NCBI RefSeq assembly: GCF_012027725.1
Contig: NZ_SJOU01000006.1
Coordinates: 62,001-126,000, forward strand
Source of the DNA: Olsenella sp. SW781
Lineage (GTDB): Bacteria; Actinomycetota; Coriobacteriia; Coriobacteriales; Atopobiaceae
Reading direction: 5' to 3'
DNA length: 64,000 bases
A program made the translations under genes and the position numbers. The notes below the pieces were generated by a model, which was given only the letters and a program-made list of their open reading frames with translations, made no database searches and was not told where the DNA came from. Positions 1 to 64,000 of this stretch are shown here, piece after piece (position 1 is the first letter of the stretch; the number at the start of each line of letters is the position of its first letter).

Positions 1-455
1 TCCGAGTAGGTGCCCGCGCGGCCGGGGAACGAGAAGCGCGTCCACGCGGAGATGGTCTGCGCGTCCCCGAGCACGACCTCGCGGTTGTTGGACTGCACCT
101 CGCGCGCGACCACGTCCTCGCAGCCGTCCGCGCCGAGCCGCTGATTGAGCACGATGTCCGCGAGCGCCTGGATGCCGTTTGCCTGCAGCGCGCGCACCGC
201 GGCCTCGTACTCCGCGCGGGTGCCGTACTTGGTGCGCACGGTCCCCTTCTGGTCGAACTCGCCCAGGTCGTAGGTGTCGTAGACGCCGTAGCCCACGTCC
301 TCGGCGCCCTTCTCGGCCTTGTAGGCGGGCGGCAGCCAGACGGCGGTGATGCCCTGGTAGGCGAAGTCGGCAGCCTGCTCGGCGATGCGGTGCCAGTGCG
401 AGCCGTCCGCGGGCAGGTACCAGGAGAAGCCCTGGAGCATGGTTCCGTTGGTCAT
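1..455 (-). CDS. Alpha-amylase (GH13), N-terminal part, cut by window edge
   Basis: The gene runs off the left edge, so only about 151 N-terminal residues are seen. The start is the ATG ending at 455, preceded by AGAAAGGACT on the minus strand. The protein opens MTNGTMLQGFSWYLPADG, followed by WLPPAYKG, GYGVYDTYDLGEF and ALADIVLNQRLG, the typical beta1 to beta3 blocks of a GH13 barrel. The opening without a signal peptide suggests a cytoplasmic, liquefying-type amylase that hydrolyses alpha-1,4-glucans. The catalytic Asp/Glu residues lie outside the window, so activity cannot be checked here. The pattern MLQGFxWY is usual in the cytoplasmic AmyS/AmyA group. Confidence 0.88.
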   Translation of the reverse strand, partial: MTNGTMLQGFSWYLPADGSHWHRIAEQAADFAYQGITAVWLPPAYKAEKGAEDVGYGVYDTYDLGEFDQKGTVRTKYGTRAEYEAAVRALQANGIQALADIVLNQRLGADGCEDVVAREVQSNNREVVLGDAQTISAWTRFSFPGRAGTYS

Positions 456-480
456 GAAAGTCCTTTCTGGTGACGTGAGA

Positions 481-579
481 CAAGGGGGACGGTGAGACAA
501 AGGGGACGGGTTCATTTGTCTCATTACATAATGTAATGAGACAAATGAACCCGTCCCCTTTGTCTCACCGTCCCCCTTG
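481..579. repeat. Perfect 99-bp palindrome (49-bp arms), GGGGAC-type
   Basis: Two perfectly complementary 49-bp arms flank a single central base at 530. Each arm carries GGGGGACGG, GAGACAAAGGGGACGGG and TTCATTTGTCTCATTACAT. The right arm ends 2 bp before the stop codon of the membrane-protein gene (stop at 582) and the left arm lies just upstream of the amylase gene. Its position suggests a terminator or mRNA 3' end for the minus-strand gene; the shared GGGGACRGG core links it to four other palindromes in this window. Confidence 0.9.
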
Positions 580-581
580 AA

Positions 582-1520
582 TCACTCCTCTTGGCCGGAG
601 ACGAGCGCGACGCCCGCGGCGGCGGCGAGCTCCTCGGGCGTGGGCTGGCGCAGCACGCGGACGGCCAGGTACACGCACACGCCCATGAACAGCAGGTCAA
701 ATACGGCGTCGAAGGTGACGCCAAGGATGCCGCGCTCGAGGAACATGCCCACCACCTGCACGAGGTCGAAGGCGCAGACGATCGACGCGAGCACGAGGAA
801 GGGCACGATCTTCTGCGGTCGGTTGGACCCCCGGATGCCAAGCCCGCCCGCGAGCACGCTGACGCCCGACGAGAGCCCGCCGACGGCGAGCAGGGCATAG
901 AGCGTGTCGGAGACGGTTACCGGGACGCCCGAGATGACGGCGCGCTCCCCCTCCCCGTACACGACGAGCGCGGCCGCCAGCACCACGATCACCACGACCG
1001 TCACCACGCCCTTGAGGATGATCATCTCGGAGAGCAGGTGCAGGACGCGCTGGTGGCGCGAGCGCAGGAAGGTCTCGCCGCGGACGCCGTTGTCGTGCTC
1101 CTCCTTCACCTTGTCGGCAAGGCGCGAGCAGATGAGCACGTAGACGATCGTGGTCGTGAGCACGATGGGGTTGAACAGGATGAACGACCCAACCCCCCAG
1201 CCCCAGACGATGGCAACGAGCACGGCGAGCCCGACGAGGTAGCACAGGAAGCGGTAGGGCTCGACGCGGGCGGAGTTGTTGGAGGCGACGATGCCCAGCG
1301 CCGCGGTGAGGATGAGCAGGCCCGCCGCGACGACGATCATGACGCCGAAGGTGGCAGCGGTCCAGATGTCGCCTCCCGGGAGCAGCCCCATGACGTTTCC
1401 CACGAGCACCGCGACGCCGCCGAGAAGAACGAGCAGGCCGATGATGCCCATGAGGATGGAGACCATGCGAAGCACGGCCTGGGCCGGCGTGCGGGGAATC
1501 GAGGGCTCGAGGTCCTCCAT
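582..1520 (-). CDS. Multi-pass membrane protein of unknown function
   Basis: The 312-residue product has a short charged N-terminus and about eight hydrophobic segments (roughly residues 18-42, 53-78, 90-108, 112-130, 168-188, 205-225, 238-258 and 268-290). A soluble loop at about 133-160 carries charged residues. No catalytic motif or named domain is recognised. The Pro-Thr-Pro-Glu-Glu-Leu near the C-terminus marks a short cytoplasmic tail. The start is the ATG at 1520, preceded on the minus strand by GGGAGGTGACAGCGC, a good ribosome binding site. It is separated from the amylase by the 99-bp palindrome and from the nad operon by a repeat-bearing gap, so it is probably monocistronic. Confidence 0.75.
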   Translation of the reverse strand: MEDLEPSIPRTPAQAVLRMVSILMGIIGLLVLLGGVAVLVGNVMGLLPGGDIWTAATFGVMIVVAAGLLILTAALGIVASNNSARVEPYRFLCYLVGLAVLVAIVWGWGVGSFILFNPIVLTTTIVYVLICSRLADKVKEEHDNGVRGETFLRSRHQRVLHLLSEMIILKGVVTVVVIVVLAAALVVYGEGERAVISGVPVTVSDTLYALLAVGGLSSGVSVLAGGLGIRGSNRPQKIVPFLVLASIVCAFDLVQVVGMFLERGILGVTFDAVFDLLFMGVCVYLAVRVLRQPTPEELAAAAGVALVSGQEE

Positions 1521-1771
1521 GCGCTGTCACCTCCCTGACGGTTGTCTGAACGTAGGGAGTATACCCAAACGTCATGGAGGGACTCGCGCCTTGCCGCGGT
1601 CCTTCTCGCCAGGGGCCGGCGGGCATAAGGCTGCGCGAGAAGAACGCGGGGACGCGGTCAGGCGGACGCGCGGGCCAGCCGAGCATGCCCTATGGCACGG
1701 ATTTCGCCCATCGGGACGCGCATCCGTGCGCCGGGGCATGCCCGTCGCGCCCCAGATGCGCGGGCAGCCCG
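1521..1771. other. Intergenic gap with inverted CCGTGCGC/GCATGC repeats and the CTTCTCGCC motif
   Basis: No gene is seen. The gap holds one TTCTCGCC (1603-1610), a GCGAGAAGAAC near 1627, and two copies of the CCGTGCGCCGGGGCATGC repeat family in inverted orientation (about 1680-1700 and 1733-1753). Together these can fold into a stem downstream of niaR. Confidence 0.6.
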
Positions 1772-2326
1772 TCAGGAGAAGGTCGCGGCCTCGTAGTCGG
1801 TGAGCTCGGCGAGGTAGCCGCGCTCGGAGAGGGCCCGCTCGACGTCGTCCAGCACCTCCTCGCTTCCCGCGCTCACGTGATGGAAGTGGTAGCCGCTCGT
1901 GACCTCCAGGAGCGGGGCGGACACGCCGGAGGCCAGCTCGGCCATGAAGCGCTCGACGTCGCGGCGGCTGGAGATTCCCAGCTCGGAGGACACCTTCCCG
2001 TAGACGCGATGGTTCACGAAGACGTCCTCCACGCACCCGCCCAGGTCAACGACGCAGGTCAGCTCGTCGGCGGTCTGCTCGGCGGTGTGCCGGCACTTGA
2101 ACAGGCGCGTGGGACGCACGGGCGCATCATCGGCGGCCAGGACGTAGCCGCGGTTGGTGGAGACGATCTTCTCGCCCCGGGTGCGCAGGAGGGCGATGTC
2201 GGTGACCACTACTTGACGGCTCACGCCGCACTTCTCGGCAAGCGCGCCGCCCGAGAGTGGCCCCTCGGCGCCGCGCAGGGCCTCCAAGATCTTCTCGCGA
2301 CGGGCGTCCCCGGAGCCGGCGCTCAC
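1772..2326 (-). CDS. niaR: NiaR-type repressor of NAD biosynthesis (HTH plus 3H domain)
   Basis: This 184-residue protein has an N-terminal winged helix (about residues 9-60, with GGALAEKCGVSRQVVVTDIALLR as the reading helix region) followed by a 3H domain. The histidines that name the domain are visible in CRHTAEQTADEL, VFVNHRVYG and SGYHFHHV. Family members sense nicotinic acid and repress niacin salvage and de novo NAD genes. The gene overlaps nadC by 4 bp and is last in nadA-nadB-nadC-niaR, so the repressor is probably autoregulated through the nadA promoter. A near-palindrome over that promoter is the likely operator. The assignment is strong from domain layout and context. Confidence 0.92.
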   Translation of the reverse strand: MSAGSGDARREKILEALRGAEGPLSGGALAEKCGVSRQVVVTDIALLRTRGEKIVSTNRGYVLAADDAPVRPTRLFKCRHTAEQTADELTCVVDLGGCVEDVFVNHRVYGKVSSELGISSRRDVERFMAELASGVSAPLLEVTSGYHFHHVSAGSEEVLDDVERALSERGYLAELTDYEAATFS

Positions 2327-3177
2327 CCCAGGACCTCTAGGTGCTTGAGCGAGAGGTCGAGGATCGGCGCGGAGTGCGTGAGCGCGCCGCAGGAGACGAA
2401 GTCCACGCCCAGGTCCACGTAGCGCCCCACGTTGGCGGCATCCACGTTGCCCGAGGCCTCGGTCTGGGCGCGGCCGTCGATGAGGGTAACAGCGGCGGCC
2501 ATGTCATCGTGGGACATGTTGTCCAGCATGATGATGTCGGCACCCGCCTCGACGGCCTCGCGGACCATCTCGAGGCTCTCGCACTCCACCTCGACCTTGT
2601 CCACGAAGGGCGCCGTGGCGCGCGCCATGGCCACGGCCTCGGCCACGCCGCCCGCGGCGTCGATGTGGTTGTCCTTGAGCAGGACGCCGTCAGAGAGGCC
2701 GTAGCGGTGCAGGCTGCCGCCGCCCAGGCGCACGGCCTCGCGCTCGAAGAGGCGCATGCCGGGCGTGGTCTTGCGCGTGCAGACGAGCGTGGTGGCCGTG
2801 CCCTCGAGCGCGGCCGCGATAGCGGACGTGTAGGTGGCGATGCCGCTCATGCGCTGCAGGTAGTTGAGGGCGGTGCGCTCGCCCTCCAGCAGCACGCGCA
2901 CGTCTCCCTCCACGGTGGCCACATGCTGGCCCGCGCTCACGCGCTCGCCGTCCGCCACGTCGGCGGTGACGCGCGTGGCGGGGTCGAGCAGCGCAAAGAC
3001 GCGCGAGAAGACCGCGAGGCCCGCGATCACGCCGTCCGCCTTGGCGATGAGCTGCACGCGGCCGGGACGCGGCTCGGGCATCACGGCGGCGGTGGAGACG
3101 TCGCCGAAGGGCATGTCCTCGCGCAGCGCAGCGCGGATGTGGTCGTCCATCTGCATCTGGATCATCGGGTCGGTCAT
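2323..3177 (-). CDS. nadC: Nicotinate-nucleotide pyrophosphorylase (carboxylating)
   Basis: NadC converts quinolinate and PRPP to nicotinate mononucleotide, CO2 and PPi, the third step of de novo NAD synthesis. The 284 residues match the usual family length. Visible motifs include GEDMPFGDVSTAAV-like opening, ERTALNYLQRMSGIAT, CTRKTTPGMR, GGGSLHRYGLSDGVLLKDNH, KVEVECESLEM and DIIMLDNMS. The start ATG at 3177 follows GAGAGGAGACCCA, a strong ribosome binding site that begins immediately after the nadB-nadC palindrome. It overlaps niaR by 4 bp. Nothing looks damaged. Confidence 0.96.
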   Translation of the reverse strand: MTDPMIQMQMDDHIRAALREDMPFGDVSTAAVMPEPRPGRVQLIAKADGVIAGLAVFSRVFALLDPATRVTADVADGERVSAGQHVATVEGDVRVLLEGERTALNYLQRMSGIATYTSAIAAALEGTATTLVCTRKTTPGMRLFEREAVRLGGGSLHRYGLSDGVLLKDNHIDAAGGVAEAVAMARATAPFVDKVEVECESLEMVREAVEAGADIIMLDNMSHDDMAAAVTLIDGRAQTEASGNVDAANVGRYVDLGVDFVSCGALTHSAPILDLSLKHLEVLG

Positions 3178-3190
3178 TGGGTCTCCTCTC

Positions 3191-3264
3191 GTGAGACAAT
3201 GGGGACAGGTTCATTTGTCTCATTGAGGCACATGAGACAAATGAACCTGTCCCCATTGTCTCAC
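3191..3264. repeat. Perfect palindrome (33-bp arms, 8-nt loop) between nadC and nadB
   Basis: Arms at 3191-3223 and 3232-3264 are exact complements: GTGAGACAATGGGGACAGG and then TTCATTTGTCTCAT. It shares GGGGACAGGTTCATTTGTCTCAT with the 481-579 element (there GGGGACGGG). The nadB stop codon (3220-3222) lies inside it, so the last residues of NadB are encoded by one arm. It may terminate or attenuate transcription, or stabilise the upstream nadAB message, before nadC-niaR. Confidence 0.9.
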
Positions 3265-4530
3265 GGCCTCCGCAAGCTGCGCCGCGGTGTCCTCGGCAAA
3301 GCGGTCACGCATGATCTTGTCGGCCGCCCTCTGGGCAAAGACGAGCGACTCGAGCAGGCTGTTGGAGGCAAGGCGGTTCTTGCCGTGGACGCCGTTGCAG
3401 CAGGTCTCGCCGCAGGCGAAGAGGTGCGGCAGGGTGGTCTGGGAGTCCGAGTCCACATGGATGCCGCCCATGAAGTAGTGCTGGGCGGGCACCACGGGAA
3501 TCGGGCGCTCGCGGATATCGTAGCCCTCCTCGAGGCAGCGCTCCAGGATGTGCGTGAAGTGTCCCTCTATCACCTCGCGGGGCACCCGCTCGAAGGAGAG
3601 CCACACGTGCTGCGCGCCCGTTCTTCTCATCTCGGCAAAGATCGCCGCGGAGACCACGTCGCGCGGCTGCAGCTCGTCCGTGAAGCGCTCGCCGGCGTCG
3701 TTCAGCAGGATCGCCCCCTCCCCGCGCGCGGACTCGGAGATGAGAAACGCGCGGCCGGGTCGCTCGCTCCAGAGCGAGGTGGGATGGATCTGCACGTAGT
3801 CCATGTGCTCAAGGAGGACCCCGTGCTCGGCGGCAATGCGGCAGCCGTCCCCGGTGAGGCACGAGAAGTTCGTGGAGCGCGAGTAGAGCCCGCCCACGCC
3901 GCCCGTGGCAAAGACCGTAGCGTCCGCGCGGATCTCGATCCTCTCGCCGTCCGGCCCCGTGGCCACGACGCCGCGGCACACCCGCGTGCCGCTGCCCTCG
4001 GAGCTCTCGAGGATGTCCGTCATGCAGGTGTGCTCGAGAATGCGCGCATGGGGCAGCCTGCGCACGCAGGCCAGCAGGTGCGTGGTGATCTCCTCCCCCG
4101 TGACGTCCTCGTGGTAGACGATGCGCGGGCGGGAGTGCGCGCCCTCGCGGGTGTAGTCGAGCTCGCCGTCCGGCCTGCGGGCGAAGCGCACGCCGCGCTT
4201 GATGAGGTCGTCGATGATGGGGCGACTCGCGCGGATCATGAGGTCCACGCTCTCCAGGCGGTTCTCGTAGTGGCCCGCGCGCAGCGTGTCCTCGAAGAAG
4301 GACTCGTAGTCGCCCGGGTCGTGCAGGACGCAGATGCCGCCCTGGGCGAGCATGGAGTCGCAGTGGTCCACCTCCTCCTTGGAGAGCAGGACCACCGAGA
4401 GCGCCTCCGGGAGGTTGAGAGCGCAGTAGAGGCCGGCCACTCCGCAGCCGACGATGACCACGTCGCAGTCGATCACGCGCGCGGGGCGCGATTCGTCCGT
4501 CGCGATGACACCGTCCTTCTCGCCCGCCAT
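3220..4530 (-). CDS. nadB: L-aspartate oxidase, short form
   Basis: NadB oxidises L-aspartate to iminoaspartate with FAD. The N-terminal dinucleotide fold is VIVGCGVAGLYCALNL; further family blocks are LAQGGICV, HSRPRIVYHEDVTG, TVFATGGVGGLYSRSTN, QIHPTSLW, SESARGEGA, HYFMGGIHVD and CGETCCNGVHGKNRLASNSLLE. The start at 4530 follows GGGAGGTAGC that overlaps the nadA stop. At 436 residues it lacks most of the C-terminal helical domain of enzymes of about 530 residues, and its last residues (RQWGQVHLSHVPQ) come from the palindrome. Short NadB forms exist, so function is still likely, but the palindrome may have replaced an older 3' end. Confidence 0.93.
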   Translation of the reverse strand: MAGEKDGVIATDESRPARVIDCDVVIVGCGVAGLYCALNLPEALSVVLLSKEEVDHCDSMLAQGGICVLHDPGDYESFFEDTLRAGHYENRLESVDLMIRASRPIIDDLIKRGVRFARRPDGELDYTREGAHSRPRIVYHEDVTGEEITTHLLACVRRLPHARILEHTCMTDILESSEGSGTRVCRGVVATGPDGERIEIRADATVFATGGVGGLYSRSTNFSCLTGDGCRIAAEHGVLLEHMDYVQIHPTSLWSERPGRAFLISESARGEGAILLNDAGERFTDELQPRDVVSAAIFAEMRRTGAQHVWLSFERVPREVIEGHFTHILERCLEEGYDIRERPIPVVPAQHYFMGGIHVDSDSQTTLPHLFACGETCCNGVHGKNRLASNSLLESLVFAQRAADKIMRDRFAEDTAAQLAEAVRQWGQVHLSHVPQ

Positions 4531-4531
4531 G

Positions 4532-5458
4532 CTACCTCCCCAGCTCGAGCATGCGGGTGAGCGCCGCGCGGGCGCCCTCGGCCACCTCGGCCGGCGGCAG
4601 GCCCACCTCTCCGGAGCCGTCGCGCAGGCAGGCGACGAGCCGCTCCACCGTGATGCGGTCCATGTCCGGGCAGGCCGGGCGCGTGGCCGGGAAGTGGAAG
4701 CGCTTGCCGGTCCCGGCCGTCTGGCGCTCCAGCTCGCCGCGGACGCCGTCCACGGTGAGGACGATGTAGTCGCGCGCCGAGCCCGCCACGGCCGCCTCGA
4801 TGATCTGCGAGGTGGAGCCGGCAAAGTCCGCGAGCGCCATGACCTCCGGACCGCACTCGGGGTGCGCGAGCACCGGCGCGTCCGGGAACGCTGCCTTGAG
4901 CGCGCGGACTTCGTTAGCGGAGATGTCGCGGTGGATGGGGCAGTAGCCGTCGTTCAGGATCACGTTCTTCTCGGCCACCTGGCTCGCCACATAGCTGCCG
5001 AGATGGCGGTCCGGCACGAAGAGGACGTTTCCCTGCGGCAGCGCGCGCACGATGCGCACCGCGTTCGAGGACGTGACGCAGACGTCGGACCACGACTTCA
5101 CCTCGGCCGTGGAGTTGACGTAGCAGGCCACCGCCAGGTCGTCGCCGTAGCGCTCTCGCGCGGCGTCCACCGTCTCGCGGCGCACCATGTGGGCCATAGG
5201 GCAGTCGGCGGCAGGGTCCGGCATGAGGACGGTCTTGTCCGGCGAGAGGAGTTTGGCGCTCTCCGCCATGAAGCTCACGCCGGCAAAGACCAGCGTGCGG
5301 CACGGCAGCGTGGCCGCGAGCTTGGCGAGGGCGAAGGAGTCGCCCACGTGGTCGGCCAGCTCCTGGACCTCGGGCGGGACGTAGTAGTGGGCCAGAATCA
5401 CGGCGTCGCGCCTCTCCTTGAGACGCTCGACCTCGGCGCGCAGCTCGTCTGTGAGCAT
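4532..5458 (-). CDS. nadA: Quinolinate synthase A
   Basis: NadA condenses iminoaspartate with dihydroxyacetone phosphate to give quinolinate, using a [4Fe-4S] cluster. The 308-residue form starts at the ATG at 5458 behind GAGGGGAGCGGAC; an upstream in-frame extension is rejected because it runs through the promoter and repeats. Motifs seen are AHYYVPPEVQELADHVGDS, GVSFMAESAKLL, the cluster cysteines in DCPMAHMV, HPECGPEV and CPDMDRIT, and NSTAEVK. It is the first gene of the nad operon and is followed by nadB with one intervening base. Confidence 0.95.
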   Translation of the reverse strand: MLTDELRAEVERLKERRDAVILAHYYVPPEVQELADHVGDSFALAKLAATLPCRTLVFAGVSFMAESAKLLSPDKTVLMPDPAADCPMAHMVRRETVDAARERYGDDLAVACYVNSTAEVKSWSDVCVTSSNAVRIVRALPQGNVLFVPDRHLGSYVASQVAEKNVILNDGYCPIHRDISANEVRALKAAFPDAPVLAHPECGPEVMALADFAGSTSQIIEAAVAGSARDYIVLTVDGVRGELERQTAGTGKRFHFPATRPACPDMDRITVERLVACLRDGSGEVGLPPAEVAEGARAALTRMLELGR

Positions 5459-5487
5459 GTCCGCTCCCCTCGTCGACAAACCATGAC

Positions 5488-5515
5488 AGTATACAGCTTG
5501 CTTGACAGCTGACAA
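5488..5515 (-). promoter_or_regulatory. nadA promoter with overlapping near-palindrome (candidate NiaR operator)
   Basis: Read on the minus strand there is TTGTCA (5515-5510), a 16-bp spacer and TATACT (5493-5488), a good sigma-70-type promoter about 30 bp upstream of the nadA start. The near-palindrome TTGACAGCTGACAA (5502-5515 as printed) covers the -35 box. Placement and the presence of niaR in the operon make it the likely operator; no binding consensus was matched. Confidence 0.65.
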
Positions 5516-5540
5516 GACAGTGAGGCGGAAGACACGCATT

Positions 5541-5754
5541 CCGTGCGCCCCGGCATGCTCGAGCGGGTCCCGGAACGGCAGGACGCCCGGCGAGAAGGGC
5601 CTGGGCATGCCCCCGCGCACGGAACGCTCGGGCATGCCTGAGCGCACGGTTTTCACTCCGTGAAGGCCTAAACCGTGCGCAGGGGCATGCTCGATGCAGA
5701 CGACGGGCACTTGCCATGGCACCAGGCCAGGACCGTGCGCCGCGACATGCTCGA
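5541..5754. repeat. Cluster of five CCGTGCGC...GCATGCTCGA repeats
   Basis: Five copies of a 20-22 bp unit, consensus CCGTGCGCCGGGGCATGCTC, lie at about 5541-5562, 5601-5622 (inverted), 5626-5649 (inverted), 5673-5694 and 5733-5754. Adjacent direct and inverted copies can form hairpins. The same family occurs at 1680-1753 and 19156-19250. A GGCGAGAAGGG (5589) and GGCGAGAAGAAC (about 5805) also fall in this 429-bp gap between nadA and the MarR gene, which holds no gene. Confidence 0.8.
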
Positions 5755-5887
5755 CGACGCCCCCCAAGCGCCCTTCTCACCGTGTCGCGTTGTGGAGAAC
5801 GCGTGGCGAGAAGAACGCGCGGCGCTGAGGGCGCGCTCGGCGGGTATCACCTAACACCGTAAGTATCTTCTAGTAGTAGGGAGTGAG

Positions 5888-6355
5888 ATGGACGACTACG
5901 AACCCTCCTTCGCGCCGAGCTACGCCGAGCTCGCCCAGGAGCTCCTCCAGGAGCTCGGCCAGCTCGGACGCGCCGTGGGACCCAAGGCGCTCAACGCCAC
6001 GCGCGGGGAGACCGCCGTGCTCATGACGCTTTTCCGCTCAGAAGAGCCGCTCACGCCCGGCTCGCTCGGGTCCTTCGCACAGGTCTCGAGCGCGCGCACG
6101 GCCAACATCCTTCGATCCCTCGAGGAGAAGGGGCTCGTCACGCGCACGCACTCGAGCGAGGACCGTCGCTGCGTCAGGGTGGCGCTCACCGACGAGGGGC
6201 GCCGGCGCGCGGACTCCATCAGGCAGGAGCGCACGCAGGCCGTCGCGCGCTACCTGGAGTCCCTCGGGCCGAGTGACGCGGCGGAGCTCGTGCGCATCGT
6301 GCGGCGCTCGCGCGACATCCTCGTCGAGGCGGTCACGGGGGAGGTCGCCGAATGA
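5888..6355 (+). CDS. MarR-family transcriptional regulator of the ABC exporter
   Basis: The 155-residue product has the MarR winged-helix layout: a dimerisation helix at the N-terminus, then GETAVLMTLFRSEEPLTPGSL, the recognition region VSSARTANILRSLEEKGLVTR, and the wing SSEDRRCVRVALTDEGRRRAD, followed by a long C-terminal helix. The ATG at 5888 follows AGTAGGGAGTGAG. It overlaps the first exporter gene by 4 bp (ATGA), so the three genes form one operon and the regulator most likely controls the exporter in response to a ligand that cannot be inferred. Confidence 0.9.
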   Translation: MDDYEPSFAPSYAELAQELLQELGQLGRAVGPKALNATRGETAVLMTLFRSEEPLTPGSLGSFAQVSSARTANILRSLEEKGLVTRTHSSEDRRCVRVALTDEGRRRADSIRQERTQAVARYLESLGPSDAAELVRIVRRSRDILVEAVTGEVAE

Positions 6356-8601
6356 GGATTCTAAGGCTCTTCAAGAACCACCTCCTTGCGCTTGCCGCCG
6401 TGGCGGCGCTGCTCGTAGTCTCCGCCAACGCGGATCTGGCGCTCCCCTCCCTCATGTCAGAGATCGTCGACGTGGGGATCCAGCAGGGCGGCATCGAGAG
6501 CCCCGTGCCAGACGCCATCCGCGCGAGCTCGCTCGACGACCTCGAGCTCTTCATGAGCGACGAGGACGTCGCACTCGTGGAGGCGGCCTTTGCCCCGGCG
6601 GACGACGCCGGCATCCGCGCCTTCCAGGGAACGGACGCCGAGAGGGACGCGGACTCGGACCTCGCGCGGGCGATGGAGCTCCCCGAGGTCGCCGCCCTCG
6701 CGCTCGAGCAGGGCGTTGACGCCTCCGCGCTCGGGAACGACACCGCCATCCCCGCCGGCGCCACCCTCACGCTCGACTCCCTCCACGCCGCCGTGGACGC
6801 GGGCCTCGTTGCTCGCGACCAGCTCGCGAACGCCGCCGAGGCGCTCGGTGAGCAGATGGGCAGCATGGGCGGCTCGCTCGTCACCCAGCGAGCCATCTCC
6901 TACGTGAGCGCCGAGTACGCCGCGCAGGGCATCTCCGCCGCCGACGTCCAGAACGCCTATCTCGGCAGGACCGCGCTCGAGATGTTCGGCCTGTGCCTCG
7001 TGAGCCTGGTGGCCACGGTCCTCACGGGCGCCGTCGCCTCCCACACCGCCGCCACCATCGCACGCGACCTGCGTCGGCAGACCTTCGCCCAGGTCATGCG
7101 CTTCTCCCCCGCGGAGGTCAACCGATTCTCCCAGGCCTCGCTCATCACGCGCTGCACCAACGACATCCAGCAGATCCAGATGGCCACGACGATGTTCATG
7201 CGCCTCGTCCTTCTCGCCCCCATCATGGGCGTTGTGGCGGTCACGCGCGTGCTCGCCACCTCAACGGGGCTCGAGTGGACCATCGGCGTCGCCGTGATCG
7301 CCGTCTGCGCCGTCGTCGGCGCGCTCATGGGCCTCACCCTGCCCAAGTTCAAGAGGATGCAGCAGCTCGTGGACCGCGTGAACCTCGTGGCGCGCGAGAT
7401 GCTCGACGGCATCATGCCCATCCGCGCCTTCGGCCGTCAGGGCCACGAGCTCGCGCGCTTCGACACGGCCAGCACCGAGCTCATGGGCACGCAGCTCTTC
7501 ACCAACCGCGCGATGAGCTTCATGATGCCCCTGCTGATGTTCGTCATGAACTGCGTCACGGTGATGATCGTGTGGTTTGGCTCCCACGGCGTGGCCGACG
7601 GCGTCATGCAGGTGGGCGACATGATGGCCTTCATCTCCTACACCATGCAGATCGTCATGGCGTTCATGATCCTCACCATGGTCTCGGTGATCCTGCCGCG
7701 CGCCGAGGTGGCCGCCGAGCGCGTGGACGAGGTCATCTCCTGCCCGCTCTCCGTGACCGACCCGGCGAACCCCAAGCTCCCCGCCGAGGGCGCGCCGCGC
7801 GGCGAGCTCACCTTCCGCAACGTGAGCTTCCAGTACCCCGACGCCCGCAAGGACGTGATCCAGGGCGTGAGCTTCACCACGCATCCCGGCCACATGACCG
7901 GCATCATCGGCTCCACGGGCTCGGGCAAGTCCACGCTCGTGCAGCTCATCCCGCGCCTCTACGACGTCACCGGCGGCGCCGTGCTGCTCGACGGCGTTGA
8001 CGTGCGCGACTGGGGCCTCTCGGAGCTGCGCCGGCGCATCGGCTACGTCCCGCAGCAGGGCATGCTCTTCTCGGGGACCGTTGAGACGAACCTCAAGTTC
8101 GCGGGGGACGAGGTGACGGACGACGACATGCGCGCCGCCGCGCGCGTCGCCCAGGCCGAGGAGTTCATCGAGGAGCGCGCCGAGGGCTACGACGCGCCCA
8201 TCTCCCAGGGCGGCACCAACGTCTCCGGAGGGCAGCGCCAGCGCCTCGCCATTGCGCGCGCCCTCGCCAAGCGGCCGGAGGTCATCGTCTTCGACGACTC
8301 CTTCTCCGCGCTCGACTACGCCACGGACGCGCGGCTTCGCGCCGAACTCGCGCGCACGGTCACGGACGCTGCTGTCGTGGTGGTGGGCCAGCGCATCGCC
8401 ACGATCATGCACGCCGACGAGATCCTCGTGCTCGACGAGGGGCACGTGGTCGGCCGCGGAACCCACGAGGAGCTGCTGCGCAGCTGCCCCGAGTATCTGG
8501 AGATCGCCCAGAGCCAGCTCTCCGCCGAGGAGCTCGGGCTGGACGTGCAAGGGGGACAGTCACTTTTGCACGCTGACGACACGAAGGGAGGCGAGCGCTG
8601 A
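6352..8601 (+). CDS. ABC exporter half-transporter, degenerate-site subunit
   Basis: A 749-residue fusion of membrane and ATPase domains. After the first helix there is an insertion of about 150 residues (roughly 40-195) rich in Asp, Ala and Glu, probably outside the membrane, before the remaining five helices. The NBD has GIIGSTGSGKST (about 516), VSGGQRQRLAIARAL (about 623) and the Walker B VFDDSFSALD (about 646), where the usual catalytic Glu is Asp. That is the hallmark of the degenerate half of heterodimeric exporters such as BmrC/BmrD or TM287/288. It overlaps marR and the next gene. Its last 20 codons contain a small hairpin (8544-8572) resembling the intergenic elements. Confidence 0.92.
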   Translation: MRILRLFKNHLLALAAVAALLVVSANADLALPSLMSEIVDVGIQQGGIESPVPDAIRASSLDDLELFMSDEDVALVEAAFAPADDAGIRAFQGTDAERDADSDLARAMELPEVAALALEQGVDASALGNDTAIPAGATLTLDSLHAAVDAGLVARDQLANAAEALGEQMGSMGGSLVTQRAISYVSAEYAAQGISAADVQNAYLGRTALEMFGLCLVSLVATVLTGAVASHTAATIARDLRRQTFAQVMRFSPAEVNRFSQASLITRCTNDIQQIQMATTMFMRLVLLAPIMGVVAVTRVLATSTGLEWTIGVAVIAVCAVVGALMGLTLPKFKRMQQLVDRVNLVAREMLDGIMPIRAFGRQGHELARFDTASTELMGTQLFTNRAMSFMMPLLMFVMNCVTVMIVWFGSHGVADGVMQVGDMMAFISYTMQIVMAFMILTMVSVILPRAEVAAERVDEVISCPLSVTDPANPKLPAEGAPRGELTFRNVSFQYPDARKDVIQGVSFTTHPGHMTGIIGSTGSGKSTLVQLIPRLYDVTGGAVLLDGVDVRDWGLSELRRRIGYVPQQGMLFSGTVETNLKFAGDEVTDDDMRAAARVAQAEEFIEERAEGYDAPISQGGTNVSGGQRQRLAIARALAKRPEVIVFDDSFSALDYATDARLRAELARTVTDAAVVVVGQRIATIMHADEILVLDEGHVVGRGTHEELLRSCPEYLEIAQSQLSAEELGLDVQGGQSLLHADDTKGGER
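8544..8572. repeat. Small GGGGAC-type hairpin inside the exporter gene
   Basis: CGTGCAA and TTGCACG arms enclose GGGGGACAGTCACT. It lies within codons near the C-terminus of the first exporter gene, coding DVQGGQSLLHAD. The GGGGACAG core matches the large palindromes elsewhere, suggesting that the same process also generates insertions inside reading frames when frame is kept. Confidence 0.6.
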
Positions 8602-10406
8602 TGCCGCCCGTCGGAAGGGGCCGCGGAAGCGGCGAGAAGCCCAAGGACTTCAAGGGGACCATGCTGAGGCTGCTGGGATACGTGGGGAGGCACAAGTTCG
8701 CCGTCCTTCTCGCCCTGCTCTTCGCCGTGGGGTCCGTGGTGTTCAACATCGTGGGCCCGCGCGTGCTGGGCACCGTGACCACCAAGCTCTTCGAGGGCCT
8801 CGTGGCCACGGTCCAGGGCACCGGGTCCGTTGACTTTGCCTGGATCGGGACAACGCTGCTGGGGCTTCTGGGCATCTACCTGGCGAGCTCCGCCTGCAAC
8901 CTCGTCCAGGGCTGGCTCATGACCGGGGTCACCCAGAAGGTCTGCCACCGCATGCGCACCGAGATTGCCGAGAAGATCGCGGTGGTCCCCATGGGCTACT
9001 TCAACGAGCACAGCAAGGGGGACGTCCTCAGCCGCATCACCAACGACGTGGACACGCTCGGCCAGTCGCTCAACCAGTCCATCACGCAGCTCATCACCTC
9101 CGTCACGCAGGTCGTGGGCGTGCTCGTGATGATGCTCTCCATCAGCCTGCCGCTCACGGGCGTGACGGTGCTCACGCTGCCGGCCTCCGTGCTCATCGTG
9201 GGCGTGGTCGTGCACTTCTCGCAGCGCTACTTCCGCGAGCAGCAGCAGGTCCTGGGGTCGGTGAACGGCATCGTGGAGGAGGACTTCGCGGGACAGGGCG
9301 TCATCCAGGTCTTCGACCGTGCCGACGCCTGCGTCGAGGAGTTCGAGCGGGAGAACGACCGCCTGTTCACGAGCGCGTGGCGCAGCCAGTTCCTCTCCGG
9401 CCTGATGATGCCGCTCATGAGCCTCGTGGGCAACATGGGCTACGTGGGCGTCGTGGTGGTGGGCGCGGGGCTCTGCCTCAACGGCGCCGCGGGCCCCGGC
9501 GACATCCAGAGCTTCATCCAGTACGTGCGCAACTTCACGCAGCCGATCCAGCAGCTGGCCAACGTCTCCAACACGATGCAGTCCATGGCGGCCGCCACCG
9601 AGCGCGTCCTCGAGTTCCTCTCTGCGCCCGAGGAGACCGAGCCCGAGGCGCCGCAGGTGCCCGCCCGTCGCGAGGGCCGCGTCGTCTTCGACCACGTGCG
9701 CTTTGGCTACGTGCCGGGCCAGACCGTCATCCACGACTTCTCCTGCGTGGCGGAGCCAGGGCAGACCATGGCCATCGTGGGGCCCACCGGAGCCGGCAAG
9801 ACGACCCTCATCAAGCTGCTCCAGCGCTTCTGGGACGTGGACGAGGGCTCGCTGCGCGTCGACGGCGTCGACGTGCGCCAGTGGGACCGCGCCGCGCTGC
9901 GCGAGGAGTTCGCCATGGTGCTGCAGGACACGTGGCTCTTCAACGGCACCATCCGAGAGAACATCCGCTACGGACGGCCCGACGCCACCGACGAGGAGGT
10001 GGAGGCCGCAGCCCGCGCGGCGCGCTGCGACCACTTCATCCACACGCTCGCGGGCGGCTATGACTTCGTGATCAACGAGGAGGGCACCAACCTCAGCCAG
10101 GGGCAGCGCCAGCTCGTGACCATCGCGCGCGCCGTGCTGGCCGACCGTCCGGCGCTCATCCTCGACGAGGCCACCTCAAACGTGGACACGCGCACCGAGG
10201 AGCTCATCCAGCGCGCGATGGACGAGCTCATGCGCGGGCGCACGAGCTTTGTGATCGCGCACCGTCTCTCGACCATACGCAACGCCGACGTGATCTTGGT
10301 GCTGCGCGACGGGGACGTCGTGGAGAAGGGCACCCACGAGGAGCTCCTCGCCAAGGGCGGCTTCTACGCGGAGCTCTACAACTCGCAGTTCGACCACGCG
10401 GCATGA
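8601..10406 (+). CDS. ABC exporter half-transporter, consensus-site subunit; 3' end is the attachment site
   Basis: A 601-residue type IV exporter subunit with six helices and an NBD: AIVGPTGAGKTTL (about 391), LSQGQRQLVTIARAV (about 496) and LILDEATSNVD with the catalytic Glu (about 518), then the H-loop VIAHRLSTIR. Paired with the preceding degenerate subunit it should make a heterodimeric multidrug-type exporter. It starts at the ATG sharing one base with the previous stop. The C-terminus GFYAELYNSQFDHAA is conserved in this subfamily; its coding DNA is duplicated at 19122, showing that a mobile element has integrated here and supplied the present last codon and TGA stop. Confidence 0.94.
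   Translation: MPPVGRGRGSGEKPKDFKGTMLRLLGYVGRHKFAVLLALLFAVGSVVFNIVGPRVLGTVTTKLFEGLVATVQGTGSVDFAWIGTTLLGLLGIYLASSACNLVQGWLMTGVTQKVCHRMRTEIAEKIAVVPMGYFNEHSKGDVLSRITNDVDTLGQSLNQSITQLITSVTQVVGVLVMMLSISLPLTGVTVLTLPASVLIVGVVVHFSQRYFREQQQVLGSVNGIVEEDFAGQGVIQVFDRADACVEEFERENDRLFTSAWRSQFLSGLMMPLMSLVGNMGYVGVVVVGAGLCLNGAAGPGDIQSFIQYVRNFTQPIQQLANVSNTMQSMAAATERVLEFLSAPEETEPEAPQVPARREGRVVFDHVRFGYVPGQTVIHDFSCVAEPGQTMAIVGPTGAGKTTLIKLLQRFWDVDEGSLRVDGVDVRQWDRAALREEFAMVLQDTWLFNGTIRENIRYGRPDATDEEVEAAARAARCDHFIHTLAGGYDFVINEEGTNLSQGQRQLVTIARAVLADRPALILDEATSNVDTRTEELIQRAMDELMRGRTSFVIAHRLSTIRNADVILVLRDGDVVEKGTHEELLAKGGFYAELYNSQFDHAA
10380..10402. other. attL: left copy of the 23-bp attachment direct repeat
   Basis: The sequence AACTCGCAG-TTCGACCACG plus CGGC is repeated at 19122-19144 with one mismatch (22 of 23). 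Here it encodes NSQFDHAA of the exporter. After the repeat the host stop (TAG, kept at 19145) is replaced by GCA TGA from the element. Confidence 0.85.
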
Positions 10407-10538
10407 TAATTTTGTCACATGCATCTCTAGCTGCGATTTTAGCGTTGTAAAAGCTGTAAGAGCCATAAGAATTGGCACGTAGGGACAATCTTGGGACACG
10501 GTTTTTGCATAAGATTCCGTATCTTCTAGACATGAAAA

Positions 10539-10574
10539 GACCCCTCCCCCACCCCGCAGGGTGAGAGAGGGGTC
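10539..10574 (-). terminator. Rho-independent terminator for minus-strand transcription
   Basis: Two 16-bp arms (10539-10554 and 10559-10574) match with two mismatches around CGCA; on the minus strand the stem is followed by TTTTCATG. It lies 17 bp after the stop codon of the 10591-10779 minus-strand reading frame and near the left end of the element. Confidence 0.7.
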
Positions 10575-10590
10575 AGCTCTTGCTATACCG

Positions 10591-10779
10591 CTATTCGACC
10601 ACGCTGTTCCCGTCTGCGCGGTCGTCGGAGCGCGCCTCGAGGATGTCGACCGCCGGGAAGAAGTCCGCACTGGGGATGCCGCCTCGCACGGCCTGGAGGA
10701 AGCGCTGGAATTCCGGCGTCTCCCGGCTGCCGCTCATCTCGATGACCGGCATCTCCCACCTAGATGCAGGTATACTCAT
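10591..10779 (-). CDS. Small hypothetical protein (62 aa) at the left end of the element
   Basis: The reading frame opens at an ATG at 10779 with GGAAG nine bases upstream, and a later ATG after GGTGGGAG would give MPVIEMSG. The residues SRETPEFQRFLQAVRGG and PAVDILE look protein-like and the frame is followed at once by a good terminator on the same strand, both of which favour a real gene. No family is recognised. It is the outermost minus-strand gene at attL. Confidence 0.5.
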   Translation of the reverse strand: MSIPASRWEMPVIEMSGSRETPEFQRFLQAVRGGIPSADFFPAVDILEARSDDRADGNSVVE

Positions 10780-10919
10780 TCCTAATCACTTCCGTTGGTC
10801 GCACCCCCCACCAAGCTGCATCTCAACGGGGTCTTCTTGTACTTTTTCTCGACTAGTGCGAACAAGGAGGTCCGGATGGGGGCCGCCGTTCGCACCCCGC
10901 CCTCCTCTCGCCGCCTGGG
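10780..10919. other. Leader-like stretch in the element
   Basis: This 140-bp stretch between two minus-strand frames holds TATACT at about 10771-10776 and, on the plus strand, a perfect AAGGAGGT at 10864 before an ATG at 10876. The frame after that ATG (about 92 codons) has an unprotein-like composition, so no gene is called. Confidence 0.4.
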
Positions 10920-11348
10920 TCACGGACGCCCGTGGAGAAAGGAGGCGACCACGTTGCTGATGGCCGCGCGCCCGCCCTCGTTCGAGGGCGGGCGCGCGAG
11001 GGGAAAGCCATCATGGCGACGCCGTTGCGACGGCCGGCGATACGTTATGAGCGCGCGCCCGAGCCCTATCCCGCCGGACGAAGCCGGGCGGCAGCGAGGG
11101 ACGGGCCGGTGGTGCGATGTCGCGAGACCGTTAGGACCCCCTCCTCCCTCGTAGAGGTCGCACACCTCGACGCCGAGCGCGCCCGCGATGCGAACGGCAT
11201 AGTCGACGATCTCGGGGACGCCCAGCAGCTCCCACTTCTCGAACGTGGGACGCGGAATCCCTGACCGCTCGGCAGCTTCGGCAACGATTAGATTGTTTTT
11301 CTTCCTTAGACCTTTTAGGCGTGACGTCATCCTCACCTGGGGATTCAC
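10920..11348 (-). CDS. Cro/XRE-like regulator, C-terminal half possibly out of frame
   Basis: The first about 65 residues form a lambda-repressor-like HTH: MTSRLKGLRKKNNLIVAEAAERSGIPRPTFEKWE, then a region VDYAVRIAGALGVEVCDLYEG typical of small XRE proteins. Beyond DLYEGGGG the sequence is Arg/Pro-rich and unlike any domain; one extra G in the GGGGG run would place a TAA straight after it, so the true protein is probably about 70 residues. The GTG at 11348 follows GAAGGG; an internal ATG at 11330 is possible. A perfect inverted repeat just upstream (11360) is a likely autoregulatory operator. Confidence 0.7.
   Translation of the reverse strand: MNPQVRMTSRLKGLRKKNNLIVAEAAERSGIPRPTFEKWELLGVPEIVDYAVRIAGALGVEVCDLYEGGGGPNGLATSHHRPVPRCRPASSGGIGLGRALITYRRPSQRRRHDGFPLARPPSNEGGRAAISNVVASFLHGRP
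10966..10997. repeat. Perfect hairpin, 14-bp arms and GTTC loop
   Basis: GCGCGCCCGCCCTC and its complement flank GTTC. It lies within the doubtful 3' part of the XRE reading frame, which fits a true gene end upstream of it and a terminator-like role, although no U-tract follows on either strand. Confidence 0.6.
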
Positions 11349-11359
11349 TGCCCTTCAAC

Positions 11360-11375
11360 AACATGTAGACATGTT
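11360..11375 (-). promoter_or_regulatory. Inverted-repeat operator AACATGT-AG-ACATGTT
   Basis: A perfect 7-bp inverted repeat separated by AG lies 12 bp upstream of the XRE gene start and within an AT-rich block (to about 11420) that should contain its promoter. It is the obvious candidate site for that regulator. Confidence 0.6.
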
Positions 11376-11524
11376 ATCAACAATATCTTGTGCTTTTGTT
11401 AAATGAACATCCACCAGATGCGGTGTATCATGTGTCACGACCAAACAGAGGTTCGTCCTTCTCGGAACGCCTCCCACTGATCGCCACTAGCACAAATCGA
11501 AACGCACGTTAGGAGGTGAAGCGC

Positions 11525-11650
11525 ATGGCAGTCCACCACGGCGGCAAGGTCGGCAAGGCCGCGAGCACCCTCGCCAAGAAGGCGAGCTCCAAGCCCGCGA
11601 AATCCAAGGCAGGAAAGACCCTCGCCAACCACAAGGCCGCAAAGCACTAG
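11525..11650 (+). CDS. Very small, highly basic Lys/Ala/Ser-rich protein (41 aa)
   Basis: The ATG at 11525 follows TTAGGAGGTGAAGCGC, one of the best ribosome binding sites in the window. The product begins MAVHHGGKVGKAASTLAKK and ends GKTLANHKAAKH, with 11 Lys and 4 His in 41 residues. Repeating GKxxK and SSKPAK blocks resemble nucleic-acid-binding tails or histone-like peptides. Function unknown; a role in DNA or RNA compaction within the element is a guess. It sits alone on the plus strand between two minus-strand genes and is below the size limit of most gene finders. Confidence 0.7.
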   Translation: MAVHHGGKVGKAASTLAKKASSKPAKSKAGKTLANHKAAKH

Positions 11651-11671
11651 TAAGCGTCGTGGCCCCGGACG

Positions 11672-11922
11672 CTAAACGGGGCTCCACTGCGGGAAGAGGG
11701 CCATCTGCAGGCCTATCGCGAGCCCCTGCGTCAGTGTCTCGTCCTCGTACTCGTCGTTCCGCGCCAGACCATGCACCAGCTCGTGGAGGTACATCTGTGC
11801 CTCCTCCTCCGGGCACACCCCTCCCTCAGGCGTATCATCCGCGCCGACGGGCTGCAGGTACCATTCTCGTCCGGCTCGACGCCGCCGCGCTCGACGGAAT
11901 ACGGCACGCCGAGCACGTTCAC
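11672..11922 (-). pseudogene. Frameshifted small HExxH-type protein (ImmA/IrrE-like size)
   Basis: Frame one starts at GTG 11922 and reads MNVLGVPYSVERGGVEPDENG to MIRLREG. After a GGGG run (near 11822) a minus-one shift continues as VCPEEEAQMYLHELVHGLAR and then DETLTQGLAIGLQMALFP before a stop at 11672. The joined product of about 83 residues carries HELVH, a short metal-protease-like motif, close to XRE regulators as ImmA-type proteins often are. The assignment to ImmA/IrrE is only by motif and context. The shift is either decay, a homopolymer consensus error, or less likely programmed slippage. Confidence 0.6.
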
Positions 11923-12129
11923 AGCCTCGGGTATCTCAGCGTCTTTCTCTCCTCTGGTTGTGGGCGAACCGCCTCTCGCCCCCTCCGCACACGGAGAGGG
12001 TCTTCACTCGGCTCGCGGGGTCGTACCCTCGGGTGCCCCGCGTCCGGCCCGCCGCGTTCTCTTCTTGGGGTGTTGCAGTGGCATTCGGCTTTCAAGGAAT
12101 AGTGACTCTGTAGATCGAAGGTGATTAGA

Positions 12130-12336
12130 ATGGAGAAGGACTTCAGCGAGTTTGAGGCGCTGTGGGATGGGACAAAGTCGGTGACCCCCGCGATGGCCGC
12201 CCTTGAGAAATCGTTCGGAACCGCCAAGCTCGACGAGATTTCTGAGGAGTACGGGCTGTCTCACGCGGTAATCAAGGCGGCAAACGCCGTCGTCCTTGAG
12301 ATGCTGCGGGAGTACCACGACTGGGCGACCTCCTAG
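12130..12336 (+). CDS. Small hypothetical protein (68 aa)
   Basis: The start is the ATG at 12130, seven bases after GAAGGTG. The sequence MEKDFSEFEALWDGTKSVT is followed by KLDEISEEYGLSHAVIKAANAVVLEML, which could form a helix-turn-helix-like bundle. No family is recognised. It is a lone plus-strand gene, transcribed away from the minus-strand trio ending at 12369, and lies in DNA of lower GC than the host. Confidence 0.6.
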   Translation: MEKDFSEFEALWDGTKSVTPAMAALEKSFGTAKLDEISEEYGLSHAVIKAANAVVLEMLREYHDWATS

Positions 12337-12368
12337 CCCTCCGAGAGCACGGCAAGTCGCTCCGAGAA

Positions 12369-12551
12369 TCAATCCGGCGTCTTGCCGCGCCTCTCCCACT
12401 CGTCCCTGTGCTGCTTGAGGAACTGCTGGCGAGAGGAGTTGAAGGCGCGGTCAACCGTCGCTAAAACCTTGAGCCATTGACTTCTGTCAAGCCTGCTCAA
12501 CAGTTCGCAGAGCCGGTCAATGTCGTCCTTCGTCAGCCTGTCGTTCGTCAT
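12369..12551 (-). CDS. Small hypothetical protein (60 aa), coupled to an HTH gene
   Basis: The ATG at 12551 overlaps the TGA of the upstream frame (ATGA) and is preceded by GGGGGGAGAA, so it is translated by coupling. Residues LTKDDIDRLCELLSRLDRSQWLKVLATVDRAF form amphipathic helices. No family recognised. It is last in the minus-strand group 13018 to 12369. Confidence 0.6.
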   Translation of the reverse strand: MTNDRLTKDDIDRLCELLSRLDRSQWLKVLATVDRAFNSSRQQFLKQHRDEWERRGKTPD

Positions 12552-12720
12552 TTCTCCCCCCTGCACGCCAGCTCGTCGATCGCCTTGCCGAACACGTCGA
12601 AGACGAGGCGGCGCCATCGAGGCCCATGTCGCGCCTGCCGTACAGCCAGCCCTTGAGCGTGGAGACGGGCACGCCGAGGTGCCTGGCGGTGTCCTCGAGC
12701 GTCCAGCACGCGGCCGCCAT
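12548..12720 (-). pseudogene. Frameshifted HTH protein, excisionase-like
   Basis: From ATG 12720 the frame reads WTLEDTARHLGVPVSTLKGW and LYGRRDMGLDG, a MerR/Xis-type helix-turn-helix. At about 12615 a single-base loss shifts the frame; the other frame continues RRLVFDVFGKAIDELACRGEK to the TGA at 12548 that couples to the next gene. Upstream, VDYDKVSRSLRSW (from 12759) is in the same frame but has no start codon, so the 5' end may also be altered. In a functional element this would be a directionality factor or regulator. Confidence 0.55.
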
Positions 12721-12759
12721 CCAGCTGCGCAGGCTGCGGCTGACCTTGTCGTAATCTAC

Positions 12760-13018
12760 CTAGATCACCCCCCATGAGCCAAAGGCCGAGGAGGCACGCG
12801 ACGGCCCCGCATGCGAAGCACCCCGCCGTCATCAGGATGCTGACGTCAGTCCTGACCACGTCGGTCCCAGTCGCCCTGGCATACGCACGGAACGTCTTGG
12901 CGTCGTAGACCGCATTGAGAGCGTTTTCGAGCGCCTCGTCGATGTCACTCGCGCCAGTGAAGGTATACGGGACCTTCGTCTCCCGCCCCTCGTATGTGAG
13001 CTCGTTTCGGCGACCCAT
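12760..13018 (-). pseudogene. Small single-pass membrane protein, stop shifted by a G-run indel
   Basis: The ATG at 13018 follows AGGGAGGTACACCCG. The product starts MGRRNELTYEGRETKVPYTF, has a soluble domain to about residue 60, and one membrane helix (ILMTAGCFACGAVACLLGLWL). One base fewer in the GGGGGG run at 12768 would end it MGVI-stop at 12760; as read, the frame runs on into the HTH gene. Probably a short membrane protein of about 86 residues. Function unknown. Confidence 0.5.
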
Positions 13019-13043
13019 CGGGTGTACCTCCCTGTCTTAAATC

Positions 13044-13131
13044 ACGTCTACTTCGTAATAAATAGACGTTATTTCGTTTACAGTCCTGCGATTAGACGTG
13101 ATTCTCGTCCATGTCAACAGATTTTCGTCTA
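13044..13131. promoter_or_regulatory. Divergent control region with four CGTCTA/TAGACG half-sites
   Basis: Half-sites lie at 13045-13050 (CGTCTA), 13063-13068 (TAGACG), 13093-13098 (TAGACG) and 13126-13131 (CGTCTA). The first pair is an inverted repeat ACGTCTA-N12-TAGACGT. The region is AT-rich and separates the minus-strand group from the plus-strand cargo operon led by an XRE gene, so one repressor could control both directions. Confidence 0.65.
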
Positions 13132-13189
13132 TTTGTTGAAAAAAGGTCGCTATATATGTACGATTCAGCTATCGACCAAAGGAAAGAAG

Positions 13190-13567
13190 ATGAAGCTCCA
13201 GCTCATGAGGCTTCGCAAAGAAGCTGGATACAAAAACAGAAAGACCATCGCCGATGAACTTGGAATATCTGAACGAAAGTACAAGTCATGGGAAACTGGA
13301 GAAGTAAAACTAACGCTGGCTGATGCCTGTGACATCGCCGATCTTCTCCACTGCACCCTCGACGAGCTTGCCGGCCGCGACTTCCAGCCCGTCGCGTACT
13401 CGGATCCCCGCCAGCAGGCGCTCAACCACTCCTACTCGCTCCTGGACGAGAAGAGCAAGGGCGACCTCGCCGGCATAGCGTCCACGTTCACGGCGGATCC
13501 GTCCCGCCTCGCGTCTAAATCGGGGCGGGGTGCTGAGGATGTGGTAGCCGGGGAGGGGGCGGCATGA
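13190..13567 (+). CDS. XRE-family regulator heading the cargo operon
   Basis: The 125-residue product has a clear lambda-type HTH at residues 1-60: MKLQLMRLRKEAGYKNRKT, DELGISERKYKSWETGEVKLTL and ADACDIADLLHCTLDELAG. The C-terminal 60 residues are hydrophilic and of unknown role. The ATG at 13190 follows AAAGGAAAGA. The stop overlaps the next ATG (ATGA at 13564), so it is translationally coupled to the membrane/coiled-coil gene. The half-site array directly upstream is its likely operator. Confidence 0.85.
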   Translation: MKLQLMRLRKEAGYKNRKTIADELGISERKYKSWETGEVKLTLADACDIADLLHCTLDELAGRDFQPVAYSDPRQQALNHSYSLLDEKSKGDLAGIASTFTADPSRLASKSGRGAEDVVAGEGAA

Positions 13568-14925
13568 GGAAGACCCTCGAAAAGGCACTCGACTGGTCGC
13601 TCGGCAGCGTGGTCGGCAACTTCGTCTGGATCGGCCTCGCGAGTCTGGGTACATGGCTTTTCAACGAGCGCACCGGTCTTCTCGCGACCGTAGCCGAGTT
13701 CGCAGTGGAGCACACTCAGGGGTTCGCGACATGGACGGCTTCCGTTGCGCTTGTCGGTTCCCTAGTCGGCCTTTTCATCCGACATCGAGTTGCCCTCGGT
13801 CAGCTCGCCAAGAAGGACGCCGAGATCGCATCCCTCGAGGGGGAGCTCGCGGGCCGCCCGACGCAGGAGGACGTGGACGAGAGAGACGCCACGATATCGT
13901 CCCTCGAGAGGGACCTCGGCGCGCGGGACCATGCCGACGCAGAGCGCACCGGTCTGCGCGAGACGTTCCTCCACAAGATCGACTTCGACCAGCAGGCGGC
14001 GGTCGTGGGCGCCTGGCTCTCCCCCGGGCGGAGGCTCGACGTCTCCGCGAGGCCGGTCCGCGGGCTCGGCGGGGGCTTCTCCCTCGACGAGCTCCTCGTC
14101 CCGGACGGCGACGGCTGGGCGCGCGCGACGGACAGGGCGGTGGCGCTCCTGGATTCGAGCGGAGACCTCGTCGCCCTCGTCATGGGCCGCGAGCTCGAGT
14201 CGGGCGGCGGAGCGGCGCGCGACGACTTTGCTAAGACGCTCCGGGAGATGGACTTCTGCACGAAGAGCACGCTCGTGGCCGTATGGGAGCACGGGTCCGC
14301 CGACGTCACCTGGATCGACCCCGATGACCCGGACGTCTACGACGACATGTTCAGCGAGACGGACGAGAACTTCCTGAGGCTGACCAACGAGCGGCTCCGC
14401 GACCTGGAGTCCCTCGGGCTCGTGCGCTACGAGACCGTCTCGGGGTGGGACCGCAGGTGGACGCTCGAGGACGGTGTGGCCGACCTGCTCGCCGCCCACG
14501 GGGACGCGCTCGACGTCGCCCGCGAGGACGCGGGGCTCACGTGGGAGCGCCTGACGGAGATCCCCGGACAGGGGGACCCGCCCTCGGGCGGGGCGGGGGC
14601 GAAGGAGGACCTGGACTCTCTCGAGCTCCGGTTCCGCTCCATGTCCTTCGGGGCGAAGATGCCCTGCGCGGGCATCTGGCAGAACGGTGGGATAGAGCGC
14701 GAGCCAGGTCCCACCACGCCGGCCGAGGAGGAGGTGGAGGAGGCGTCCGGGGCAGGGTTCGTGCTGGCCGAGCCGACCAGCGAGTTCGGCAGGGTCAGGT
14801 TCCTGGCGACCGGCGATCTGACGACGCTCTTCACCGAGAGACCTAAGGAGTACGAGCGGGTGAGGTCGGACTTCTCGCGGGGAAGGTACCAGATCCGCGA
14901 CGGCAGGCTCGTGAGGGTCGGGTGA
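13564..14925 (+). CDS. Membrane-anchored coiled-coil protein of unknown function (453 aa)
   Basis: Two membrane helices lie near residues 18-37 (VVGNFVWIGLASLGTWLF) and 57-77 (TWTASVALVGSLVGLFI), then a coiled-coil at about 80-125 (AKKDAEIASLEGELAG and DATISSLERDL). Residues 150-300 form a soluble domain with DDFAKTLREMDFCTKSTL and DDMFSETDENFLRLTNERLRDLESLGLVRYE, the latter resembling a winged helix; the last 100 residues repeat a related theme (LTTLFTERPKEYERVRSDF). No family is recognised. Membrane anchoring plus a sensor-like soluble part recalls superinfection-exclusion or abortive-infection proteins, but that is inference from location in an integrative element. The frame is intact. Confidence 0.75.
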   Translation: MRKTLEKALDWSLGSVVGNFVWIGLASLGTWLFNERTGLLATVAEFAVEHTQGFATWTASVALVGSLVGLFIRHRVALGQLAKKDAEIASLEGELAGRPTQEDVDERDATISSLERDLGARDHADAERTGLRETFLHKIDFDQQAAVVGAWLSPGRRLDVSARPVRGLGGGFSLDELLVPDGDGWARATDRAVALLDSSGDLVALVMGRELESGGGAARDDFAKTLREMDFCTKSTLVAVWEHGSADVTWIDPDDPDVYDDMFSETDENFLRLTNERLRDLESLGLVRYETVSGWDRRWTLEDGVADLLAAHGDALDVAREDAGLTWERLTEIPGQGDPPSGGAGAKEDLDSLELRFRSMSFGAKMPCAGIWQNGGIEREPGPTTPAEEEVEEASGAGFVLAEPTSEFGRVRFLATGDLTTLFTERPKEYERVRSDFSRGRYQIRDGRLVRVG

Positions 14926-14989
14926 CCGCTCGCATGGCCTTGGGAGAGGCCGCCGAACGTGGAGTTGATCAGGAAGGGGTGGATGCGTG

Positions 14990-15955
14990 ATGGGCGAGAT
15001 CAAGCAGAGCGCCTCGGCGTCGGCTGAGGCGAACGCCGTCAAGCTGTCCGGCAACACGGTGAATTTTAACCTCTCCCCTGGCGGCACGTCCGACAGGCTC
15101 GGCCCGCTCGCGAGCATCGTGAGGCTGGTCAGCCCCGCCTTCTACGAAAGGCGCGAGGCGGAGGCGAGGGCGATAAGGGCGGAGTCCGTCATTGAGGCCG
15201 CGAGGCGGATCTACGACGAGTTCCCCTGCATGAGCGAGCGCAGGGCCGTCATGGAGGCCATGGGGTACCGCATGACGAACGAGCAGGCCGACAACGTCGT
15301 CGAGGTGCTGGAAGAGGCCCAGGGAATCCTCGACTCGCGAGACCGGGAGGCGAGAGGGCTCCTTCCCGAGGCGCGCGACACGATCTTCGAAGGGTCGAGG
15401 GGGGCCTACGACAAGGACGTCCGCTCGTTGTGGGCGCGGCTCGCGGCCGAGGAGGCGTCCCATCCGGGCGTGTTCTCGCTCAGGACCCTCCGGGTCCTCT
15501 CGAGCATGGACGCGACGGACGTGAAGGACTTCTCGACCCTCTGCACCTGCATCGTGCGCAACGAGCGCGCGAAGACCTATCGGGACAAGGTCCACATCCT
15601 GCTTCACTCGAGCCGCAGCGGCAGACACCTCAACGGCGGTGCGTTCGACTATGGCAGGCTGTCCTCGCTTGAGTCGATCGGGCTGCTCTCGACGAGCGTC
15701 TTCGACGTGAAGAACCTCAACCACGGACAGACGCTCGAGCTCTCGACCGCGAGCTCCGTCATCGTCGCCCGAAACGATCACGACAAGCCCAAGGCATGCT
15801 CGTTCCATATCAGCCTGACGCGCGCGGGACTCGAGCTCTCGACCCTATGCGAGTGGGGAACCTGCCCGAACCTCGACGAGTTCGCCGCCATCAGGGTCAG
15901 GGAGTGCGGGCTCACGTTGATAGGTACATATGGCAACGACGGTTCAGAGGGGTGA
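14990..15955 (+). CDS. DUF2806-like protein A
   Basis: About 321 residues. An N-terminal segment (KQSASASAEANAVKLSGNTVNFNL) is followed by a helical domain and a core that reads DVRSLWARLAAEEASHPGVF, SLRTLRVLSSMDATDVKDF. The pattern W-x3-A/L-x-E-x3-P-G-x-F/Y-S-x-R-T-L-x-x-L is the signature I associate with DUF2806; it is shared with the next gene. Either GTG 14987 or ATG 14990 could start translation after AGGAAGGGG. The family has no assigned function. Two diverged copies side by side suggest a heteromeric complex or two specificities. Confidence 0.7.
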   Translation: MGEIKQSASASAEANAVKLSGNTVNFNLSPGGTSDRLGPLASIVRLVSPAFYERREAEARAIRAESVIEAARRIYDEFPCMSERRAVMEAMGYRMTNEQADNVVEVLEEAQGILDSRDREARGLLPEARDTIFEGSRGAYDKDVRSLWARLAAEEASHPGVFSLRTLRVLSSMDATDVKDFSTLCTCIVRNERAKTYRDKVHILLHSSRSGRHLNGGAFDYGRLSSLESIGLLSTSVFDVKNLNHGQTLELSTASSVIVARNDHDKPKACSFHISLTRAGLELSTLCEWGTCPNLDEFAAIRVRECGLTLIGTYGNDGSEG

Positions 15956-16013
15956 AGGCGGCGCCCATGGGCCGCGTAGTCTGGTGCTGCATGCCGTTCG
16001 ACTGGGGGTTCTG

Positions 16014-16883
16014 ATGACTGCAGAGCACAGAGAAGGAAGCTCCACACTATCGGGAGTAGGGCAATTCATACAGTCCATAGCTAAGGCTTTTCCTGGCATT
16101 CCCGTGGCAAGTGAGGCGCGTGGGAAGGCCAAGGCCAACCAAGTCATGCTCGGCGAAATAGAAAGGATGCGTGGAAGTCTCATCCAGCAAGGCTATAGCC
16201 AAAGCACCGTCGACGGCATGTGCCTGCACTACATCAACGAATGCAGCAAATCAAACAACCTTGCCGAATGCCTCGCCATTGCCCAATCAGAGCTGGGTCG
16301 GGATTACGAAACAAGCAAGATTGACCACAGCTGGTTCCTCAGGTGGTCGGATGGGGCATCAGAGCAGTTCGACGACGAGATGCGGCTCATCTGGGGCAAG
16401 GTCCTCTCCGGCGAGCTCGACCAGCCGGGAAGCTACTCGAAGCGCACCCTTTCGATATTGTCAGACATGGGCGCGCGTGACGCAGGCCTGTTCCAGAGGC
16501 TGTGCTCGCTCTGCGCCAGATGCGTCGACGAATACGGAAACATCACCGGAGTCGTCCCGTGCGTATTCTTGGATAACGGTGGGGCATCGTACTGCGACGG
16601 GGAAATGACCTATTCAGAAATCGCCCACCTCGCATCGCTCGAACTCGTGGTGCTCACGTCGAAAACGTCGCTCGACGTTGGCGAGCTCATTGTGATAGAT
16701 GGAGATAGATATGCGGTAGAAGGCGACGCAAAAGGACCCGTGTCTTTCAGTGATATCACGCTCACAAACTATGGCAACGAGCTGTCGCAGTTGTCTGGAG
16801 ACGCGATTGGATCACACCGCGACCTCCTCAAGTTCTTTGAGCGCGAGGCACAGAGGCAGGGCGGAAGGATAGTCAGGGCGTAG
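16014..16883 (+). CDS. DUF2806-like protein B
   Basis: The 289-residue product starts at ATG 16014 after GGGGGTTCTG. After an N-terminal region with GVGQFIQSIAKAFPG come helices containing MLGEIERMRGSLIQQGYS, and then the core DDEMRLIWGKVLSGELDQPG, SYSKRTLSILSDMGARDAGL, FQRLCSLC. This is the best match to DUF2806 in the window. Compared with protein A the W-G-K-x-L-x-G-E-L form is nearer the family pattern. GC content is lower than in host genes. Role unknown; association with defence islands is suspected from context only. Confidence 0.78.
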   Translation: MTAEHREGSSTLSGVGQFIQSIAKAFPGIPVASEARGKAKANQVMLGEIERMRGSLIQQGYSQSTVDGMCLHYINECSKSNNLAECLAIAQSELGRDYETSKIDHSWFLRWSDGASEQFDDEMRLIWGKVLSGELDQPGSYSKRTLSILSDMGARDAGLFQRLCSLCARCVDEYGNITGVVPCVFLDNGGASYCDGEMTYSEIAHLASLELVVLTSKTSLDVGELIVIDGDRYAVEGDAKGPVSFSDITLTNYGNELSQLSGDAIGSHRDLLKFFEREAQRQGGRIVRA

Positions 16884-16939
16884 CCGTGGTTCCAAGCGAA
16901 CCACGACGAGTTCAAGAGATGGTAGAAAGGGGAAAGAGA

Positions 16940-17215
16940 ATGGCAGAAGAAATCATCCCGAGCGTCAATGTCAGGCTCGACCAGGACACCCAGTCCAGGA
17001 AAGGAGTGTTCGCCGATTTCGTGATGGCAAGAACGAAGGGAGGGACAACAAGGCTCGACTTCTCCCAGCTTGACTCCGAGGCGGAAGATGGCACGAGGAA
17101 GGGGGTCATGGTTTCGAGGATTTTCATGAACAACGAGGATCTGATCTCTCTCAGGGACATGCTCAACAAGCACACCGCGCAGTGGAAGGTCGACGGCGAT
17201 GGTTCGAACGAGTAG
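16940..17215 (+). CDS. DUF3467-like small protein (91 aa)
   Basis: The ATG at 16940 follows AAAGGGGAAAGAGA; an upstream GTG at 16886 is less convincing. The sequence RKGVFADFVMARTKGGTTRL, DFSQLDSE and then VMVSRIFMNNEDLISLRDML follows the beta-sandwich pattern of DUF3467 (a 'FADF...DF' segment and a later 'SP/NxEDLxxLxxML' helix). Function unknown. It overlaps the following gene by 17 bp and is part of the cargo operon. Confidence 0.55.
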   Translation: MAEEIIPSVNVRLDQDTQSRKGVFADFVMARTKGGTTRLDFSQLDSEAEDGTRKGVMVSRIFMNNEDLISLRDMLNKHTAQWKVDGDGSNE

Positions 17216-17567
17216 AGAGATAGACCCGTTCGACGTCGAATGGTCCGAAACAGACCCTCTTGACCGCGAGGTCACCATGCTCAAGTCGATCGTCGAGCTT
17301 CGCGAGAGACAGGGCAAGCACCCCGACCCACCAGAGTTCATCTCGACATCTGAGGTCAGGACCGTCGTTTCCGACCCGGACAGAATCGACGAATCTGCAA
17401 CCCACGAGTTTCGTGAAGTCTATTACCGGAACGAGTCCGAAGAGGATTACCCGTACTCGCGCGCCGTCGTGGATTTCCGAGACAACCCGCAGAGAGGCAT
17501 CGTGGTATCGTGGAGCAGATACGAGGCTCCCGTCAGCTCATACGGAGTCAAGTGGAGGAGGGGTTAG
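17199..17567 (+). CDS. Hypothetical protein (122 aa), cargo operon
   Basis: The reading frame starts inside the DUF3467-like gene (ATG 17199, after GGAAGGTCGACGGC) and is hydrophilic and acidic: REIDPFDVEWSETDPLDREV, an amphipathic helix EVTMLKSIVELRERQGKH, and a C-terminal part with DYPYSRAVVDFRDNPQRGIV that looks like beta strands. No family recognised. The tight overlap with both neighbours argues that the three small proteins are made together. Confidence 0.6.
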   Translation: MVRTSREIDPFDVEWSETDPLDREVTMLKSIVELRERQGKHPDPPEFISTSEVRTVVSDPDRIDESATHEFREVYYRNESEEDYPYSRAVVDFRDNPQRGIVVSWSRYEAPVSSYGVKWRRG

Positions 17568-17568
17568 C

Positions 17569-17841
17569 ATGAGGTCATACAGCGCCGCATCGGCAAGCTA
17601 TGCCGACGTGGTCGACATGCTGTACGTCCTGATCGACCCGAGCGGGAGCCTCTCCAGATGCCATTCCGTCGAGGACACGCCGTCCGGAATCACCGTCATG
17701 TACTCAGCCGATGGCTCTGCCATAGGCGCCGAGGTCTCCGACTTCCTAGAGCGCTACAGCCTCCCGGCGACCATACACGTCGACGCGAGGGAGCCGTTCG
17801 ACCTCACGATTAGCGAGGCAAACGGAATCGGCGCCGCCTAG
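17569..17841 (+). CDS. Hypothetical protein (90 aa), last gene of the cargo operon
   Basis: The ATG at 17569 is one base after the previous stop, behind GTGGAGGAGGGG. The product, MRSYSAASASYADVVDMLYV then VEDTPSGITVMYSADGSAIG and VDAREPFDLTISEANGIG, is a small alpha/beta-like protein without membrane segments. No family recognised. It ends 22 bp before the terminator hairpin at 17864. Confidence 0.6.
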   Translation: MRSYSAASASYADVVDMLYVLIDPSGSLSRCHSVEDTPSGITVMYSADGSAIGAEVSDFLERYSLPATIHVDAREPFDLTISEANGIGAA

Positions 17842-17863
17842 CGCGCAGACAAACAAAAAAACC

Positions 17864-17900
17864 GCGCCCACCGGAACCGCCAAGTCAAGCCGGTGGGCGC
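17864..17900 (-). terminator. Strong hairpin with U-tract on the minus strand
   Basis: Arms GCGCCCACCGG (17864-17874) and CCGGTGGGCGC (17890-17900). On the minus strand the stem is followed by GGTTTTTTTG, so it would stop transcription entering from the integrase side. On the plus strand it is preceded by an A-run and lacks a U-tract, so it is at most a weak barrier between the cargo operon and the integrase. Confidence 0.75.
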
Positions 17901-17938
17901 ACAATATTCCACCCCTCGACAGGATGGAGAACTCAATT

Positions 17939-19078
17939 ATGCCACGGAAGCGAGGCAGGAAGTCCCGCAGCGCGTGGGGCAGCAACGACGACGCCGCGCC
18001 GGGCGCAGACGTCTGAGGTTCTACGCAGACCTCCACGACGGGCGCGGCTACACGCGCCACAGCAAGACGATCGTCGGCACCAAGACCGACGGTGACGAGG
18101 AGCTGGCGCGCCTGAGGGTCCAGCACTCCCAGGACGCGCCCGTCCCGACCGTCGGCGAGATGTGGGAGAGGTTCGAGCTCCCGCACCTCAGGGATGGGGT
18201 CAGAGACGGCAATGTCGCGAAGAGGACACTCATCAACTACGAGTCCAAGTGGCGCAATTACGTCGGCCCACGCTTCGCCGACGTCCCGTGCACGGACGTC
18301 AGGCCCATCGACATCCAGGACTGGCTGCTCGAGATGTCTGCGGCCAGCGGAAAGATATGCCGCGCCGTCCTCAAGGTGACGCTCGACTACGCCGTCATGT
18401 ACGACGTGATGCAGGCGAACCCGGCCGACCGCAAGTTCAGGTATGGCGAGAACACGTCCCGCGAGCGCGGCACCTACTCTCCGGATGAGCTCCTCAGGGT
18501 GTGGGACGTCGTGAGGGGGTCCGTCTGCGAGGCTCCGTTCCTGATCTCTGCCTACGGGGGTGCGCGCGTCGGGGGGGGCGTGCGGTCTGGCGCTGGACCA
18601 CATGGCCTTCGACGTCGACGTGGCGCTGGTCCTCATCAGCGACCAGCTCACTCAGGACGACGACGTGGGGGCGCAGCTCAAGACCCGGGAGAAGTCGAAG
18701 CGATGGACGGGGATAGGCGGCCCGCAGGCCGCGAGGCTGCGCGAGATAGTCGGAGGGCTGCCGGACGGGGCCCTGTACCTCAACGACCGGGGCGACGGCA
18801 CGCCCGTGCCGAGGTGGCGTGTCCGCGACACGTGGAACAGGCTGCTCGAGGGGTCAGGGGTGCGACGGCTCCCGATGAAGGAGCTGAGGCCGTCCTTCGA
18901 GACCCACATGCACTGGGACAGGGGCGTGCCGATGGAGAAGCTGGCGAAGATCATGGGGCACACGAAGCCGACGACCACTTTCAGATACTATGACCGCCCG
19001 GACGACTCGCAGCTATCGCAACTTGCACGAGACATCGCCGGAAATTCCGGTCCGTTGGGACAAATTGGGACAAGTTAG
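17939..19078 (+). pseudogene. Tyrosine recombinase (phage-type integrase), two frameshifts
   Basis: Read across two indels the protein is about 379 residues. It opens MPRKRGRKSRSAWGSNDDAA; a lost base near 18003 shifts to the frame with RRRLRFYADLHDGRGYTRHS, a SAM-like core-binding domain (VGEMWERFELPHLRDG), then SAYGGARVG; an eight-G run at 18571-18578 shifts again to ACGLALDHMAFD. The catalytic part shows the Arg of GGARVG, ELRPSFETHMHWDRG, IMGHTKPTTTF and the Tyr of RYYDRP. The start at 17939 follows GGAGAA. It lies next to attR as expected. As read it would not be functional; homopolymer consensus error must be excluded. Confidence 0.85.
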
Positions 19079-19121
19079 CCTATATCAACCGTTCTACCTG
19101 CGGTTTTATCGATTACTATAT

Positions 19122-19144
19122 AACTCGCAATTCGACCACGCGGC
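19122..19144. other. attR: right copy of the attachment direct repeat
   Basis: AACTCGCAA-TTCGACCACG plus CGGC, followed by CTAG. Translated in frame it restores YNSQFDHAA-stop, the original C-terminus of the ABC exporter, including the host TAG stop at 19145. Confidence 0.85.
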
Positions 19145-19155
19145 CTAGCGGAGGG

Positions 19156-19285
19156 CGCGGGCATGCCTGGGCGCACGGTCCTTCTCGCCCAAGGCGGGAA
19201 TCCGTGCGCCGGGGCATGCTCGGCCGAGGCGTGCACAGGGGCATGCTCGAAGGGCGAGAAAAACCGGCGAGAAGGACCGGCGAGA
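19156..19285. repeat. CCGTGCGC/GCATGC repeats and four GGCGAGAA/TTCTCGCC motifs
   Basis: Three copies of the repeat family lie at 19156-19178 (inverted), 19202-19222 and 19231-19250. The motif occurs at about 19181-19188 (CCTTCTCGCC), 19253-19260, 19265-19272 and 19278-19285, the last two as tandem CCGGCGAGAAGGA. This would have been the DNA directly downstream of the exporter before integration. Confidence 0.75.
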
Positions 19286-19299
19286 AGGACCTGCCGCCC

Positions 19300-20241
19300 T
19301 TAGTTGTTGACGCCGTGGTGGCAGACGAAGCTCTCGCGGTCGATGGCGCGGAACTCGTAGCCGCGCTCCTGATAGAACTCGATGATCTGCGGCAGGGCGT
19401 CGACGGTGGTGGTCTTCGTCGCGGCGTCGTGGAAGAGCAGCATGATGTTGGTGTATCCCTCCACGCAGGAGGACTGCACGATGGTCTCCGCGGGGACGTT
19501 GTTGCCGGAGGCGTCCGCCGAGGTCACGTTCCAGTCGTAGAACTGGTAGCCGCGCGCGGGGACGTCCTCCACGAGCGCGGACATGATGCCCGTGCAGTAG
19601 TTCGCCGAGATGGTGTTGGAGGCGCCACCGGGGAAGCGCGTGAGGTACGGCACGAACCCGATCTGCTCCTTCACGACCTCGCCCACCTGCTCGAGGTCCG
19701 CAAAGAACGCCTCCTCGGAGACGTAGATCTTGTCGTAGTCGTGCGTCATCGAGTGCAGGCCGATGCTGTGGCCGCGGTCGTATGCGTCCTTGATCGAGCT
19801 GCGGTAGTCGGGCTCGTGCCCGGTCACGAAGAACGTGGCCTTGGCGCCGTACTGGTCGAGGATGTCGAGCACGCGGCCCGTGTTCTTGGAGGGGCCGTCG
19901 TCGAAGGTCAGGTAGACGATCTTCTCGCCGTTGGACTCGTAGTTCCAGTCCGTCTGGCGGTCCGGGTCGAGCGCGAGTTCCGCGGCGCGCGTGTCGTCCT
20001 GCGCGGGCTCGGGCTCGGGCTCGGGCTCCGGCTCGGGCTCGGGCGCGGCGGGCTCGACGATCGTGGGGAGCTCCCGCACCTGGGAGTCGGCCTCCCCCGA
20101 CGCCCCGGCCACCACGAGCGCGCTCAGCGCGCCCACACCACCGAGAAGCGCCACGACGAGCACCATCGTCACCACGAGAAGCCCCCGTGCGTGACGCTGC
20201 TGGTCCTGTGCGCTCGGCCGCCTTCCTGCCCTGCCTGCCAT
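19300..20241 (-). CDS. Membrane-anchored polysaccharide (peptidoglycan) deacetylase, CE4
   Basis: The 313-residue protein has a basic N-terminus, one membrane helix (about 20-46), an (EP)n linker of about eight Glu-Pro pairs at 70-80 coded by repeated GGGCTC, and a NodB domain. All CE4 motifs are present: TFDDGPS (motif 1), HSMTH (motif 2), RFPGGAS (motif 3), DWNVTSAD (motif 4) and LLFHD (motif 5). It should remove N-acetyl groups from cell-wall glycans outside the membrane. The C-terminus adds an extension ending CHHGVNN. It is separated from neighbours and probably monocistronic. Confidence 0.93.
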   Translation of the reverse strand: MAGRAGRRPSAQDQQRHARGLLVVTMVLVVALLGGVGALSALVVAGASGEADSQVRELPTIVEPAAPEPEPEPEPEPEPAQDDTRAAELALDPDRQTDWNYESNGEKIVYLTFDDGPSKNTGRVLDILDQYGAKATFFVTGHEPDYRSSIKDAYDRGHSIGLHSMTHDYDKIYVSEEAFFADLEQVGEVVKEQIGFVPYLTRFPGGASNTISANYCTGIMSALVEDVPARGYQFYDWNVTSADASGNNVPAETIVQSSCVEGYTNIMLLFHDAATKTTTVDALPQIIEFYQERGYEFRAIDRESFVCHHGVNN

Positions 20242-20347
20242 GAGTCTCCTCGCAGTTGCTCGCCTTGTCGGCAGGTCATTGTACGAGAACTCCGCGACGC
20301 TCGGTCACCCTGAATCCAAGGTTGAGGGCGCCAGCGTGGGGCCCGCC

Positions 20348-21589
20348 CTACGAGAGCACGATGCCGCCGAGCCAGCCGCACAGCGGCGTGGCGAGCGCGC
20401 TGTAGTAGCTCACCCAGGACGAGAGGCTCATGTTCTGGATGAAGCCGACGTTGTGGCGCACGATGCCGTTGCCCATGTAGATGCCGATGTGGCCGTAGAT
20501 GAGGCCGGCGGCGCTCGCCGGGGACGAGTTGACGGCGATGATCATGCCGGGCTTGATCTGCGACGTGGCGGTGTGGCACCAGCTGTAGTACATGTCGTCG
20601 GCGTTGCCCCAGAACGAGCCGAGCCCCGCGTACTGGAAGACGTCGGTGACCCAGGCGGCGCACAGGCCCGTGCCCGGCGAGCCCACGGCGTAGGCGGCGT
20701 TGAGCACGGCCTGGAGCGAGCCCGATCCGTTGGTGGGGGTGTCCCCCACCCAGTTGGAGGAGCCGCCGCCCTGCTGGTTCTGCTGCTCCTGCTGCCTGCG
20801 GGCCTCCTCTTCCTGGCGCTTGCGCTCCTCCTGGCGGCGGGCCTCCTCGGCAGCGCGCTGGGCGGCGAGGATCTCCTCGTCGCGCTGCTGCATGAGCTCC
20901 TGGACCTCGGCGGAGAGGCCGTCGACGAGGCTCTGGGCCTCCTGCTGCTTGGCACGCGTCTCCGCGAGCTCCTCCTGCTGCTGGGCCTGGAGGTCCTCGA
21001 GGTCGGCGCGCTGCGCCTCGAGCTCGGCCTTCTGGCCCTCGAGCTCGGCCTTGCTCGTCTCGAGCTCGGTCTTGAGGGTCTTGACCTCCTCGATCATCTC
21101 GCGCTCGGACTCGCTCACCTTGTCGAGGTAGAAGATGCTGCTCGTCAGCTCGTCGAAGGTCGTCGCCGAGAGGATGAGGTCGAGCGTGCCCTGCGCGCCC
21201 GACTTGTAGGCGGACGTCATGCGGTCGCCGAGCCGCTCCTGCTTCTCCTCGATCTCGGCCTGGCGCTCGTCGATCTCGTCCTGCTTGGACTCGATGTCGG
21301 CCTGCGTCTGGTCGATCTGCGCGTTGAGCTCGCTGATCTGGACCTGGGTCTCGGAGAGCCGACCCGCGACCTCAGCGGTCTCCTGGCCGATGCGGTTGAG
21401 CTCGGCCTGGGCATCCTCGAAGCTCATCTGGGCCGCGTCGAGCTTCTCCTGGGTGGTCTCGGCCCGCGCGACGGCGGGGAAGAACGTGGCGCAGATGCCC
21501 GCGCCCATAAAGAGCCTGAGGGCGTCCCGGCGCGTGACGCTGCGAGGCGTGATGCCGGCGTCGCCCATGCTGACATGCGTTCGGGGCAT
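20348..21589 (-). CDS. Secreted coiled-coil peptidoglycan hydrolase (PcsB/NlpC-like)
   Basis: The 413-residue protein starts at ATG 21589 behind AAGGAGG. A signal sequence with twin arginines (SVTRRDALRLFMGAGICATF) is followed by about 240 residues of coiled-coil rich in Glu, Gln and Lys, a QQGGGSS linker, and a C-terminal cysteine peptidase domain. The catalytic Cys is in GTGLCAAWV and the His in IYGHIGIYMGNG. This is the layout of PcsB/CwlO-type hydrolases that cut peptide stems at the division site and are kept inactive by the coil until FtsEX-type activation. The twin Arg could mean Tat export, which is unusual. Confidence 0.88.
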   Translation of the reverse strand: MPRTHVSMGDAGITPRSVTRRDALRLFMGAGICATFFPAVARAETTQEKLDAAQMSFEDAQAELNRIGQETAEVAGRLSETQVQISELNAQIDQTQADIESKQDEIDERQAEIEEKQERLGDRMTSAYKSGAQGTLDLILSATTFDELTSSIFYLDKVSESEREMIEEVKTLKTELETSKAELEGQKAELEAQRADLEDLQAQQQEELAETRAKQQEAQSLVDGLSAEVQELMQQRDEEILAAQRAAEEARRQEERKRQEEEARRQQEQQNQQGGGSSNWVGDTPTNGSGSLQAVLNAAYAVGSPGTGLCAAWVTDVFQYAGLGSFWGNADDMYYSWCHTATSQIKPGMIIAVNSSPASAAGLIYGHIGIYMGNGIVRHNVGFIQNMSLSSWVSYYSALATPLCGWLGGIVLS

Positions 21590-21946
21590 GAAGTGCCTCC
21601 TTGGGTACGAATAAGGTGCAGAGGAACGCTCCCCTATTCTATCCGTTATCCCCCGGGGCCACGAGATGCACACGGGGCCAAAGCGCCGTGCGAGAGCTGG
21701 ATGCGGGGCGTGGCGCAGGTCGGGGCTATGGCAGCGGCAGCCGCTCGCGCGTTGCGCAAATCGGGGTCGTGGCAGCAGGCGAGAAGAACGAGCTGGGGTT
21801 CTTCTCGCCCGCGCTACAAGAAAGGGGGTCATGGCAGCCCGATTCCTGCCACGACCCCAAACGGCGCAGCGCCGGCACCGCTGCCACTGCCACAGGCCCG
21901 CGTTCCGCAGCGGCCGCGGGCGGGCGGTTCTTCTCGCCCCTCTTGC
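21590..21946. repeat. Gap with GGGGTCGTGGCAG repeats and CTTCTCGCC motifs
   Basis: No gene. GGGGTCGTGGCAG-like units lie at about 21721 (GGGGCTATGGCAG), 21763, 21825 (GGGGTCATGGCAG) and inverted at 21846 (CTGCCACGACCCC). GTTCTTCTCGCC occurs near 21809 and 21929 and GGCGAGAAGAAC near 21778. The same unit recurs upstream of hisS (30980-31160). Confidence 0.75.
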
Positions 21947-23002
21947 CTAGCGGTTCTCGATGCTCGCCACGTTGCCCACGGTGATGGTGATGCGACCCTC
22001 GGCGTCCGTGGAGAAGTCCAGGTAGCCGGGCTTGGTGGCCAGGTCGGAGGGGAAGGTGATCTCCACGCCCGTGTCGGTGCGGATCTTGTGGCTGCGCGTG
22101 AGGCGGTTGGCCACGCCCCGGCGCACGGGTGCCTCCTCGGGCAGGGCCGCCTCGCGGACGCGCTCCTCGAAGCGCTCCTGCAGGTCGGGACGGTCCTGGA
22201 AGACCTCGCGCCCCACCTCGGCCGGCGTGAAGGACTCCTCGACCTCGGCGGCGCGCGCCACCACGGCCTTCGCGCGCGAGACCTCGACGGCCGGCGTGAG
22301 GCCGAACTCCTCGGCGACGTCGCGCACGATGACGTTGACCTCGTCGATCACCTCGTGGCTGGAGGCCTCGCTCGAGCACTGCAGGAACCGCTCCGGAATG
22401 AGCGAGACGCTCGTCCCGCCCACGGAGCGCTCCTTGTCGTGGAAGTCGATGGCCCCGGTCTCGGCGTCCACCAGCACGTAGGAGGCCACCTTCTGCGAGG
22501 GGTTGGGCAGCGTGGCGTCCACGCGCGCGATGTCGTTGGAGTCGCCGCCCACCTCGTGCACGAAGGCCTGCCGGCGCGGCAGCAGCAGTATCGAGAAGAA
22601 CCGGCGGCCCGCCGGCCCGTCGAAGGCGGCGTCCACCTCGGCGTCCGTTGAGGCGCCGTCCACGCCGCCGGCGTCGGTGTCGCAGAAGTCCGCGACGAGC
22701 AGGTCGCACTGCTCGAGGTCCTCCGTGCGGCGCAGCTCCTCCCAGAACCACTGGGCGATCTCGACCGAGAACTCCACGAACTCCCGCTCGCCGGCGAGGT
22801 AGCGCTGGAGCTCCCCGGCAAAGCCCGAGTCGGGCGCGAACTCGCCGTGGCGGCTCTCCGCGTTGGACGAGATCTTGCGCAGGTGGCGCTGGACGTAGGA
22901 GCGCGTGGCGCGGACCGTGAGGTCGAGCGGGCGCTCCGAGAGGTACGTCGACCCGGACTCGAAGTCGAAGACGTGAAGAATGGCGTGGTCTACCTTGAGC
23001 AT
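21947..23002 (-). CDS. Nucleoid-associated protein, NdpA/YejK family
   Basis: The 351-residue product begins MLKVDHAILHVFDFESG, from the ATG at 23002 after GAGAGAGAACAC. Middle parts such as LLVADFCDT, LLPRRQAFVHEVGGDSNDI and the C-terminal KIRTDTGVEITFPSDLATKPGY follow the NdpA pattern, whose E. coli member copurifies with the nucleoid. Biochemical role is not established for the family. A phage-defence or chromosome-organisation role is sometimes suggested; nothing in the sequence decides it. It stands between repeats and the hydrogenase gene and is probably transcribed alone. Confidence 0.75.
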   Translation of the reverse strand: MLKVDHAILHVFDFESGSTYLSERPLDLTVRATRSYVQRHLRKISSNAESRHGEFAPDSGFAGELQRYLAGEREFVEFSVEIAQWFWEELRRTEDLEQCDLLVADFCDTDAGGVDGASTDAEVDAAFDGPAGRRFFSILLLPRRQAFVHEVGGDSNDIARVDATLPNPSQKVASYVLVDAETGAIDFHDKERSVGGTSVSLIPERFLQCSSEASSHEVIDEVNVIVRDVAEEFGLTPAVEVSRAKAVVARAAEVEESFTPAEVGREVFQDRPDLQERFEERVREAALPEEAPVRRGVANRLTRSHKIRTDTGVEITFPSDLATKPGYLDFSTDAEGRITITVGNVASIENR

Positions 23003-23027
23003 GTGTTCTCTCTCGTGCGTCACGCAA

Positions 23028-23064
23028 ACTCGCCTAAAAGGGGACAGGCCCCTTTTAGGCGAGT
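23028..23064. repeat. Perfect hairpin (16-bp arms) with GGGGACAGGCCCC core
   Basis: ACTCGCCTAAAAGGGG (23028-23043), loop ACAGG, and the exact complement (23049-23064). It lies 18 bp beyond the hydrogenase stop and 25 bp upstream of the ndpA start, so it could terminate the hydrogenase message. GGGGACAGG places it with the other stop-codon palindromes. Confidence 0.85.
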
Positions 23065-23081
23065 CTTGGGTGGATTTCTGC

Positions 23082-24701
23082 TTACTCCTTGGGACGCTTG
23101 GCCTCGATGGTCTCGGCGAGCGCCTGCTCGCCGGTCATCTTCTTGCCGTCGGCGTCGCGCTCGAGCGCCGGGATGAGCATGCGATAGGCGTTCTCGGTCG
23201 CGTTCTTGCGCGGCGACTTCTTCGCGTAGCGCTTGACGGCGGCGGCGGTGCGGTTGATGGCCTGGAGCGTGCCGGCGCCGGCGACGCAGCCGCCCGGGCA
23301 TGCCATGCCCTCGATCAGGTAGCCGGGGTACTTGCCCTTGACGGCGTCCTTCATCATCTTGCGGCACTCCTCGAGGCCCTCCGCGTTGACCACGTTGACC
23401 TCGCGGTCCGGGTAGCGGCGCTTGATGGCGTTGACCACCGCGTTGGCCACGCCGCCCGCGACGGCGAAGCCGCGGCCGTCGGCCGACGCCACGCCGAAGT
23501 CCGAGCTGCCCTCGCCCTCGAGCTTGGTGTACTCGTCGATGCCGCGCGCCTTCATCATGCCCATCATCTCCTCGAAGGTGAGCACGAAGTCGACCTCGGA
23601 GCGGACGGACTTGCGCATGGCCTCGAGCTTCTTGGCGGAGCACGGCCCCACGAAGACGATCTTGGCCTCGGGGTGCTGCTTGCGGATGAGGCGGGCGGTG
23701 AGCGTCATGGGCGTGAGGGCCATCGAGATGCAGTCGGCGTGGTCCGGGAACTCGGTCTTGGCCATGACCGACCAGGCCGGGCAGCACGAGGTTCCCATGA
23801 ACGGGATCTTCTCGGGCACCTCCTCGACGAAGTCCTCGGCCTCCTGGACGGTGCAGAGGTCGGCGCCGATGGCGACCTCCTCCATGCCGGAGAAGCCGAG
23901 CGTCGTGAAGGCCTGGCGGAGCTTGTCCACGTTGCCCTTGCCGCCGAACTGGCCGACGAAGGCGGGGGCGACGGCGGCGATGACCTCGTCGCCGCGGTTG
24001 ATAGCCTGGATGACCTGGAAGATCTGGCTCTTGTCGGCGATGGCGCCGAAGGGGCAGTTGATGAGGCACTGGCCGCACGAGACGCACTTCTCGTAGTCGA
24101 TCTGGGCGCGGCCGTTGTCGTCGGACCCGATCGCGTGCATGCCGCAGGCGTCCGCGCACGGGCGCACCTGGTGCTGGATGGCGTGGTAGGGGCAGGTGTT
24201 GAAGCACATGCCGCAGTGGATGCACTTCTCCTGGTCGATGTAGGCCTTCTTGTCCTTGAAGGAGATGGCGCCCTTGGGGCAGATCTCGCGGCAGGGGTGC
24301 GCGAGGCAGCCCTGGCAGCCGTCGGTCACGCGATAGGTGTTGTCCGCGCAGGCGTTGCACGCGAACTTGATGACGTTGATCAGGGGCGGCTCGTAGTAGG
24401 TCTCGGCGACGGAGGCGTCGGCGAGGCCGTCGGTCAGGCTCTCGCGCTTGTCGACGCTCTGCAGCGGCAGGCCCATGGCCAGGCGGATGCGCTGCTCGAC
24501 GATGGCGCGCTCGAGGAAGACCGACTCGCGGTACGTTGCCACGTCGCCGGGGATGATGTCGTACGGCAGGTCGCGGATCTTGCGGCGGGTGGTCTTCTCG
24601 TCGTCGTCCTTCATGTCGTAGGCGACGCTCGCCACGGAGCTGAAGACCTTGCGACGGATCTCGGTCAGGTTGGTGTACACGCCACGCATGGTGTCGGCCA
24701 T
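23082..24701 (-). CDS. Monomeric [FeFe] hydrogenase
   Basis: The 539-residue protein has an N-terminal helical region, then CNACADNTYR and CQGCLAHPCREICP, two ferredoxin-type clusters (CIHCGMCFNTCPYHAI and CVSCGQCLINCPFGAI), and the H-cluster domain. H-cluster motifs are TSCCPAW, GPCSAKKLEA and EGMACPGGCVAGAGT; all four cluster cysteines are present although the second motif opens G-P-C rather than M-P-C. It should catalyse reversible H2 formation with ferredoxin in fermentation, or act as a sensor. The maturases HydEFG are not in this window. The ATG at 24701 follows GAGAGGGGC. Confidence 0.92.
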   Translation of the reverse strand: MADTMRGVYTNLTEIRRKVFSSVASVAYDMKDDDEKTTRRKIRDLPYDIIPGDVATYRESVFLERAIVEQRIRLAMGLPLQSVDKRESLTDGLADASVAETYYEPPLINVIKFACNACADNTYRVTDGCQGCLAHPCREICPKGAISFKDKKAYIDQEKCIHCGMCFNTCPYHAIQHQVRPCADACGMHAIGSDDNGRAQIDYEKCVSCGQCLINCPFGAIADKSQIFQVIQAINRGDEVIAAVAPAFVGQFGGKGNVDKLRQAFTTLGFSGMEEVAIGADLCTVQEAEDFVEEVPEKIPFMGTSCCPAWSVMAKTEFPDHADCISMALTPMTLTARLIRKQHPEAKIVFVGPCSAKKLEAMRKSVRSEVDFVLTFEEMMGMMKARGIDEYTKLEGEGSSDFGVASADGRGFAVAGGVANAVVNAIKRRYPDREVNVVNAEGLEECRKMMKDAVKGKYPGYLIEGMACPGGCVAGAGTLQAINRTAAAVKRYAKKSPRKNATENAYRMLIPALERDADGKKMTGEQALAETIEAKRPKE

Positions 24702-25056
24702 CGTTGCCCCTCTCCCGGCTCTCTTCTCCCTTGTCCGGCGCTTCCCCTCAGAGGCGCCTCTAACAGACTAGTATCGCACACGTTGGGAGGTTCTCGCCGA
24801 AGGGGGCGGCGGGCGGCGCGGGGGATTTCCCCGCCGCGACGCCGGCCGTGGGTCCGGCCACGGCGCCGGCCGTGGGTCCGGCCACGGCGCCGGCCCCGAC
24901 GCGAACCGTCGCCTCTCCCCCGCAGAGCCAGCGTGCGGGGCCAAGGCGACGGTTTGCCGAGAAGAACCGTCACGAATCCCCCGCAATGCTGCCGCGCGGG
25001 GGATTCGCGACACCTCCGACCAGACGGCGCGTCAGGCACGTGCCGACCGTGCCAAA
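24702..25056. repeat. Repeat-dense gap: GGCCGTGGGTCC tandem and GTCGCC...GGCGAC hairpins
   Basis: No gene. A GCCGTGGGTCCGGCCACGGC unit occurs twice in tandem near 24844-24890. A hairpin ACCGTCGCC...GCGGGG...GGCGACGG lies near 24905-24955 and belongs to the family seen at 50081 and 51946. A second stem, CGAATCCCCCGC with its complement, is near 24974-25010. TTCTCGCC occurs at about 24793. Confidence 0.7.
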
Positions 25057-25108
25057 CACGTCTGACGTCAGTGGCACACGTGCCAGGCACGTCTGACGTC
25101 AGTGGCAC
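25057..25108. repeat. 21-bp direct repeat CACGTCTGACGTCAGTGGCA across the rluA stop
   Basis: Copies at 25057-25077 and 25088-25108, period 31 bp. The second contains the stop codon of the pseudouridine synthase gene, whose last codons (ACH-stop) it encodes. CTGACGTCAGTGGCA relates it to the 29413-29523 and 46863-46929 palindromes. Confidence 0.8.
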
Positions 25109-25776
25109 GCCCGCGCCTCCGGGGGCGGGGACGGCCAGAGGCGCTCGGGCCAGGCGGTCTCAAGGCGCAGGAGCTCGCCGGTCACGGGATGGACCACCTC
25201 CTCGCGCCAGGCGTGCAGCAGCAGGCCCTCCGTGCTTCTCGCCCCGCCGTAGAGCTCGTCGCCCACGATGGGAAACCCCATCGAGGCGAGGTGCACGCGG
25301 ATCTGGTGGCGCCTGCCGGTGAGGAGCTCGACCCTCAGCAGCGAGCGCCCGCCCGAGCTCGCCACGCGCCGCACGCGCGTCTCGGCGGGCCTGCCCTGCC
25401 CCGGCCGGCAGGCGCGCATGCGCCGGGCGTCGTGGCGGTCGCGCCCGATGGGCCGGTCGATCAGCCGCTCCCCGCCCGGGAACGCCCCGCGCACCACCGC
25501 GAGGTAGGTCTTGCGCATGGCGTGGCCCGCCACCTGGCGGTCGAGCTCCGCCTGCGTGGCGCGGTCGAGCGAGAAGAGCACGAGCCCCGTGGTCCCCACG
25601 TCGAGGCGCTGCACGGCCTGCGGGCGCGCCTCCGGGCGGCCCTCTGCCGCGAGGTGCTCCGCCACGACGTCCGTGAGCGTGCGCGCGCCGGTGCCGTCCC
25701 CGTGCACGAGCATCCCCGCCGGCTTGTCGCAGGCGAGAAGGACCTCGTCCTCGTAGATGATGCGCGCGCCGTCCAC
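25099..25776 (-). CDS. RluA-family 23S rRNA/tRNA pseudouridine synthase
   Basis: A 225-residue catalytic domain without an S4 domain. Motifs: IIYEDEVLLACDKPAGMLVH, the catalytic Asp in QRLDVGTTGLVLFS, RKTYLAVVRG, LLTGRRHQIRVHLASMGFPI and GDELYGG. It isomerises a specific uridine to pseudouridine in structured RNA; the target position cannot be told from sequence. A GTG start at 25776 follows AAGGGGGGCGGC. The C-terminal residues RACH are specified by the 3' repeat. It is probably monocistronic. Confidence 0.9.
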   Translation of the reverse strand: MDGARIIYEDEVLLACDKPAGMLVHGDGTGARTLTDVVAEHLAAEGRPEARPQAVQRLDVGTTGLVLFSLDRATQAELDRQVAGHAMRKTYLAVVRGAFPGGERLIDRPIGRDRHDARRMRACRPGQGRPAETRVRRVASSGGRSLLRVELLTGRRHQIRVHLASMGFPIVGDELYGGARSTEGLLLHAWREEVVHPVTGELLRLETAWPERLWPSPPPEARACH

Positions 25777-26025
25777 GCCGCCCCCCTTTCGTCCCCACCA
25801 GCATACCCGTGAGGGGCGTCAGGCGGGCGCGGCGCGGGCGCGGCCCCGAGGGCGCAAGGCAGCCCCCAAGTGTGACAGTATCGTAAGCTCCGCCGCTCAC
25901 CTGCCCTTTTACCGCCCCTCACCCCCTCGGGCACCCCGCCCGGGATGGCGCGCCGCACGCCGATGGTCTACGCTCGGCCCATTCGTTCAGCCGGCCTTCA
26001 GCCTGCCGAGAGAGGCGGACCCACC
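25777..26025. other. Divergent intergenic region between rluA-type gene and the efflux operon
   Basis: No gene is seen. The stretch holds a GTGACAGTATCGTAAG block near 25871 that could supply a -10 element for the plus strand. A plus-strand in-frame extension of the adaptor gene from 25945 is rejected because the ribosome binding site lies at 26010. Confidence 0.4.
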
Positions 26026-27342
26026 ATGACGCGCGACGACCTCAAGATGAAGCTCCCCCATGCGGAGGGGGAGGACGCCCCCGACGCCGAGGAGGACGTC
26101 GAGGAGCGGCTCGCCCTCGAGAGCCTCCAGCGGCACCGCCGGGCGCGGCGGCGCAAGAAGGTCATCGCGGCGGGCGTCGTGGGCGGCATCGTGGTGGCCG
26201 CGGGAATCGCCTGGGCGGTCCTGACCTCGGCGTCGAGCCAGCCCGCGGAGGAGGCCCCGCTTCAGACGATCCCGCTCATGCGCGAGGAGTTCTCCGAGTC
26301 CGTGCAGGCCACGGGGACGGCCCAGCCGCTCACCTCCGTGGTGGTGACGCCCAAGGCCGACGGCGTCATCGCGTCCGTGGACGTGGCGCTCGACGACGCC
26401 GTGGCCGAGGGCCAGGTCCTTCTCACCATCAAGAACGACGAGCTCGACCGCGCCGTCAAGCAGGCCGAGCTCGACCTCAGGACCAAGCGCGCCGAGAACG
26501 ACACGGTGCAGAAGGCCTACAACGAGCTCTACTACGCGGACGAGGTGGACAAGGACGCCCTCGCCGCCAAGCTCATCGAGCTGGAGACCTCCCGCCTCAA
26601 CCTGGAGATCGCCCAGGATGCCTACGACGACGCCGTCGCAACGGCCGCCGGGCGCACCGTCAAGGCGCCGGCGTCCGGCTCCGTCGTGGCGCTGAACGCC
26701 GTCGCGGGCGCGGCCGTCGGCGCGGGCGGGACGACGTCCTCCGGCGCGGAGGGCGGCGGCTCGGGCCCGCTCGTGCAGATCGCCGACCTCTCCCAGATGA
26801 CCGTCAAGGTGCAGGTGAACGAGGTCGACATCTCTCGCATCGCCGTGGGGCAGGCGGCGCGCGTGACCTTCTCGGCGCTCCCGGGCACCATGCTCGACGC
26901 GCAGGTGACGCGCATCTCCACCACGGCGGCGGCCGACCCCTACGGCGGCTCCGGCGGGGTGGTCACCTACGACGTCGAGCTCCTCATCCCCGACCCCGCG
27001 CCCGAGCTCAAGCCCGGCATGACGGCGAGCGTGGAGATCCTCATGCAGAGCGTGCCCGACGCGCTCACCGTGCCCGTCTCCGCGCTCATGACCGACGACG
27101 GCGTCTCGTACTACGTCTACGTGATGAGCGACCCCGAGACCGAGGCCGTGGAGCGGCGCGACGTGAGCGTACCCGCGCAGAGCGACACCACGGCCGTGAT
27201 CGAGGGCGACGTGTCCGAGGGCGACCTCGTGGTGCTCGACCCGTTCTCCGTCGACCCGACGTCCGCCGGGGGCGACGCGGCGGCCGGCGCCGCCGAGCCC
27301 GACGGCGCCGACGTGGCGGCTGCCGACGCCCCGGCGGCCTAG
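26026..27342 (+). CDS. MacA-type membrane fusion/adaptor protein
   Basis: The 438-residue protein starts at ATG 26026 after GAGAGAGGCGG. A long acidic then basic cytoplasmic stretch (1-42) precedes one membrane helix (about 43-65). The outer part has a lipoyl/barrel-sandwich half (GTAQPLTSVVVTPKADG), an alpha-helical hairpin (AVKQAELDLRTKRAEN to LETSRLNLEIAQ), the second half (GRTVKAPASGSVVALNAV), a Gly/Ser-rich insert, and beta-barrel regions (MTVKVQVNEVDISRI, ELKPGMTASVEI). It links the ABC pump encoded next to the envelope. The Ala/Asp-rich C-terminus is disordered. Confidence 0.9.
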   Translation: MTRDDLKMKLPHAEGEDAPDAEEDVEERLALESLQRHRRARRRKKVIAAGVVGGIVVAAGIAWAVLTSASSQPAEEAPLQTIPLMREEFSESVQATGTAQPLTSVVVTPKADGVIASVDVALDDAVAEGQVLLTIKNDELDRAVKQAELDLRTKRAENDTVQKAYNELYYADEVDKDALAAKLIELETSRLNLEIAQDAYDDAVATAAGRTVKAPASGSVVALNAVAGAAVGAGGTTSSGAEGGGSGPLVQIADLSQMTVKVQVNEVDISRIAVGQAARVTFSALPGTMLDAQVTRISTTAAADPYGGSGGVVTYDVELLIPDPAPELKPGMTASVEILMQSVPDALTVPVSALMTDDGVSYYVYVMSDPETEAVERRDVSVPAQSDTTAVIEGDVSEGDLVVLDPFSVDPTSAGGDAAAGAAEPDGADVAAADAPAA

Positions 27343-27344
27343 CC

Positions 27345-28163
27345 ATGTCCGCCGTCATCGACGTCCGCGGCCTCTGGCGCATCTACGAGACGGCCGCCGG
27401 CCACACCACCGCCCTGCGCGGCGTCTCCCTCCAGGTGGCGCGCGGCGAGTTCCTCGCCATCATGGGCCCGTCGGGCTCAGGCAAGTCCACGCTCATGAAC
27501 ACCCTCGGCTGCCTCGACCGGCCGACGGCCGGCTCCTACCGGCTCGAGGGCGTGGAGGTCTCCGAGCTCTCCGAGGACGACCTCGCGCACGTGCGCTCCA
27601 GCAGGCTCGGCTTTGTCTTCCAGTCGTTCAACCTGCTGCCGCGCGCCACGGTGCTGCGCAACGTGATGCTGCCGCTCGTCTACTCTGACCGCCCCATGCG
27701 CGACCGCGAGCTCGCCGCCTGGCGCGCCCTGCGCTCGGTGGGCCTGCCGGAGGAGCACTACCTCCACCGGTCCAACGAGCTCTCCGGCGGCCAGATGCAG
27801 CGCGTCGCCATCGCGCGGGCGCTCGTCAACGACCCGGCCATCATCCTCGCCGACGAGCCGACCGGCAACCTCGACACCGCCACCGGGGAGATGGTCATGC
27901 GCACCTTCCAGCGCATGCAGCGGCGCGGCAAGACCATCATCCTCATCACGCACGACCCGGAGGTGGCCGCCTGGGCCGACCGCACCGTGCACATCCGCGA
28001 CGGCAGGCTCTTCTCGGACGAGGAGGAGCGCGCCTACCTCGCGGGCCTCGCGCAGCGCGAGAAGGACGCGGGCGAGAAGGGCGGGCACGCCGCCGGCCCC
28101 TCCCCGACCTCGCCCGCCGCTCCGAAGAACCGCTCTCGGCTCCTGGGGGTGCCCTGCCTATGA
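27345..28163 (+). CDS. MacB/LolD-type ABC transporter ATPase
   Basis: A 272-residue ATPase with MGPSGSGKSTLMNTLGCLD (Walker A), the Q-loop FVFQSFNLLPRATV, LSGGQMQRVAIARALVNDPA (signature) and ILADEPTGNLD (Walker B), then ILITHDPEVAAWA. The C-terminal 45 residues form a low-complexity tail rich in Ala, Gly and Pro. It starts 2 bp after the adaptor gene and overlaps the permease gene by 4 bp, giving the usual adaptor-ATPase-permease order of tripartite-like efflux or antimicrobial-peptide export systems in monoderms. Confidence 0.94.
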   Translation: MSAVIDVRGLWRIYETAAGHTTALRGVSLQVARGEFLAIMGPSGSGKSTLMNTLGCLDRPTAGSYRLEGVEVSELSEDDLAHVRSSRLGFVFQSFNLLPRATVLRNVMLPLVYSDRPMRDRELAAWRALRSVGLPEEHYLHRSNELSGGQMQRVAIARALVNDPAIILADEPTGNLDTATGEMVMRTFQRMQRRGKTIILITHDPEVAAWADRTVHIRDGRLFSDEEERAYLAGLAQREKDAGEKGGHAAGPSPTSPAAPKNRSRLLGVPCL

Positions 28164-29413
28164 AGTTCCGCGACCTCGCCTACGAGACCTCGTCCGCGCT
28201 TCTCGCCAACCGGGCGCGGAGCCTCCTCACCATCCTGGGCATCGTCATCGGCATCGCGGCCGTCATCGCCATGACGGCGCTCATCGACGGCGTGAAGGCC
28301 CAGCTCGTGGGCCAGCTCGGCCTCAACATGTCCCGAACGGTCAGCATCACCTGCTGGCCTCCCGGCAACCAGCCGCTCGACCGGGACGACATCGAGGAGA
28401 TGGGCCAGGCGCTCGCGGGCGACTACGAGTTCGTCACCGGCTACACCTACGCCGGGGTCCCGGCCTCGTCGAGCACCGCCGAGGTGGAGTACCTGAGCAT
28501 CACCGCGTGCGAGCCCGCCTACTTCCAGGGCATGGGGCTCTCCGCCACGCAGGGCAGGCTCTTCACCGAGGAGGAAGAAGAGGACGGCGCGATGGTCGTC
28601 GTGCTCGGCGGGTCCTCGGTGCAGAACCTCTTCGGCTCCCCCGACGCGGACTGCGTGGGAAAGACCGTGCGCATCGGCTCGTCGCAGTACACCGTCGTGG
28701 GCGCGATCAAGACCGACACGCCCTACCAGAGCGACATCGCCTACATGCCGGCGTCGACCGCCGTCACGCGCCTCATCGGGCAGGGAGGATACAACTCCTG
28801 GCAAATCCTCGGCTTCGCGCGCGAGGGCTCTGACATGTACGCCGTGGCGGCTAACACCGAGAGCTATCTCTACCAGCGCTACAACATCCCCTACCCCGAG
28901 GAGGGGCAGACCTCGTTCTCGAGTGACGAGGGCTACGTCTACGTCCAGACGGCGCAGGCGCTCATCGACCAGCTCGACGCCACGACGGCGACCTTCCGCA
29001 TGCTCGCGCTCGCGGTGGCGAGCATCTCGCTTCTGGTGGGCGGCATCGGCATCATGAACATGATGCTCACCAACGTGACCGAGCGCATCCGCGAGATCGG
29101 CCTGCGCAAGGCGCTCGGAGCCCGGCGCGGGGACATCACGGGGCAGTTCCTGCTGGAGAGCGTGACCATCTGCATCGTGGGCGGCGTCATCGGCGTGGGC
29201 GTCGGCTACGGCGGGGCATGGCTGCTCGCGAGCGTGGCGGGCTCGGCCCTGAGCTCGATGATGGGCGGGAGCGGCGAGCTCGTGCCCGTCATCTCCCCGG
29301 CGACCGTTGCCATGGCGACGGGCATCTGCGTGGGGATCGGCGTCGTCTTTGGCTGGTACCCGGCGCGCCGCGGCGCCAAGATGGACCCCGTCGAGGCCCT
29401 GCGCTACCAGTAG
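28160..29413 (+). CDS. MacB-type ABC transporter permease
   Basis: The 417-residue protein has one N-terminal helix (about 18-42, RSLLTILGIVIGIAAVIAMT), a MacB periplasmic core of about 220 residues, and three C-terminal helices with the FtsX-type signature GIGIMNMMLTNVTERIREIG, LRKALGARRGDI. It ends PARRGAKMDPVEALRYQ. With the preceding ATPase and adaptor it forms an export pump for a small molecule or peptide; the substrate is unknown. The TAG stop (29411-29413) directly abuts the 111-bp palindrome. Confidence 0.94.
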   Translation: MKFRDLAYETSSALLANRARSLLTILGIVIGIAAVIAMTALIDGVKAQLVGQLGLNMSRTVSITCWPPGNQPLDRDDIEEMGQALAGDYEFVTGYTYAGVPASSSTAEVEYLSITACEPAYFQGMGLSATQGRLFTEEEEEDGAMVVVLGGSSVQNLFGSPDADCVGKTVRIGSSQYTVVGAIKTDTPYQSDIAYMPASTAVTRLIGQGGYNSWQILGFAREGSDMYAVAANTESYLYQRYNIPYPEEGQTSFSSDEGYVYVQTAQALIDQLDATTATFRMLALAVASISLLVGGIGIMNMMLTNVTERIREIGLRKALGARRGDITGQFLLESVTICIVGGVIGVGVGYGGAWLLASVAGSALSSMMGGSGELVPVISPATVAMATGICVGIGVVFGWYPARRGAKMDPVEALRYQ

Positions 29414-29523
29414 CGCGCCACCGGCGTCAGGCTTATGCCACGGGCGTCAGGTTTATTTGGCACACGTCGCATGTGCCAAATAAACCTGACGCCCGTGGCA
29501 TAAGCCTGACGCCGGTGGCGCGC
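29413..29523. repeat. Palindrome with 52-bp perfect arms after the permease gene
   Basis: Arms 29413-29464 and 29472-29523 are exact complements around a 7-nt loop. Each arm contains two units, CACCGGCGTCAGGCTTATG and CCACGGGCGTCAGGTTTATT, so the hairpin is itself built from a repeated CGTCAGG(C/T)TTAT module; a third unit lies at 29525-29546. It begins on the last base of the permease stop and lies 38 bp from the hisS stop, so it can terminate both convergent messages. Confidence 0.92.
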
Positions 29524-29560
29524 CAAATAAGCCTGACGCCGGTGGCAGACGCCCAATGTC

Positions 29561-30877
29561 CTACCCGAGGCGGACCCTCACGGCATCGACCAGCTCTGCC
29601 ATGGGCACCTGTACCTGCTCGTGCGTGCCCATGTCGCGCAGCGTTGCCGCGCCGGCGGCCACCTCGTCGCCGCCGAGCACCACGCAGAGGCGCGCGCGCA
29701 GCTTGTCGGCCTGCTTGAACTGGGACTTGAGCGAGCGGCCCTGGTAGTCGGCCTCGGTGCGCACGCCCACGGCGCGAAGGGCCAGGCACGCGTCGAAGGC
29801 CGCCGCGCGCTCCGCCTCGCCGCCGGTCGTGGCCACGTAGACGCAGGTCGGCTCCTCGCCGCCCATCTCGACGCCGGCCGCCGCGAGCGCGAGCGCGATG
29901 CGCTCGAAGCCCACCGCAAAGCCGAGGCCCGGCGTGGGCTTGCCGCCCTCGAGCTCAACGAGGCCGTCGTAGCGGCCGCCGCCGCCGATGGCTCCCACGC
30001 CCGCGCCCACGGCCTCAACCTCGAAGACCGTGCGCGTGTAGTAGTCCAGGCCGCGCACGAGCGTGGGGTCCTCGACGTAGGCCACGCCGGCCGCGTCCAG
30101 GTAGCGCTTGACGGCCGCGTAGTGCGCCGCGCACTCATCGCAGAGGTTGTCCGGCGCGAGCGGCGCGCCCTTCATGACCTCGCGGCAGTGGTCGTTCTTG
30201 CAGTCGAAGGCGCGCAGCGGGTTGATCTGGGCGCGCTCGAGGCAGTCGTCGCACATCTCGTCCTTGTGGTCGAGGATGAACGCGCGGACCTTGTCGCGGT
30301 AGGCGGGGCGGCAGGCGGCGTCGCCCATCGAGTTGATCACGAGACGCAGGCTCTCGCGGGCAAAGCCCAGGCGCTCGAAGTACTCCATGAGCATGATGAT
30401 GCACTCGGCGTCCGCCGCCGGGTCGCTCGCGCCGAGCCACTCGACGCCCACCTGGTGGAACTGGCGCAGCCGCCCCTTCTGCGGGCGCTCGCCGCGGAAC
30501 ATCGCCTCGGCGTACCAGAGCTTGGCCGGGGCCGCGCCCTGCGGCACGAGGTTGTTCTCCACCACGGAGCGCACCACGCCGGCCGTGCCCTCGGGGCGCA
30601 TGGCCATGCGCTGGCGCGGCTTGAGGCCCGCCTCGGTGCCCTTCTCCAGAAGGTCGCCGAAGAGCGCGCCCGAGACCACGCGGAACATCTCCTTGCGCAC
30701 CACGTCCGTGGACTCGCCGATGCCGTGGACGAAGGTGTCCACCTGCTCGATGGCCGGCGTCTCGATCATGTCGAAGCCGTAGGCGCCAAACAGGTCGCGC
30801 GCCACGTCCTGCATGCGCTGCCAGGCGCGCATGTAGCCGCCGTAGAGGTCCTCGGTGCCCTGAACCTTCTGTGCCAT
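29561..30877 (-). CDS. hisS: Histidyl-tRNA synthetase
   Basis: A class II synthetase of 438 residues charging tRNA-His. Visible are the motif 2 loop MFRGERPQKGRLRQFHQVGVE, the His-specific LVRGLDYYTRTVFE and GGGGRYDGL, motif 3 GLGFAVGFERIALAL, and a C-terminal anticodon-binding domain ending in KLRARLCVVLGGDEV. The ATG is at 30877. A TATACT -10 element lies at 30916-30921 on the minus strand. No T-box is seen upstream. Confidence 0.97.
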   Translation of the reverse strand: MAQKVQGTEDLYGGYMRAWQRMQDVARDLFGAYGFDMIETPAIEQVDTFVHGIGESTDVVRKEMFRVVSGALFGDLLEKGTEAGLKPRQRMAMRPEGTAGVVRSVVENNLVPQGAAPAKLWYAEAMFRGERPQKGRLRQFHQVGVEWLGASDPAADAECIIMLMEYFERLGFARESLRLVINSMGDAACRPAYRDKVRAFILDHKDEMCDDCLERAQINPLRAFDCKNDHCREVMKGAPLAPDNLCDECAAHYAAVKRYLDAAGVAYVEDPTLVRGLDYYTRTVFEVEAVGAGVGAIGGGGRYDGLVELEGGKPTPGLGFAVGFERIALALAAAGVEMGGEEPTCVYVATTGGEAERAAAFDACLALRAVGVRTEADYQGRSLKSQFKQADKLRARLCVVLGGDEVAAGAATLRDMGTHEQVQVPMAELVDAVRVRLG

Positions 30878-31258
30878 CGTGCGATTCCCTTCTCGCGCCG
30901 GTTTTCCAATCGTTCAGTATACCCCGACACGCCGCCCGTTCTTCTCGCCGCGCGACTCTCGCCACGAGCGTTGCGCGCAGCGGGGTTATGGCAATCTGGC
31001 GCCGCGGGACGTTGTCCAGATGGGGGTTGTGGCAGCGCGCCCAACCAGCCATCTGGGCCTTTGTGGCGTCATGTTGCGGAAATGCGGGTCGTGGCAGCCC
31101 CAACGCTGCCACGACCCCAATTTCGACAACGCCCTATCGCGCCGGATTGCCACGACCCCAAAGACCGCAGCGCCCTGCCCGTGCGCGCCGCGAGAAGGAC
31201 GCGCCGCCCGGCACCGCTGCTACAATGTTGCCACGCCACGCCTTGTAAGGAGGCGCCC
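30878..31258. repeat. Divergent gap: hisS -10 element, GGGGTCGTGGCAG repeats, lipoprotein promoter
   Basis: Contains the minus-strand TATACT (30916-30921), GTTCTTCTCGCC near 30939, and repeat units GGGGTTATGGCA (30982), GGGGGTTGTGGCAG (31022), CGGGTCGTGGCAG (about 31085), and inverted CTGCCACGACCCC (about 31106) and TTGCCACGACCCC (31147). A TACAAT near 31220 could drive the lipoprotein gene. Confidence 0.7.
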
Positions 31259-32503
31259 ATGGGACGCGTGCGCTCCGCCCTTCTCGCCCTGCTCGCCGCC
31301 TGCTGCCTTGCCGCCTGCGGCGTCCCCATCGACTCGCCCGCGCCGAGCGAGGCGGAGGTGCTCGACTACGCCACGCTCCAGTGCCCCAACGAGGGCTTCG
31401 AGGTCGTGGCGTCCGAGGAGGTGCGCGAGCTCCCGCAGAAGGTCGTCTACACGCTGCGCTCGACCGAGCGCGACCTCACCTTCACCGCCACCGGCGAGAT
31501 AACCGAGCCCGTGAGCGGCAAGTTCCCCTCCGGGCCCAAGCCGCGCGTGTCCTGCGACTACCCCTCCGCAGTCAGGGACCTCTACCACGACGACGTCATC
31601 ACGGAGCTCTCGGAGCGGGTCGCCGGCCAGGGCGAGTCGGGCATCGTCTTCTCGCCCGGCTGGCCCGAGCTCTACGTGCGCAACTATGCCCAGCTCGAGG
31701 AGGCGCTCGCGCTGCTCGAGGAGGTCGACGCCCTCTACGAGCCCGAGCTTGCGTACAACCCCGCCGAGTGGGTCCGCGAGAACGCCTCCACGAGCGTGGC
31801 CATCCGCTGGTTCGACGGCACTCTCTCGGCGGAGGACGGCGATCCCACGGGCTGGAAGCAGCTGGGGGACGTCGCGCTCTACGGCGAGCTTGACGCCGAG
31901 AGGGACCTCGAGGCGCTCGCGAGCGCCTATGCCCAGCTCATCGCCGACGGCGTGGCGCCGGCCGACGCCACGCTGCCCGAGCGCCACCTGGAGTCGCTGC
32001 ACCGCACCGCCATCGACCGCATCGCGGTGCGCGGCGAGGAGGTCCCCTTTGGGCTGGGCGAGACCTCCTGGGAAGACGCCACCAACCCCTACCAGCGCGA
32101 CCACATCTCGGAGGGCGGGGGCGTCGTCGCCCACTGGAGCGACGAGCGTGGCTGCTACCTCGTGCGCGTCAACATGGACGGCACCGACCCGCGCGATCGC
32201 GACGAGGGCGGCTCGTGGCTCGTCCAGCAGGTGGCCCAGCTTGCGGGAGGCAGCTACGAGGATGATGCGACCGGCTTCTCGTGGGAGGTCGGCGACGTGA
32301 GCGGCCACATGGAGTACGTCGGGCTGGAGAGCGGCAGGAAGGTCGCTCGCCTTGAGCTCAACGACCGCACCAGCATGGTCAGCTGCAGCTCCGAGGAGGC
32401 GGGCCTCTCTGACGCGGTGGCGATGCCGGTCGAGGACTTCGCGGCCCTCTTCGGCCTCACGGCCCGCGTTGACGAGGCGGAGGGCGTCATTCACCTGGAG
32501 TAG
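31259..32503 (+). CDS. Putative lipoprotein of unknown function (414 aa)
   Basis: The ATG at 31259 follows AAGGAGGCGCCC. The signal peptide LLALLAACCLAACG carries a lipobox (LAAC, Cys near residue 20). The mature part is acidic, with a small first domain (VYTLRSTERDLTFTATGEI) and a larger second region (TSVAIRWFDGTLSAEDG, HLESLHRTAIDRIAVRGEEV, MEYVGLESGRKVARLELND). No enzyme motif is recognised. It is likely a surface-exposed, membrane-tethered protein; the role is unknown. Confidence 0.75.
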   Translation: MGRVRSALLALLAACCLAACGVPIDSPAPSEAEVLDYATLQCPNEGFEVVASEEVRELPQKVVYTLRSTERDLTFTATGEITEPVSGKFPSGPKPRVSCDYPSAVRDLYHDDVITELSERVAGQGESGIVFSPGWPELYVRNYAQLEEALALLEEVDALYEPELAYNPAEWVRENASTSVAIRWFDGTLSAEDGDPTGWKQLGDVALYGELDAERDLEALASAYAQLIADGVAPADATLPERHLESLHRTAIDRIAVRGEEVPFGLGETSWEDATNPYQRDHISEGGGVVAHWSDERGCYLVRVNMDGTDPRDRDEGGSWLVQQVAQLAGGSYEDDATGFSWEVGDVSGHMEYVGLESGRKVARLELNDRTSMVSCSSEEAGLSDAVAMPVEDFAALFGLTARVDEAEGVIHLE

Positions 32504-32806
32504 GCCCCGGGCCTCCGGGTACGTACACCTCCCGCCCGGGTACGTACAATCCCAGGCCGGGTACGTACTAAGTTGTGAGTTTGATACACTTTCGCCACCA
32601 TGCCTACCTGCGGATTTGTCGCACAGGTCCATGCCTCAGCAGGGAAGTCGTGTACGTACCCGGGCGGGTGGTGTACGTACCCGGCGCGAGGCTGTACGCA
32701 CCCGGAGCCGGCGCGCCCCAGGGCGCGCCGACGCCCCGACGCAAGCGGCCGCCCCCACCCGGGCGGGCAGGGGCGGCCGACGGACGCCAGGTTCTTCTCG
32801 CCTGGC
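32504..32806. repeat. Mirrored array of GGGTACGTAC units (about 21-bp period)
   Basis: Three units reading GGGTACGTAC lie at about 32517, 32538 and 32559, and three complementary units (GTACGTACCC, last one GTACGCACCC) at about 32652, 32673 and 32693. Both triplets repeat at close to 21 bp, about two helical turns. The unique 85 bp between contains an AT-rich piece (TTGTGAGTTTGATACACT) but no convincing gene. TTCTCGCC occurs at about 32796, just beyond the ilvE stop. Confidence 0.75.
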
Positions 32807-33853
32807 CTAGGCGATCTTGACGACCCAGCCCTCGGGACCGGCGACCTCGCCGGCCTGGATGCCGGTCAGGGTCTCGCGCAGCTTGGACATGACGGGGCCG
32901 ACGTGCTCCATGCCGCCCTCGCCGAAGACGACCTCGGTGTCGCCGTTGACGACCTTGCCCACGGGGCTTATGACGGCCGCGGTGCCGCACATGCCGCACT
33001 CGACGAAGGCGCCGCTCGCGACCTCCTCGAACTTCACCGGACGCTCGACGACGGTCATGCCGAGCATCTCCTCGGCCACCTGCACGAGGCTGCGACGCGT
33101 GATCGACGGCAGGATGGAGTCGGTCGCGGACTGCGGCACCACGAGCGTGCCCTCGCGGTCCACGAACAGGAAGTTGGCGCCGCCGGACTCCTCAACGAAG
33201 GTGTGGGTCTGCGGGTCGAGGAACATGTTGTCCGCGAAGCCCTCGGCATGCGCCTGGACGCTCGGGTAGAGGGACATCGCGTAGTTGAGGCCGGCCTTGA
33301 TGGCGCCGGTGCCGTGAGGCGCCGCGCGGTCGTACTCGGGGACCTTGACGGCCACGGGCTTGACGCCGCCGGAGTAGTACGGGCCCACGGGCGTCACGAG
33401 GATGCGGAACTGGTACTCGTCAGCGGGCTTGACGCCGATGACCTCGCCCGTGGCCACCATGAACGGGCGCACGTAGAGCGTGGCGCCGGAGCCGAAGGGC
33501 GGCACCCAGGCCTCGTTGGCCTTGACGACCATCTTGACGGCCTCGACGAACTTGTCCTCCGGGAAGGGCGGCATCACGATGCGGCGCGCGGAGTCGGCCA
33601 TGCGGGAGGCGTTGAGGTCCGGGCGGAAGCAGACGATGTCGCCGTCCTTGGTGGTATAGGCCTTGAGGCCCTCGAAGACCTCCTGGCAGTAGTGGAAGAT
33701 GCCCGCGCACTCGGAGAGCGTGAGGGTGTGGTCGGTGGTGAGGCCGCCCTCCTCCCAGGCGCCGTCGTGATAGTTGCAGACGTAGCTGTAGTCCGTGGGC
33801 TGGTAGGCAAAGCCGAGGCTGCCCCAGTCGATGTCCTTCTTCTCCACTGCCAT
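32807..33853 (-). CDS. ilvE: Branched-chain amino acid aminotransferase
   Basis: A 348-residue fold-type IV PLP enzyme that interconverts Leu, Ile, Val and their 2-oxo acids. Features: CQEVFEGLKAYTTKDGDI, RPDLNASRMADSARRIVMP, YVRPFMVATGE, the PLP lysine in GTGAIKAGLNYAMSL, DPQTHTFVEESGGANFLFV, and SITRRSLVQVAEEMLG. This matches the type-2 (eukaryote-like) IlvE group. The ATG at 33853 follows GAGGGGGCAATC; the longer upstream frame lacks a start context. No leader peptide or T-box is evident. Confidence 0.95.
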   Translation of the reverse strand: MAVEKKDIDWGSLGFAYQPTDYSYVCNYHDGAWEEGGLTTDHTLTLSECAGIFHYCQEVFEGLKAYTTKDGDIVCFRPDLNASRMADSARRIVMPPFPEDKFVEAVKMVVKANEAWVPPFGSGATLYVRPFMVATGEVIGVKPADEYQFRILVTPVGPYYSGGVKPVAVKVPEYDRAAPHGTGAIKAGLNYAMSLYPSVQAHAEGFADNMFLDPQTHTFVEESGGANFLFVDREGTLVVPQSATDSILPSITRRSLVQVAEEMLGMTVVERPVKFEEVASGAFVECGMCGTAAVISPVGKVVNGDTEVVFGEGGMEHVGPVMSKLRETLTGIQAGEVAGPEGWVVKIA

Positions 33854-34027
33854 GATTGCCCCCTCGTGCCGGGATTGTGTGCTGCGCAAACGATAAACCC
33901 ATTCAGGGCGAGAAGAACGACGGGTTGCGGAGGTTGTAACATTGCGCGCCGCGCGGGCAGAGGGCCCCGCGGCGTGCGCGGGGCCCGGCCCGGGAATACC
34001 CACGGTCTGCGGGGTGGCCGAAACGGG
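33854..34027. other. GC-rich gap upstream of the candidate antisense RNA
   Basis: Contains GGCGAGAAGAAC near 33907 and a strong stem CCCCGCGGCGTGCGCGGGGCC near 33964-33984. No gene is seen. Confidence 0.4.
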
Positions 34028-34128
34028 TATACTCGGTATCGAGCAGAGGGTGAGCGCCCTCCTGTTCAGTGACTGACTTTGTGGGTGACACCCACGCGGA
34101 ACAGCCGCCTGCCGGGGCGGCTGTTTCC
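34028..34128 (+). ncRNA. Candidate antisense RNA converging on the small membrane-peptide gene
   Basis: TATACT at 34028-34033 (weak -35) could start a plus-strand RNA near 34040. The RNA would hold GAGGGTGAGCGCCCTC (34045-34061), the tight stem GTGGGT-GAC-ACCCAC (34081-34095) and the stem ending at 34128. It converges on the minus-strand peptide gene and shares the last hairpin with it, the geometry of Fst-type type I antitoxin RNAs. This is inferred from layout only. Confidence 0.4.
34098..34128. terminator. Shared hairpin between convergent transcripts
   Basis: Arms GGAACAGCCGCC and GGCGGCTGTTTCC enclose TGCCGG. It lies 26 bp beyond the stop of the small minus-strand peptide gene and at the end of the proposed antisense RNA. 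There is no clear U-tract on either side. Confidence 0.55.
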
Positions 34129-34153
34129 ATATGGATGGGGCGTCACCCGCAAG

Positions 34154-34234
34154 CTACTTGGTCAGAAGAGCCACGAAGGCAACCGCCAGAACCAGCACGG
34201 CCGCCGCAAGCAGCAGCAAGGTGAGCTTATCCAT
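34154..34234 (-). CDS. Tiny hydrophobic peptide (26 aa), toxin/holin-like
   Basis: A 27-codon frame from ATG 34234 to TAG 34154. It starts MDKLTLLLLAAAVLVLAVAF and ends VALLTK: one short charged head, one membrane helix, a basic tail. A ribosome binding site GGAGGGTTCCT precedes it, and a near-consensus promoter (34292-34320) lies about 60 bp upstream. Short single-helix peptides with strong promoters, structured leaders and a convergent RNA are typical of type I toxins such as Fst or TxpA. It is too short for ordinary gene calling. Confidence 0.6.
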   Translation of the reverse strand: MDKLTLLLLAAAVLVLAVAFVALLTK

Positions 34235-34291
34235 AGGAACCCTCCAATCTCCCCGCAAGGACTGGGAGGGCACCGCCCGCTCGATGGGCCG

Positions 34292-34320
34292 ATTATACGC
34301 GCTTCTCATCTCATTTACAA
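34292..34320 (-). promoter_or_regulatory. Near-consensus sigma-70 promoter for the small peptide gene
   Basis: On the minus strand: TTGTAA (34320-34315), a 17-bp spacer and TATAAT (34297-34292). It is the best promoter match I saw in the window and fires toward the 26-residue peptide with a leader of about 50 nt. Confidence 0.8.
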
Positions 34321-34398
34321 ACATGTGTTCGTAGTTCTTGAGGTTCAGACGGCGTACAATCGTGCCGACAAAAGCAGCGAGAAGAACCGAGGCACGAC

Positions 34399-35442
34399 AT
34401 GCGCATGTTCCGCAACGACTACTCCGAGGGCGCCGCGCCCGAGATCCTGGCCGCGCTCGCCGCCACCAACGACGAGCAGACCGTCGGCTACACCGAGGGC
34501 GACGCCCACTGCGAGCGCGCCCGCGAGCTCATTCGCGCCGCATGCGGGCGCGACGACGTCGACGTGGAGTTCTGCGTCGGCGGGACCTCGGCGAACGTCA
34601 TCGGCGTGACGGGGCTCCTGCGCGACTGGGAGGGCGCCGTCTGCACGAAGGACGCCCACATCAACGTCCACGAGACCGGCGCCGTTGCCGCGTGCGGCCG
34701 CACCGTGCTGCCCACCGACGACGCCGACGGCTTCCTCACGCCGGAGGCCGCCGAGCGCGTCTGGCGCTTTCAGACCTCCACGGGCCGCCACATGACGCGC
34801 CCCGGGTGCGTCTACATCTCCAACACCACGGAGCTCGGCGGCGTCTGGGACCTCGAGCGCTTCGACGCGATCTGCGACTGGGCGGACGAGAAGGGCCTGC
34901 CCGTCTTCCTCGACGGCGCGCGCCTGGGAAGCGGCCTTACCTCCCCCGCCGCGGGCGGCCTCACGCTCGAGCACATCGCCGCGCGCTGCGGGGCCTTCTA
35001 CATCGGCGGCACCAAGAACGGCATGCTCTTCGGCGAGGCCATGGTCATCGCCGACCCGCGTCTCAAGGAGGCCTTCCCGTTCCTGCAGAAGGAGCGCGGA
35101 GGCCTGCTCGCCAAGGGGCGCCTGCTCGGCGTGCAGTTCGAGGCCGCGTTCGAGCAGCCGGCGGACGGCGGCGAGCCGCTCTACTGGCGCCTGGCGAGAA
35201 ACGCCAACGCCTGCGCGTTCCGCCTGCGCGAGGGGCTCGTGCGCCGGGGGTTTGAGCCCTACGGCGAGGCGCCCTCCAACCAGCAGTTCTTCGTCATGAC
35301 GCCCGCCCAGCGCGACGCCTTCGAGGCCGCATGCGGCTGCGAGACCTTCTACGAGCTGCCGGACGGCAACGTGGTCGCGCGCTTCGTCTGCTCCTGGGCC
35401 ACGGCCGAGAAGGACGTGGACGAGCTCCTCGCAGCCGTGTAA
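34399..35442 (+). CDS. Threonine aldolase-like PLP enzyme
   Basis: A 347-residue fold-type I aldolase/beta-eliminating lyase. Typical features are the opening RNDYSEGAAPEILAAL, EFCVGGTSANVIGVTG, HINVHETGAV, YISNTTELGGVW, FLDGARLGSGL and the PLP lysine in YIGGTKNGMLFGEA. It likely cleaves L-threonine or L-allo-threonine to glycine and acetaldehyde; other 3-hydroxy amino acids are possible. A TACAAT lies at 34355-34360. The TAA stop (35440-35442) falls inside the 114-bp palindrome shared with the convergent HAD gene. Confidence 0.9.
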   Translation: MRMFRNDYSEGAAPEILAALAATNDEQTVGYTEGDAHCERARELIRAACGRDDVDVEFCVGGTSANVIGVTGLLRDWEGAVCTKDAHINVHETGAVAACGRTVLPTDDADGFLTPEAAERVWRFQTSTGRHMTRPGCVYISNTTELGGVWDLERFDAICDWADEKGLPVFLDGARLGSGLTSPAAGGLTLEHIAARCGAFYIGGTKNGMLFGEAMVIADPRLKEAFPFLQKERGGLLAKGRLLGVQFEAAFEQPADGGEPLYWRLARNANACAFRLREGLVRRGFEPYGEAPSNQQFFVMTPAQRDAFEAACGCETFYELPDGNVVARFVCSWATAEKDVDELLAAV

Positions 35443-35549
35443 AAGGGGACGGGTTATTTCTCTCAGAGAGCCTGGGACAGGCCCCGGGGAGCGCTCCCCG
35501 GGGCCTGTCCCAGGCTCTCTGAGAGAAATAACCCGTCCCCTTTTACACG
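35436..35549. repeat. Perfect 114-bp palindrome (57-bp arms, no loop) over two convergent stops
   Basis: The arms run 35436-35492 and 35493-35549 with no mismatch. From each end: CGTGTAAAAGGGGACGGGTT, ATTTCTCTCAGAGAGCC, TGGGACAGGCCCCGGGGAGC. The first TAA in each arm is the stop codon of the adjoining gene, so both convergent genes end in identical sequence. It contains both the GGGGACGGG and GGGACAGGCCCC cores seen singly in other palindromes. A bidirectional terminator is likely. Confidence 0.95.
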
Positions 35550-36172
35550 AACGAGTCGATGACCTCGTCGGCGGCGCTCACGTCCTGGACGATGTCGCAG
35601 CCGGTATAGGCGATGACGTAGCAGCCGGCCGCCTTCGCCGAGGCGATGCCCGTCGGCGAGTCCTCCACGGCCACGCACTTCTCGGCGTCCACGCCCAATA
35701 GCTCCATCGCGCGCAGGTACGGGTCGGGCGCCGGCTTGCGGCTCTCGACCATGTCCCCGCAGACGATGACGTCGAAGCGGCTCAGGACCCCCAGCCGCGC
35801 GAGCGCCGTGAGGATGCAGCGGGAGACCGTCATCGACACGAGCCCCACCCTGACGCCACGCGCCCGCAGGTCGTCCAGCAGTTCGGTCGCTCCCGGCTCC
35901 ATCACGAGCGGCGCCTCCGCGTAGGTGCGGTAGCAGTCGTCCCGCAGGCGCTCGTAGTCGTCGATGGATCCCGCCACGTGATGGCGCTCGAGGATGGGCG
36001 GCACCGTCACGCGGTCCTCCCCGCCCGTGAGCACCTCGAGCTCCTCGCGCGAGACCTCGGCGCCCATCTGACGCAGGATATCCTGCACCAGATAGAGGTT
36101 CTCGACCTCGGTGTTGCAGAGCGTCCCATCAAAGTCAAAGAGCACGGCGTCAATGCGCTCCGGGCGCGCCAT
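35543..36172 (-). CDS. HAD-superfamily phosphatase (beta-phosphoglucomutase-like)
   Basis: A 209-residue haloacid dehalogenase protein with DFDGTLCNTE (motif I, DxDGT), a helical cap, GLVSMTVSR (motif II, where Ser is followed by Met), the Lys of SRKPAPDPY (motif III) and AVEDSPTGIASAKAAG (motif IV). The group acts on small phosphate esters or interconverts sugar phosphates; the substrate is unknown. The ATG at 36172 follows AAGGAGG. The stop is inside the palindrome and convergent with the aldolase gene. Confidence 0.88.
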   Translation of the reverse strand: MARPERIDAVLFDFDGTLCNTEVENLYLVQDILRQMGAEVSREELEVLTGGEDRVTVPPILERHHVAGSIDDYERLRDDCYRTYAEAPLVMEPGATELLDDLRARGVRVGLVSMTVSRCILTALARLGVLSRFDVIVCGDMVESRKPAPDPYLRAMELLGVDAEKCVAVEDSPTGIASAKAAGCYVIAYTGCDIVQDVSAADEVIDSFV

Positions 36173-36233
36173 CGCGGCCTCCTTAGGGTCGGCGGTTGGT
36201 GGCAGAAGTGTACCAGACCCCCGCTGACCTGCA

Positions 36234-36251
36234 TGTCAAAGCATTTTGACA
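36234..36251 (+). promoter_or_regulatory. Inverted repeat TGTCAAA-GCAT-TTTGACA, candidate operator
   Basis: An 18-bp perfect inverted repeat 65 bp upstream of the XRE/membrane gene start and 60 bp upstream of the HAD gene on the other strand. It lies where both divergent promoters are expected, so the XRE protein may control itself and the neighbour. Confidence 0.55.
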
Positions 36252-36316
36252 CGTATGCGAGCGACGGGCGCCCACACAACGGGTACCCTATGTGCAACCG
36301 AGGAAAGCGGGGAGCC

Positions 36317-37024
36317 ATGGACGTTGGGACGCGCATACGAGAGCACCGCGAGGCCGCCGGCATGCGCCAGGACCAGCTCGCCGAGCTCTGCCGGGTGAGC
36401 CGCCAGACCATCAGCAACTGGGAGCGCAACAAGACCCTGCCCGACGTCGTGAGCCTCAAGGTCATGGCACACGAGCTCGGCACCACGGTGGACGCCCTCA
36501 TCGGGGACGACATACCGGAGATCAGGCGCCGAGCCGACTCGGAGGCGCGGAGGTTTCTGACACTCTATCTCCTGAACCTCGCCTTCATGCTGGCAAGCGA
36601 CGTCATGAACATGGGGTCAAACTGGGGCGGCCACGCCTTCGACGCCCCTGTCTGGACCTACCTCCGCGCCGCCGTTGCGGGTGCCTGGCTGGTCGTCCTC
36701 GTCCCCTACGTGCGGCTGGTCAGGCGCCACAGATTCGCCTATATCGGCGAGATCGGCCGCTATCTCGACAAGAACCTCGTTCTCGAGGAGTCGCGCGTCA
36801 CGAGGGTCGCCCGGTCGATGCTCCGTCACATCCAGGTCTGGAACGGCGTGCTCCTCACGCTCGCCGCCCTCGCCGGGCTCGCGGCAGGGGGCGTGCTCAC
36901 CCCGGGCATGGCGGCCTGCCTCGTCGCCGTGTGCGCCGCGCTCGTCGCCCTCGGCGTCCACCTCGACAAGGAGCGCCAGCGCTGGGGCGGATCGGTCAAC
37001 CCGCCGCTCCCTCCGCAGCGCTGA
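36317..37024 (+). CDS. XRE regulator fused to a multi-helix membrane domain
   Basis: The 235-residue protein starts at ATG 36317 after AGGAAAGCGGGGAG. Residues 1-65 form a Cro/C1-type HTH (MDVGTRIREHREAAGMRQDQ, LCRVSRQTISNWERNKTLPD). Residues 85-230 hold about four membrane helices (FLTLYLLNLAFMLASDVM, TYLRAAVAGAWLVVLVPYV, VLLTLAALAGLAAGGV, AACLVAVCAALVALGV). Such HTH-membrane fusions are common in Actinobacteria and Firmicutes as membrane-tethered regulators of envelope stress or small-molecule response; the signal here is unknown. Confidence 0.85.
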   Translation: MDVGTRIREHREAAGMRQDQLAELCRVSRQTISNWERNKTLPDVVSLKVMAHELGTTVDALIGDDIPEIRRRADSEARRFLTLYLLNLAFMLASDVMNMGSNWGGHAFDAPVWTYLRAAVAGAWLVVLVPYVRLVRRHRFAYIGEIGRYLDKNLVLEESRVTRVARSMLRHIQVWNGVLLTLAALAGLAAGGVLTPGMAACLVAVCAALVALGVHLDKERQRWGGSVNPPLPPQR

Positions 37025-37031
37025 TGCGCCC

Positions 37032-37490
37032 TCAGAGCTCGATCTCGGCGTACGAAACGTGGTTGCGCCGCTCCATCCACGAGAAGAACTCCTCGGGCGT
37101 ACGCACGGGAATCGCAGAGCGCCCGAAGTCGCGCGCGTTTCTCGTCACGATGACGGACGCGTCGATGCTCGTGGCGACCTGGTACGCCAGCGCGTCCTCG
37201 AAGTCAGGCCAGTCAGACTCCAGCGCCCGGTCCACCTCGCGCTCCCCCGGCGCGCACACGCGCACGAAGCGGCGCAGGGCAAGCAGCGCCTCGCGCGCAG
37301 CGGGCGCGCAGGACGGACGCCCGCCGTTGCTCAGCACGTAGAAGATGTCAGTGACCTGCGATGAACTCGCCCAGAGCTCGTAGTCCCCCATCTCGGCAAA
37401 GATCATGAGCCTCCGCGCGAGCTCGTAGAAGCCACCGCGCCGGGCGAGAAAGTCAACGAGCACGTTGCTGTCCACGAGTACGCGAATCAT
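37032..37490 (-). CDS. PIN-domain ribonuclease toxin
   Basis: A 152-residue PIN protein. The metal-binding acids are Asp in RVLVDSNVLVDFLARR (residues near 7 and 13), Glu/Asp in the middle helices, ESDWPDFEDALAYQVA (Asp cluster near 93-98) and VTRNARDFG. PIN toxins cut RNA, often tRNA or rRNA. The gene overlaps the antitoxin by 4 bp (ATGA). The C-terminal PVRTPEEFFSWMERR resembles other PIN toxins found with RelB-like partners. Confidence 0.88.
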   Translation of the reverse strand: MIRVLVDSNVLVDFLARRGGFYELARRLMIFAEMGDYELWASSSQVTDIFYVLSNGGRPSCAPAAREALLALRRFVRVCAPGEREVDRALESDWPDFEDALAYQVATSIDASVIVTRNARDFGRSAIPVRTPEEFFSWMERRNHVSYAEIEL

Positions 37491-37789
37491 CGGCCGTCCC
37501 CCATCAGACCGGCGTCGGCAAGCCGCTCCGCCCGCGCCTGCCTCACGTCCATGGCCGCGAACCGCTCATCGAGCTCGACTCTGGTGACGGCGTCCACCGC
37601 CGCGACGGCAGCGCGCAGCCGCGCCTCCCGCGCCTCCCCAGAGGCAGAGAAGGGCAGCGCACGCCTCGAGATGACATAGTCGTACAGCTCGTTGATCGCC
37701 TGAGAGGCGTTGGTCCCCAGCTCCCTGAGCACCTGGTTGCCCAGCTCCTTCTTGGCCTGCGACATCCGCCCCGTAACCATCGCGTCCAC
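37487..37789 (-). CDS. RelB/DinJ-like antitoxin partner of the PIN toxin
   Basis: About 100 residues from a GTG at 37789, chosen because GGGGAGG lies six bases upstream and an operator covers the longer frame. The N-terminal VTGRMSQAKKELGNQVLREL, GTNASQAINELYDYVISRRA is a ribbon-helix-helix of the RelB/DinJ type; the rest is an acidic/basic helix that would wrap the toxin. It is the promoter-proximal gene, as expected for antitoxins that autorepress. Confidence 0.82.
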   Translation of the reverse strand: MDAMVTGRMSQAKKELGNQVLRELGTNASQAINELYDYVISRRALPFSASGEAREARLRAAVAAVDAVTRVELDERFAAMDVRQARAERLADAGLMGDGR

Positions 37790-37807
37790 AGCCGGCCTCC
37801 CCAAATC

Positions 37808-37828
37808 GTTGTACCGTACAACACTATA
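37808..37828 (-). promoter_or_regulatory. Toxin-antitoxin promoter with palindromic operator
   Basis: GTTGTACCGTACAAC (37808-37822) is a perfect 7-bp inverted repeat around C. On the minus strand it follows TATAGT (37828-37823) directly, so an autorepressor bound there would cover the transcription start. The -35 is weak. Confidence 0.7.
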
Positions 37829-37877
37829 CCACATCACATCACCCACCCCCCCGGCGGTAAGAGAGCCCGTCGACGCG

Positions 37878-37962
37878 AGCCGCCCCGGCAGCCTCCCGAT
37901 TTCCTAAGCAGAAGTTTCACGGAGTGCACTTCTGCGTGGAAATCGGGAGGCTGCCGGGGCGG
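37878..37962. repeat. Palindrome with 26-bp arms between the TA promoter and DUF47 gene
   Basis: GCCGCCCCGGCAGCCTCCCG continuing to ATTTCC (37878-37903) pairs exactly with 37937-37962. Inside, CAGAAGT and ACTTCTG form a second stem. GTTCTTCTCGCC follows at about 37977. It lies 27 bp beyond the DUF47 stop and is the likely terminator of the pit operon. Confidence 0.85.
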
Positions 37963-37988
37963 CCCCACGAGCGAGACGTTCTTCTCGC

Positions 37989-38615
37989 CTACGCGTCCTT
38001 CATGATGATGTCACGCACGATGGCGGAGACGCGGTCGCAAGCGTCGAGGCAGAGCTCCATGCGGTCGAAGATGCGCAGCCAGCTGACCGCGTACTTGCCG
38101 CTCGCGTCCTCCTCGTCAGAGAAGAGGCGGCGCAGCGCCTTCTGGTAGACGGTGTCGCCCTCGTCCTCCACGGTGCCGACGCCGATGGCCTTCTCCAGGA
38201 CGATGCGGTCCTTCTTGTAGTCGGGCAGGTGGTTGATCATCTCCTGCATCTCGCTCACGGCGTGCACGGTGAGCTCGGAGATCTGCTTGGCCTCGAGGCG
38301 CAGGTCGGAGAGGTTGAAGAGGTCGAGCCGCACCGCGACGCCGTACATGGAGTCGACGACGTCATCCATGGCCAGGGCCAGGTTGGAGATGTCCTCGCGG
38401 TCGATCGGCGTGATGAAGGAGGTGTAGAGCTTGGCCATGATGGCCTTCACGCGCTCGTCGCAGGTGGACTCGTAGACCTTCATCTGCGGGATGCTGCTCA
38501 TCGACTCGGGGAACTCCGTGATGATGGTGTTGTACTCGTTCGCGGCCTCGGTGATGAGGGCGGCGAACTCCTTGAGCATGGTGTAGAACTCGTCTTCCTT
38601 CTTGATGCGGGGCAT
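37989..38615 (-). CDS. DUF47/PhoU-like phosphate transport accessory protein
   Basis: A 208-residue all-helical protein starting at ATG 38615 after AAAGGAGTTGAC. Segments such as RIKKEDEFYTMLKEFAALIT, TPIDREDISNLALAMDDVVD and GKYAVSWLRIFDRMELCLDA, CDRVSAIVRDIIM follow the DUF47 pattern, a PhoU-like fold with acidic metal-binding turns. It is encoded directly behind pit, its usual partner, and likely regulates the carrier. The frame extension upstream of 38615 overlaps pit and is rejected. Confidence 0.92.
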   Translation of the reverse strand: MPRIKKEDEFYTMLKEFAALITEAANEYNTIITEFPESMSSIPQMKVYESTCDERVKAIMAKLYTSFITPIDREDISNLALAMDDVVDSMYGVAVRLDLFNLSDLRLEAKQISELTVHAVSEMQEMINHLPDYKKDRIVLEKAIGVGTVEDEGDTVYQKALRRLFSDEEDASGKYAVSWLRIFDRMELCLDACDRVSAIVRDIIMKDA

Positions 38616-38658
38616 GTCAACTCCTTTGTCTGTGGCGAGAAGAACGCGCGCTCGGCGC

Positions 38659-39747
38659 TTAGAACAGGACCAGGAAGAGCTTGGCGAGGATGAAGCCGAT
38701 GACGCCGCAGCCCGGGAACGTGAAGACCCAGGTGAGGACCATTTCCTTGGCGACGCCCCAGTTGACGGACTTGGGGTCCTTGGCGGCACCGGCGCCCATG
38801 ATGGCCGCGGTCTTGGTGTGCGTGGTGGAGACGGGAAGGCCGGTGAGCGTGGCGATGAGCAGGCTCGCCGTGGCCGAGACGGAGGCGGCAAACCCCTGGT
38901 ACTTGTCCAGGCGCACCATCTCCATGCCGACCTTCTTGATGATCTTCTTGCCGCCGACCGCCGTGCCGATGGCCATGACCGCGGCGCAGAGGACCATGAT
39001 CCAGAGCGGGAAGCCGCCCATGTCGCCGACCGTCATGTTGAGCGAGAGCGCGATGGCGAGCATGGCGGTGGACATGAACTTCTGGCCGTCCTGCGCGCCG
39101 TGCATGAGCGCCACGCCCGCGGCGCCGAGCACCTGCATGCGGCCGAAGAAGTTGTTGGCCGTCCGGCGATCTGCGTTCTTGCACGCGATGGGGATGATCT
39201 TGGAGATCGCCCAGCCGGCGATGAAGCCGAGGACGGTGGAGAGCACGAGGCCGTAGACGACCTTGATCCACTCCCCCATGTTGACGCCGTCGAGGCCGCC
39301 GGAGACCGCGAGGGCGGCGCCCGTGAGGCCGGCGATGAGGGCATGGCTCTCGGAGGTGGGGATGCCGAAGGCCCAGGCGCCGAGGCCCCAGGCCACGATG
39401 CCCACCGTCGCCGCCGCGAGCGCGATGAGCGCCGCGTGGGAGTCCCCGCCGAAGTCGACCATGCCGGAGATGGTGTCCGCAACGGCGGTGGAGATGAACG
39501 ACATGGCGACAAGGCCGACGAAGTTGCAGATGACGCTCATAAAAATCGCCGAGTCCACGTCGATGGAACGAGTTCCGACGGGCTCGGCGATGGCATTGGC
39601 CGCATCAGTGGCACCGTTGACGAAGATGGTGCCCATGACGAGGACCATGACGATGATCAGAAAGGGATTGCTCGACAGGACGCCGAGAAACTGTTCAAAG
39701 CTAATCAAGGGCGTGCTCGCTTCCTCACCGGCCGCCGTGGCGGCCAT
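38659..39747 (-). CDS. pit: Low-affinity inorganic phosphate transporter (PiT family)
   Basis: A 362-residue carrier with about 10 helices. Both PiT signatures occur: FVNGATDAANAIA near the N-terminus and LMHGAQDGQKF in the middle; LPVSTTHTKTAAIMGAG marks the second repeat. It takes up phosphate (often as a metal complex) with protons or sodium. It is first in pit-DUF47, and three 11-bp-spaced repeats just upstream (39759-39787) resemble Pho boxes. Confidence 0.94.
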   Translation of the reverse strand: MAATAAGEEASTPLISFEQFLGVLSSNPFLIIVMVLVMGTIFVNGATDAANAIAEPVGTRSIDVDSAIFMSVICNFVGLVAMSFISTAVADTISGMVDFGGDSHAALIALAAATVGIVAWGLGAWAFGIPTSESHALIAGLTGAALAVSGGLDGVNMGEWIKVVYGLVLSTVLGFIAGWAISKIIPIACKNADRRTANNFFGRMQVLGAAGVALMHGAQDGQKFMSTAMLAIALSLNMTVGDMGGFPLWIMVLCAAVMAIGTAVGGKKIIKKVGMEMVRLDKYQGFAASVSATASLLIATLTGLPVSTTHTKTAAIMGAGAAKDPKSVNWGVAKEMVLTWVFTFPGCGVIGFILAKLFLVLF

Positions 39748-39758
39748 TTGTCACAGCT

Positions 39759-39787
39759 TTGTTAACGCTTGATAAGGATAGCGTAAG
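39759..39787 (-). promoter_or_regulatory. Three 11-bp-spaced Pho-box-like repeats upstream of pit
   Basis: On the minus strand the units CTTACGC (39787), CTTATCA (39776) and TTAACAA (39765) are spaced exactly 11 bp, as in PhoB/PhoP direct-repeat sites. A related pair CTTACA-N5-CTTACA lies at about 39840-39855 on the plus strand. Regulation by phosphate starvation is inferred. Confidence 0.5.
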
Positions 39788-39851
39788 GTCGCCGCGAATA
39801 GCTCGGAAAGCGGCCAACGGCGGCCTCCGTTCGCCGTTGCTTACAGAGAGC

Positions 39852-40082
39852 TTACAATGCGCGCCGCGAAGGCCCCTCGGGCTCGACGTAGTCGATGAGG
39901 TCGCCCGGCTTGCAGCGGAGCACCTGGCAGAACGCCTCGAGCTGGGCAAACCGTATGCCGTGGACCCTCCCCCGCTTGATGCAGGACACGGTCACCGCGG
40001 AGATTCCCACGCGCTCGGCGAGCTCCTTTGAGGTGATCTTCCGCTGTGCGAGCATCCTGTCGAGCCTCATCACGATGGGCAT
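39852..40082 (-). CDS. Small Cro/C1-type regulator (76 aa)
   Basis: A compact lambda-type HTH protein: MPIVMRLDRMLAQRKITSKE, LAERVGISAVTVSCIKRGRV, FAQLEAFCQVLRCKPGDLID. This is the YozG/HTH_26 layout, about the usual 70-residue size. ATG 40082 or GTG 40085 may start; AGAGGACGGG precedes. Upstream DNA (40090-40235) is the most AT-rich host stretch in the window and probably holds its promoter. Confidence 0.85.
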   Translation of the reverse strand: MPIVMRLDRMLAQRKITSKELAERVGISAVTVSCIKRGRVHGIRFAQLEAFCQVLRCKPGDLIDYVEPEGPSRRAL

Positions 40083-40239
40083 CACGATCCCGTCCTCTCA
40101 TATCGGCCTAAACCCGCTTCTCGTAACCTCTTTCACCCTAATCCGTCACAGACTTATTCTATTGCATGTAGTCACTAATACTATCTATAAAACGATTCAA
40201 AGGATATATTTCTCGGATCGAAGCCACCGAGATACGAGA
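40083..40239. other. AT-rich upstream region of the small regulator
   Basis: About 150 bp with several possible -10 elements (TAGAAT and TATAGAT on the minus strand) but no single convincing promoter and no gene. Confidence 0.4.
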
Positions 40240-40270
40240 GCAGCCCGGGGGCCTCAGGCCTCCGGGCTGC
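40240..40270 (-). terminator. Stem-loop downstream of tRNA-Thr
   Basis: GCAGCCCGGAGGCC and GGCCCCCGGGCTGC (minus strand) pair around TGA with one mismatch. It lies 10 bp past the tRNA 3' end. No U-tract follows. Confidence 0.6.
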
Positions 40271-40280
40271 GAGATTACGC

Positions 40281-40356
40281 TGGAGCCAGCTACCAGACTC
40301 GAACTGGTGACCCCCGCTTTACGAGAGCGGTGCTCTACCAACTGAGCTAAGCTGGC
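40281..40356 (-). tRNA. tRNA-Thr, anticodon CGT
   Basis: Read on the minus strand the 76-nt gene has acceptor arms GCCAGCT and AGCTGGC, D-arm GCTCAGTTGGTAGAGC, an anticodon stem CCGCT/AGCGG with loop CTCGTAA (anticodon CGT, codon ACG), a 5-nt variable loop, T-arm with GTTCGAGTC and an encoded CCA end. Fold and lengths are standard. Confidence 0.96.
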
Positions 40357-40464
40357 GTGTCAGCAGATAAGTACTATACGAGAAGGACGAGCGTGGCGCA
40401 AGCCCCGTTTTTCTCGCCCTGCGGGCAGGGGCGCGGGGACGAGCTTTGCCCCGCTCGCGAGGGG

Positions 40465-41910
40465 CTAGGAGAGCTCGAACTCGAGGAAGTCCACGTACCC
40501 GGCCCCCACGTACCTGAAGAAGAGGGCGGAGCGCTCCTCGGCCGAGCTCACGTCCGAGCTGAAGGCATGCCATCCGGACCCCGACAGGGCAAAGTCGATG
40601 GTGCCGATGACGTCCCGGAACCGCTCGTCCGTGGCCACGACAAAGCCTCCCCGCCCGGACCCGCGGACCGTCACGCCCACGCGGCCGAGGCGGGAGAGGT
40701 CGAAGTACTTGAAGCCGACGACGGATCCGTCGCTCAGGTTGGCGACGTACTGGCGAGCCGCCTCGTCGCCATCGCGGCCCGTCTGCGTCAGATAGGGGTG
40801 CCGCGCGAGACGCCGCCTGGGGCTGCTCCCGTCGACGCGCCCGGCGCCCTCCGATGACCAGAGGTTGCAGGCGATCCTCGCCCCGTAGGTGCCGATGCCG
40901 GCGAGCGGGGCCCCGTTGAGGCCGCAGCTCGTCACCTCGGCCTGCGCGAAGGAGCCGTCCGCGTTTCGCACGAGGCGCTCCGCGCATGCCTGGCGCGCAT
41001 ACGAGCTCCGGTTGGTCTGACGATGGTAGAAGATGTAGAAGTCGTCGCCGAGGCGCAGCATGCCGCCATGCGTGTTGCCGGTGTAGTTTGACGCGCCCCT
41101 CTCGTCGGGATGGCCGGGAAGCCCGACGTCGCCCACCGAGACGAGCGTCCCGCCGAAGGCGAAGCCGCCGTCCGGTCGGTCGCTCGTGGCATAGCAGAGC
41201 TCGTGGTTGAGCCGCGAGCTGTAGACGAAGTAGTACGTGCCGTCGTACTTTCGGATGGAGCTCGCCTCGAAGAACTCGTGGCCGGCGAAGGACCCGGGGC
41301 CCTCCTTGGGGAAGAGCAGGCGCTGCTCGCCCTCGATGGTGCGCATGTCGCTTCGCAGCTCCACCATGTAGCCCCCCTCGAAGCCGCACGGACGGCCGCC
41401 GGTGACCAGGCGGGGAACCGGCGTGTAGAACCCCGAGTAGAGATAGACCCGGCCGTCGTCGTCAACGAGCACGGCGGGGTCAAAGCCAAAGCCGTCGCCC
41501 GCGCGCCGACCGTAGGGGGTGCCGTCCGGCCAGCTCACATGAGCATAGAACTCGTAGCTTCCCGCGGGCTCGTCGCACACCGCGACGCCTATCGTCCCCA
41601 TGAAGTCGAAGGCGTAGAAGAGGTAGTAGCGCCCGTCCGCGCCGCGCGCCACATCAGGCGCGAAGAGCAGGCGCAGCCCCAGGCGGTTCCTGGGGTCTTG
41701 CCCCTTGCGATAGATCACGCCCTCGTAGCGCCAGTCCGAGAGGTCGTCCACCGGCGCCGACCAGCACACGTAGTCGTTCATGCAGAACATCGGGGCGCCA
41801 AAGCGGTCATGCGACCCATACACGTAGACGCGCCCCCCAAACACGTGCGGCTCTCCGTCGGGGACATACTCCCACTCGGGGAGATAGGGGTTCAGGGCCT
41901 GGCTTCTCAT
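40465..41910 (-). CDS. GH43-family glycosidase with C-terminal CBM6-like module
   Basis: A 481-residue cytoplasmic protein (no signal peptide) starting at ATG 41910 after GGAGGCCCC. The five-bladed propeller opens MRSQALNPYLPEWEYVPDGE; HVFGGRVYVYGSHD carries the first Asp, FGFDPAVLVDDDGRVYLYSG the middle Asp, and HEFFEASSIRKYDGTYYFVYSS the catalytic Glu. Residues 345-481 (SRLGRVGVTVRGSGRGGFVV to FFRYVGAGYVDFLEFELS) form a beta-sandwich like CBM6. Likely a beta-xylosidase or alpha-arabinofuranosidase acting on imported oligosaccharides. A CCAACCGGTTGG palindrome upstream suggests sugar-responsive control. Confidence 0.88.
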   Translation of the reverse strand: MRSQALNPYLPEWEYVPDGEPHVFGGRVYVYGSHDRFGAPMFCMNDYVCWSAPVDDLSDWRYEGVIYRKGQDPRNRLGLRLLFAPDVARGADGRYYLFYAFDFMGTIGVAVCDEPAGSYEFYAHVSWPDGTPYGRRAGDGFGFDPAVLVDDDGRVYLYSGFYTPVPRLVTGGRPCGFEGGYMVELRSDMRTIEGEQRLLFPKEGPGSFAGHEFFEASSIRKYDGTYYFVYSSRLNHELCYATSDRPDGGFAFGGTLVSVGDVGLPGHPDERGASNYTGNTHGGMLRLGDDFYIFYHRQTNRSSYARQACAERLVRNADGSFAQAEVTSCGLNGAPLAGIGTYGARIACNLWSSEGAGRVDGSSPRRRLARHPYLTQTGRDGDEAARQYVANLSDGSVVGFKYFDLSRLGRVGVTVRGSGRGGFVVATDERFRDVIGTIDFALSGSGWHAFSSDVSSAEERSALFFRYVGAGYVDFLEFELS

Positions 41911-41978
41911 GGGGCCTCCAGTCACGACGATATCGGAGAAAACCTATCACCTGCCCATCGCACGAGGGGAAGCGTGAC

Positions 41979-41990
41979 CCAACCGGTTGG
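41979..41990 (-). promoter_or_regulatory. 12-bp palindrome CCAACCGGTTGG upstream of the GH43 gene
   Basis: A perfect palindrome about 70 bp upstream of the GH43 start; AACCGGTT cores are common in LacI-family operators. No such regulator lies in the window. Confidence 0.45.
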
Positions 41991-42064
41991 TTTGCTGACA
42001 CAAGCAAGGGCCGTCGAGCCGCTGGGCGGGCGGGACGCGGTTTCGCCCAGATGCGGCACGCAAA

Positions 42065-42090
42065 GGCCACCCGGCAGGAGCCAGGTGGCC
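42065..42090. terminator. Bidirectional hairpin after the DUF523-PNP gene
   Basis: GGCCACC (42065-42071) and GGTGGCC (42084-42090) flank CGGCAGGAGCCA; CTTTTC follows on the plus strand and TTTGC on the minus. It is 50 bp past the stop of the minus-strand gene. Confidence 0.7.
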
Positions 42091-42140
42091 CTTTTCGTCG
42101 GGTCGGAAGTCCGCCCCAGGCAGTGCGCGGCGCCCGGGCG

Positions 42141-43331
42141 CTACAGCAGGCGCAGCACGCCGCGCACGAGTCGCTCGAAGTCCTCGGCATAGCCGCCCGC
42201 GGCCTCGAGAACGGTCTCGTGGCTCACCGCAGGCGCGCCGGACTCGTTGGCGGCCAGCGTGAGCCCGAGCGCGTTCATGCCCAGCGCACGTGCCATGATG
42301 ACCTCGAGCACCGTGGACATGCCCACGTAGGAGACGCCGAGCGCGCGCAGCGCCGCCACCTCGGCCGGGGTCTCGAAGCAGGGGCCGAGCACGCCCGCGT
42401 AGACGCCCTCCTCCACGGCGATGCCAAGGTCGTCGGCCACGCCGCGCGCGATGGTGCGCAGGTAGGGGGAGTACGCCTCGTTCATGTCCACGAAGGGGCT
42501 CTCAACGTCACGCAGGCCGTCCCACTCGGCGAGCGGGTTGCGCCCGGTGAGGTTGATCTGGTCCGTGAGGATGCCCAGGCCCACGTGCGCCTGGCCGGGC
42601 ACGGCGCCCGTCGCGCAGGCGAAGACGATGTCGCGGCAGCCCAGATGGTGCGCATGGCGCACGAGCGAGGTCACCTCGGCGGCGGAGTAGCCCTGGTAGA
42701 GGTGGATGCGCCCGGGGTAGACCACCACGGGGACGTCGTCGATCGTGCCCACGGTGGCCTCGAAGCGATGCCCCGGCACGGGGCGCGCCGTGGCAGGGAA
42801 GCCGTCGATGTCCTGGTAGTCGATGCGGCGGACCGGGCGCACGAGCGTCCCCAGATGCCCCAGCCCGCTCCCGAGCACGATGGCGACGGGGTGCTCCACG
42901 CTCGGCTTGCAGGCGCGGACGGTGTCCTCGGTGACCATGCAGATCCCCTCCCTCGCGAGCCTGTCGGCAAAGACGCCGCGGCCCGGAACAAGTCTTCCAG
43001 AGTAGGTTCCATCGTAGACGAGTCCGACGCCGCATGACGGGCTCTTTGCCTTGAGCACGGCGAGCGTCGCCCCAGAGCGGGCGACCGAGGCGGCACAGGC
43101 CTCGGCGCCGCGGGCGAACGCCTCCGTCACGTCCTCTCCCGTGGCGAGAAGGACGCGCTCCCCCACCCGCTCGGCCGGGGGCCGGGGACACGGGAGGCCC
43201 GCCGCGCGCTCGGGGCAGACGCGGCAGGCCTCGGTCTTTGACGCCAGCTCTATGACCTCGCCCGCGGGCTTGGCTCCCCCGTCGTAGCGGACGGGCTCGC
43301 CGAGCAGGCAGGCGCTCACGCAGACGCGCAC
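42141..43331 (-). CDS. Fusion of DUF523 (TudS-like thio-base desulfidase) and purine nucleoside phosphorylase
   Basis: About 396 residues from a GTG at 43331. Residues 1-135 match DUF523: CVSACLLGEPVRYDGG, CPERAAGLPCPRPPAERVGE and KAKSPSCGVGLVYDGTYSG, with the cysteines that hold a [4Fe-4S] cluster in TudS desulfidases. The rest is a trimeric-type PNP: AIVLGSGLGHLG, VPGHRFEATVG, VYPGRIHLYQGYSAAEV, AVPGQAHVGLGILTDQINLT, GVYAGVLGPCFETPAEVAAL, GMSTVLEVIMARALGM and LAANESG. One polypeptide would thus cleave nucleosides and remove sulfur from a thiolated base. It begins 10 bp after the SurA-like gene stop and may be cotranscribed with it. The fusion appears intact. Confidence 0.85.
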   Translation of the reverse strand: MRVCVSACLLGEPVRYDGGAKPAGEVIELASKTEACRVCPERAAGLPCPRPPAERVGERVLLATGEDVTEAFARGAEACAASVARSGATLAVLKAKSPSCGVGLVYDGTYSGRLVPGRGVFADRLAREGICMVTEDTVRACKPSVEHPVAIVLGSGLGHLGTLVRPVRRIDYQDIDGFPATARPVPGHRFEATVGTIDDVPVVVYPGRIHLYQGYSAAEVTSLVRHAHHLGCRDIVFACATGAVPGQAHVGLGILTDQINLTGRNPLAEWDGLRDVESPFVDMNEAYSPYLRTIARGVADDLGIAVEEGVYAGVLGPCFETPAEVAALRALGVSYVGMSTVLEVIMARALGMNALGLTLAANESGAPAVSHETVLEAAGGYAEDFERLVRGVLRLL

Positions 43332-43341
43332 GCGCGCCCCG

Positions 43342-44256
43342 CTAGGAGGCCACGAGCGAGCCAACCTGGACGGTGGCGTTGGAGAGCAGGTTCCTCGTGT
43401 AGGCGACCCACTCCTCGCTCACCTGCGTGGCCACCTCGGAGTAGTTGTTCGACGCCACCTGATAGGCCGCCTCCGCCGCGGCGTAGGTGGCGGAGTCGTT
43501 GGTGATCTCGTAGCTCGAGAGCGTGGCGTAGTAGTCGCCGTCCTGGCGCGCCCAGGTGCCCGCCTCGGAGTCCCACTCGTCGCCAAGAAGGCCGATGATG
43601 TAGCTCGCGTAGTCGGCCGTCGGGGTGTCCTCCGCGCCCTCCTCGGGCTCGGTCGGCGCCGTCGGCACATCGGGCAGCGGCGTGGAGACCACCGAGTCGC
43701 GCAGCTTGGACATCGTCGCGGAGTCGGCGATGGTCGCCTTTGCGATCTCCTCGTCGATGCCGTAGTTGCTCGCGATGGTGGCGTAGTCGCTCGTGCCGAA
43801 CATCTGCTCGGCGAAGGCGGCCACCTCGTCGTCCGAGACCGTGACGCCCTGCGCGGCGGCGTCGGCCAGGACCACGGCGTTCTGGGCGTAGGCGACGACG
43901 TCGCTCGCGACGGGCACGTTGTAGGTGCCGTCCTCGTTGGCGGCGTCCTCGACGGCGGAGTTCTGCTCGATGACCTCGCGCGCGGTGATGTTGGTCGTCT
44001 GGCCGTTGTAGGTGTAGGTGGCGATGGTGCTGTCGAGCTCGTCGGCCGAGAGCGTCGTCTTGCCCTGGAGCGCCACGCCGGCGGGGCTGGACGTCGCGGA
44101 CGTCCCTCCGATCAGGAAGTGGCCGCAGAGCACGCCCACCACGAGCGCGACCACGCAGATGGCCACCCACGCCGGGGTGCCGAGGCCCCGGCCCTTCCCG
44201 TCGGCGGCCGAGAACGGCGTGTTCTTCTCGCCCGCGGTGCTGTTCTTGTCTGCCAT
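43342..44256 (-). CDS. Membrane-anchored SurA/PrsA-N-like chaperone
   Basis: A 304-residue protein from ATG 44256 after GAGGGGAGACCC. One membrane helix lies at about 30-52 (PAWVAICVVALVVGVLCGHF). The outer part has the SurA-N-like helical pattern: NITAREVIEQNSAVEDAANE, YAQNAVVLADAAAQGVTVSD, DEVAAFAEQMFGTSDYATIA. No PPIase domain is seen; the region 195-304 is helical and ends VQVGSLVAS. It probably assists folding of exported proteins, similar to the N-domain of PrsA/SurA. Substrates unknown. Confidence 0.75.
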   Translation of the reverse strand: MADKNSTAGEKNTPFSAADGKGRGLGTPAWVAICVVALVVGVLCGHFLIGGTSATSSPAGVALQGKTTLSADELDSTIATYTYNGQTTNITAREVIEQNSAVEDAANEDGTYNVPVASDVVAYAQNAVVLADAAAQGVTVSDDEVAAFAEQMFGTSDYATIASNYGIDEEIAKATIADSATMSKLRDSVVSTPLPDVPTAPTEPEEGAEDTPTADYASYIIGLLGDEWDSEAGTWARQDGDYYATLSSYEITNDSATYAAAEAAYQVASNNYSEVATQVSEEWVAYTRNLLSNATVQVGSLVAS

Positions 44257-44357
44257 GGGTCTCCCCTCACGTCGGCCGCGCCCCATGGCGCGGCCCCAGT
44301 CGGTCAATCCGTCTGATTCTAACCCCGTGCGCAGGCGCTCCGCGCAGGGCCCACAAG

Positions 44358-44921
44358 CTATGAAAGAGCCTGAATGATCTCCGCCGAGAAGGACTTGATG
44401 TAGCCCGAGCCGCTCTCGGAGTCGAACTTCACGCGCGCGGCGAGCGCCTTCCTCGTGGCGTCGGAGGCGTTCCCCTGGGCGAGGGCGAGCAGCGCGGCGA
44501 GCATGTCGCGGTACTCGGCGTCACCGTGGTAGCACTGGATGGCCTCGTCGATGAGAGGCCAGACCTCGTCGGAGCGCTCGGGGGAGCTCGCGCCGAGGCG
44601 GCACAGGAAGACGAAGGCGGCGAGCCGCACCGTGGCCGACCCGTCGTCGAAGAGCGACGCCTCGGCTCCGTCGAAGGCGCCCGTCACGCTGTCCGGGTCC
44701 TTCTCGGCGATGGAGGAAAGGGCGTCGAGCACCTCCCAGCGCGTCTGCGCCTCGGGGCGGAAGAGCGCGTCCACGAGCGCGTCGACGTGCGGCAGGAGCG
44801 TCTCGGGCTGGCTGCGCGCCACGAGCGCGAGCGTGTGCGCGACCTCCTGGCGGCGGCGCCTGCTCGCGCCGGAGAGCTCCTCGACGAGGCCGGAGACCTC
44901 GGTAGCTGCGGTATCTGCCAT
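44358..44921 (-). CDS. HEAT-repeat protein (187 aa)
   Basis: An all-helical protein from ATG 44921. Repeating helix pairs such as RRRRQEVAHTLALVARSQPE, VDALFRPEAQTRWEVLDALS and SATVRLAAFVFLCRLGASSP, AEYRDMLAALLALAQGNASD fit HEAT/armadillo repeats. No active-site motif; a scaffold role is likely. The partner is unknown. It is 31 bp downstream of the NYN gene on the same strand, so the two are probably an operon. Confidence 0.7.
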   Translation of the reverse strand: MADTAATEVSGLVEELSGASRRRRQEVAHTLALVARSQPETLLPHVDALVDALFRPEAQTRWEVLDALSSIAEKDPDSVTGAFDGAEASLFDDGSATVRLAAFVFLCRLGASSPERSDEVWPLIDEAIQCYHGDAEYRDMLAALLALAQGNASDATRKALAARVKFDSESGSGYIKSFSAEIIQALS

Positions 44922-44952
44922 GTTCCTAACTCCCTTGCTTGTAAAGCCGAAC

Positions 44953-45735
44953 CTACTCGCTGAACCCGTCGACCACGGCCGTGCCGCTCTTGGGGTCCTG
45001 GTGGATGTCTATGAACCCGAGCTTGGACGCCTCGCGCAGGAGCGCCGTGAACGAGCGGTAGCCGTACGACGCCTCAGAGAACTGCGGGCGCTTGCGCTTC
45101 ATGGTGTCCTTGAGGCGCGAGGCGAGGATGAACGAGTCGCTCTCGCGCTGCAGCGCGTCGATGGTCTCGAAGAGCAGCTGGTAGCACGTCTCGCGCTCCT
45201 TGGGGACCTTGCCCTGGAAGTCGGGGATGCCCGGGCCGCGCGTGATGTCCTCGTAGAAGATGAACTCGTCGCAGACCTCGGCCAGAAGGGTGCTCGTCGC
45301 CTCCTTCATGCCCACGCCGATCACGGTCTTGCCGAACTCCTTGAGCTTGGCGACGAGCGGCGAGAAGTCCGAGTCCCCGGAGAGGATGGCGAAGGTGTCG
45401 ATGTGGTCCTTGGTGAGGCAGATCTCCATCGCGTCAACCGCGAGGCGGATGTCCGCGGAGTTCTTGCCGGTGTAGGCGCGGTCGGGAATCTCTATGAGCT
45501 CGATGCCGAGCTCATGGAGGGGCGTGATGGCGTCGGTGAAGCGCTGCCAGTCGCAGTAGGCGCGCTTGGCCGTGATGCGCCCCTTGTCGACGAGGCGCTC
45601 GAGGATGAGCTTCACGTCGGGGAGCGGGCCCGGCTCCTGGTGGCCGTTGCGCTTGCGCCGGCCGGTGCCGAGGGCGAGGTTCTCGTAGTCGATGAGCACC
45701 GCGATGGAGCTCTGGGGAGTGTCAGTTGAGTTCAA
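44953..45735 (-). CDS. NYN-domain (LabA/DUF88) RNase-like protein with LOTUS/OST-HTH domain
   Basis: The 260-residue product starts at TTG 45735. The NYN fold shows AVLIDYENL, the mid-region LGIELIEIPDRAYTGKNSAD, RLAVDAMEICL and FAILSGDSDFSPLVAKLKEF, with four Asp placed as in PIN-like nucleases (IDYEN, KNSADIRLAVDA, GDSDF). Residues 180-255 (LFETIDALQRESDSFILASR, LKDTMKRKRPQFSEASYGYR, SFTALLREA) match an OST-HTH/LOTUS module that binds RNA. A single-protein ribonuclease with an RNA-binding tail is likely; targets unknown. Confidence 0.88.
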   Translation of the reverse strand: MNSTDTPQSSIAVLIDYENLALGTGRRKRNGHQEPGPLPDVKLILERLVDKGRITAKRAYCDWQRFTDAITPLHELGIELIEIPDRAYTGKNSADIRLAVDAMEICLTKDHIDTFAILSGDSDFSPLVAKLKEFGKTVIGVGMKEATSTLLAEVCDEFIFYEDITRGPGIPDFQGKVPKERETCYQLLFETIDALQRESDSFILASRLKDTMKRKRPQFSEASYGYRSFTALLREASKLGFIDIHQDPKSGTAVVDGFSE

Positions 45736-45759
45736 GGCCGATGGTTCTCCTTATGTGAG

Positions 45760-45792
45760 TCGGGGACCGTCCCCGATCTGCAGACATGTCTG
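45760..45792. repeat. Two short palindromes between the dehydrogenase and NYN genes
   Basis: TCGGGGAC-C-GTCCCCGA (45760-45776) and CAGACATGTCTG (45781-45792). The first again contains GGGGAC. They lie 3 bp beyond the dehydrogenase stop side (stop at 45796) and 25 bp from the NYN start. Confidence 0.65.
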
Positions 45793-45795
45793 ATA

Positions 45796-46839
45796 TTACT
45801 CGTGGTGGTGGCAGTGGCACTCATGGCCGTCGCCGTGGTCGTGGTGGTGGCCGCCGCAGCACTCGTGGCCGTCGCCGTGGTCGTGGCCGCAGGAGCACTC
45901 GTGGCCCTCGTCATCGCCCTCTCCCTGGTCGAGGAGCGACCAGTCGAGCCCGGCCGCCTTGCAGGTCTCCTCCTCCTGGTAGAGCAGCGTGAGCGCCTGC
46001 GTGCCCATGCGCGACCCGCCGATCTGGCAGAGCATGTCGAGCAGGGTGAAGGCGGTCTCCGCGCCGGGCAGCGTGATGTCGAGGTCCTCCGAGCGGCGCA
46101 GCGCCAGCGCGACGTCCTTGCGCAGGTGCTCGACGAGGAAGCCCGGCTTGTAGTCGCCCGCGAGGGACTTGGGCGCGAGCGTCCTGGAGGCGCCGGAGCC
46201 GCCGGTGCCGTTGGCGAGCACCTCGAGCATGAGCTCCGGGTCGATGCCGGACTGCTGGGCGAGCGCGAGGGCGTCGGCGTAGCCGACCATGCACGAGACG
46301 AGGCTCACCTGGTTGCAGAGCTTGGCCGTCTGCCCGCCGCCCGGCTGGTCGAAGTAGAAGCGGCGGGACGAGAAGGACTCGAGCACGGGCAGCACGTCCG
46401 CCACGTCCTTCTCGGCGGCGCCGACGATGAGCGTGAGGGTGCCGTCGATCGCGCCCTGCTCGCCGCCCGTGACGGGGCAGTCGAAGGCGTGCTTGTCCTC
46501 GACCTCGGCCGCGTCGTGGATGTCGCGCGCGAGCTCGGGCGAGCTCGTGGTGAGGTCGATGAGCCAGGCGCCCTTCTTGGCGGTGCGGATGAGCCCGTCG
46601 GTGGCGAGGTAGACGTCCTCGACGTCGGTGGGATAGCCGAGCATCGTGAAGACGACGTCGGCGTCTGCGGCGGCCTCGGCGGGGCTGTCCGCCCAGTGCG
46701 CGCCGCGGGCGAGAAGGGCCTCGGCCTTCTCGCGCGTGCGGTTGTGGACGGTGACGTCATAGCCGGCGTCCATGATGTGGCCGGCGATGGGCGCGCCCAT
46801 GATGCCGGTCCCGATGAAGGCGATCTTCCTGATCTGCAA
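45796..46839 (-). CDS. Beta-hydroxyacid dehydrogenase (GarR/GlxR-like) with His/Cys-rich tail
   Basis: About 347 residues from TTG 46839 behind AGAAAGGAACACCC. The NAD(P) fold is IAFIGTGIMGAPIAGHIMDA; next come FDCPVTGGEQGAIDGTLTL, GGGQTAKLCNQ (catalytic Lys) and FLVEHLRKDVALAL, the usual family signatures. It should reduce a semialdehyde such as tartronate semialdehyde. The unusual part is the last 35 residues: blocks of HECSCGHDHGDG, HECCGGHHHDHGDG, HECHCHHHE, with about 14 His and 5 Cys. This looks like a Zn/Ni-binding tail as in metallochaperones. Confidence 0.85.
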   Translation of the reverse strand: MQIRKIAFIGTGIMGAPIAGHIMDAGYDVTVHNRTREKAEALLARGAHWADSPAEAAADADVVFTMLGYPTDVEDVYLATDGLIRTAKKGAWLIDLTTSSPELARDIHDAAEVEDKHAFDCPVTGGEQGAIDGTLTLIVGAAEKDVADVLPVLESFSSRRFYFDQPGGGQTAKLCNQVSLVSCMVGYADALALAQQSGIDPELMLEVLANGTGGSGASRTLAPKSLAGDYKPGFLVEHLRKDVALALRRSEDLDITLPGAETAFTLLDMLCQIGGSRMGTQALTLLYQEEETCKAAGLDWSLLDQGEGDDEGHECSCGHDHGDGHECCGGHHHDHGDGHECHCHHHE

Positions 46840-46862
46840 GGGTGTTCCTTTCTGGATGGGCG

Positions 46863-46929
46863 TGCCACTGGCGTCAGGTTCGTCTGGCACGCGCGCCGCG
46901 CGTGCCAGACGAACCTGACGCCAGTGGCA
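46863..46929. repeat. Perfect 67-bp palindrome (33-bp arms) with CTGACGCC...GTGGCA
   Basis: Arms TGCCACTGGCGTCAGGTTCG then TCTGGCACGCGCG pair exactly around 46896. It is 10 bp beyond the degV stop and 23 bp upstream of the dehydrogenase start. The TGCCACTGGCGTCAGGTT part matches the module in 29413-29523. Confidence 0.92.
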
Positions 46930-46939
46930 TACCTCCTGC

Positions 46940-47986
46940 CTACTGCCCGCGGACCTTGCGGGCGATGCGGTCGGTGAACGAGAGGGACTCGCGGCGGTCC
47001 TTGCCCCAGAAGAGCAGCGCCACCATGCCGGGCCCCACGTGGGCGCCGATGACCGGGCCCACGGAGCTGTAGATGATGGGGACGTCGGCGCAGCCGGGCT
47101 CCTTGCGGATCTGGTCGGCGAGCCAGAGCGCGTCCTTCTCGGCGTCCGCCGAGACGATGGCCATGGGGAGCTTCTCGTCCCCGCCCTCGGCGCCGAGGTA
47201 GTTGGCGCGGAAGTCCGCGATGATGGCGCGCAGGGCCTTCTTGCGGCCGCGGCACATGCCGCGCAGCGTGAGGGCGCCGTTGGTGTCATAGGAGAGCTCG
47301 GGCTTGATGTCGAGCTTTCCGCCCACCGTGGCGGCCGCCGGCGGGATGCGCCCGCCGCGGGCGAGCGCGTCGAAGGAGTCGAGCGTGAAGTAGCCGTGGA
47401 CGTAGTAGCGCGCCTCCTCGGCCCAGGCCACGAGCTCGGTCGCGGTGAGGCCGTTGGCGACCTGTCGCACGGCCTCGATGGCGAGAAGCTCGGCGGCGGC
47501 CGACGGGCAGACGTTGTCGACGACGTGGATCTGGAACTCCGGGTGCGCCTCGCGGACCATGTCCGCCGCCTGGCGCGCTGCGTCGACGCTCGAGGAGAGG
47601 CCGCGCGTGAAGGCCAGGTAGACCGTCGGGGTGCCCTCGGCGGCGGCACGCTCGAAGACCTCGAGGTAGTGGCCCGGCGTGACGGCCGAGGTGGTGACGT
47701 GCTCGCCGGCGCGCATGCGCTCGTAGAACTCGTGCGCGCTCATGGTCTCCCACAGGTCGTCGGCGTGCTCTCCGTCCGACATCACGTAGGGAAACGGGAT
47801 GATCTCCACGCCGAGGGCGCGCGCCACCTCGGGCGCGAAGTCGGCGCAGGAGTCAACGACGAGGTTGACGTTCCCGCGCGCGTGATACGCGCGGCCCAGG
47901 CGCGCGGCCTCCCGCGACGCCTGGGCGTTGGTGTCGACCTCGTTCTCGGCGGCCGTGACCGCCGCGGACTCAGTGCTACTGCTCAT
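46940..47986 (-). CDS. DegV-family fatty acid-binding protein
   Basis: A 348-residue DegV protein: NVNLVVDSCADFAPEVARAL, EIIPFPYVMSDGE, VTTSAVTPGHYLEVFERAAA (the fatty-acid-contacting TSxxTP), FTRGLSSSVDAARQAADMVR, YFTLDSFDALARGGRIPPAA and PIIYSSVGPVIGAHVGPGMV. DegV/FakB proteins present fatty acids to the kinase FakA; fakA is not in this window. An N-terminal extension of about 35 residues is atypical. The ATG at 47986 lies within the end of hpf (11-bp overlap), so translation is coupled. Confidence 0.9.
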   Translation of the reverse strand: MSSSTESAAVTAAENEVDTNAQASREAARLGRAYHARGNVNLVVDSCADFAPEVARALGVEIIPFPYVMSDGEHADDLWETMSAHEFYERMRAGEHVTTSAVTPGHYLEVFERAAAEGTPTVYLAFTRGLSSSVDAARQAADMVREAHPEFQIHVVDNVCPSAAAELLAIEAVRQVANGLTATELVAWAEEARYYVHGYFTLDSFDALARGGRIPPAAATVGGKLDIKPELSYDTNGALTLRGMCRGRKKALRAIIADFRANYLGAEGGDEKLPMAIVSADAEKDALWLADQIRKEPGCADVPIIYSSVGPVIGAHVGPGMVALLFWGKDRRESLSFTDRIARKVRGQ

Positions 47987-48569
47987 TCTCTTCCTCAATC
48001 TTGGGCTTGATGATTCCGTACCCGCCATTCTTTCGATGATAGATGACGTTGACAAGCCCGGTGGTGGCATTGGTGAACACATAGAAATCGTGACCGATGA
48101 GGTCGGTCTGGACGAGCGCCTCCTCCTCGGTCATGGGCAGGAGGTCGACGTACTTCTCGCGGACGAGCTGGTCGTCCTCGGTCTCGTCCTCGGAGGGCTC
48201 GATGAGGGCGGCGAGGTCCTCCTGGGTGACGGCGCCCGTCTTGGCGGCGGCGACGCGCTGACGGCGGTCGATGACGCGCGTCTTGTACTTGCGCAGCTGG
48301 CGGGTGACCTTGTCGGCGGCCTCGTCGATGGCGGCGTACATGTCGTCGGAGCTGGCGACGACGCGGACCACGTTGTCGCGCACGAAGACGGTGACCTCGC
48401 AGGTCTTCCGCTCGGGGTTGGAGGGGTTCTTGTCAACGCGAAGGACGACATCGCAGGTCATGGGCTTGATGTCAAACACCTTGAGGGCGTTGCCGACCTT
48501 CTCCTCCACCTGAGCGCGCAGGGAGTCGGAGACACCTACCTTGCGACCAGAGATCTTGATGTCAACCAT
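47976..48569 (-). CDS. hpf: Long-form ribosome hibernation promoting factor
   Basis: A 197-residue long HPF: the N-terminal domain MVDIKISGRKVGVSDSLRAQ, VEEKVGNALKVFD, CEVTVFVRDNVVRV, MYAAIDEAADKVTRQLRKYK is followed by a linker and the C-terminal dimerisation domain (VREKYVDLLPMTEEEALVQT, GHDFYVFTNATTGLVNVIYH, RKNGGYGIIKP). It binds the 30S subunit and joins 70S particles into 100S dimers in stationary phase. The ATG at 48569 follows AAGGAGGCAAGC. Confidence 0.95.
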   Translation of the reverse strand: MVDIKISGRKVGVSDSLRAQVEEKVGNALKVFDIKPMTCDVVLRVDKNPSNPERKTCEVTVFVRDNVVRVVASSDDMYAAIDEAADKVTRQLRKYKTRVIDRRQRVAAAKTGAVTQEDLAALIEPSEDETEDDQLVREKYVDLLPMTEEEALVQTDLIGHDFYVFTNATTGLVNVIYHRKNGGYGIIKPKIEEENEQ

Positions 48570-48697
48570 GCTTGCCTCCTTACGATTGCCTTGGACGGGG
48601 CGAATGGGCGCCGGCGTCCTTACGACTCCTATACCCAAAAGCGTCGCGCGCGTTGCGCCGGGCATCGGCGGGCGCGCGGGAGGGGCGAGCGGACCCG

Positions 48698-49654
48698 CTA
48701 GGCGGCGACCCCGGAGATGCGCGAGGCCTCGGTGAGCGCCGGGAAGACGCCGATCCAGCGAGTCTTGGCGATGTCGGCCACGCCGTTGCCCTGGATCGCG
48801 TCGAGAGCGGCCTGGACGGAGGACTGGAGCTCCTGCGAGGCGCTCGACGAGACGCCCACGCCCACGGCGACGGGCGCGTCGAGCGTGCCGGCGAAGGAGC
48901 CTGCGTCATAGGTGCACGAGAGGTACGCGCCCGCGTAGGCGTCGCACACGACGTAGTCGACGGAGCCCGAGGCGAGCGCCTCGAACGCCTCGTTGAGGTT
49001 GGAGAAGGTCTGCTCCACGGCGCCGAGGCCGAGCGAGGCGAGCGCGGACTGGGAGACGGAGTTGGCCTGGACGCCCACCGTCTTGCCCGAGAGGTCGGCG
49101 GCGGCGATCGGGGCCGTCACCTCGGTGGCGGCAAAGACGCCGAGCGCGGACTGCGCGTAGCTTCCAAGCACCGTCACGTCCGTCGCGCTGCCCGCCTCGA
49201 CGCCCATGACCACGTCGCAGTTGGAGGCCAGCGCCGCGGAGGCGTTCTGAACCGAGACGATCTCGACCGTGGCCATGCCGAGCTCGTCGGCGAGGGCGTA
49301 GGCGGTGTCGACGTCGATCCCCACGAGCGACCCGTCGGTCGCCGAGAGGGCGAGCGGGGCGGACTCCGCGGCCTCGATGCCCACCGTGAGGGTGCCGGGG
49401 GTCTTGAGGTCGGCGTCGGCGAGGGCCGGCGTCAGGTCCGCGCGGCGCTGCTCGCGTGCCTCCGCGACGGACGTCTCATCGAGCAGGCCGTCGACGGCGC
49501 CGCCGATTGCCTGCCCCACGCCCGAGAGCGCCTCCCCCACCCCGCCGAGGGCATTGGTCACCTCGGCGGGAACGCCGGAGCACCCGGCGAGAAGGGCGAG
49601 CGAGAGCGCCGCGCCCACGGCGGAGACGATGGTGTTCGTATGGTTGCGCTTCAT
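48698..49654 (-). CDS. Amino-acid-type ABC transporter solute-binding lipoprotein
   Basis: A 318-residue family 3 solute-binding protein from ATG 49654 after AGAGGGCAGGCC. The signal ends LALLAGC, a lipobox. A 60-residue Gly/Val-rich linker precedes the fold: GTLTVGIEAAESAPLALSAT, GSLVGIDVDTAYALADELGM, CDVVMGVEAG, LSGKTVGVQANSVSQSALAS, GSVDYVVCDAYAG. It captures a polar amino acid or small amine for an uptake pump. No permease or ATPase gene is adjacent, so the transporter must be encoded elsewhere or the protein acts in sensing. Confidence 0.88.
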   Translation of the reverse strand: MKRNHTNTIVSAVGAALSLALLAGCSGVPAEVTNALGGVGEALSGVGQAIGGAVDGLLDETSVAEAREQRRADLTPALADADLKTPGTLTVGIEAAESAPLALSATDGSLVGIDVDTAYALADELGMATVEIVSVQNASAALASNCDVVMGVEAGSATDVTVLGSYAQSALGVFAATEVTAPIAAADLSGKTVGVQANSVSQSALASLGLGAVEQTFSNLNEAFEALASGSVDYVVCDAYAGAYLSCTYDAGSFAGTLDAPVAVGVGVSSSASQELQSSVQAALDAIQGNGVADIAKTRWIGVFPALTEASRISGVAA

Positions 49655-50080
49655 GGCCTGCCCTCTTGTCCCTCTTCGTACGGTCTCGATCGTCTCACCC
49701 AGCTGACCTGGTCTTTGACCCCACACCCGCGCACTGGGGACGTCGCTTGCGGCGCCGCGGCGCCTCCACTGTTGCCCCTCTCGCCCGCGAGGCCGGATGC
49801 CTCATGCGTATGACGGGCGGTACGACTTACCTCTAGGACGAGCCATGATCGCGCGGGCGCGCACGCCCGAGCTTACGTGGATCCCTTTGCCCTCGTCTGG
49901 CATGGACTTGGGCGGACCCGACGCCGCAGCGCCCGCCCCGTGGGGCGCCCGCCCGCAACCACAGACCTGGGTTGAGACTCTGCCAGTATAACCGCCGCTC
50001 GCGAGCGGCGCGACCCCCCAGTGGGGCGGACGGCGGGTGGCGCCGCCCGCGCGGGGGTGGGACGGGCGAGGAGCGCGGAT
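49655..50080. other. GC-rich gap without a gene, upstream of the binding-protein gene
   Basis: No supported gene; overlapping Arg/Pro-rich frames are composition artefacts. The first 120 bp upstream of 49654 should contain the promoter of the binding-protein gene, but no clear -10/-35 pair is seen. Confidence 0.4.
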
Positions 50081-50246
50081 GTCGCCTCTCCCCCGCATGG
50101 CGGCCGCGCGGGGCCGAGGCGACGTTCCTCCCGCCGCAAGCGTCGCCAATCCCCCGCATGGCGGCCGTGCGGGGCCGAGGCGACGTTCCTCTCGCCACAA
50201 GCGTCGCCAATCCCCCGCGGAGCCGCCGTGCGGGGCCGAGGCGACA
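50081..50246. repeat. Three tandem 61-bp units, each a GTCGCC...GGCGAC hairpin
   Basis: Units start at 50081, 50142 and 50203. Each has GTCGCC, a CCCCCGC / GCGGGG inner stem, and GGCGAC, with about 90 per cent identity. Related hairpins occur at about 24905, 51946 and 52008. They lie just past the comF stop (50277), so transcripts of comF end in this array. Confidence 0.85.
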
Positions 50247-50276
50247 GATTTCGAGGCCGCCCCCCGGCCGCCCGGA

Positions 50277-51008
50277 TCACCAGACGCGCGCGAGCACGCA
50301 GGCCGTGACCGACGCCGCGCCCCGGCCCGCGAGCGAGCGCGCCGCCTCGGCGATCGAGGCCCCCGTCGTCGCCACATCGTCGAGCAGCAGCAGGCGCGCG
50401 CCCGAGACGTCGCCCGCCACCCGCATGGTGCCCGCGAGGTTGCCCGCGCGCTCCTCTCGGCCGAGCGCGCGCTGGTCGCGGGCGGCGCCGCGCACGAGCA
50501 CGTCGGCGAGCGGCAGCCCCAGCTGGGCCGCGAGGGGCCGCGCGACGAGCTCCATGTGGTCGAAGCCGCGCCGCCCGAACGCCTCTGCCGTGGCCGGCAC
50601 GAAGCAGACCGCGTCGGTCGCCGCGGCGTCGAAGCGCGGCGCGCCGTCGGTGCCGGGCCAGGCCGAGGCCTCCTCGAGCGCGCAGAGCATGGCGGCCGCC
50701 ATCACGGGAGCGAGGCGCAGCTCGTGGGCGTCCTTGAGGCAGGTGACCATGCGCGCGGGCGTCCCCCGGAAGCCGAGCGCGGCCACGGTCGCGCGCACGG
50801 GCCAGTCGCCCCGGCACTCCGTGCAGGTGAGAAATCCGTAGGGCGCGCCGCAGACCGGGCACGCCAGGCGCTGCTCCACCCACGGCAGCGCCGCGCGGCA
50901 CTCCTCGCAGACAAGCTCCCCCGGCTGCTCGCAGCCCACGCACCGCGTGGGGCTCACGAGCTCCGCCGCCGCGTCGCCGGCCGCGCGGATTGTGGCGAGA
51001 AACGACAT
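50277..51008 (-). CDS. comF: ComF-family phosphoribosyltransferase-like protein
   Basis: A 243-residue protein from ATG 51008 after AAGGGGGTCGC. An N-terminal zinc finger (CVGCEQPGELVCEEC and CPVCGAPYGFLTCTEC) precedes a PRT domain with FVPATAEAFGRRGFDHMELV and the PRPP loop LLLLDDVATTGASI. ComF is needed for transformation in Bacillus and Haemophilus, where it probably helps move single-stranded DNA inward. Its presence means at least part of a competence system exists, which matters for the repeated CTTCTCGCC motif. Confidence 0.9.
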   Translation of the reverse strand: MSFLATIRAAGDAAAELVSPTRCVGCEQPGELVCEECRAALPWVEQRLACPVCGAPYGFLTCTECRGDWPVRATVAALGFRGTPARMVTCLKDAHELRLAPVMAAAMLCALEEASAWPGTDGAPRFDAAATDAVCFVPATAEAFGRRGFDHMELVARPLAAQLGLPLADVLVRGAARDQRALGREERAGNLAGTMRVAGDVSGARLLLLDDVATTGASIAEAARSLAGRGAASVTACVLARVW

Positions 51009-51274
51009 GCGACCCCCTTCCGGTCGGATGGGGGTCGCTCGGTGAGGGCAGTGTAGCACGCCACGGGGCGCGCGCTCTTCTCGCCCGCGCGCTCTTCTCG
51101 CCCGCTCCCCCTCTCCCCCAGCTCCTTCTCGCGTTTGCACGAGCAATCTCGAGCGACCCGCTCGGGGCATGCTCCAGGCACAGGCCTTCTAGCTGCGCAA
51201 ACTCAAATGAACTATGCTGAGGGCAGAATCTGCCATCGGAGTTTGCACGAGCAAACGCGGCGAGGGGAGGAAGC
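51009..51274. other. Divergent gap with GTTTGCACGAGCAA repeats and two CTTCTCGCC motifs
   Basis: GCTCTTCTCGCC occurs at 51078-51085 and 51095-51102 in tandem. TTTGCACGAGCAA occurs at about 51134 and 51243, with an inverted GCGCAAACTC near 51198, forming a stem just ahead of the next plus-strand gene. No gene is seen. Confidence 0.55.
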
Positions 51275-51919
51275 GTGCGCGAGAAGAGCATGCGCGTCGA
51301 GGGGGACGACGGCCCCGCGACGGCGCCCGCCGCCCCGAGGGCGGCGCTCCGGGTGGCGCTCGTCAACGCGGGTCCCCGGGGCGCGTGGTCCGCGACGGCC
51401 CACCTGCTCGCGGACCTCGCCGAGGCCCTTCCCGTGTACGCCCGCATGGCAGGCGTGGAGGCCCCCGAGGTGACGGAGGACGCGCCCTCCGGCCGGGGCG
51501 CCATCGTCCTGGGGTGCGAGTCCCGCGCGGACACGCCGCCCGCGCGGCTTCTCGACCTGCTCGAGAGCCCGCGAGGCGAGCTCGCGCCCGGCATGCGCGT
51601 CTACGCCGTCGCCGTCACGGGGCTCTACGAGCCCGAGCGAGCGCTCCCCTCCCTCGACGCGATCGAGCGGGCCTGCTCGGCGAGCGGGGCGCGCTGGATG
51701 GGCGGCGTGGCCGTGGGCGGGGGCGAGCTGATCCTCCCCACGGCGGCGGAGCCGCGCATGGGCATCTGGAGGCGTCGCAGGTCCGAGGCCGTCGACCGGC
51801 TCATCATGGCGGTCCTCTCGGGCGCCGAGGCGGGGGTCATCCTCGCGCGCCCCGCCGTGCCGAGGTGGGCCTACCGGCTTGTCCGTCGGGGCGGCATGGG
51901 ACCGGAGGCCTCCGCGTAA
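51275..51919 (+). CDS. Flavodoxin-like/FMN-reductase-type protein (214 aa)
   Basis: A GTG start at 51275 follows GGGGAGGAAGC. After a 24-residue Ala/Pro-rich lead the sequence LRVALVNAGPRGAWSATAHL matches the phosphate-binding loop region of NADPH-dependent FMN reductases; GAIVLGCESRADTPPARLLD and MRVYAVAVTGLYEPERAL, RWMGGVAVGGGELI follow the fold order. Key FMN contacts are not certain. A redox or flavin-binding role is likely; the substrate is unknown. Confidence 0.5.
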   Translation: MREKSMRVEGDDGPATAPAAPRAALRVALVNAGPRGAWSATAHLLADLAEALPVYARMAGVEAPEVTEDAPSGRGAIVLGCESRADTPPARLLDLLESPRGELAPGMRVYAVAVTGLYEPERALPSLDAIERACSASGARWMGGVAVGGGELILPTAAEPRMGIWRRRRSEAVDRLIMAVLSGAEAGVILARPAVPRWAYRLVRRGGMGPEASA

Positions 51920-51945
51920 GCCAGGGCCGGGCCGGGCGCGCGAAC

Positions 51946-52049
51946 GTCGCCTCGCCCCCGCGCGGCGTCTCTGCGGGGACGAGGCGACGTTCTTCTCGTC
52001 ACATATGTCGCCATGCCCCCACGGACCCACGTTGCGGGGACGTGGCGAC
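51946..52049. repeat. Two more GTCGCC...GGCGAC hairpins
   Basis: Hairpins at about 51946-51988 and 52008-52049 have the same arms and CCCC/GGGG inner stem as the 50081 array. They occupy the convergent gap between the flavodoxin-like gene and the zinc-ribbon gene and could terminate both. Confidence 0.8.
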
Positions 52050-52067
52050 GCTCTTCGGCCAGGGCAA

Positions 52068-52499
52068 CTACGCGAAGACCGCGCTCAGCACGAACCCCAC
52101 GACCACCATGACCAGGAGCGCGCCCCCGAAGTTGCGCAGCGCAATCGGCGTGACCGCGTCCTGGGCCTCGTTGGCGTTGAGGTTCTCGCACCAGGTCCTC
52201 TCGCCGCACGCGGGACAGGCGAGGCGCTTGGCAACGTAGCGGTACCGGGGCTGGCTCACCAGCGCCACGCCCTTGACGCGCGTCCGCGTGGTCGAGCGGG
52301 CGCGGCGCATCCCGGGGCGCGCGAAGTCGCGCGGCGCGAGGTCGAACTCCGCCCCGCACCGCTCGCAGCGCATGCGATAGACGAGCCCCGAGGCATCGAC
52401 CTCAGCCAGCGTCCGGCGCCACGCGGCCACGAGCAGCGCGACCATGGCGACGAAGCACGCCAGGATGGCGAGAAGGGCGACGACCAGCGAGGCGGGCAT
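52068..52499 (-). CDS. Membrane protein with two zinc-ribbon-like Cys pairs
   Basis: A 143-residue protein with one N-terminal helix (ASLVVALLAILACFVAMVAL) and one C-terminal helix (FGGALLVMVVVGFVLSAVF). Between are two CxxC pairs, YRMRCERCGAEFDL and RLACPACGERTWC, spaced about 50 residues, able to bind zinc. Unknown function. It lies 5 bp after tatD on the same strand and probably ends the metG-rsmA-tatD operon. Confidence 0.7.
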   Translation of the reverse strand: MPASLVVALLAILACFVAMVALLVAAWRRTLAEVDASGLVYRMRCERCGAEFDLAPRDFARPGMRRARSTTRTRVKGVALVSQPRYRYVAKRLACPACGERTWCENLNANEAQDAVTPIALRNFGGALLVMVVVGFVLSAVFA

Positions 52500-52504
52500 G
52501 ACGG

Positions 52505-53515
52505 CTACCGCCCGAAGAGGGCGCAGGCGTTGCCCCAGAGCGCGTCATAGGTCGCCTGGCGGCTGCCGCGCCCGCCCGCCTCGCGCACGTCCGCCACGCG
52601 GGCGGCGGTGAAGGCCACCATGGCGGGCTCGCACTCCTCGCCGCGCAGGGGCACCGGCGCCATGTAGGGGCTGTCGGTCTCTGAGAGGAGGAAGCGCTCG
52701 GCGCAGAACGTGGCCGCCTTGCGGATCTCGTCGGAGCGTGAGAACGTGGCCGCGCCGCCGAAGGCGATGTGGCAGCCCAGGCTCGTGAACATCTCCATCA
52801 CCCTGAGGTCCGAGGTGAAGCAGTGCAGGTCGCAGCCCGTCTCGGGAACCCCCTCCTCGCGCAGGATCCGCGCGGCGTCACGGTGCGCGCCGCAGCGGAT
52901 GTCGCCCACGGCGTCGCGGATGTGAAGCTGGACGGGCAGGCCCAGCTCGTGAGCCACGCGGAGCTGGCGGCGGAACGCCTCCTCCTGAACGGGGTAGGCG
53001 ATCTTGCTGTTGGGGCCGTAGTCGAGGCCGATCTCGCCCACGCCCACGCAGCGCGGGCTCTCGAGGAGCTCGCGCAGGCGGGCCATGGCGCCATCGTCGA
53101 GCTGGGCGGCGCCGTAGGGGTGCGCGCCGGCCACGATGCGCACGTTGTCCACGAGCTCGGGGGCATCGTGGCCCTCGAAGGCGGGCGGCACGAAGCCGTG
53201 CTCGGCGCACTCCGCGAGGCACGCGCGCGCAAGCTCCACCTGCTCGTCGATCCAGGAGAGGAGGGCGGGGACGCTCTCCCACTTTCCGGGCACGTCATCG
53301 ATGGGGTCGAGCGGCACCACGAGCAGCCTCACGCCCGCAAGCGCGGCGCGCGCGATCGCCATCGCCGGGTCGTGGGCGCGGAAGCTCGTGAGGTGGCCGT
53401 GGGTGTCCGCGAGCGGCGCGAGCGGGGCCGGCAGCGGGCACGCCTCCCCCTTGCGGTTGTGGAAGAGTTCGCCGTCGGCGAGCGTGAGGTCATCGAGCGC
53501 GACGTTCTGGGACAT
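52505..53515 (-). CDS. tatD: TatD-family DNase/hydrolase
   Basis: A 336-residue metal-dependent hydrolase. Metal ligands are visible: ADTHGHL (HxH), Glu in GVGEIGLDYG, His in VQLHIRDA, His in GCDLHCFTSD and Asp in LLSETDSPYM. It has an extra insert and an N-terminal extension (MSQNVALDDLTLADGELF) compared with the 260-residue E. coli form. TatD proteins are 3'-5' nucleases. It starts 3 bp after rsmA. Confidence 0.92.
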   Translation of the reverse strand: MSQNVALDDLTLADGELFHNRKGEACPLPAPLAPLADTHGHLTSFRAHDPAMAIARAALAGVRLLVVPLDPIDDVPGKWESVPALLSWIDEQVELARACLAECAEHGFVPPAFEGHDAPELVDNVRIVAGAHPYGAAQLDDGAMARLRELLESPRCVGVGEIGLDYGPNSKIAYPVQEEAFRRQLRVAHELGLPVQLHIRDAVGDIRCGAHRDAARILREEGVPETGCDLHCFTSDLRVMEMFTSLGCHIAFGGAATFSRSDEIRKAATFCAERFLLSETDSPYMAPVPLRGEECEPAMVAFTAARVADVREAGGRGSRQATYDALWGNACALFGR

Positions 53516-53518
53516 GGG

Positions 53519-54376
53519 TTACTCCTGACGTTGGGAGAGTGCTGACGCGAGAAGGACGAAGTCCGCCGGCGCGAGGGTCTCGGCGCGGCAGGTGGGCGCG
53601 ATTCCGCACGCGGCGAAGGCGGCGTCGAGCGCGTCACGGGAGAAGCCCGAGGCGGACATGGAGTTGCGGATGGTCTTGCGGCGCTGAGCGAACGCGGCGT
53701 CGATCACGGCGGACACCTCTGCCACGCGCGCGGCGTCCACGAGCGGCGCGCGGTCGATGCGCACAACGGCGGAGTCCACGTGCGGGGGCGGCATGAAGTT
53801 GCCCGGCCCCACCTCAAAGCGCCCGGTCACGCGGGCGAGAAGCGCGAGCTTGGCGGTGTAGGCGCCGTAGGTGCGGTTGCCGGGGTCCGCGCAGATGCGG
53901 TCTGCCACCTCGGCCTGCACCATCACCACGAGGCGGCGCAGGCTCGGCACCTCCTGCAGGTAGCGCAGGATCACCGTGGCAGCCACGTTGTAGGGCAGGT
54001 TGGCAACGAGCACGTCGGGCGCCCCGCCCGCGGCCTCGGCGATCTGATCCGGCGTCACGCGCAGCGCGTCGCCCATGATGAACGAGAAGCTCGGGTGCGC
54101 CGCGGCATGCGCGGAGAGCACGGGCTCGAGCTCGCGGTCCATCTCGACGGAGACCACGTGGCTGGCCTCAGCGAGAAGCGCCAGCGTGAGCGTGCCGATG
54201 CCGGGACCCACCTCGAGCACACGGTCCTTCTCGCCAAGCTCGGCCAGGTCCATGATCTTCTCGATCACGTGGTTGTTGACCAGGAAGTTCTGGCCCAGGC
54301 TGTGCTTGGTCGCAAGGCCGTACGCCTCGAGCAGGGCGCGCGTGGCGCCGGGGTTTGCGAGAGGGGATCCGCCCAC
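53519..54376 (-). CDS. rsmA: 16S rRNA dimethyladenosine transferase
   Basis: A 285-residue KsgA/RsmA that dimethylates two adjacent adenosines near the 3' end of 16S rRNA. Motifs: KHSLGQNFLVNNHVIEKI, VLEVGPGIGTLTLAL, SVEMDRELEPVL, MGDALRV, the catalytic VLVANLPYNVAATVI and VMVQAEVADRI. A GTG start at 54376 lies 6 bp after the metG stop. Loss of this enzyme gives kasugamycin resistance. Confidence 0.95.
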   Translation of the reverse strand: MGGSPLANPGATRALLEAYGLATKHSLGQNFLVNNHVIEKIMDLAELGEKDRVLEVGPGIGTLTLALLAEASHVVSVEMDRELEPVLSAHAAAHPSFSFIMGDALRVTPDQIAEAAGGAPDVLVANLPYNVAATVILRYLQEVPSLRRLVVMVQAEVADRICADPGNRTYGAYTAKLALLARVTGRFEVGPGNFMPPPHVDSAVVRIDRAPLVDAARVAEVSAVIDAAFAQRRKTIRNSMSASGFSRDALDAAFAACGIAPTCRAETLAPADFVLLASALSQRQE

Positions 54377-54382
54377 GCCTGC

Positions 54383-55990
54383 CTACTTCTTGGTGTCGAG
54401 GCGCGGGAAGAGCGCGTCACCCTTGGTCACGGCAACGCCGCCCGCAAGGCCGCCCCAGGCGCAGGCCGCGCGCAGGTCGTCCGTGGCGGCCTCGTCCTCG
54501 AGCGACATGCGGCGCAGGACCTCGGCCGAGGTCTCGGGCATGAACGGCGCGAGCAGGTGCGCGGAGATGCGGATGGACTCGAGCAGGCTCACGATGATGT
54601 CCGCGAGCTCGCCCGCGCGCTCCGGGTCCTTGGCCACGGCCCAGGGCGCGGAGTCCTCGATGAAGTGGTTGGCGGCGTGGACGAGCTCCATGACCACGTC
54701 CTTGGCGCCGGCGTAGTCGAAGACCTCCATGCGGCTCGCGTAGCGGTCGTAGATGCCCTCGGCGACGCCCTTGAGCACGCCGTCCTTCTGTGCCCAGCCG
54801 TCGGCCAGCTCCGGCGTCTTGCCGTCGAAGTACTTGGCGCTCATGTTGAGGGCGCGGGAGACCAGGTTGCCCCAGCTGTTGGCGAGGTCGGCGTTGTAGA
54901 CCTGCTCCATGCGCTCGAAGGAGATCGCGGAGTCGTCGCCGTGGACCACGTCGGTCATGAAGTAGTAGCGGTAGCCCTCGACGCCGAGCAGGTTGATGAC
55001 GTCGCGCGGGGCGATCGCGTTGCCGCGGGACTTGCTCATCTTCTCGGCCTGGCCGGTCTCGGGGTTGCGCACCGTGAGGAAGCCGTGCACAAAGACGTGC
55101 TCGGGCAGGGCCTCGTCGATGGCCATGAGCATGGCGGGCCAGAGGATGCAGTGGAAGCGGATGATGTCCTTGCCGATGAGGTGACACTGGGCGGGCCAGC
55201 GGCGCGCGAGCTCGGCGCGGGAGGCCGGGTCGTCCAGGCTGTAGCCCACGGCGGTCATGTAGTTGAGCAGGGCGTCAAACCACACGTAGGTGACGTGCTT
55301 GTCGTCAAAGGGCACCTTGATACCCCAGTCGAAGGTCGTGCGGGAGACCGAGGTGTCCGTGAGGCCGCCCTCCACGAAGCTGCGGACCTCGTTCATGCGG
55401 AAGTCCGGCTGTACGAAGTCGGGGTGCTCGTCGTAGAGCTTGAGCAGGCGGTCCTGGAAGGCGGAGAGCTTGAAGAAGTAGGACTCCTCCTGGACGCGCT
55501 CCAGCGGCCGTCCGCAGTCCGGGCAGAGGTGCTCGCCCTTGGTGCCGCGCTCCTCGTCGGCCTTCTCGACCTGGGTCTCGGTGAAGTAGGTCTCCTCCGG
55601 CACGCAGTACCAGCCGTCGTAGGAGCCCTTGTAGAGGTAGCCGGACTCGAGCATGCGGTCCCAGAGGTACTGGACCGCGTGGTGCTGGCGCGGCTCGGTG
55701 GTGCGGATGAAGTCGTCGTTGGAGACCTCGAGCTCGCTCCAGAGGTCCTTGAAGAGCGGGGCCTGCGAGTCGCACCACTCCTGCGGCGTCATGCCGTGGT
55801 CGGCCGCGGCCTCCGCGACCTTCTCGCCGTGCTCGTCCATGCCGGTCAGGAACTTGACGTCGTAGCCGGCCGCGCGACGGAAGCGCGCCTGGACGTCGGC
55901 GAGCAGCGTGCAGTAGGCGGTGCCCAGGTGCGGGGCGGCGTTGACGTAGTAGATGGGGGTGGTGACGAAGTAGGACGGCTTCTCTGCCAT
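54383..55990 (-). CDS. metG: Methionyl-tRNA synthetase
   Basis: A class I synthetase of 535 residues. The HIGH-type signature is NAAPHLGTAY, the KMSKS loop is EKMSKSRG, and the Met pocket contains WFDALLNYMTAVG. One zinc knuckle pair is seen (HLCPDCGRPL), as in single-knuckle forms. The C-terminal tRNA-binding (EMAP-like) domain of longer enzymes is absent, which is common. The ATG at 55990 follows GAGGAGTCGTCAT; the longer frame upstream is rejected. Confidence 0.96.
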   Translation of the reverse strand: MAEKPSYFVTTPIYYVNAAPHLGTAYCTLLADVQARFRRAAGYDVKFLTGMDEHGEKVAEAAADHGMTPQEWCDSQAPLFKDLWSELEVSNDDFIRTTEPRQHHAVQYLWDRMLESGYLYKGSYDGWYCVPEETYFTETQVEKADEERGTKGEHLCPDCGRPLERVQEESYFFKLSAFQDRLLKLYDEHPDFVQPDFRMNEVRSFVEGGLTDTSVSRTTFDWGIKVPFDDKHVTYVWFDALLNYMTAVGYSLDDPASRAELARRWPAQCHLIGKDIIRFHCILWPAMLMAIDEALPEHVFVHGFLTVRNPETGQAEKMSKSRGNAIAPRDVINLLGVEGYRYYFMTDVVHGDDSAISFERMEQVYNADLANSWGNLVSRALNMSAKYFDGKTPELADGWAQKDGVLKGVAEGIYDRYASRMEVFDYAGAKDVVMELVHAANHFIEDSAPWAVAKDPERAGELADIIVSLLESIRISAHLLAPFMPETSAEVLRRMSLEDEAATDDLRAACAWGGLAGGVAVTKGDALFPRLDTKK

Positions 55991-56355
55991 ATGACGACTC
56001 CTCATGACGGAATGTGGCATGCGGGGTCGATTGTACTCTTTGCCGGACCGCGCGTCCTTCTCGCCGCGCGCCCTTCTCGCCGCGCGTCGATCCCCGGCCT
56101 GACCCGGCTCGCCCCCCTGCTTAGGTGAGCAAACTCCTTGAATCATCGCCGCTCACCTAAGCGAGAAGGACGTGAGCCAGCAGCGGAAACGCGACTCACC
56201 TAAGAAAACCGTGCAGGATGGTTAACGAAATTTGCTCACCTAAGCGGCGGCGGGAGACGGACGGCAGTGGGAGACGGGCGGCGAGGCAGGGCGGGCGCAG
56301 CGGGGCGCGGCGGCGGGAGGCAGGCAGGGGATGACGTGTCGGAACGGAGCGGCGG
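55991..56355. repeat. Gap with four GCTCACCTAAG repeats
   Basis: CTTAGGTGAGCAAA (56120-56133), GCTCACCTAAG (56151-56161), ACTCACCTAAG (56194-56204) and TTTGCTCACCTAAG (56231-56244). The first and last are exact complements, so the whole 125 bp can fold. CTTCTCGCC occurs twice (56058 and 56074). No gene is seen in this 365-bp gap downstream of rsmI. Confidence 0.8.
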
Positions 56356-57219
56356 CTAGCGCGTCGCGGACGCGGCGGCTACCACGGCGTCGTACGCTTC
56401 GGAACGAGAGAGCCTGAAGGTCTTCGCAATCCGCTTGGCGAGCGTGCTCTTGGGCTCCCCCGCCTCGAGCCCGGCGGCTATCTCCTCCTCGAGCGGGCGG
56501 GCGGGCCCGGCGTCCTGCGCGCGGCGACCCTCGAGCTCCTCTGCGCTCGGCGCCGAGATCACGATGACGCACTCGCCGCGGACCTCGCCGCGCGCGGCCA
56601 CCTCCGCCGCGAGCTCCGTCGCCTCTCCGCGCACGACCTCCTCGTGCAGCTTGGTGAGCTCGCGCACGAGCGCGACGCGGCGCCCGGGAAAGGCCTCGGC
56701 GACGTTGGCGAGGGTGTCAGCCACGCGGCGAGGGGACTCGTAGATGACAAGCGTCCCCGGGATCGGCGCCAGCTCCGCCAGGCGAGCGAGCTGCGCCCCG
56801 CGCCGCCGCGGCAGGAAGCCCTCGAAGAAGAAGTGCTCGCTCGCGAGGCCCGACGCCACGAGCGCGCAGGTCACGGCACTCGGACCCGGAATCACCTCGA
56901 CGGGCAGCCCCGCGTCGAGCGCGGCGTCCACGAGGCGCTGTCCCGGGTCGGACACGCCCGGCATGCCGGCGTCCGAGACAAAGGCAACGCGCTCGCCGGC
57001 GGCGACGCGCTCCAGCACGCCCGCGAGGCGGGCGTCCATGACGTTCGCGTCGCAGCGCTCGAGGCGCGCGGAGAGGCCGAAGGCGCTCATGAGCCGGCCC
57101 GTCACGCGCGTGTCCTCGCAGAGCACCGCGTCGGCCTCCCCGAGCACCCGCCGCACGCGCGGCGAGGCGTCCTCGAGGTTGCCGATGGGGGTGCCGACGA
57201 CGCTCAGGACTCCCGGCAT
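56356..57219 (-). CDS. rsmI: 16S rRNA 2'-O-ribose methyltransferase (cytidine 1402)
   Basis: A 287-residue SAM-dependent enzyme of the tetrapyrrole-methylase fold: GVLSVVGTPIGNLEDASPRV, DAVLCEDTRVTGRLM, VAFVSDAGMPGVSDPGQRLV, EVIPGPSAVTCALVASGL, FFEGFLPRR and LVIYESPRRVADTL. The C-terminal 45 residues form the small helical module usual in RsmI. The ATG at 57219 overlaps the stop of the GH5-like gene. Confidence 0.94.
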   Translation of the reverse strand: MPGVLSVVGTPIGNLEDASPRVRRVLGEADAVLCEDTRVTGRLMSAFGLSARLERCDANVMDARLAGVLERVAAGERVAFVSDAGMPGVSDPGQRLVDAALDAGLPVEVIPGPSAVTCALVASGLASEHFFFEGFLPRRRGAQLARLAELAPIPGTLVIYESPRRVADTLANVAEAFPGRRVALVRELTKLHEEVVRGEATELAAEVAARGEVRGECVIVISAPSAEELEGRRAQDAGPARPLEEEIAAGLEAGEPKSTLAKRIAKTFRLSRSEAYDAVVAAASATR

Positions 57220-58262
57220 CAGACGATCATCCCGCGCTCGAAGGTGGCGAGCGCCACGCGAGCGTCCCAGCTCGCGAGCTTGCCGGAGGTCTTCCAGGTG
57301 TTGAAGAACCAGGCGGGGCACTTCTCGTACGCGCCGATCTGCTCAGAGGTGTAGACGCGCTCGAGCGCGATGCGGCCCTCGGGCGTCATCTGGGAGTCCG
57401 CGATCGGCAGCGACGACGACCACTTGCCAACCATGACCTGCATGCCGGAGCGGCGGGCGTCATGGACGCGCTTCTCGAGCGCGGCCACGAGCCGGCGCAC
57501 GCCGGCGGGGCCGGAGACGTCCACGTGGACGCTCGGGCGGTCAAGGTGGCAGTCGAGCCAGACGTTCCTGTAGTGGCGCTGGGCCATGAAGCGGCCCCAC
57601 CCGCCGGGGAAGGCGGCGTCGGGCATGATGACCACGGGGTCCTCGCCCGCGGCGTTGCGCACGAGCTCGTAGGCCTCGCGGTAGTAGTTGCGCAGGCGGT
57701 GTATGGGCACGCCGTCGGTGAGCATGAGGCCGTGGCGGACCTGGACCACCGGGTCGTCGGCGAGCTCGATCCCAAAGAATCCCACGCGCGAGGCGTAGCG
57801 CCTGGAGAGGGCGTATACCACGTCGAGCATCTCCTCGCGCGTGACGTGGCAGTCGGCGTTGTCGGGGGAGGTGCCGTTGTCCGTGTGGGGCGCGCCCGGG
57901 CTTATCGCCAGCGCGAAGATGACCTTGAGGCCGATCTCCTCCGCCCAGTCGAGCGCCTGGTCGACGAGCTCGATGCAGCCGACGTACGGGCCGGGCTCGG
58001 GGCCATCGTCCCCGTAGACGTACCAGGGGACGGGCAGGCGCACGGCGTTGAAGCCACGCGAGGCGATCTTGACGAACTCGTCGCGCGTCACGAACTCGCG
58101 CCGGTGCGCGCGGACGCAGTCGGCGTAGCGCCGCTCCCCGAGCGCCGTGACGAGCGACTCCTCGTCCAGCGCGCCGGCGCCGGCGAAGAGCTCGGGGGTG
58201 ACCCACGACTCGAGCGTCAGCCATCCGGTAAGGTTGACTCCGTGCAGGGAACGATCGCCCAT
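57219..58262 (-). CDS. GH5-like (beta)8-barrel protein lacking both catalytic glutamates
   Basis: A 347-residue protein with the exo-beta-glucanase layout of GH5: HGVNLTGWLTLESWVTPELF, NAVRLPVPWYVYGD, FALAISPGAPHTDNG, RVGFFGIELADDP, IMPDAAFPGGWGRF, WLDCHLDRPS and QVMVGKWSSSLPIADSQMTP. In active relatives the acid/base Glu lies in an NEP motif and the nucleophile in GEW/GEFS; here they read DDP and GKW. It is probably a pseudoenzyme or glucan-binding protein. The ATG at 58262 follows GAAGGTGTGAC. No signal peptide, so it would act in the cytoplasm. It overlaps rsmI by 1-3 bp. Confidence 0.8.
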   Translation of the reverse strand: MGDRSLHGVNLTGWLTLESWVTPELFAGAGALDEESLVTALGERRYADCVRAHRREFVTRDEFVKIASRGFNAVRLPVPWYVYGDDGPEPGPYVGCIELVDQALDWAEEIGLKVIFALAISPGAPHTDNGTSPDNADCHVTREEMLDVVYALSRRYASRVGFFGIELADDPVVQVRHGLMLTDGVPIHRLRNYYREAYELVRNAAGEDPVVIMPDAAFPGGWGRFMAQRHYRNVWLDCHLDRPSVHVDVSGPAGVRRLVAALEKRVHDARRSGMQVMVGKWSSSLPIADSQMTPEGRIALERVYTSEQIGAYEKCPAWFFNTWKTSGKLASWDARVALATFERGMIV

Positions 58263-58339
58263 GTCACACCTTCGCCTCCCGCGGCCGCGGGGCCGCATCG
58301 CCCTTTCCGCATCCCCCTTCCCTGAGTATAGGCTGAATC

Positions 58340-58768
58340 CTACGCCCCGTCCCGGACATATGTGGCGCAATTGAGCGGCGTCTCGTAGACGTCCACCTGC
58401 GAGCACGGGAGGCCTCGCTCGCACAGGCGGTCGCAGAAGTGCCGGGCGAGGTTCTCGGCCGTGGTGCGGAAGGGCAGCAGCTTGAGCGAGAAGCCCTCGC
58501 CCTCGAGCGCCTCGATCGTGGCCGGGCCGAGCGTCCCCTCCTCCACGAGGAAGGTGTGGTCGAACTCCTCGGCGAGGTCGCGCAGGGCGCGCTTGAAGAC
58601 GCCGAAGTCCATGACCATGTCGCGCTGGGTCCCCTCCGCGCCGAGCTCGGGCGCGCTGAGGTACGCCACGACGCGCCAGCGGTGCCCGTGGAGGTTCTCG
58701 CACTTGCCGTAGTAGTCCGCGAGGAAGTGGGCCGAGTCGAAGCTCGCCTCGCTCTTGAGTCCGTACAT
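58340..58768 (-). CDS. queD: 6-carboxytetrahydropterin synthase (QueD-like)
   Basis: A 142-residue PTPS-family enzyme with zinc histidines in FDSAHFL and LHGHRWRV, the catalytic Cys in YGKCENLHGH, FGVFKRALRDLAEEFDHTFL, and the Glu of QVDVYETPLNCATY. It makes 6-carboxytetrahydropterin for queuosine/7-deazaguanine synthesis. The ATG at 58768 follows GGGAGGACACCC. Other que genes are not in this window. Confidence 0.9.
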   Translation of the reverse strand: MYGLKSEASFDSAHFLADYYGKCENLHGHRWRVVAYLSAPELGAEGTQRDMVMDFGVFKRALRDLAEEFDHTFLVEEGTLGPATIEALEGEGFSLKLLPFRTTAENLARHFCDRLCERGLPCSQVDVYETPLNCATYVRDGA

Positions 58769-58839
58769 GGGTGTCCTCCCGTCGTGTCCCTGGCGGCCGG
58801 GGGCCTGCCGCGGCCCCGTGCCTCACGCACTATAGACAG

Positions 58840-58995
58840 AGTGACGGGTTTTGGACGGACGAAGGCCCCTGAGGGCGATCATTCGTCCAAAATCCGTCAC
58901 TCGGCCGGAGCGCGGCCGTCGGGGGGCCGGGGCGCGGCCGTCAGGGGGCACGCCGCCGGGGCCTGCCGGGGGGCACGCCGCCGGGGCCTGCCGGT
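58840..58995. repeat. Imperfect palindrome plus 25-bp tandem repeat upstream of queD
   Basis: AGTGACGGGTTTTGGACG (58840) pairs with the complement ending at 58901 apart from small differences; then GGGGCACGCCGCCGGGGCCT is repeated in tandem to about 58995, next to a duplicated GCGCGGCCGTC. No gene is seen between 58769 and 59082. Confidence 0.65.
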
Positions 58996-59082
58996 GGGGC
59001 TGCCACATCCCCACGCGTGACGCGGCGTCGTCAGCGGAGTACCATAGTCGGTCGCAACCGCGCGACGACCCAAGGAGACCCC

Positions 59083-61644
59083 ATGCCGCTTTCCGAGCAG
59101 CTCGCCACCTATGCCGCCCGCCGCTTCGACGCCCGCCGCGCCCTTCTGGGAGAGCGGGCCGGGAAGGCCGAGGCGCTCTTCCCCGCGCTCGCGCCCGACG
59201 AGGCCGTGCTCCTGCGCTACCACCTGGCCACGCTGCCGCTCACGGACGCCGTGGACGCGCCGCTCGAGGTCCTTCTCGCCTTCGCGCGCCATGCCCTCGT
59301 GCTCCGCGAGGGACCGGCGGCGGACCTGCCCGAGGACCTCTTCGTCCACTACGTGGCCACAGCGCGCGTCAACAACGAGCCGCTCCAGGACTGCCGGGGC
59401 GCCCTCTGGGAGGAGCTTGCGCCGCGCGTGGCCGGACTCGACCCCGAGCGCGCCGTCATCGAGGTCAACTACTGGTGCGCCGAGATGGCCACGTATCAGT
59501 CCACGGACGGCCGCACCCTCGGGGCGCCCGGCGTCATCGCGGGCGCGGCGGGGCGCTGCGGCGAGGAGTCGACGCTCCTCGTGACGGCGCTGCGCGCGGT
59601 GGGCATCCCCGCCCGACAGCTCTACGTGCCCTGGTGGGCGCACTGCGACGACAACCACGCCTGGGTGGAGGCCTGGGCGGGCGGCCGCTGGCACTACCTC
59701 GGCGCGTGCGAGCCCGAGGAGGCGCTCGACCGCGGCTGGTTCACCGCCGCCTCGGGGCGCGCGCCCATGGTGGCCACGCGGCTCTTCTCGGACTTCGGCT
59801 GCGACCCGGCCGACGTGGTGGGCCGCGCGGGCTGCACCGTCCTCGTCAACGTGACGGGGAGCTACGCCGCCACGACGCGCCTCTCCGTGCGCGTGGCGCT
59901 CCCGGACGGCGCGCCCGCCGCGGGGGCCACCGTGGCCTTCGAGGTGCTCAACATGGCCGGGTGGCGCCCGCTCTCCGTGCTCACGGCGGACGAGGAGGGC
60001 CGCTGCTCGGTGGAGCTGGGGCTGGGGAGCGTGCGCGCGCACGCCTCGGCCGGCGCGCTCATGGCCGAGAAGGACGTGGACACGGCGGAGGTCTCCGAGG
60101 TGGAACTCGTGCTCGCCACCGCCGAGACGCCCGAGGCCGCGGACGCCTGGCATGACGTGGACGTCCGCGCGCCCGAGGACCACCCCGCGCCCTCCCAGCC
60201 GCTCTCGCCCGAGGCCGCGGCGCGCGGGCGCGTGCGCAAGGCCGTGGCGGACGAGTCGCGTGGGATGCGTGTCGTGGCCATGCGCTCGCACGCCGAGCAG
60301 CTCGCCCGCCAGGCGGCGCTCGTCCGCCCGGACGACGACGCCGAACTCGTGGCCCACATCCTCGAGGCCGCGCGCGGCAACGCCGACGCCGTCTACGAGT
60401 TCCTCGCCGCGGGCGCGGAGCCGGAGCGCCTGGCGCTTCTCGCCACGCTTGCCGAGAAGGACTACCTGGACGCCGACCCCGCCCTCCTGGAGGGCCATCT
60501 CCGCGCCGCGCTCGCGAGCCGCGACAAGAACCTCGATCGCGAGACCTGGGAGCGCTACGTCCTCTGCCCGCGGATCGGCCTCGAGCACCTGAGCGCCTGG
60601 CGGCCCGCCTTCCCCGGCGCGCTGCCGGAGGAGCTCGCCCGCCTGATCGCGGACGACGCGTGCGCCGCGTGGGCGTGGCTTGCCGGGCGCATGTCCTTCT
60701 CACCCGCCGAGCACCTGGCCAAGCTCGTGGGCACGCCCGCAGGTGCGCTCGCGTGCGGCGAGGCCTCCGAGGTGACGCTGCGGACGCTCTTCGTGGCCGC
60801 GTGCCGCAGCCTCGGGGTGCCCGCGCGCCTGGCGCCCGCCGACGGGCGCGCCGAGGTGCTCGCGGATGGGCGCTGGGCCTGCGTCGAGGGCAAGGCCGCG
60901 AGCGAGCGCACCTGGCCGCTCTGCGTGAGCTCTCCCGAAGGCGCCCCGCTCGTCTACGGCACCGACTGGGGGCTCGCGCGCCTGGGCCGCGCCATGCAGG
61001 TGGGCGGCCAGGAGCTCTGGGGCTTCCACCAGCTCGACCTCTGGGGCTGCGATCCTACCGCGCTTGAGGTGCCGGCCGGGACCTACCGCCTCACCACCAC
61101 GACGCGCCTGCCCAACGGCAACCAGCAGGCCGCCGAGCTCGTATTCACCGTGGACGGGCCCGCCGAGGTCCGCGCCCGCCGGCGCGCCCCGCGCCCGGAG
61201 GACATGCTCCAGCGCATCCCGCTCCCCGACGCCGCGCCGCTGCTCGGCGGGCGCGGCGGCCTTGCGCTCCTGGCGTTCCTGGAGCCGGCGGGGGAGCCGA
61301 CGGAGCACCTGCTGAACGAGCTCGCGGACGCGGCGGGGGTCGTCGCGGCGGCGGGGCTCTCCCTCACGCTCGTGACCCGCGAGGACGCGGCGGGCGACCC
61401 CACCCTCGCCCGCGCGCTCGCGGCGCTGGATGCGGCCGGCGTGCCCGTGACCCTCGCGCGCGACGACTTCTCCGAGCTGCCGGAGCGCCTCGCGCGCCGC
61501 ATGTTCGCCAACCCGGAGCTGCTGCCGCTAGCGGTCCTCGTTGACGCGCGGCCGGCGGCGGAGGCGCCCGTGGGGCTCTTCGCGCGCGGCGGCTACGCCG
61601 TGGGCACCGTAGAGCTCGTGCTGCGCCTCGCCGCGCTGGCGTAG
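59083..61644 (+). CDS. Large transglutaminase-like protein with second, degenerate core
   Basis: An 853-residue protein from ATG 59083 after AAGGAGACCCC, without signal peptide. The papain-like core at about 165-225 has the Cys of AAGRCGEESTLLVTAL, AVGIPARQLYVPWW and the His of DDNHAWVEAWAGGRWHYLG. An Ig-like region follows (TVLVNVTGSYAATTRLSVRV). Residues 560-600 (ASEVTLRTLFVAACRSLGVP, ARLAPADGRAEVLADGRW) repeat the core pattern but lack the Cys and His. The last 130 residues are alpha/beta with a thioredoxin-like look (LALLAFLEPAGEPTEHLLNE). A protease or amide-modifying role is possible; the substrate is unknown. Confidence 0.75.
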   Translation: MPLSEQLATYAARRFDARRALLGERAGKAEALFPALAPDEAVLLRYHLATLPLTDAVDAPLEVLLAFARHALVLREGPAADLPEDLFVHYVATARVNNEPLQDCRGALWEELAPRVAGLDPERAVIEVNYWCAEMATYQSTDGRTLGAPGVIAGAAGRCGEESTLLVTALRAVGIPARQLYVPWWAHCDDNHAWVEAWAGGRWHYLGACEPEEALDRGWFTAASGRAPMVATRLFSDFGCDPADVVGRAGCTVLVNVTGSYAATTRLSVRVALPDGAPAAGATVAFEVLNMAGWRPLSVLTADEEGRCSVELGLGSVRAHASAGALMAEKDVDTAEVSEVELVLATAETPEAADAWHDVDVRAPEDHPAPSQPLSPEAAARGRVRKAVADESRGMRVVAMRSHAEQLARQAALVRPDDDAELVAHILEAARGNADAVYEFLAAGAEPERLALLATLAEKDYLDADPALLEGHLRAALASRDKNLDRETWERYVLCPRIGLEHLSAWRPAFPGALPEELARLIADDACAAWAWLAGRMSFSPAEHLAKLVGTPAGALACGEASEVTLRTLFVAACRSLGVPARLAPADGRAEVLADGRWACVEGKAASERTWPLCVSSPEGAPLVYGTDWGLARLGRAMQVGGQELWGFHQLDLWGCDPTALEVPAGTYRLTTTTRLPNGNQQAAELVFTVDGPAEVRARRRAPRPEDMLQRIPLPDAAPLLGGRGGLALLAFLEPAGEPTEHLLNELADAAGVVAAAGLSLTLVTREDAAGDPTLARALAALDAAGVPVTLARDDFSELPERLARRMFANPELLPLAVLVDARPAAEAPVGLFARGGYAVGTVELVLRLAALA

Positions 61645-61830
61645 CGGGCGGACCGGTCCCGCAAGGCGCGCCCTCTGCCGGACGTTCTTCTCGCCATCTG
61701 CGACGATGCGGGAGAAAGCGCAGAGGGCGCGCTTTTGCCGCGCGCTGGCCCGGGTGCATACCGCGTTGCCACGACGTAGGGACGCGCGCTCGTGTACGCT
61801 TCCGGTAATCGGCTGCGGAGAGGAGGCGGC
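61645..61830. other. Intergenic gap with inverted pair and CTTCTCGCC motif
   Basis: GCGCCCTCTGCC near 61667 pairs loosely with GCAGAGGGCGCGC near 61719, with GTTCTTCTCGCC between (about 61685). This is probably the terminator of the transglutaminase-like gene. A TGTACGCT near 61793 may belong to the next promoter. Confidence 0.5.
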
Positions 61831-63081
61831 ATGATTCCCACGGCGTCGCAGGAGGCGGAGCGCGACTTCCGCGAGCGCGGGCTCACCGGGCGCGAGGCCG
61901 ACGCGGCGCGCTCGGCGCTTTCCGGCATGACGGCCGCGGCCGCGGCGCGCGAGATGGGCGTGAGCTCCTCCACCGTCGGGAACTTCCGCCAGCGCGCCTA
62001 TCGCAAGCTCGGCGTGACGAGCGCGCGTGAGCTCGCGGCCCAATACGGCCGGCAGCGCGAGGAGGGCCGCGCGGCCGGCGACTCCCGCGCGGCCCTCCTC
62101 GCGCGCGGGCTCTCCCAGACCCAGTCCGACGTGCTCTCCCTTGTCGCGGAGGGCCTCTCGACGGACGAGGTGGCCGAGAGGCTGAGCGTCGCCCCGGGGA
62201 CGGTGAGCTCGGCCCGCGCGACGGGATACCGCATGCTCGGCGTGCACTCCCGCGAGGAGCTCGCCGCCCTCCTCGAGCGCGAGGCCGCCGCCCCGCGCCG
62301 CCGGCGCGCCGCGCGCCTCGCGGCCGCGTGCCTGGCGGCGGTTATGGTCGTCGCCGCGGCGGTGACGGTGACGTCGTATCTCGGCTCGCAGCCGCCCGCC
62401 GTGGTGGAGACCGAGTTCGGCGAGGTGCCCAACGTAGTTGGCATGGACCCCCAGAGCGCGTGGGAGGTGCTCGTCGCCGAGGACTACTTCCCCGTCATCC
62501 AAGAGTCGCGCTCCACCGAAAGCCCGGGGACGGTGGTGGACGTCGACGTGCAGGCGCTTCCCGAGAACATGGGCATCTCGATGCCCCTCGACCCAAGCGG
62601 CACTGTCCACGCCGAGCTCAATGAGACGCCATGGAAGGCGGAGGCAATCCTCAGTGTCTCGGGCCTACGGAAGATTCCCAATATCACCCTCAACTGCTCC
62701 GAGCGCGATGCCCGGAAGCTACTTGAGGATGCGGGCTTCTCGAACGTGGAGGTTGCATACCAAGGGGACGTAGACCCGAGCGACAATCGGGTCATCCTTG
62801 CGCGGCCCACCTCCGGATCCTGGGCGTCTCCCAACGAGCCGGTGGAGCTTACCGTCACGAGCGACGTCACGGTGCCCGACGTGCTTGGCATGACGCCCCT
62901 CGACGCCTCGAGTGAGCTCGTCCTAGCGGGCTTCTCCCCCGATCCATACATAACTGAGTGGAGCTACAGCACAAGCGACAAGGGCACGCCCGTCGCAATC
63001 GCCACCGACCCGATGTGTGGCGAGACCGCACGTGTGGGAGACACAGTGCGCATCATCTTCGACCGCCCGCTGGAAGAGTAG
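61831..63081 (+). CDS. Membrane protein with two LuxR-type HTHs inside and PASTA repeats outside
   Basis: A 416-residue protein from ATG 61831 after GAGAGGAGGCGGC. Residues 17-62 (LTGREADAARSALSGMTAAA, AREMGVSSSTVGNFRQRAYR, KLGV) and 92-145 (LSQTQSDVLSLVAEGLSTDE, VAERLSVAPGTVSSARATGY, RMLGV) are two LuxR/GerE-like helix-turn-helix units. A membrane helix lies at about 160-182. Outside are PASTA-like repeats, each with VPNVVGMDPQSAWEVL, IPNITLNCSERDARKLLEDA or VPDVLGMTPLDASSELVLAG. PASTA domains bind peptidoglycan fragments, here tied to DNA-binding domains instead of a kinase. Likely a wall-sensing transcription factor. Confidence 0.82.
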   Translation: MIPTASQEAERDFRERGLTGREADAARSALSGMTAAAAAREMGVSSSTVGNFRQRAYRKLGVTSARELAAQYGRQREEGRAAGDSRAALLARGLSQTQSDVLSLVAEGLSTDEVAERLSVAPGTVSSARATGYRMLGVHSREELAALLEREAAAPRRRRAARLAAACLAAVMVVAAAVTVTSYLGSQPPAVVETEFGEVPNVVGMDPQSAWEVLVAEDYFPVIQESRSTESPGTVVDVDVQALPENMGISMPLDPSGTVHAELNETPWKAEAILSVSGLRKIPNITLNCSERDARKLLEDAGFSNVEVAYQGDVDPSDNRVILARPTSGSWASPNEPVELTVTSDVTVPDVLGMTPLDASSELVLAGFSPDPYITEWSYSTSDKGTPVAIATDPMCGETARVGDTVRIIFDRPLEE

Positions 63082-63116
63082 CCTCATCCCCCAATGTGCA
63101 ACCCCAAGGAGGCCCC

Positions 63117-63569
63117 ATGTTCCCCTCCAGCCTCTCGCCGGAGACGTGCCCCAACCCGCTTGAGCTCTTGTCGAGCTTCTTTGGCGTCGTCGTAGTCCTC
63201 TCCCCCTTCTATGGCCTGCCCCTCCTCGTGGGCGTGCTCCTGTGGGAGCGCTCCGCTCGCAAGAGCCATCCGGGAGTCAGCCGGCTCGTGCGGGACGCCT
63301 CCTTCGTCAACCTCATCCTGGCCCCGCTCGCGTTTGGCGTGACGTACGGAATCGCGCACGCGCTCTCCTGGAGCTACCAGGCGCCCTTCTGGCTTGGAAT
63401 CGGCTTCTGCGGGCTCTGGGCGGCGAGCCTCGTCCTCTTCTTCATCGACCAGCTGCGACTCGACCCGTCGGTACAGGAGACGCACCGCGACATGCTCCCC
63501 GGCTTCTTCGGCGCCGTCTGGGCACTCCCGCTGCTTATTGTTGTACTCTTAATGCTCAGAATCATGTAG
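63117..63569 (+). CDS. Small membrane protein (150 aa)
   Basis: ATG 63117 follows AAGGAGGCCCC. Four membrane helices are predicted by eye (ELLSSFFGVVVVLSPFYGLP, LVNLILAPLAFGVTYGIA-type segment, FWLGIGFCGLWAASLVLFFI, FGAVWALPLLIVVLLML). No motif is recognised. It starts 35 bp after the PASTA gene and 15 bp before the next lipoprotein gene, so the three probably form an operon. Confidence 0.7.
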   Translation: MFPSSLSPETCPNPLELLSSFFGVVVVLSPFYGLPLLVGVLLWERSARKSHPGVSRLVRDASFVNLILAPLAFGVTYGIAHALSWSYQAPFWLGIGFCGLWAASLVLFFIDQLRLDPSVQETHRDMLPGFFGAVWALPLLIVVLLMLRIM

Positions 63570-63584
63570 GGGACGGAGGTTCTG

Positions 63585-64000
63585 ATGAGGCTCCTCAAGG
63601 CCGCGCTCGTCTGTGCCACGCTCGCCACCTCGCTGCTGCTCGTGGGATGCGGCGGCACTCAGGCAGCAGATCCCGAGCCCGCATCGGAGGAGCCGCCGGC
63701 CGAGACGGTCGTTGAGGACGAGGAAGCGCAGCCTGACGGCGAGGCCCTCGTGGAGGAGATCCTCAGCAGGAACGACTACGAGCCCAAGGACGTGGAGCCC
63801 GACGAGGACGTCATGGCCTCGATGACGTGCGTGCCGCTCACGCAGGAGCAGCTCGAGTCCCTCACCCTCCGCTTTGGCATCTTCGACCGGGGCGTCTCCG
63901 TGGACGTCGCCGAGAAGGACGGCGTGACGTGGAAGGTCGTCGCCCTGCAGCAGACCGCAGCGGACGGGACGCTCACGCGGCTCGCCTACCTCACCGACGC
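63585..64000 (+). CDS. Putative lipoprotein, cut by window edge
   Basis: ATG 63585 follows GGACGGAGGTTCTG. The signal LATSLLLVGCGG has a lipobox (Cys near residue 22), followed by an acidic, Glu/Pro-rich stretch and a soluble part (SMTCVPLTQEQLESLTLRFG, VEKDGVTWKVVAL-like). Only 138 residues are visible. No family is recognised. It is the third gene downstream of the double-HTH/PASTA protein and may be one of its targets or partners. Confidence 0.75.
   Translation, partial: MRLLKAALVCATLATSLLLVGCGGTQAADPEPASEEPPAETVVEDEEAQPDGEALVEEILSRNDYEPKDVEPDEDVMASMTCVPLTQEQLESLTLRFGIFDRGVSVDVAEKDGVTWKVVALQQTAADGTLTRLAYLTD

Follow-up and report, generated by a model that had tools for sequence, protein, structure and literature searches.

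The 64-kb stretch of DNA analysed here (the window) contains, at positions 34399–35442 of its forward strand, a gene for a PLP-dependent, threonine-aldolase-like protein (a weak NCBIfam match) that converges with a gene for a HAD-IA family hydrolase on the reverse strand (35543–36172). The 3′ ends of both genes run into a 114-bp palindrome (35436–35549) that is identical to its own reverse complement, its 57-bp arms meeting without mismatch or spacer, as the first-pass annotation had described. Both stop codons fall within the arms, a second point of that annotation confirmed here: the TAA of the aldolase-like gene (35440–35442, forward strand) lies in the element's outer edge, TGTAAAAGGGG, and that of the hydrolase gene (35543–35545, reverse strand) occupies the mirror position in the opposite edge. 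No longer perfect palindrome is present in the window, and in 64 kb of DNA with a GC content of 68.7% about 5e-27 spacer-free palindromes with arms of 57 bp or longer would be expected by chance. The remark that such a structure is odd, given the usual instability of long palindromes in bacteria, was well founded. Each arm harbours a repeat unit that is matched by family members, the left-hand unit (GGGGACGGGTTATTTCTCTCAGAGAGCCTGGGACAGG; 35445–35481, forward) being repeated as an inverted copy on the right (35504–35540, reverse), and the two are separated by an element-specific centre, CCCCGGGGAGCGCTCCCCGGGG (35482–35503), which is itself palindromic.

The repeat unit is composed of two conserved boxes, GGGGACGGGTTATTTCTCTCAGAG-n5-GGGACAGG, and the element consists of two such units in inverted orientation. 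It had been taken for a merger of two modules found separately in other palindromes, a reading that fails since GGGGACGGG and GGGACAGG are the two boxes of a single unit and are present together in nearly every family copy. In the 2.43-Mb genome, the 21-mer GACGGGTTATTTCTCTCAGAG, with up to three mismatches allowed, identifies 70 units (34 forward and 36 reverse), whilst the reversed pattern, used as a control, has no occurrence in the same sequence. These units are dispersed over ~38 mainly intergenic sites, most of them in inverted pairs that mostly span 80–115 bp, and nearly every copy has a different centre; counts for this genome are based on pattern searches together with individually examined stretches. 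The family also includes a nested palindrome with perfect arms of 103 bp (C34:104470–104675; positions 1441–1646 of L043), larger than that in the window. Within the genus, 9 of 31 genomes contain the 17-mer core of the unit; none of 109 other genomes of the taxonomic family does. Comparison of the element with Rfam returned sub-threshold matches alone, mostly microRNA-like, as with any long hairpin.

Units of this type also lie in both flanks of a RAYT/TIRYT-like HUH transposase gene (C12:181118–181963). Its product matches PF01797 (Y1_Tnp) with 48 bits, against a cut-off of 23, and the translation, read by eye, contains HVH and YIHDNP, so that the HUH motif and the catalytic tyrosine are both in place; its score against the NCBIfam RAYT equivalog (NF047646) is 73.3 bits, below the cut-off of 80. 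In other genomes, homologues of this transposase with 59–79% identity are flanked by this type of unit, and those with 53–54% identity by other repeat families. The genome encodes five RAYT-like PF01797 genes, each flanked by its own palindrome family, and five further palindromes of the window fall into the families of other RAYT genes. Two of these (475–585 and 3190–3265) are of the TGAGACAA...GGGGACAGG family and match the sequences that flank the C12:143064 RAYT gene; this family has 20 + 20 units in the genome and, here too, mirrored variants. Another two (29413–29523 and 46863–46929) belong to the GGCGTCAGGTTTATTTGGCA family, which matches the sequences flanking the C34:69300 RAYT gene and, with 73 + 68 units, has the highest count of the families measured. 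The fifth is a single GCCTAAAAGGGGACAGGCCCCTTTTAGGC hairpin (23028–23064) of the type found next to the C1:212524 RAYT gene. Elsewhere in the genome, a CRISPR-like array (L009; C3:61958–65314) with the repeat GGGATCATCCCCGCATACGCGGGGAGCAC adjoins an IS200-type transposase gene.

One hairpin formed from two inverted units, many dispersed copies and a RAYT gene with matching flanks are the characteristics of a REPIN. In common with the REPINs and RAYT described by Bertels and Rainey (2011, PMC3116915), the family shows an inverted unit pair, intergenic dispersal and a tie to a RAYT gene. However, its arms are 40–57 bp long and mostly perfect, whereas the Pseudomonas REPINs of that study have a less conserved inter-unit spacer, of which only part is paired. 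The GTAG tag of classical REPs is absent from 35436–35549, where the edge reads GTAA. In this the element resembles the TIR/TIRYT systems (Di Nocera et al. 2013, PMC3733652), which are likewise long, self-complementary inverted repeats devoid of GTAG that are found in the flanks of RAYT-like genes and as dimers. The TIR family motif reported there, GGGGWSAS, is fitted by GGGGACAGG variants and by the flanks at L145, and the palindrome in the window, reading GGGGACGG, is one base off. The word Actinobacteria is absent from the text of that paper, and nothing relevant is apparent from the titles and abstracts of the literature on RAYT in Coriobacteria. The family is new, the kind of element to which it belongs (a REPIN/TIR-type mobile hairpin) is already known, and the perfection of its arms is unusual among elements of this known kind. 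Convergent REPs have been reported at no more than 20 bp from either 3′ end, with REP termini often giving the stop codon (PMC3733652), and the present element similarly sits at convergent 3′ ends and supplies the stops; the source differs, published REPs providing TAG from the GTAG tag and this family mostly TAA from the edge TGTAAAAGGGG. Across the genome, a copy is faced by 45 gene 3′ ends, 38 of them at most 13 nt and 21 at most 3 nt from its GGGG edge, although single distances are approximate as the gene calls derive from a simple codon model.

The palindrome is very probably a non-autonomous mobile hairpin (a REPIN/TIR dimer) of the family of the C12:181118–181963 transposase. The dispersal of the family, the units in the transposase flanks, the junctions that are empty or occupied by other families and the stops in the element's edge can be read directly from the sequences compared. 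The element is apparently mobilized by this transposase, presence or absence between species being the only sign of movement. The enzyme would process the hairpin in single-stranded DNA and join it into a new site; at gene 3′ ends the element would survive because it provides in-frame stops at its edges and leaves all else intact.

Comparison of the aldolase/HAD junction in relatives, a check that the first-pass annotation had proposed, is in keeping with this. In four relatives (L045, L069, L090 and L096) the stops of the two genes share the sequence CTAG, a 4-nt overlap, and the element is absent. A same-family hairpin with a different centre is present in L048, the sole relative with a same-family copy at this position. 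The remaining junctions contain a single GCCTAAAAGGGG hairpin (L050), TGTAAATTGGGGACAGT-type hairpins (L051, L055 and L056), TGACAGGG-type hairpins (L053 and L060) or, in L066, L071 and others, repeats of a different kind from that in the window. Judged from these comparisons, the junction is a hotspot that took up hairpin elements of many families. At two other junctions, which have nested copies in this genome, a relative possesses a different repeat family within flanks that are 94–97% identical. Within the window, GGGTACGTAC repeats, some forward and some reverse, are clustered between two converging genes (32513–32707), and a similar GGGTACGTACACT cluster is located at the aldolase/HAD junction of L068.

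Three alternative scenarios have to be considered. An inverted duplication generated during assembly or library preparation, which the first-pass annotation had feared, would account for perfect symmetry without a spacer and is in line with the frequent location of contig ends at such units in this and related assemblies. However, independent copies of the family match both arms, other assemblies also contain members of the family, including a palindrome on a 2.63-Mb contig of a relative, the L048 hairpin has another centre at the same junction, and the flanking genes are distinct and intact; the palindrome is real, and such an origin is exceedingly improbable. A second scenario proposes that the element is first and foremost a host-selected bidirectional terminator or mRNA 3′-end stabilizer, in which selection on the RNA stem keeps compensatory changes and mobility is incidental or past. 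This would suit its position between gene 3′ ends, the location of 14 of the 15 copies at tandem sites nearer the upstream stop, and the conserved stem and diverged loop of an element shared by five species (see below). The element has an RNA fold of −124 kcal/mol (z −19), and both strands yield transcripts with a predicted 57-bp hairpin ending at UUUU, with which the last stem pairs are formed. Nevertheless, such stems are much longer and more perfect than termination requires, there are only four U, and a terminator scan (rule of 5 T in 8) found no site; the stem is followed by TTTT only. The excess of G-U type among arm mismatches expected under RNA-level selection was not seen, one junction holds different families in different species, and the units are associated with transposase genes. 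This scenario is possible but doubtful. A role in expression is also compatible with the mobile hairpin favoured here, as the 57-bp hairpin and UUUU predicted in both transcripts probably end or protect both mRNAs.

The third alternative is that the arms are identical merely through recent insertion of whole copies of a symmetric parent, with no ongoing correction. Of the inverted pairs, 20 of 26 in this genome and 14 of 19 in relatives have 36-nt units with no difference between the arms, whereas comparison of different elements of this genome gives a mean of 4.9 differences in 36 positions. Recent insertion is favoured by the recurrence of some mirrored variants in several elements (subfamilies), but several other arm variants are private to one element and are still mirrored. 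It also sits poorly with the element at C22:2439, common to five species with flanks that are 86–94% identical: its loops have diverged so strongly that good alignment is left for some loop pairs only, yet six between-species stem differences are mirrored in both arms, against about three that are one-sided. Recent insertion alone is consequently rather unlikely. Compensatory changes on the two sides of a REPIN hairpin were noted earlier (PMC3116915), and in RNA genes mirrored changes that keep the stem perfect have been described by ancestral reconstruction (Monttinen and Loytynoja 2022, PMC8794818). The mirrored stem changes are alike in the two studies, and the extension of template switching to mobile hairpin elements is our inference. 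The mirrored arm changes in this family most likely reflect DNA-level correction, with selection on the stem as a rival to it. On the preferred, mobile-element reading, identity of the arms would be maintained as replication corrects one arm from the other within the hairpin (quasipalindrome template switching), perhaps with the help of such selection. The evidence for arm correction comes from the pair counts, the private mirrored variants and C22:2439, the junction at 35436–35549 having a same-family copy in just one relative. The five-species site shows no loop inversion, by which one kind of template switching can be recognized, and arm mismatches showed no significant dependence on centre length (p = 0.09).

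Long palindromes are cut by a nuclease of which SbcD is a component. No SbcD was found in this genome or in the other 30 of the genus (31 in all), and the protein is present in 42 of 109 other genomes of the taxonomic family; an SbcC-like match in the genome was rejected as SbcC, being an SMC protein. In samples drawn from 29 RAYT-bearing genomes, perfect palindromes whose arms reach 30 bp or more number 24 in 1320 kb from those lacking SbcD (in four of six genera) and 4 in 1080 kb from those with SbcD (in one of seven genera), a comparison that is confounded by ancestry and is suggestive only, as most of the palindromes come from one genus. The absence of SbcCD may plausibly permit long perfect palindromes to persist, a link subject to the same confounding. 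The proposal of Di Nocera et al. (2013, PMC3733652) is that SbcCD eliminates perfect REP dimers and so shapes these elements; a genus with no SbcD found, and with perfect dimers as the rule, bears on it. What appeared to be an odd palindrome is a usable natural experiment on SbcCD and REP dimers, in which orthologous elements in several species allow arm correction to be measured and one gene junction is shown to have accepted hairpins of many families.

Some elements of this family enclose other copies at their centre or are themselves enclosed. A GGCGTCAGG hairpin lies inside the copy at C34:98054, a TGACAAAGG hairpin inside one at L241 (genome G092), and at C34:104470 several repeat layers are nested in one another; from these three cases, loop tips may be favoured targets for further insertion. 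A broader model, in which without SbcCD the REPINs have become long perfect palindromes, their arms corrected at the DNA level with the hairpin as template and their single-stranded loop tips preferred as REPIN targets, leading to nesting, is tentative and, as a whole, somewhat improbable. Contig ends of this assembly (C11, C33 and C37 of G000) and several of G105 and G108 lie within ~200 bases of copies of the unit, indicating that assemblies tend to break at these copies.

Follow-up and report, generated by a model that had tools for sequence, protein, structure and literature searches.

A TudS desulfidase domain and a trimeric-type purine nucleoside phosphorylase on one polypeptide in two families of the Coriobacteriales

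The TudS enzymes (DUF523, PF04463) recycle 4-thiouracil and 4-thiouridine, and their kcat/Km for 4-thio-UMP is more than 2000 times that for 4-thiouracil, according to the accessible text of PMC10611767. The same text assigns the cluster ligands to Cys10, Cys43 and Cys104, catalysis to Glu45, Ser101 and Ser103, and phosphate binding to Arg17. Single-domain proteins make up 58.9% of TudS architectures and a further 40.1% are joined to DUF1722, the partner domain that directs RudS to tRNA (PMC11417400, accessible text); by subtraction, about 1% of TudS proteins is left for other architectures, which is where a fusion of TudS with a purine nucleoside phosphorylase (PNP) would fall. TudS is also reported to protect RNA from 4-thiouracil in Clostridioides difficile, which gives the family relevance for the gut (cited in the accessible part of PMC12210855). 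No description of a TudS-PNP fusion was found in the open-licence PMC literature; the available text of PMC13296781 contains both 'DUF523' and 'nucleoside phosphorylase', but the former solely in the title of a reference, and both terms also occur in PMC12709175.

The stretch of DNA analysed here (the window) comprises 64,000 nucleotides of Olsenella sp. SW781. One of its genes has the following parts:

42141..43331, minus strand: whole fused gene, TudS (DUF523) and trimeric-type PNP, GTG start, 396 amino acids
42924..43325, minus strand: TudS desulfidase domain, residues 3-136 (PF04463)
42891..42923, minus strand: short joint between the domains, residues 137-147 (from the Pfam limits and the start of the PRK08202 match)
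42150..42890, minus strand: PNP domain, residues 148-394 (PF01048)

When the open frame was read, it contained no internal stops. In Pfam, residues 3-136 matched PF04463 (E 5e-40; score 137.2 bits, cut-off 34.7), covering positions 1-140 of the 141 in the profile, and residues 148-394 matched PF01048 (E 8.1e-36; score 124 bits, cut-off 25.1). The TudS crystal chain 6z92_A aligned with residues 2-139, and solved PNP chains (8swu, 3la8 and others) with about 147-394. A preliminary description of this DNA had placed a single TudS and PNP protein at 42141-43331 with a boundary at about residue 135, and both its coordinates and its boundary were right. The match to the PNP model PRK08202 starts only at profile position 13, so the TudS domain occupies the place of the N-terminal helix region of PNP; that region of ordinary PNPs is largely absent from the fused protein. 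An AlphaFold model, built from an alignment of the window's protein and 16 of 28 named loci (17 fused proteins), had a mean pLDDT of 55.3 and a pTM of 0.41. Its TudS part reached 66-92 in blocks of ten residues up to residue 100, and its PNP half lay mostly below 60, too low to place the two active sites relative to each other.

The preliminary description had proposed a survey of the distribution of the fusion; this survey showed an intact full-length fusion in 52 of 197 sampled genomes of the order, with matches running from residue 1-5 to 387-396. These genomes fell into two families: the window's own family, Atopobiaceae (f1; 42 of 50 genomes), and f10, probably Coriobacteriaceae (10 of 47 genomes). 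In one further genome (G183) the fusion is cut by a contig end. Of the remaining f1 genomes, 3 were PNP-only and 4 were TudS-only, labels that refer to the gene at the fusion locus and not to the whole genome. Among the remaining f10 genomes, 5 were PNP-only, 29 had a free TudS without a trimeric PNP (E <= 1e-8) and 2 had neither. Outside f1 and f10, none of the matches listed across 396 genomes of the phylum (E <= 1e-30) was an intact fusion, and eight PNPs from outside the order looked ordinary and had no TudS in their flanks of up to 4 kb. These frequencies bear on whether two genes might have been joined through a missed stop, as an artefact of annotation or assembly. One genome (G028) fits such a reading in that its fused frame is broken (L119, around 4480), with a run of T one base shorter than in L018, owing to either a sequencing error or a true mutation. 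The artefact is nonetheless refuted by the uninterrupted full-length frames in 52 of the 197 genomes and by the 28 named records in which its relatives occur, and we regard its probability as negligible. Taken together, these data confirm that the fusion is a real single protein in which both domains are complete.

Two genes upstream of the fusion mark the locus:

43342..44307, minus strand: weakly SurA-like protein, upstream neighbour (below the Pfam cut-off)
44358..44921, minus strand: HEAT-like repeat protein, upstream (below the Pfam cut-off)

Of the 51 fused loci examined, 50 had both genes upstream, the exception (L107) being cut short by its contig. Within the window, the order of genes conserved upstream of the fusion spans 43342-48665 and includes hibernation factor, DegV-like, dehydrogenase, NYN-domain, HEAT-like and SurA-like genes, the first three of these names having been read from the sequence and not from a family search. 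The SurA-like and HEAT-like genes were likewise found upstream of the PNP-only copies L111-L117 (7/7; the exception is L118) and of every TudS-only copy (4/4), which argues that a single locus is where halves were lost or had never been joined. This locus accounts for 8 PNP-only and 4 TudS-only genomes in total, and all save one PNP-only copy are clearly syntenic with the fusion. In the PNP tree the PNP-only copies nest inside the fused clade, and they retain residues of the joint (for example 'CKPSVEHP' or 'CKPSMEHP'). In G140 (L120:3752-4492), what is left of PNP behind TudS is a shrunken stretch of about 100 residues, which PF01048 does not recognise. A placement of the four TudS-only genomes outside the fused clade was not rejected in the TudS tree (p-AU 0.458), so PNP loss in these genomes rests mainly on the shared locus. 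On the evidence of sequence and gene order, loss of one or the other half in place has apparently occurred several times. In f10, the free TudS genes occupy other loci, with a SurA-like or HEAT gene beside 0 of 13, and form a separate branch. (Excluded from the trees were 19 of the 28 named loci, together with eight repeat loci and fragments of <115 or <190 residues.)

Two genomes of a third family, f9, carry a TudS gene next to a PNP-like gene on the same strand (L126:1838-3211 and L127:3797-5350), with 72 and 180 bases separating the matched parts of the two genes, and a HEAT-like gene lies upstream of both pairs (2/2). The f9 PNP-like protein is sister to the fused clade in the PNP tree (100/99; branch length 1.64) and shares with it a two-residue insert (7 residues as against 5 in 23/23 ordinary PNPs) together with Y205 and Q213. 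The f9 TudS falls among free-standing TudS in the TudS tree (86/83); a tree in which fused, TudS-only and adjacent TudS were held together was not rejected (p-AU 0.544) and was 2.57 log units better. At the pocket positions corresponding to E320 and M338 of the window's protein the f9 proteins have Leu, and at N362 they have Ser or His; one of the two genomes (G009) also carries an ordinary PNP (L145) besides the PNP-like gene. The simplest account is probably that the genes were neighbours first and fused later, with the split of an older fusion as an alternative origin of the f9 arrangement. The adjacency indicates that the link between TudS and PNP is real, and, together with the lasting fusion in two families, it suggests a tie closer than plain co-expression.

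To examine each half residue by residue, 73 distinct fused proteins from 81 loci were compared, eight identical sequences having been dropped, the split gene L119 left out and one N-terminus being cut by a contig end. In the alignment, C8, C39, C100, E41, S97, S99 and R15 of the fused protein correspond to C10, C43, C104, E45, S101, S103 and R17 of TudS_A. The preliminary description had named loss of the cluster cysteines in orthologues as the finding that would speak against it. Such loss was looked for and not seen: C8 and C39 were present in 72/72 and C100 in 73/73 of the distinct fused proteins. The catalytic residues were kept almost as strictly (E41 72/72, S97 73/73, S99 69/73 with Ala in 3 and Thr in 1), and the window's own protein (L001) has all three. 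The phosphate arginine R15 was kept in 72/72, and 17 of 41 free TudS of the order have Lys at this position; the f10 free TudS at another locus (e.g. L131-L143) are among those that carry Lys here. By the rule used, only four alignment positions differ between the fused TudS half and free TudS of the order, and three of them are near the joint (61 fused, 41 free, 2 adjacent and 4 TudS-only rows). The small number of differing positions and the kept phosphate arginine lead us to expect ordinary TudS chemistry.

The residues of the PNP half were matched to Ser33, Arg84, His86, Tyr88, Phe159, Phe200, Glu201, Met219, Asn243 and His257 in human PNP numbering. At these places the window's protein has S155, R208, H210, Y212, F280, F319, E320, M338, N362 and H371. 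R208, H210, Y212 and F280 were each present in 73/73 distinct fused proteins, E320 in 72/73, M338 in 68/73, N362 in 71/73 and H371 in 72/73. The S155 position was Ser in 46 and Thr in 27, and the F319 position Phe in 59, Tyr in 12 and Thr in 2. Individual proteins depart from this pattern: L102 (G090) has E320P, N362H and H371R, and L092 (G185) has N362H. Within the genus, the median dN/dS over 66 pairs was 0.35 (TudS half) and 0.16 (PNP half), so that purifying selection acts on both; over 16 distant loci the medians were 0.31 and 0.32, from pairs of which 17/120 (TudS) and 23/120 (PNP) could not be computed. That the PNP half might serve mainly as a trimeric scaffold or regulator of TudS, with weak or no catalysis, would fit the substitutions in L102 and L092 and the retention of TudS with a PNP remnant in G140. 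It is difficult to reconcile with the invariance of R208, H210 and Y212 and near-invariance of E320 and H371, with a within-genus rate of evolution that is lower for the PNP half than for the TudS half, and with the 8 genomes whose gene has retained PNP but not TudS. We consider a mainly structural role highly improbable.

The PNP half stands apart from the ordinary PNPs of the order. On PRK08202 the window's protein passed narrowly (226.9 bits against a cut-off of 218); fused PNP halves ranged over 226.9-253.4 bits and ordinary PNPs of the order over 311-347, leaving the fused halves ~60-120 bits lower. The window's protein fell under the cut-off of TIGR01697 (inosine/guanosine/xanthosine phosphorylase; 192.2 bits against 197.1), which its relatives L099 (214), L111 (203) and L113 (223.4) passed. 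On TIGR01700, the PNPH equivalog specific for inosine and guanosine, it scored 178.9 bits against a cut-off of 293.35, as compared with 265.8-296.6 bits for four ordinary PNPs of the order, and it likewise stayed below the cut-off of TIGR01698. In an alignment of 69 fused-clade rows (62 fused, 7 PNP-only), 23 ordinary and 2 adjacent rows, with L118 and L119 left out, 14 positions had a fixed state in the fused clade that differs from that of ordinary PNPs of the order; two belong to the joint, and one is gapped in the fused sequences. Of the 14, several adjoin the phosphate and ribose residues: GHxF where ordinary PNPs have GHxG, YPGR for MQGR, YQG for YEG and, ahead of the A-T/A-G motif, C in place of N. 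The TudS-linked PNP half therefore appears to depart from ordinary PNPs near the active site; this divergence, together with the pocket changes in f9, makes an altered substrate of the TudS-linked PNP subfamily possible.

Copy number sets these halves in the context of the whole genome. No second TudS was found in the genomes with an intact fusion (0/52), which suggests that the fused TudS replaces the free one. The window's genome has two PF01048 genes, the fused gene and an MTA/SAH nucleosidase; no pyrimidine-nucleoside phosphorylase (PYNP_C) was found in it, and it also carries one nucleoside hydrolase, purH and ThiI. The fusion thus joins the genome's only TudS to the only nucleoside phosphorylase found there, so that the housekeeping roles of both would fall to it. 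ThiI is the maker of s4U, and its presence in 191/197 genomes of the order indicates that the tRNA of these bacteria probably carries 4-thiouridine, making a source of substrate available. Where one half is missing from the locus, a free version sometimes substitutes: a free TudS is encoded elsewhere in 4 of the 8 PNP-only genomes, and an ordinary PNP in 2 of the 4 TudS-only ones. A missing pyrimidine phosphorylase was also considered as the reason for the fusion and was rejected, since PYNP_C is present in 23/61 genomes of the family and co-occurs with an intact fusion in, for example, G043, G033 and G096.

A shift of the PNP half to pyrimidine or thiopyrimidine nucleosides, such that it would split 4-thiouridine, or uridine, before or after desulfuration, could account for several of these features. 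Y205, Q213 and the two-residue insert, near the phosphate/ribose region, are common to the fused clade and the adjacent pairs, and the f9 pairs have changed all three of the pocket positions E320, M338 and N362. The window's genome lacks PYNP_C and a second PF01048 phosphorylase, and there is a precedent in E. coli PNP, which accepts some thiopyrimidine nucleosides according to the accessible text of PMC5238616. By contrast, the 6-oxopurine residues are nearly invariant in the fused proteins, the one nucleoside hydrolase of the window's genome also argues against such a shift, and PYNP_C is found in fusion-bearing genomes as well, so its lack is not tied to the fusion. We judge this shift distinctly unlikely. 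A broader and more speculative proposal, which we rate as unlikely, is that the TudS-linked PNPs are a separate subfamily, first neighbours of TudS and then on one chain with it, which would have shifted to thiolated or pyrimidine nucleosides, with desulfuration and glycosidic cleavage forming a new two-step pathway.

The preliminary description had gone further, proposing that the two halves are coupled, so that they would successively desulfurate and split the same thiolated nucleoside, such as 6-thioinosine or 6-thioguanosine, with relevance for thiopurine drugs. PNPs accept 6-thiopurine nucleosides, the purine-pocket residues are kept (E320 72/73, N362 71/73), and three families have the two halves paired at a single locus; the link between TudS and PNP is real, as the side-by-side genes of f9 and the shared locus indicate, whereas successive action on a single nucleoside lacks support. 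The PNP family does not accept nucleotides, the halves have been lost separately, and we know of no common natural thione purine nucleoside. The TudS substrates reported in the accessible text of PMC10611767 are thiouracil compounds, 4-thio-UMP being the best of them, and the word purine is absent from its main text; the arginine that would bind the phosphate of such a nucleotide is kept in all 72 fused proteins in which it could be scored. The available part of a review of gut thiopurine metabolism (PMC12959226) gives xanthine dehydrogenase and HPRT, and not a desulfidase. Nor did the suggested drug connection find support, as the fusion spans two bacterial families and no recent drug can explain it. 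A coupled thionucleoside enzyme is, in our view, very unlikely.

The reading that we favour, with moderate confidence, is that the fusion is a bifunctional salvage enzyme in which one chain performs two parallel jobs. By analogy with characterised TudS, the N-terminal domain would bind a [4Fe-4S] cluster through Cys8, Cys39 and Cys100, and the free iron of the cluster would take the sulfur from a 4-thiouridine compound. This substrate would most likely be 4-thio-UMP or 4-thiouridine released when the cell degrades its own tRNA, or else imported 4-thiouracil. Glu41 and Ser97/Ser99 would then help water to replace the sulfur, yielding a uridine compound and sulfide. The C-terminal domain, like its relatives, which are trimers, would convert a purine nucleoside and phosphate into a base and ribose 1-phosphate; because the 6-oxopurine residues are kept and PNP takes nucleosides, cleavage of inosine and guanosine would be expected. 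Both reactions would feed RNA turnover and salvage in parallel. We infer that there is no obligatory hand-over between them, which is unlikely given that the halves are lost separately and a free version sometimes substitutes. The benefit of the fusion may lie in expression from one gene and perhaps in a trimeric carrier for TudS. Against this reading, 29 of the 47 f10 genomes keep a free TudS without a trimeric PNP, so the pair is not needed everywhere; the divergence of the PNP half, the adjacency in f9 and the persistence of the fusion in two families weigh against it as well.

Compared with the known systems, the N-terminal half is the same domain as stand-alone TudS (DUF523, PF04463; PDB 6z92-6z96), with the three Cys, the Glu, the two Ser and the phosphate Arg, but only the fusion has a C-terminal PNP; TudS_A and TudS_P are described as monomers (PMC10611767, accessible text). 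The C-terminal half resembles trimeric PNP (PRK08202/TIGR01697; PDB 8swu, 3la8) in family sequence and catalytic residues, and differs from it in that TudS largely replaces the N-terminal helix region and in the 14 fixed differences. RudS (TudS-DUF1722), the tRNA 4-thiouridine desulfidase, likewise carries TudS and a second domain on one chain, but in the fused protein Pfam finds just PF04463 and PF01048, and no DUF1722, so it is not a RudS. The locus offers a clear series from neighbouring genes through fusion to the in-place loss of either half, and, as the RudS partner changes the target of TudS, the PNP partner provides a second case in which to ask whether partner domains steer the desulfidase.
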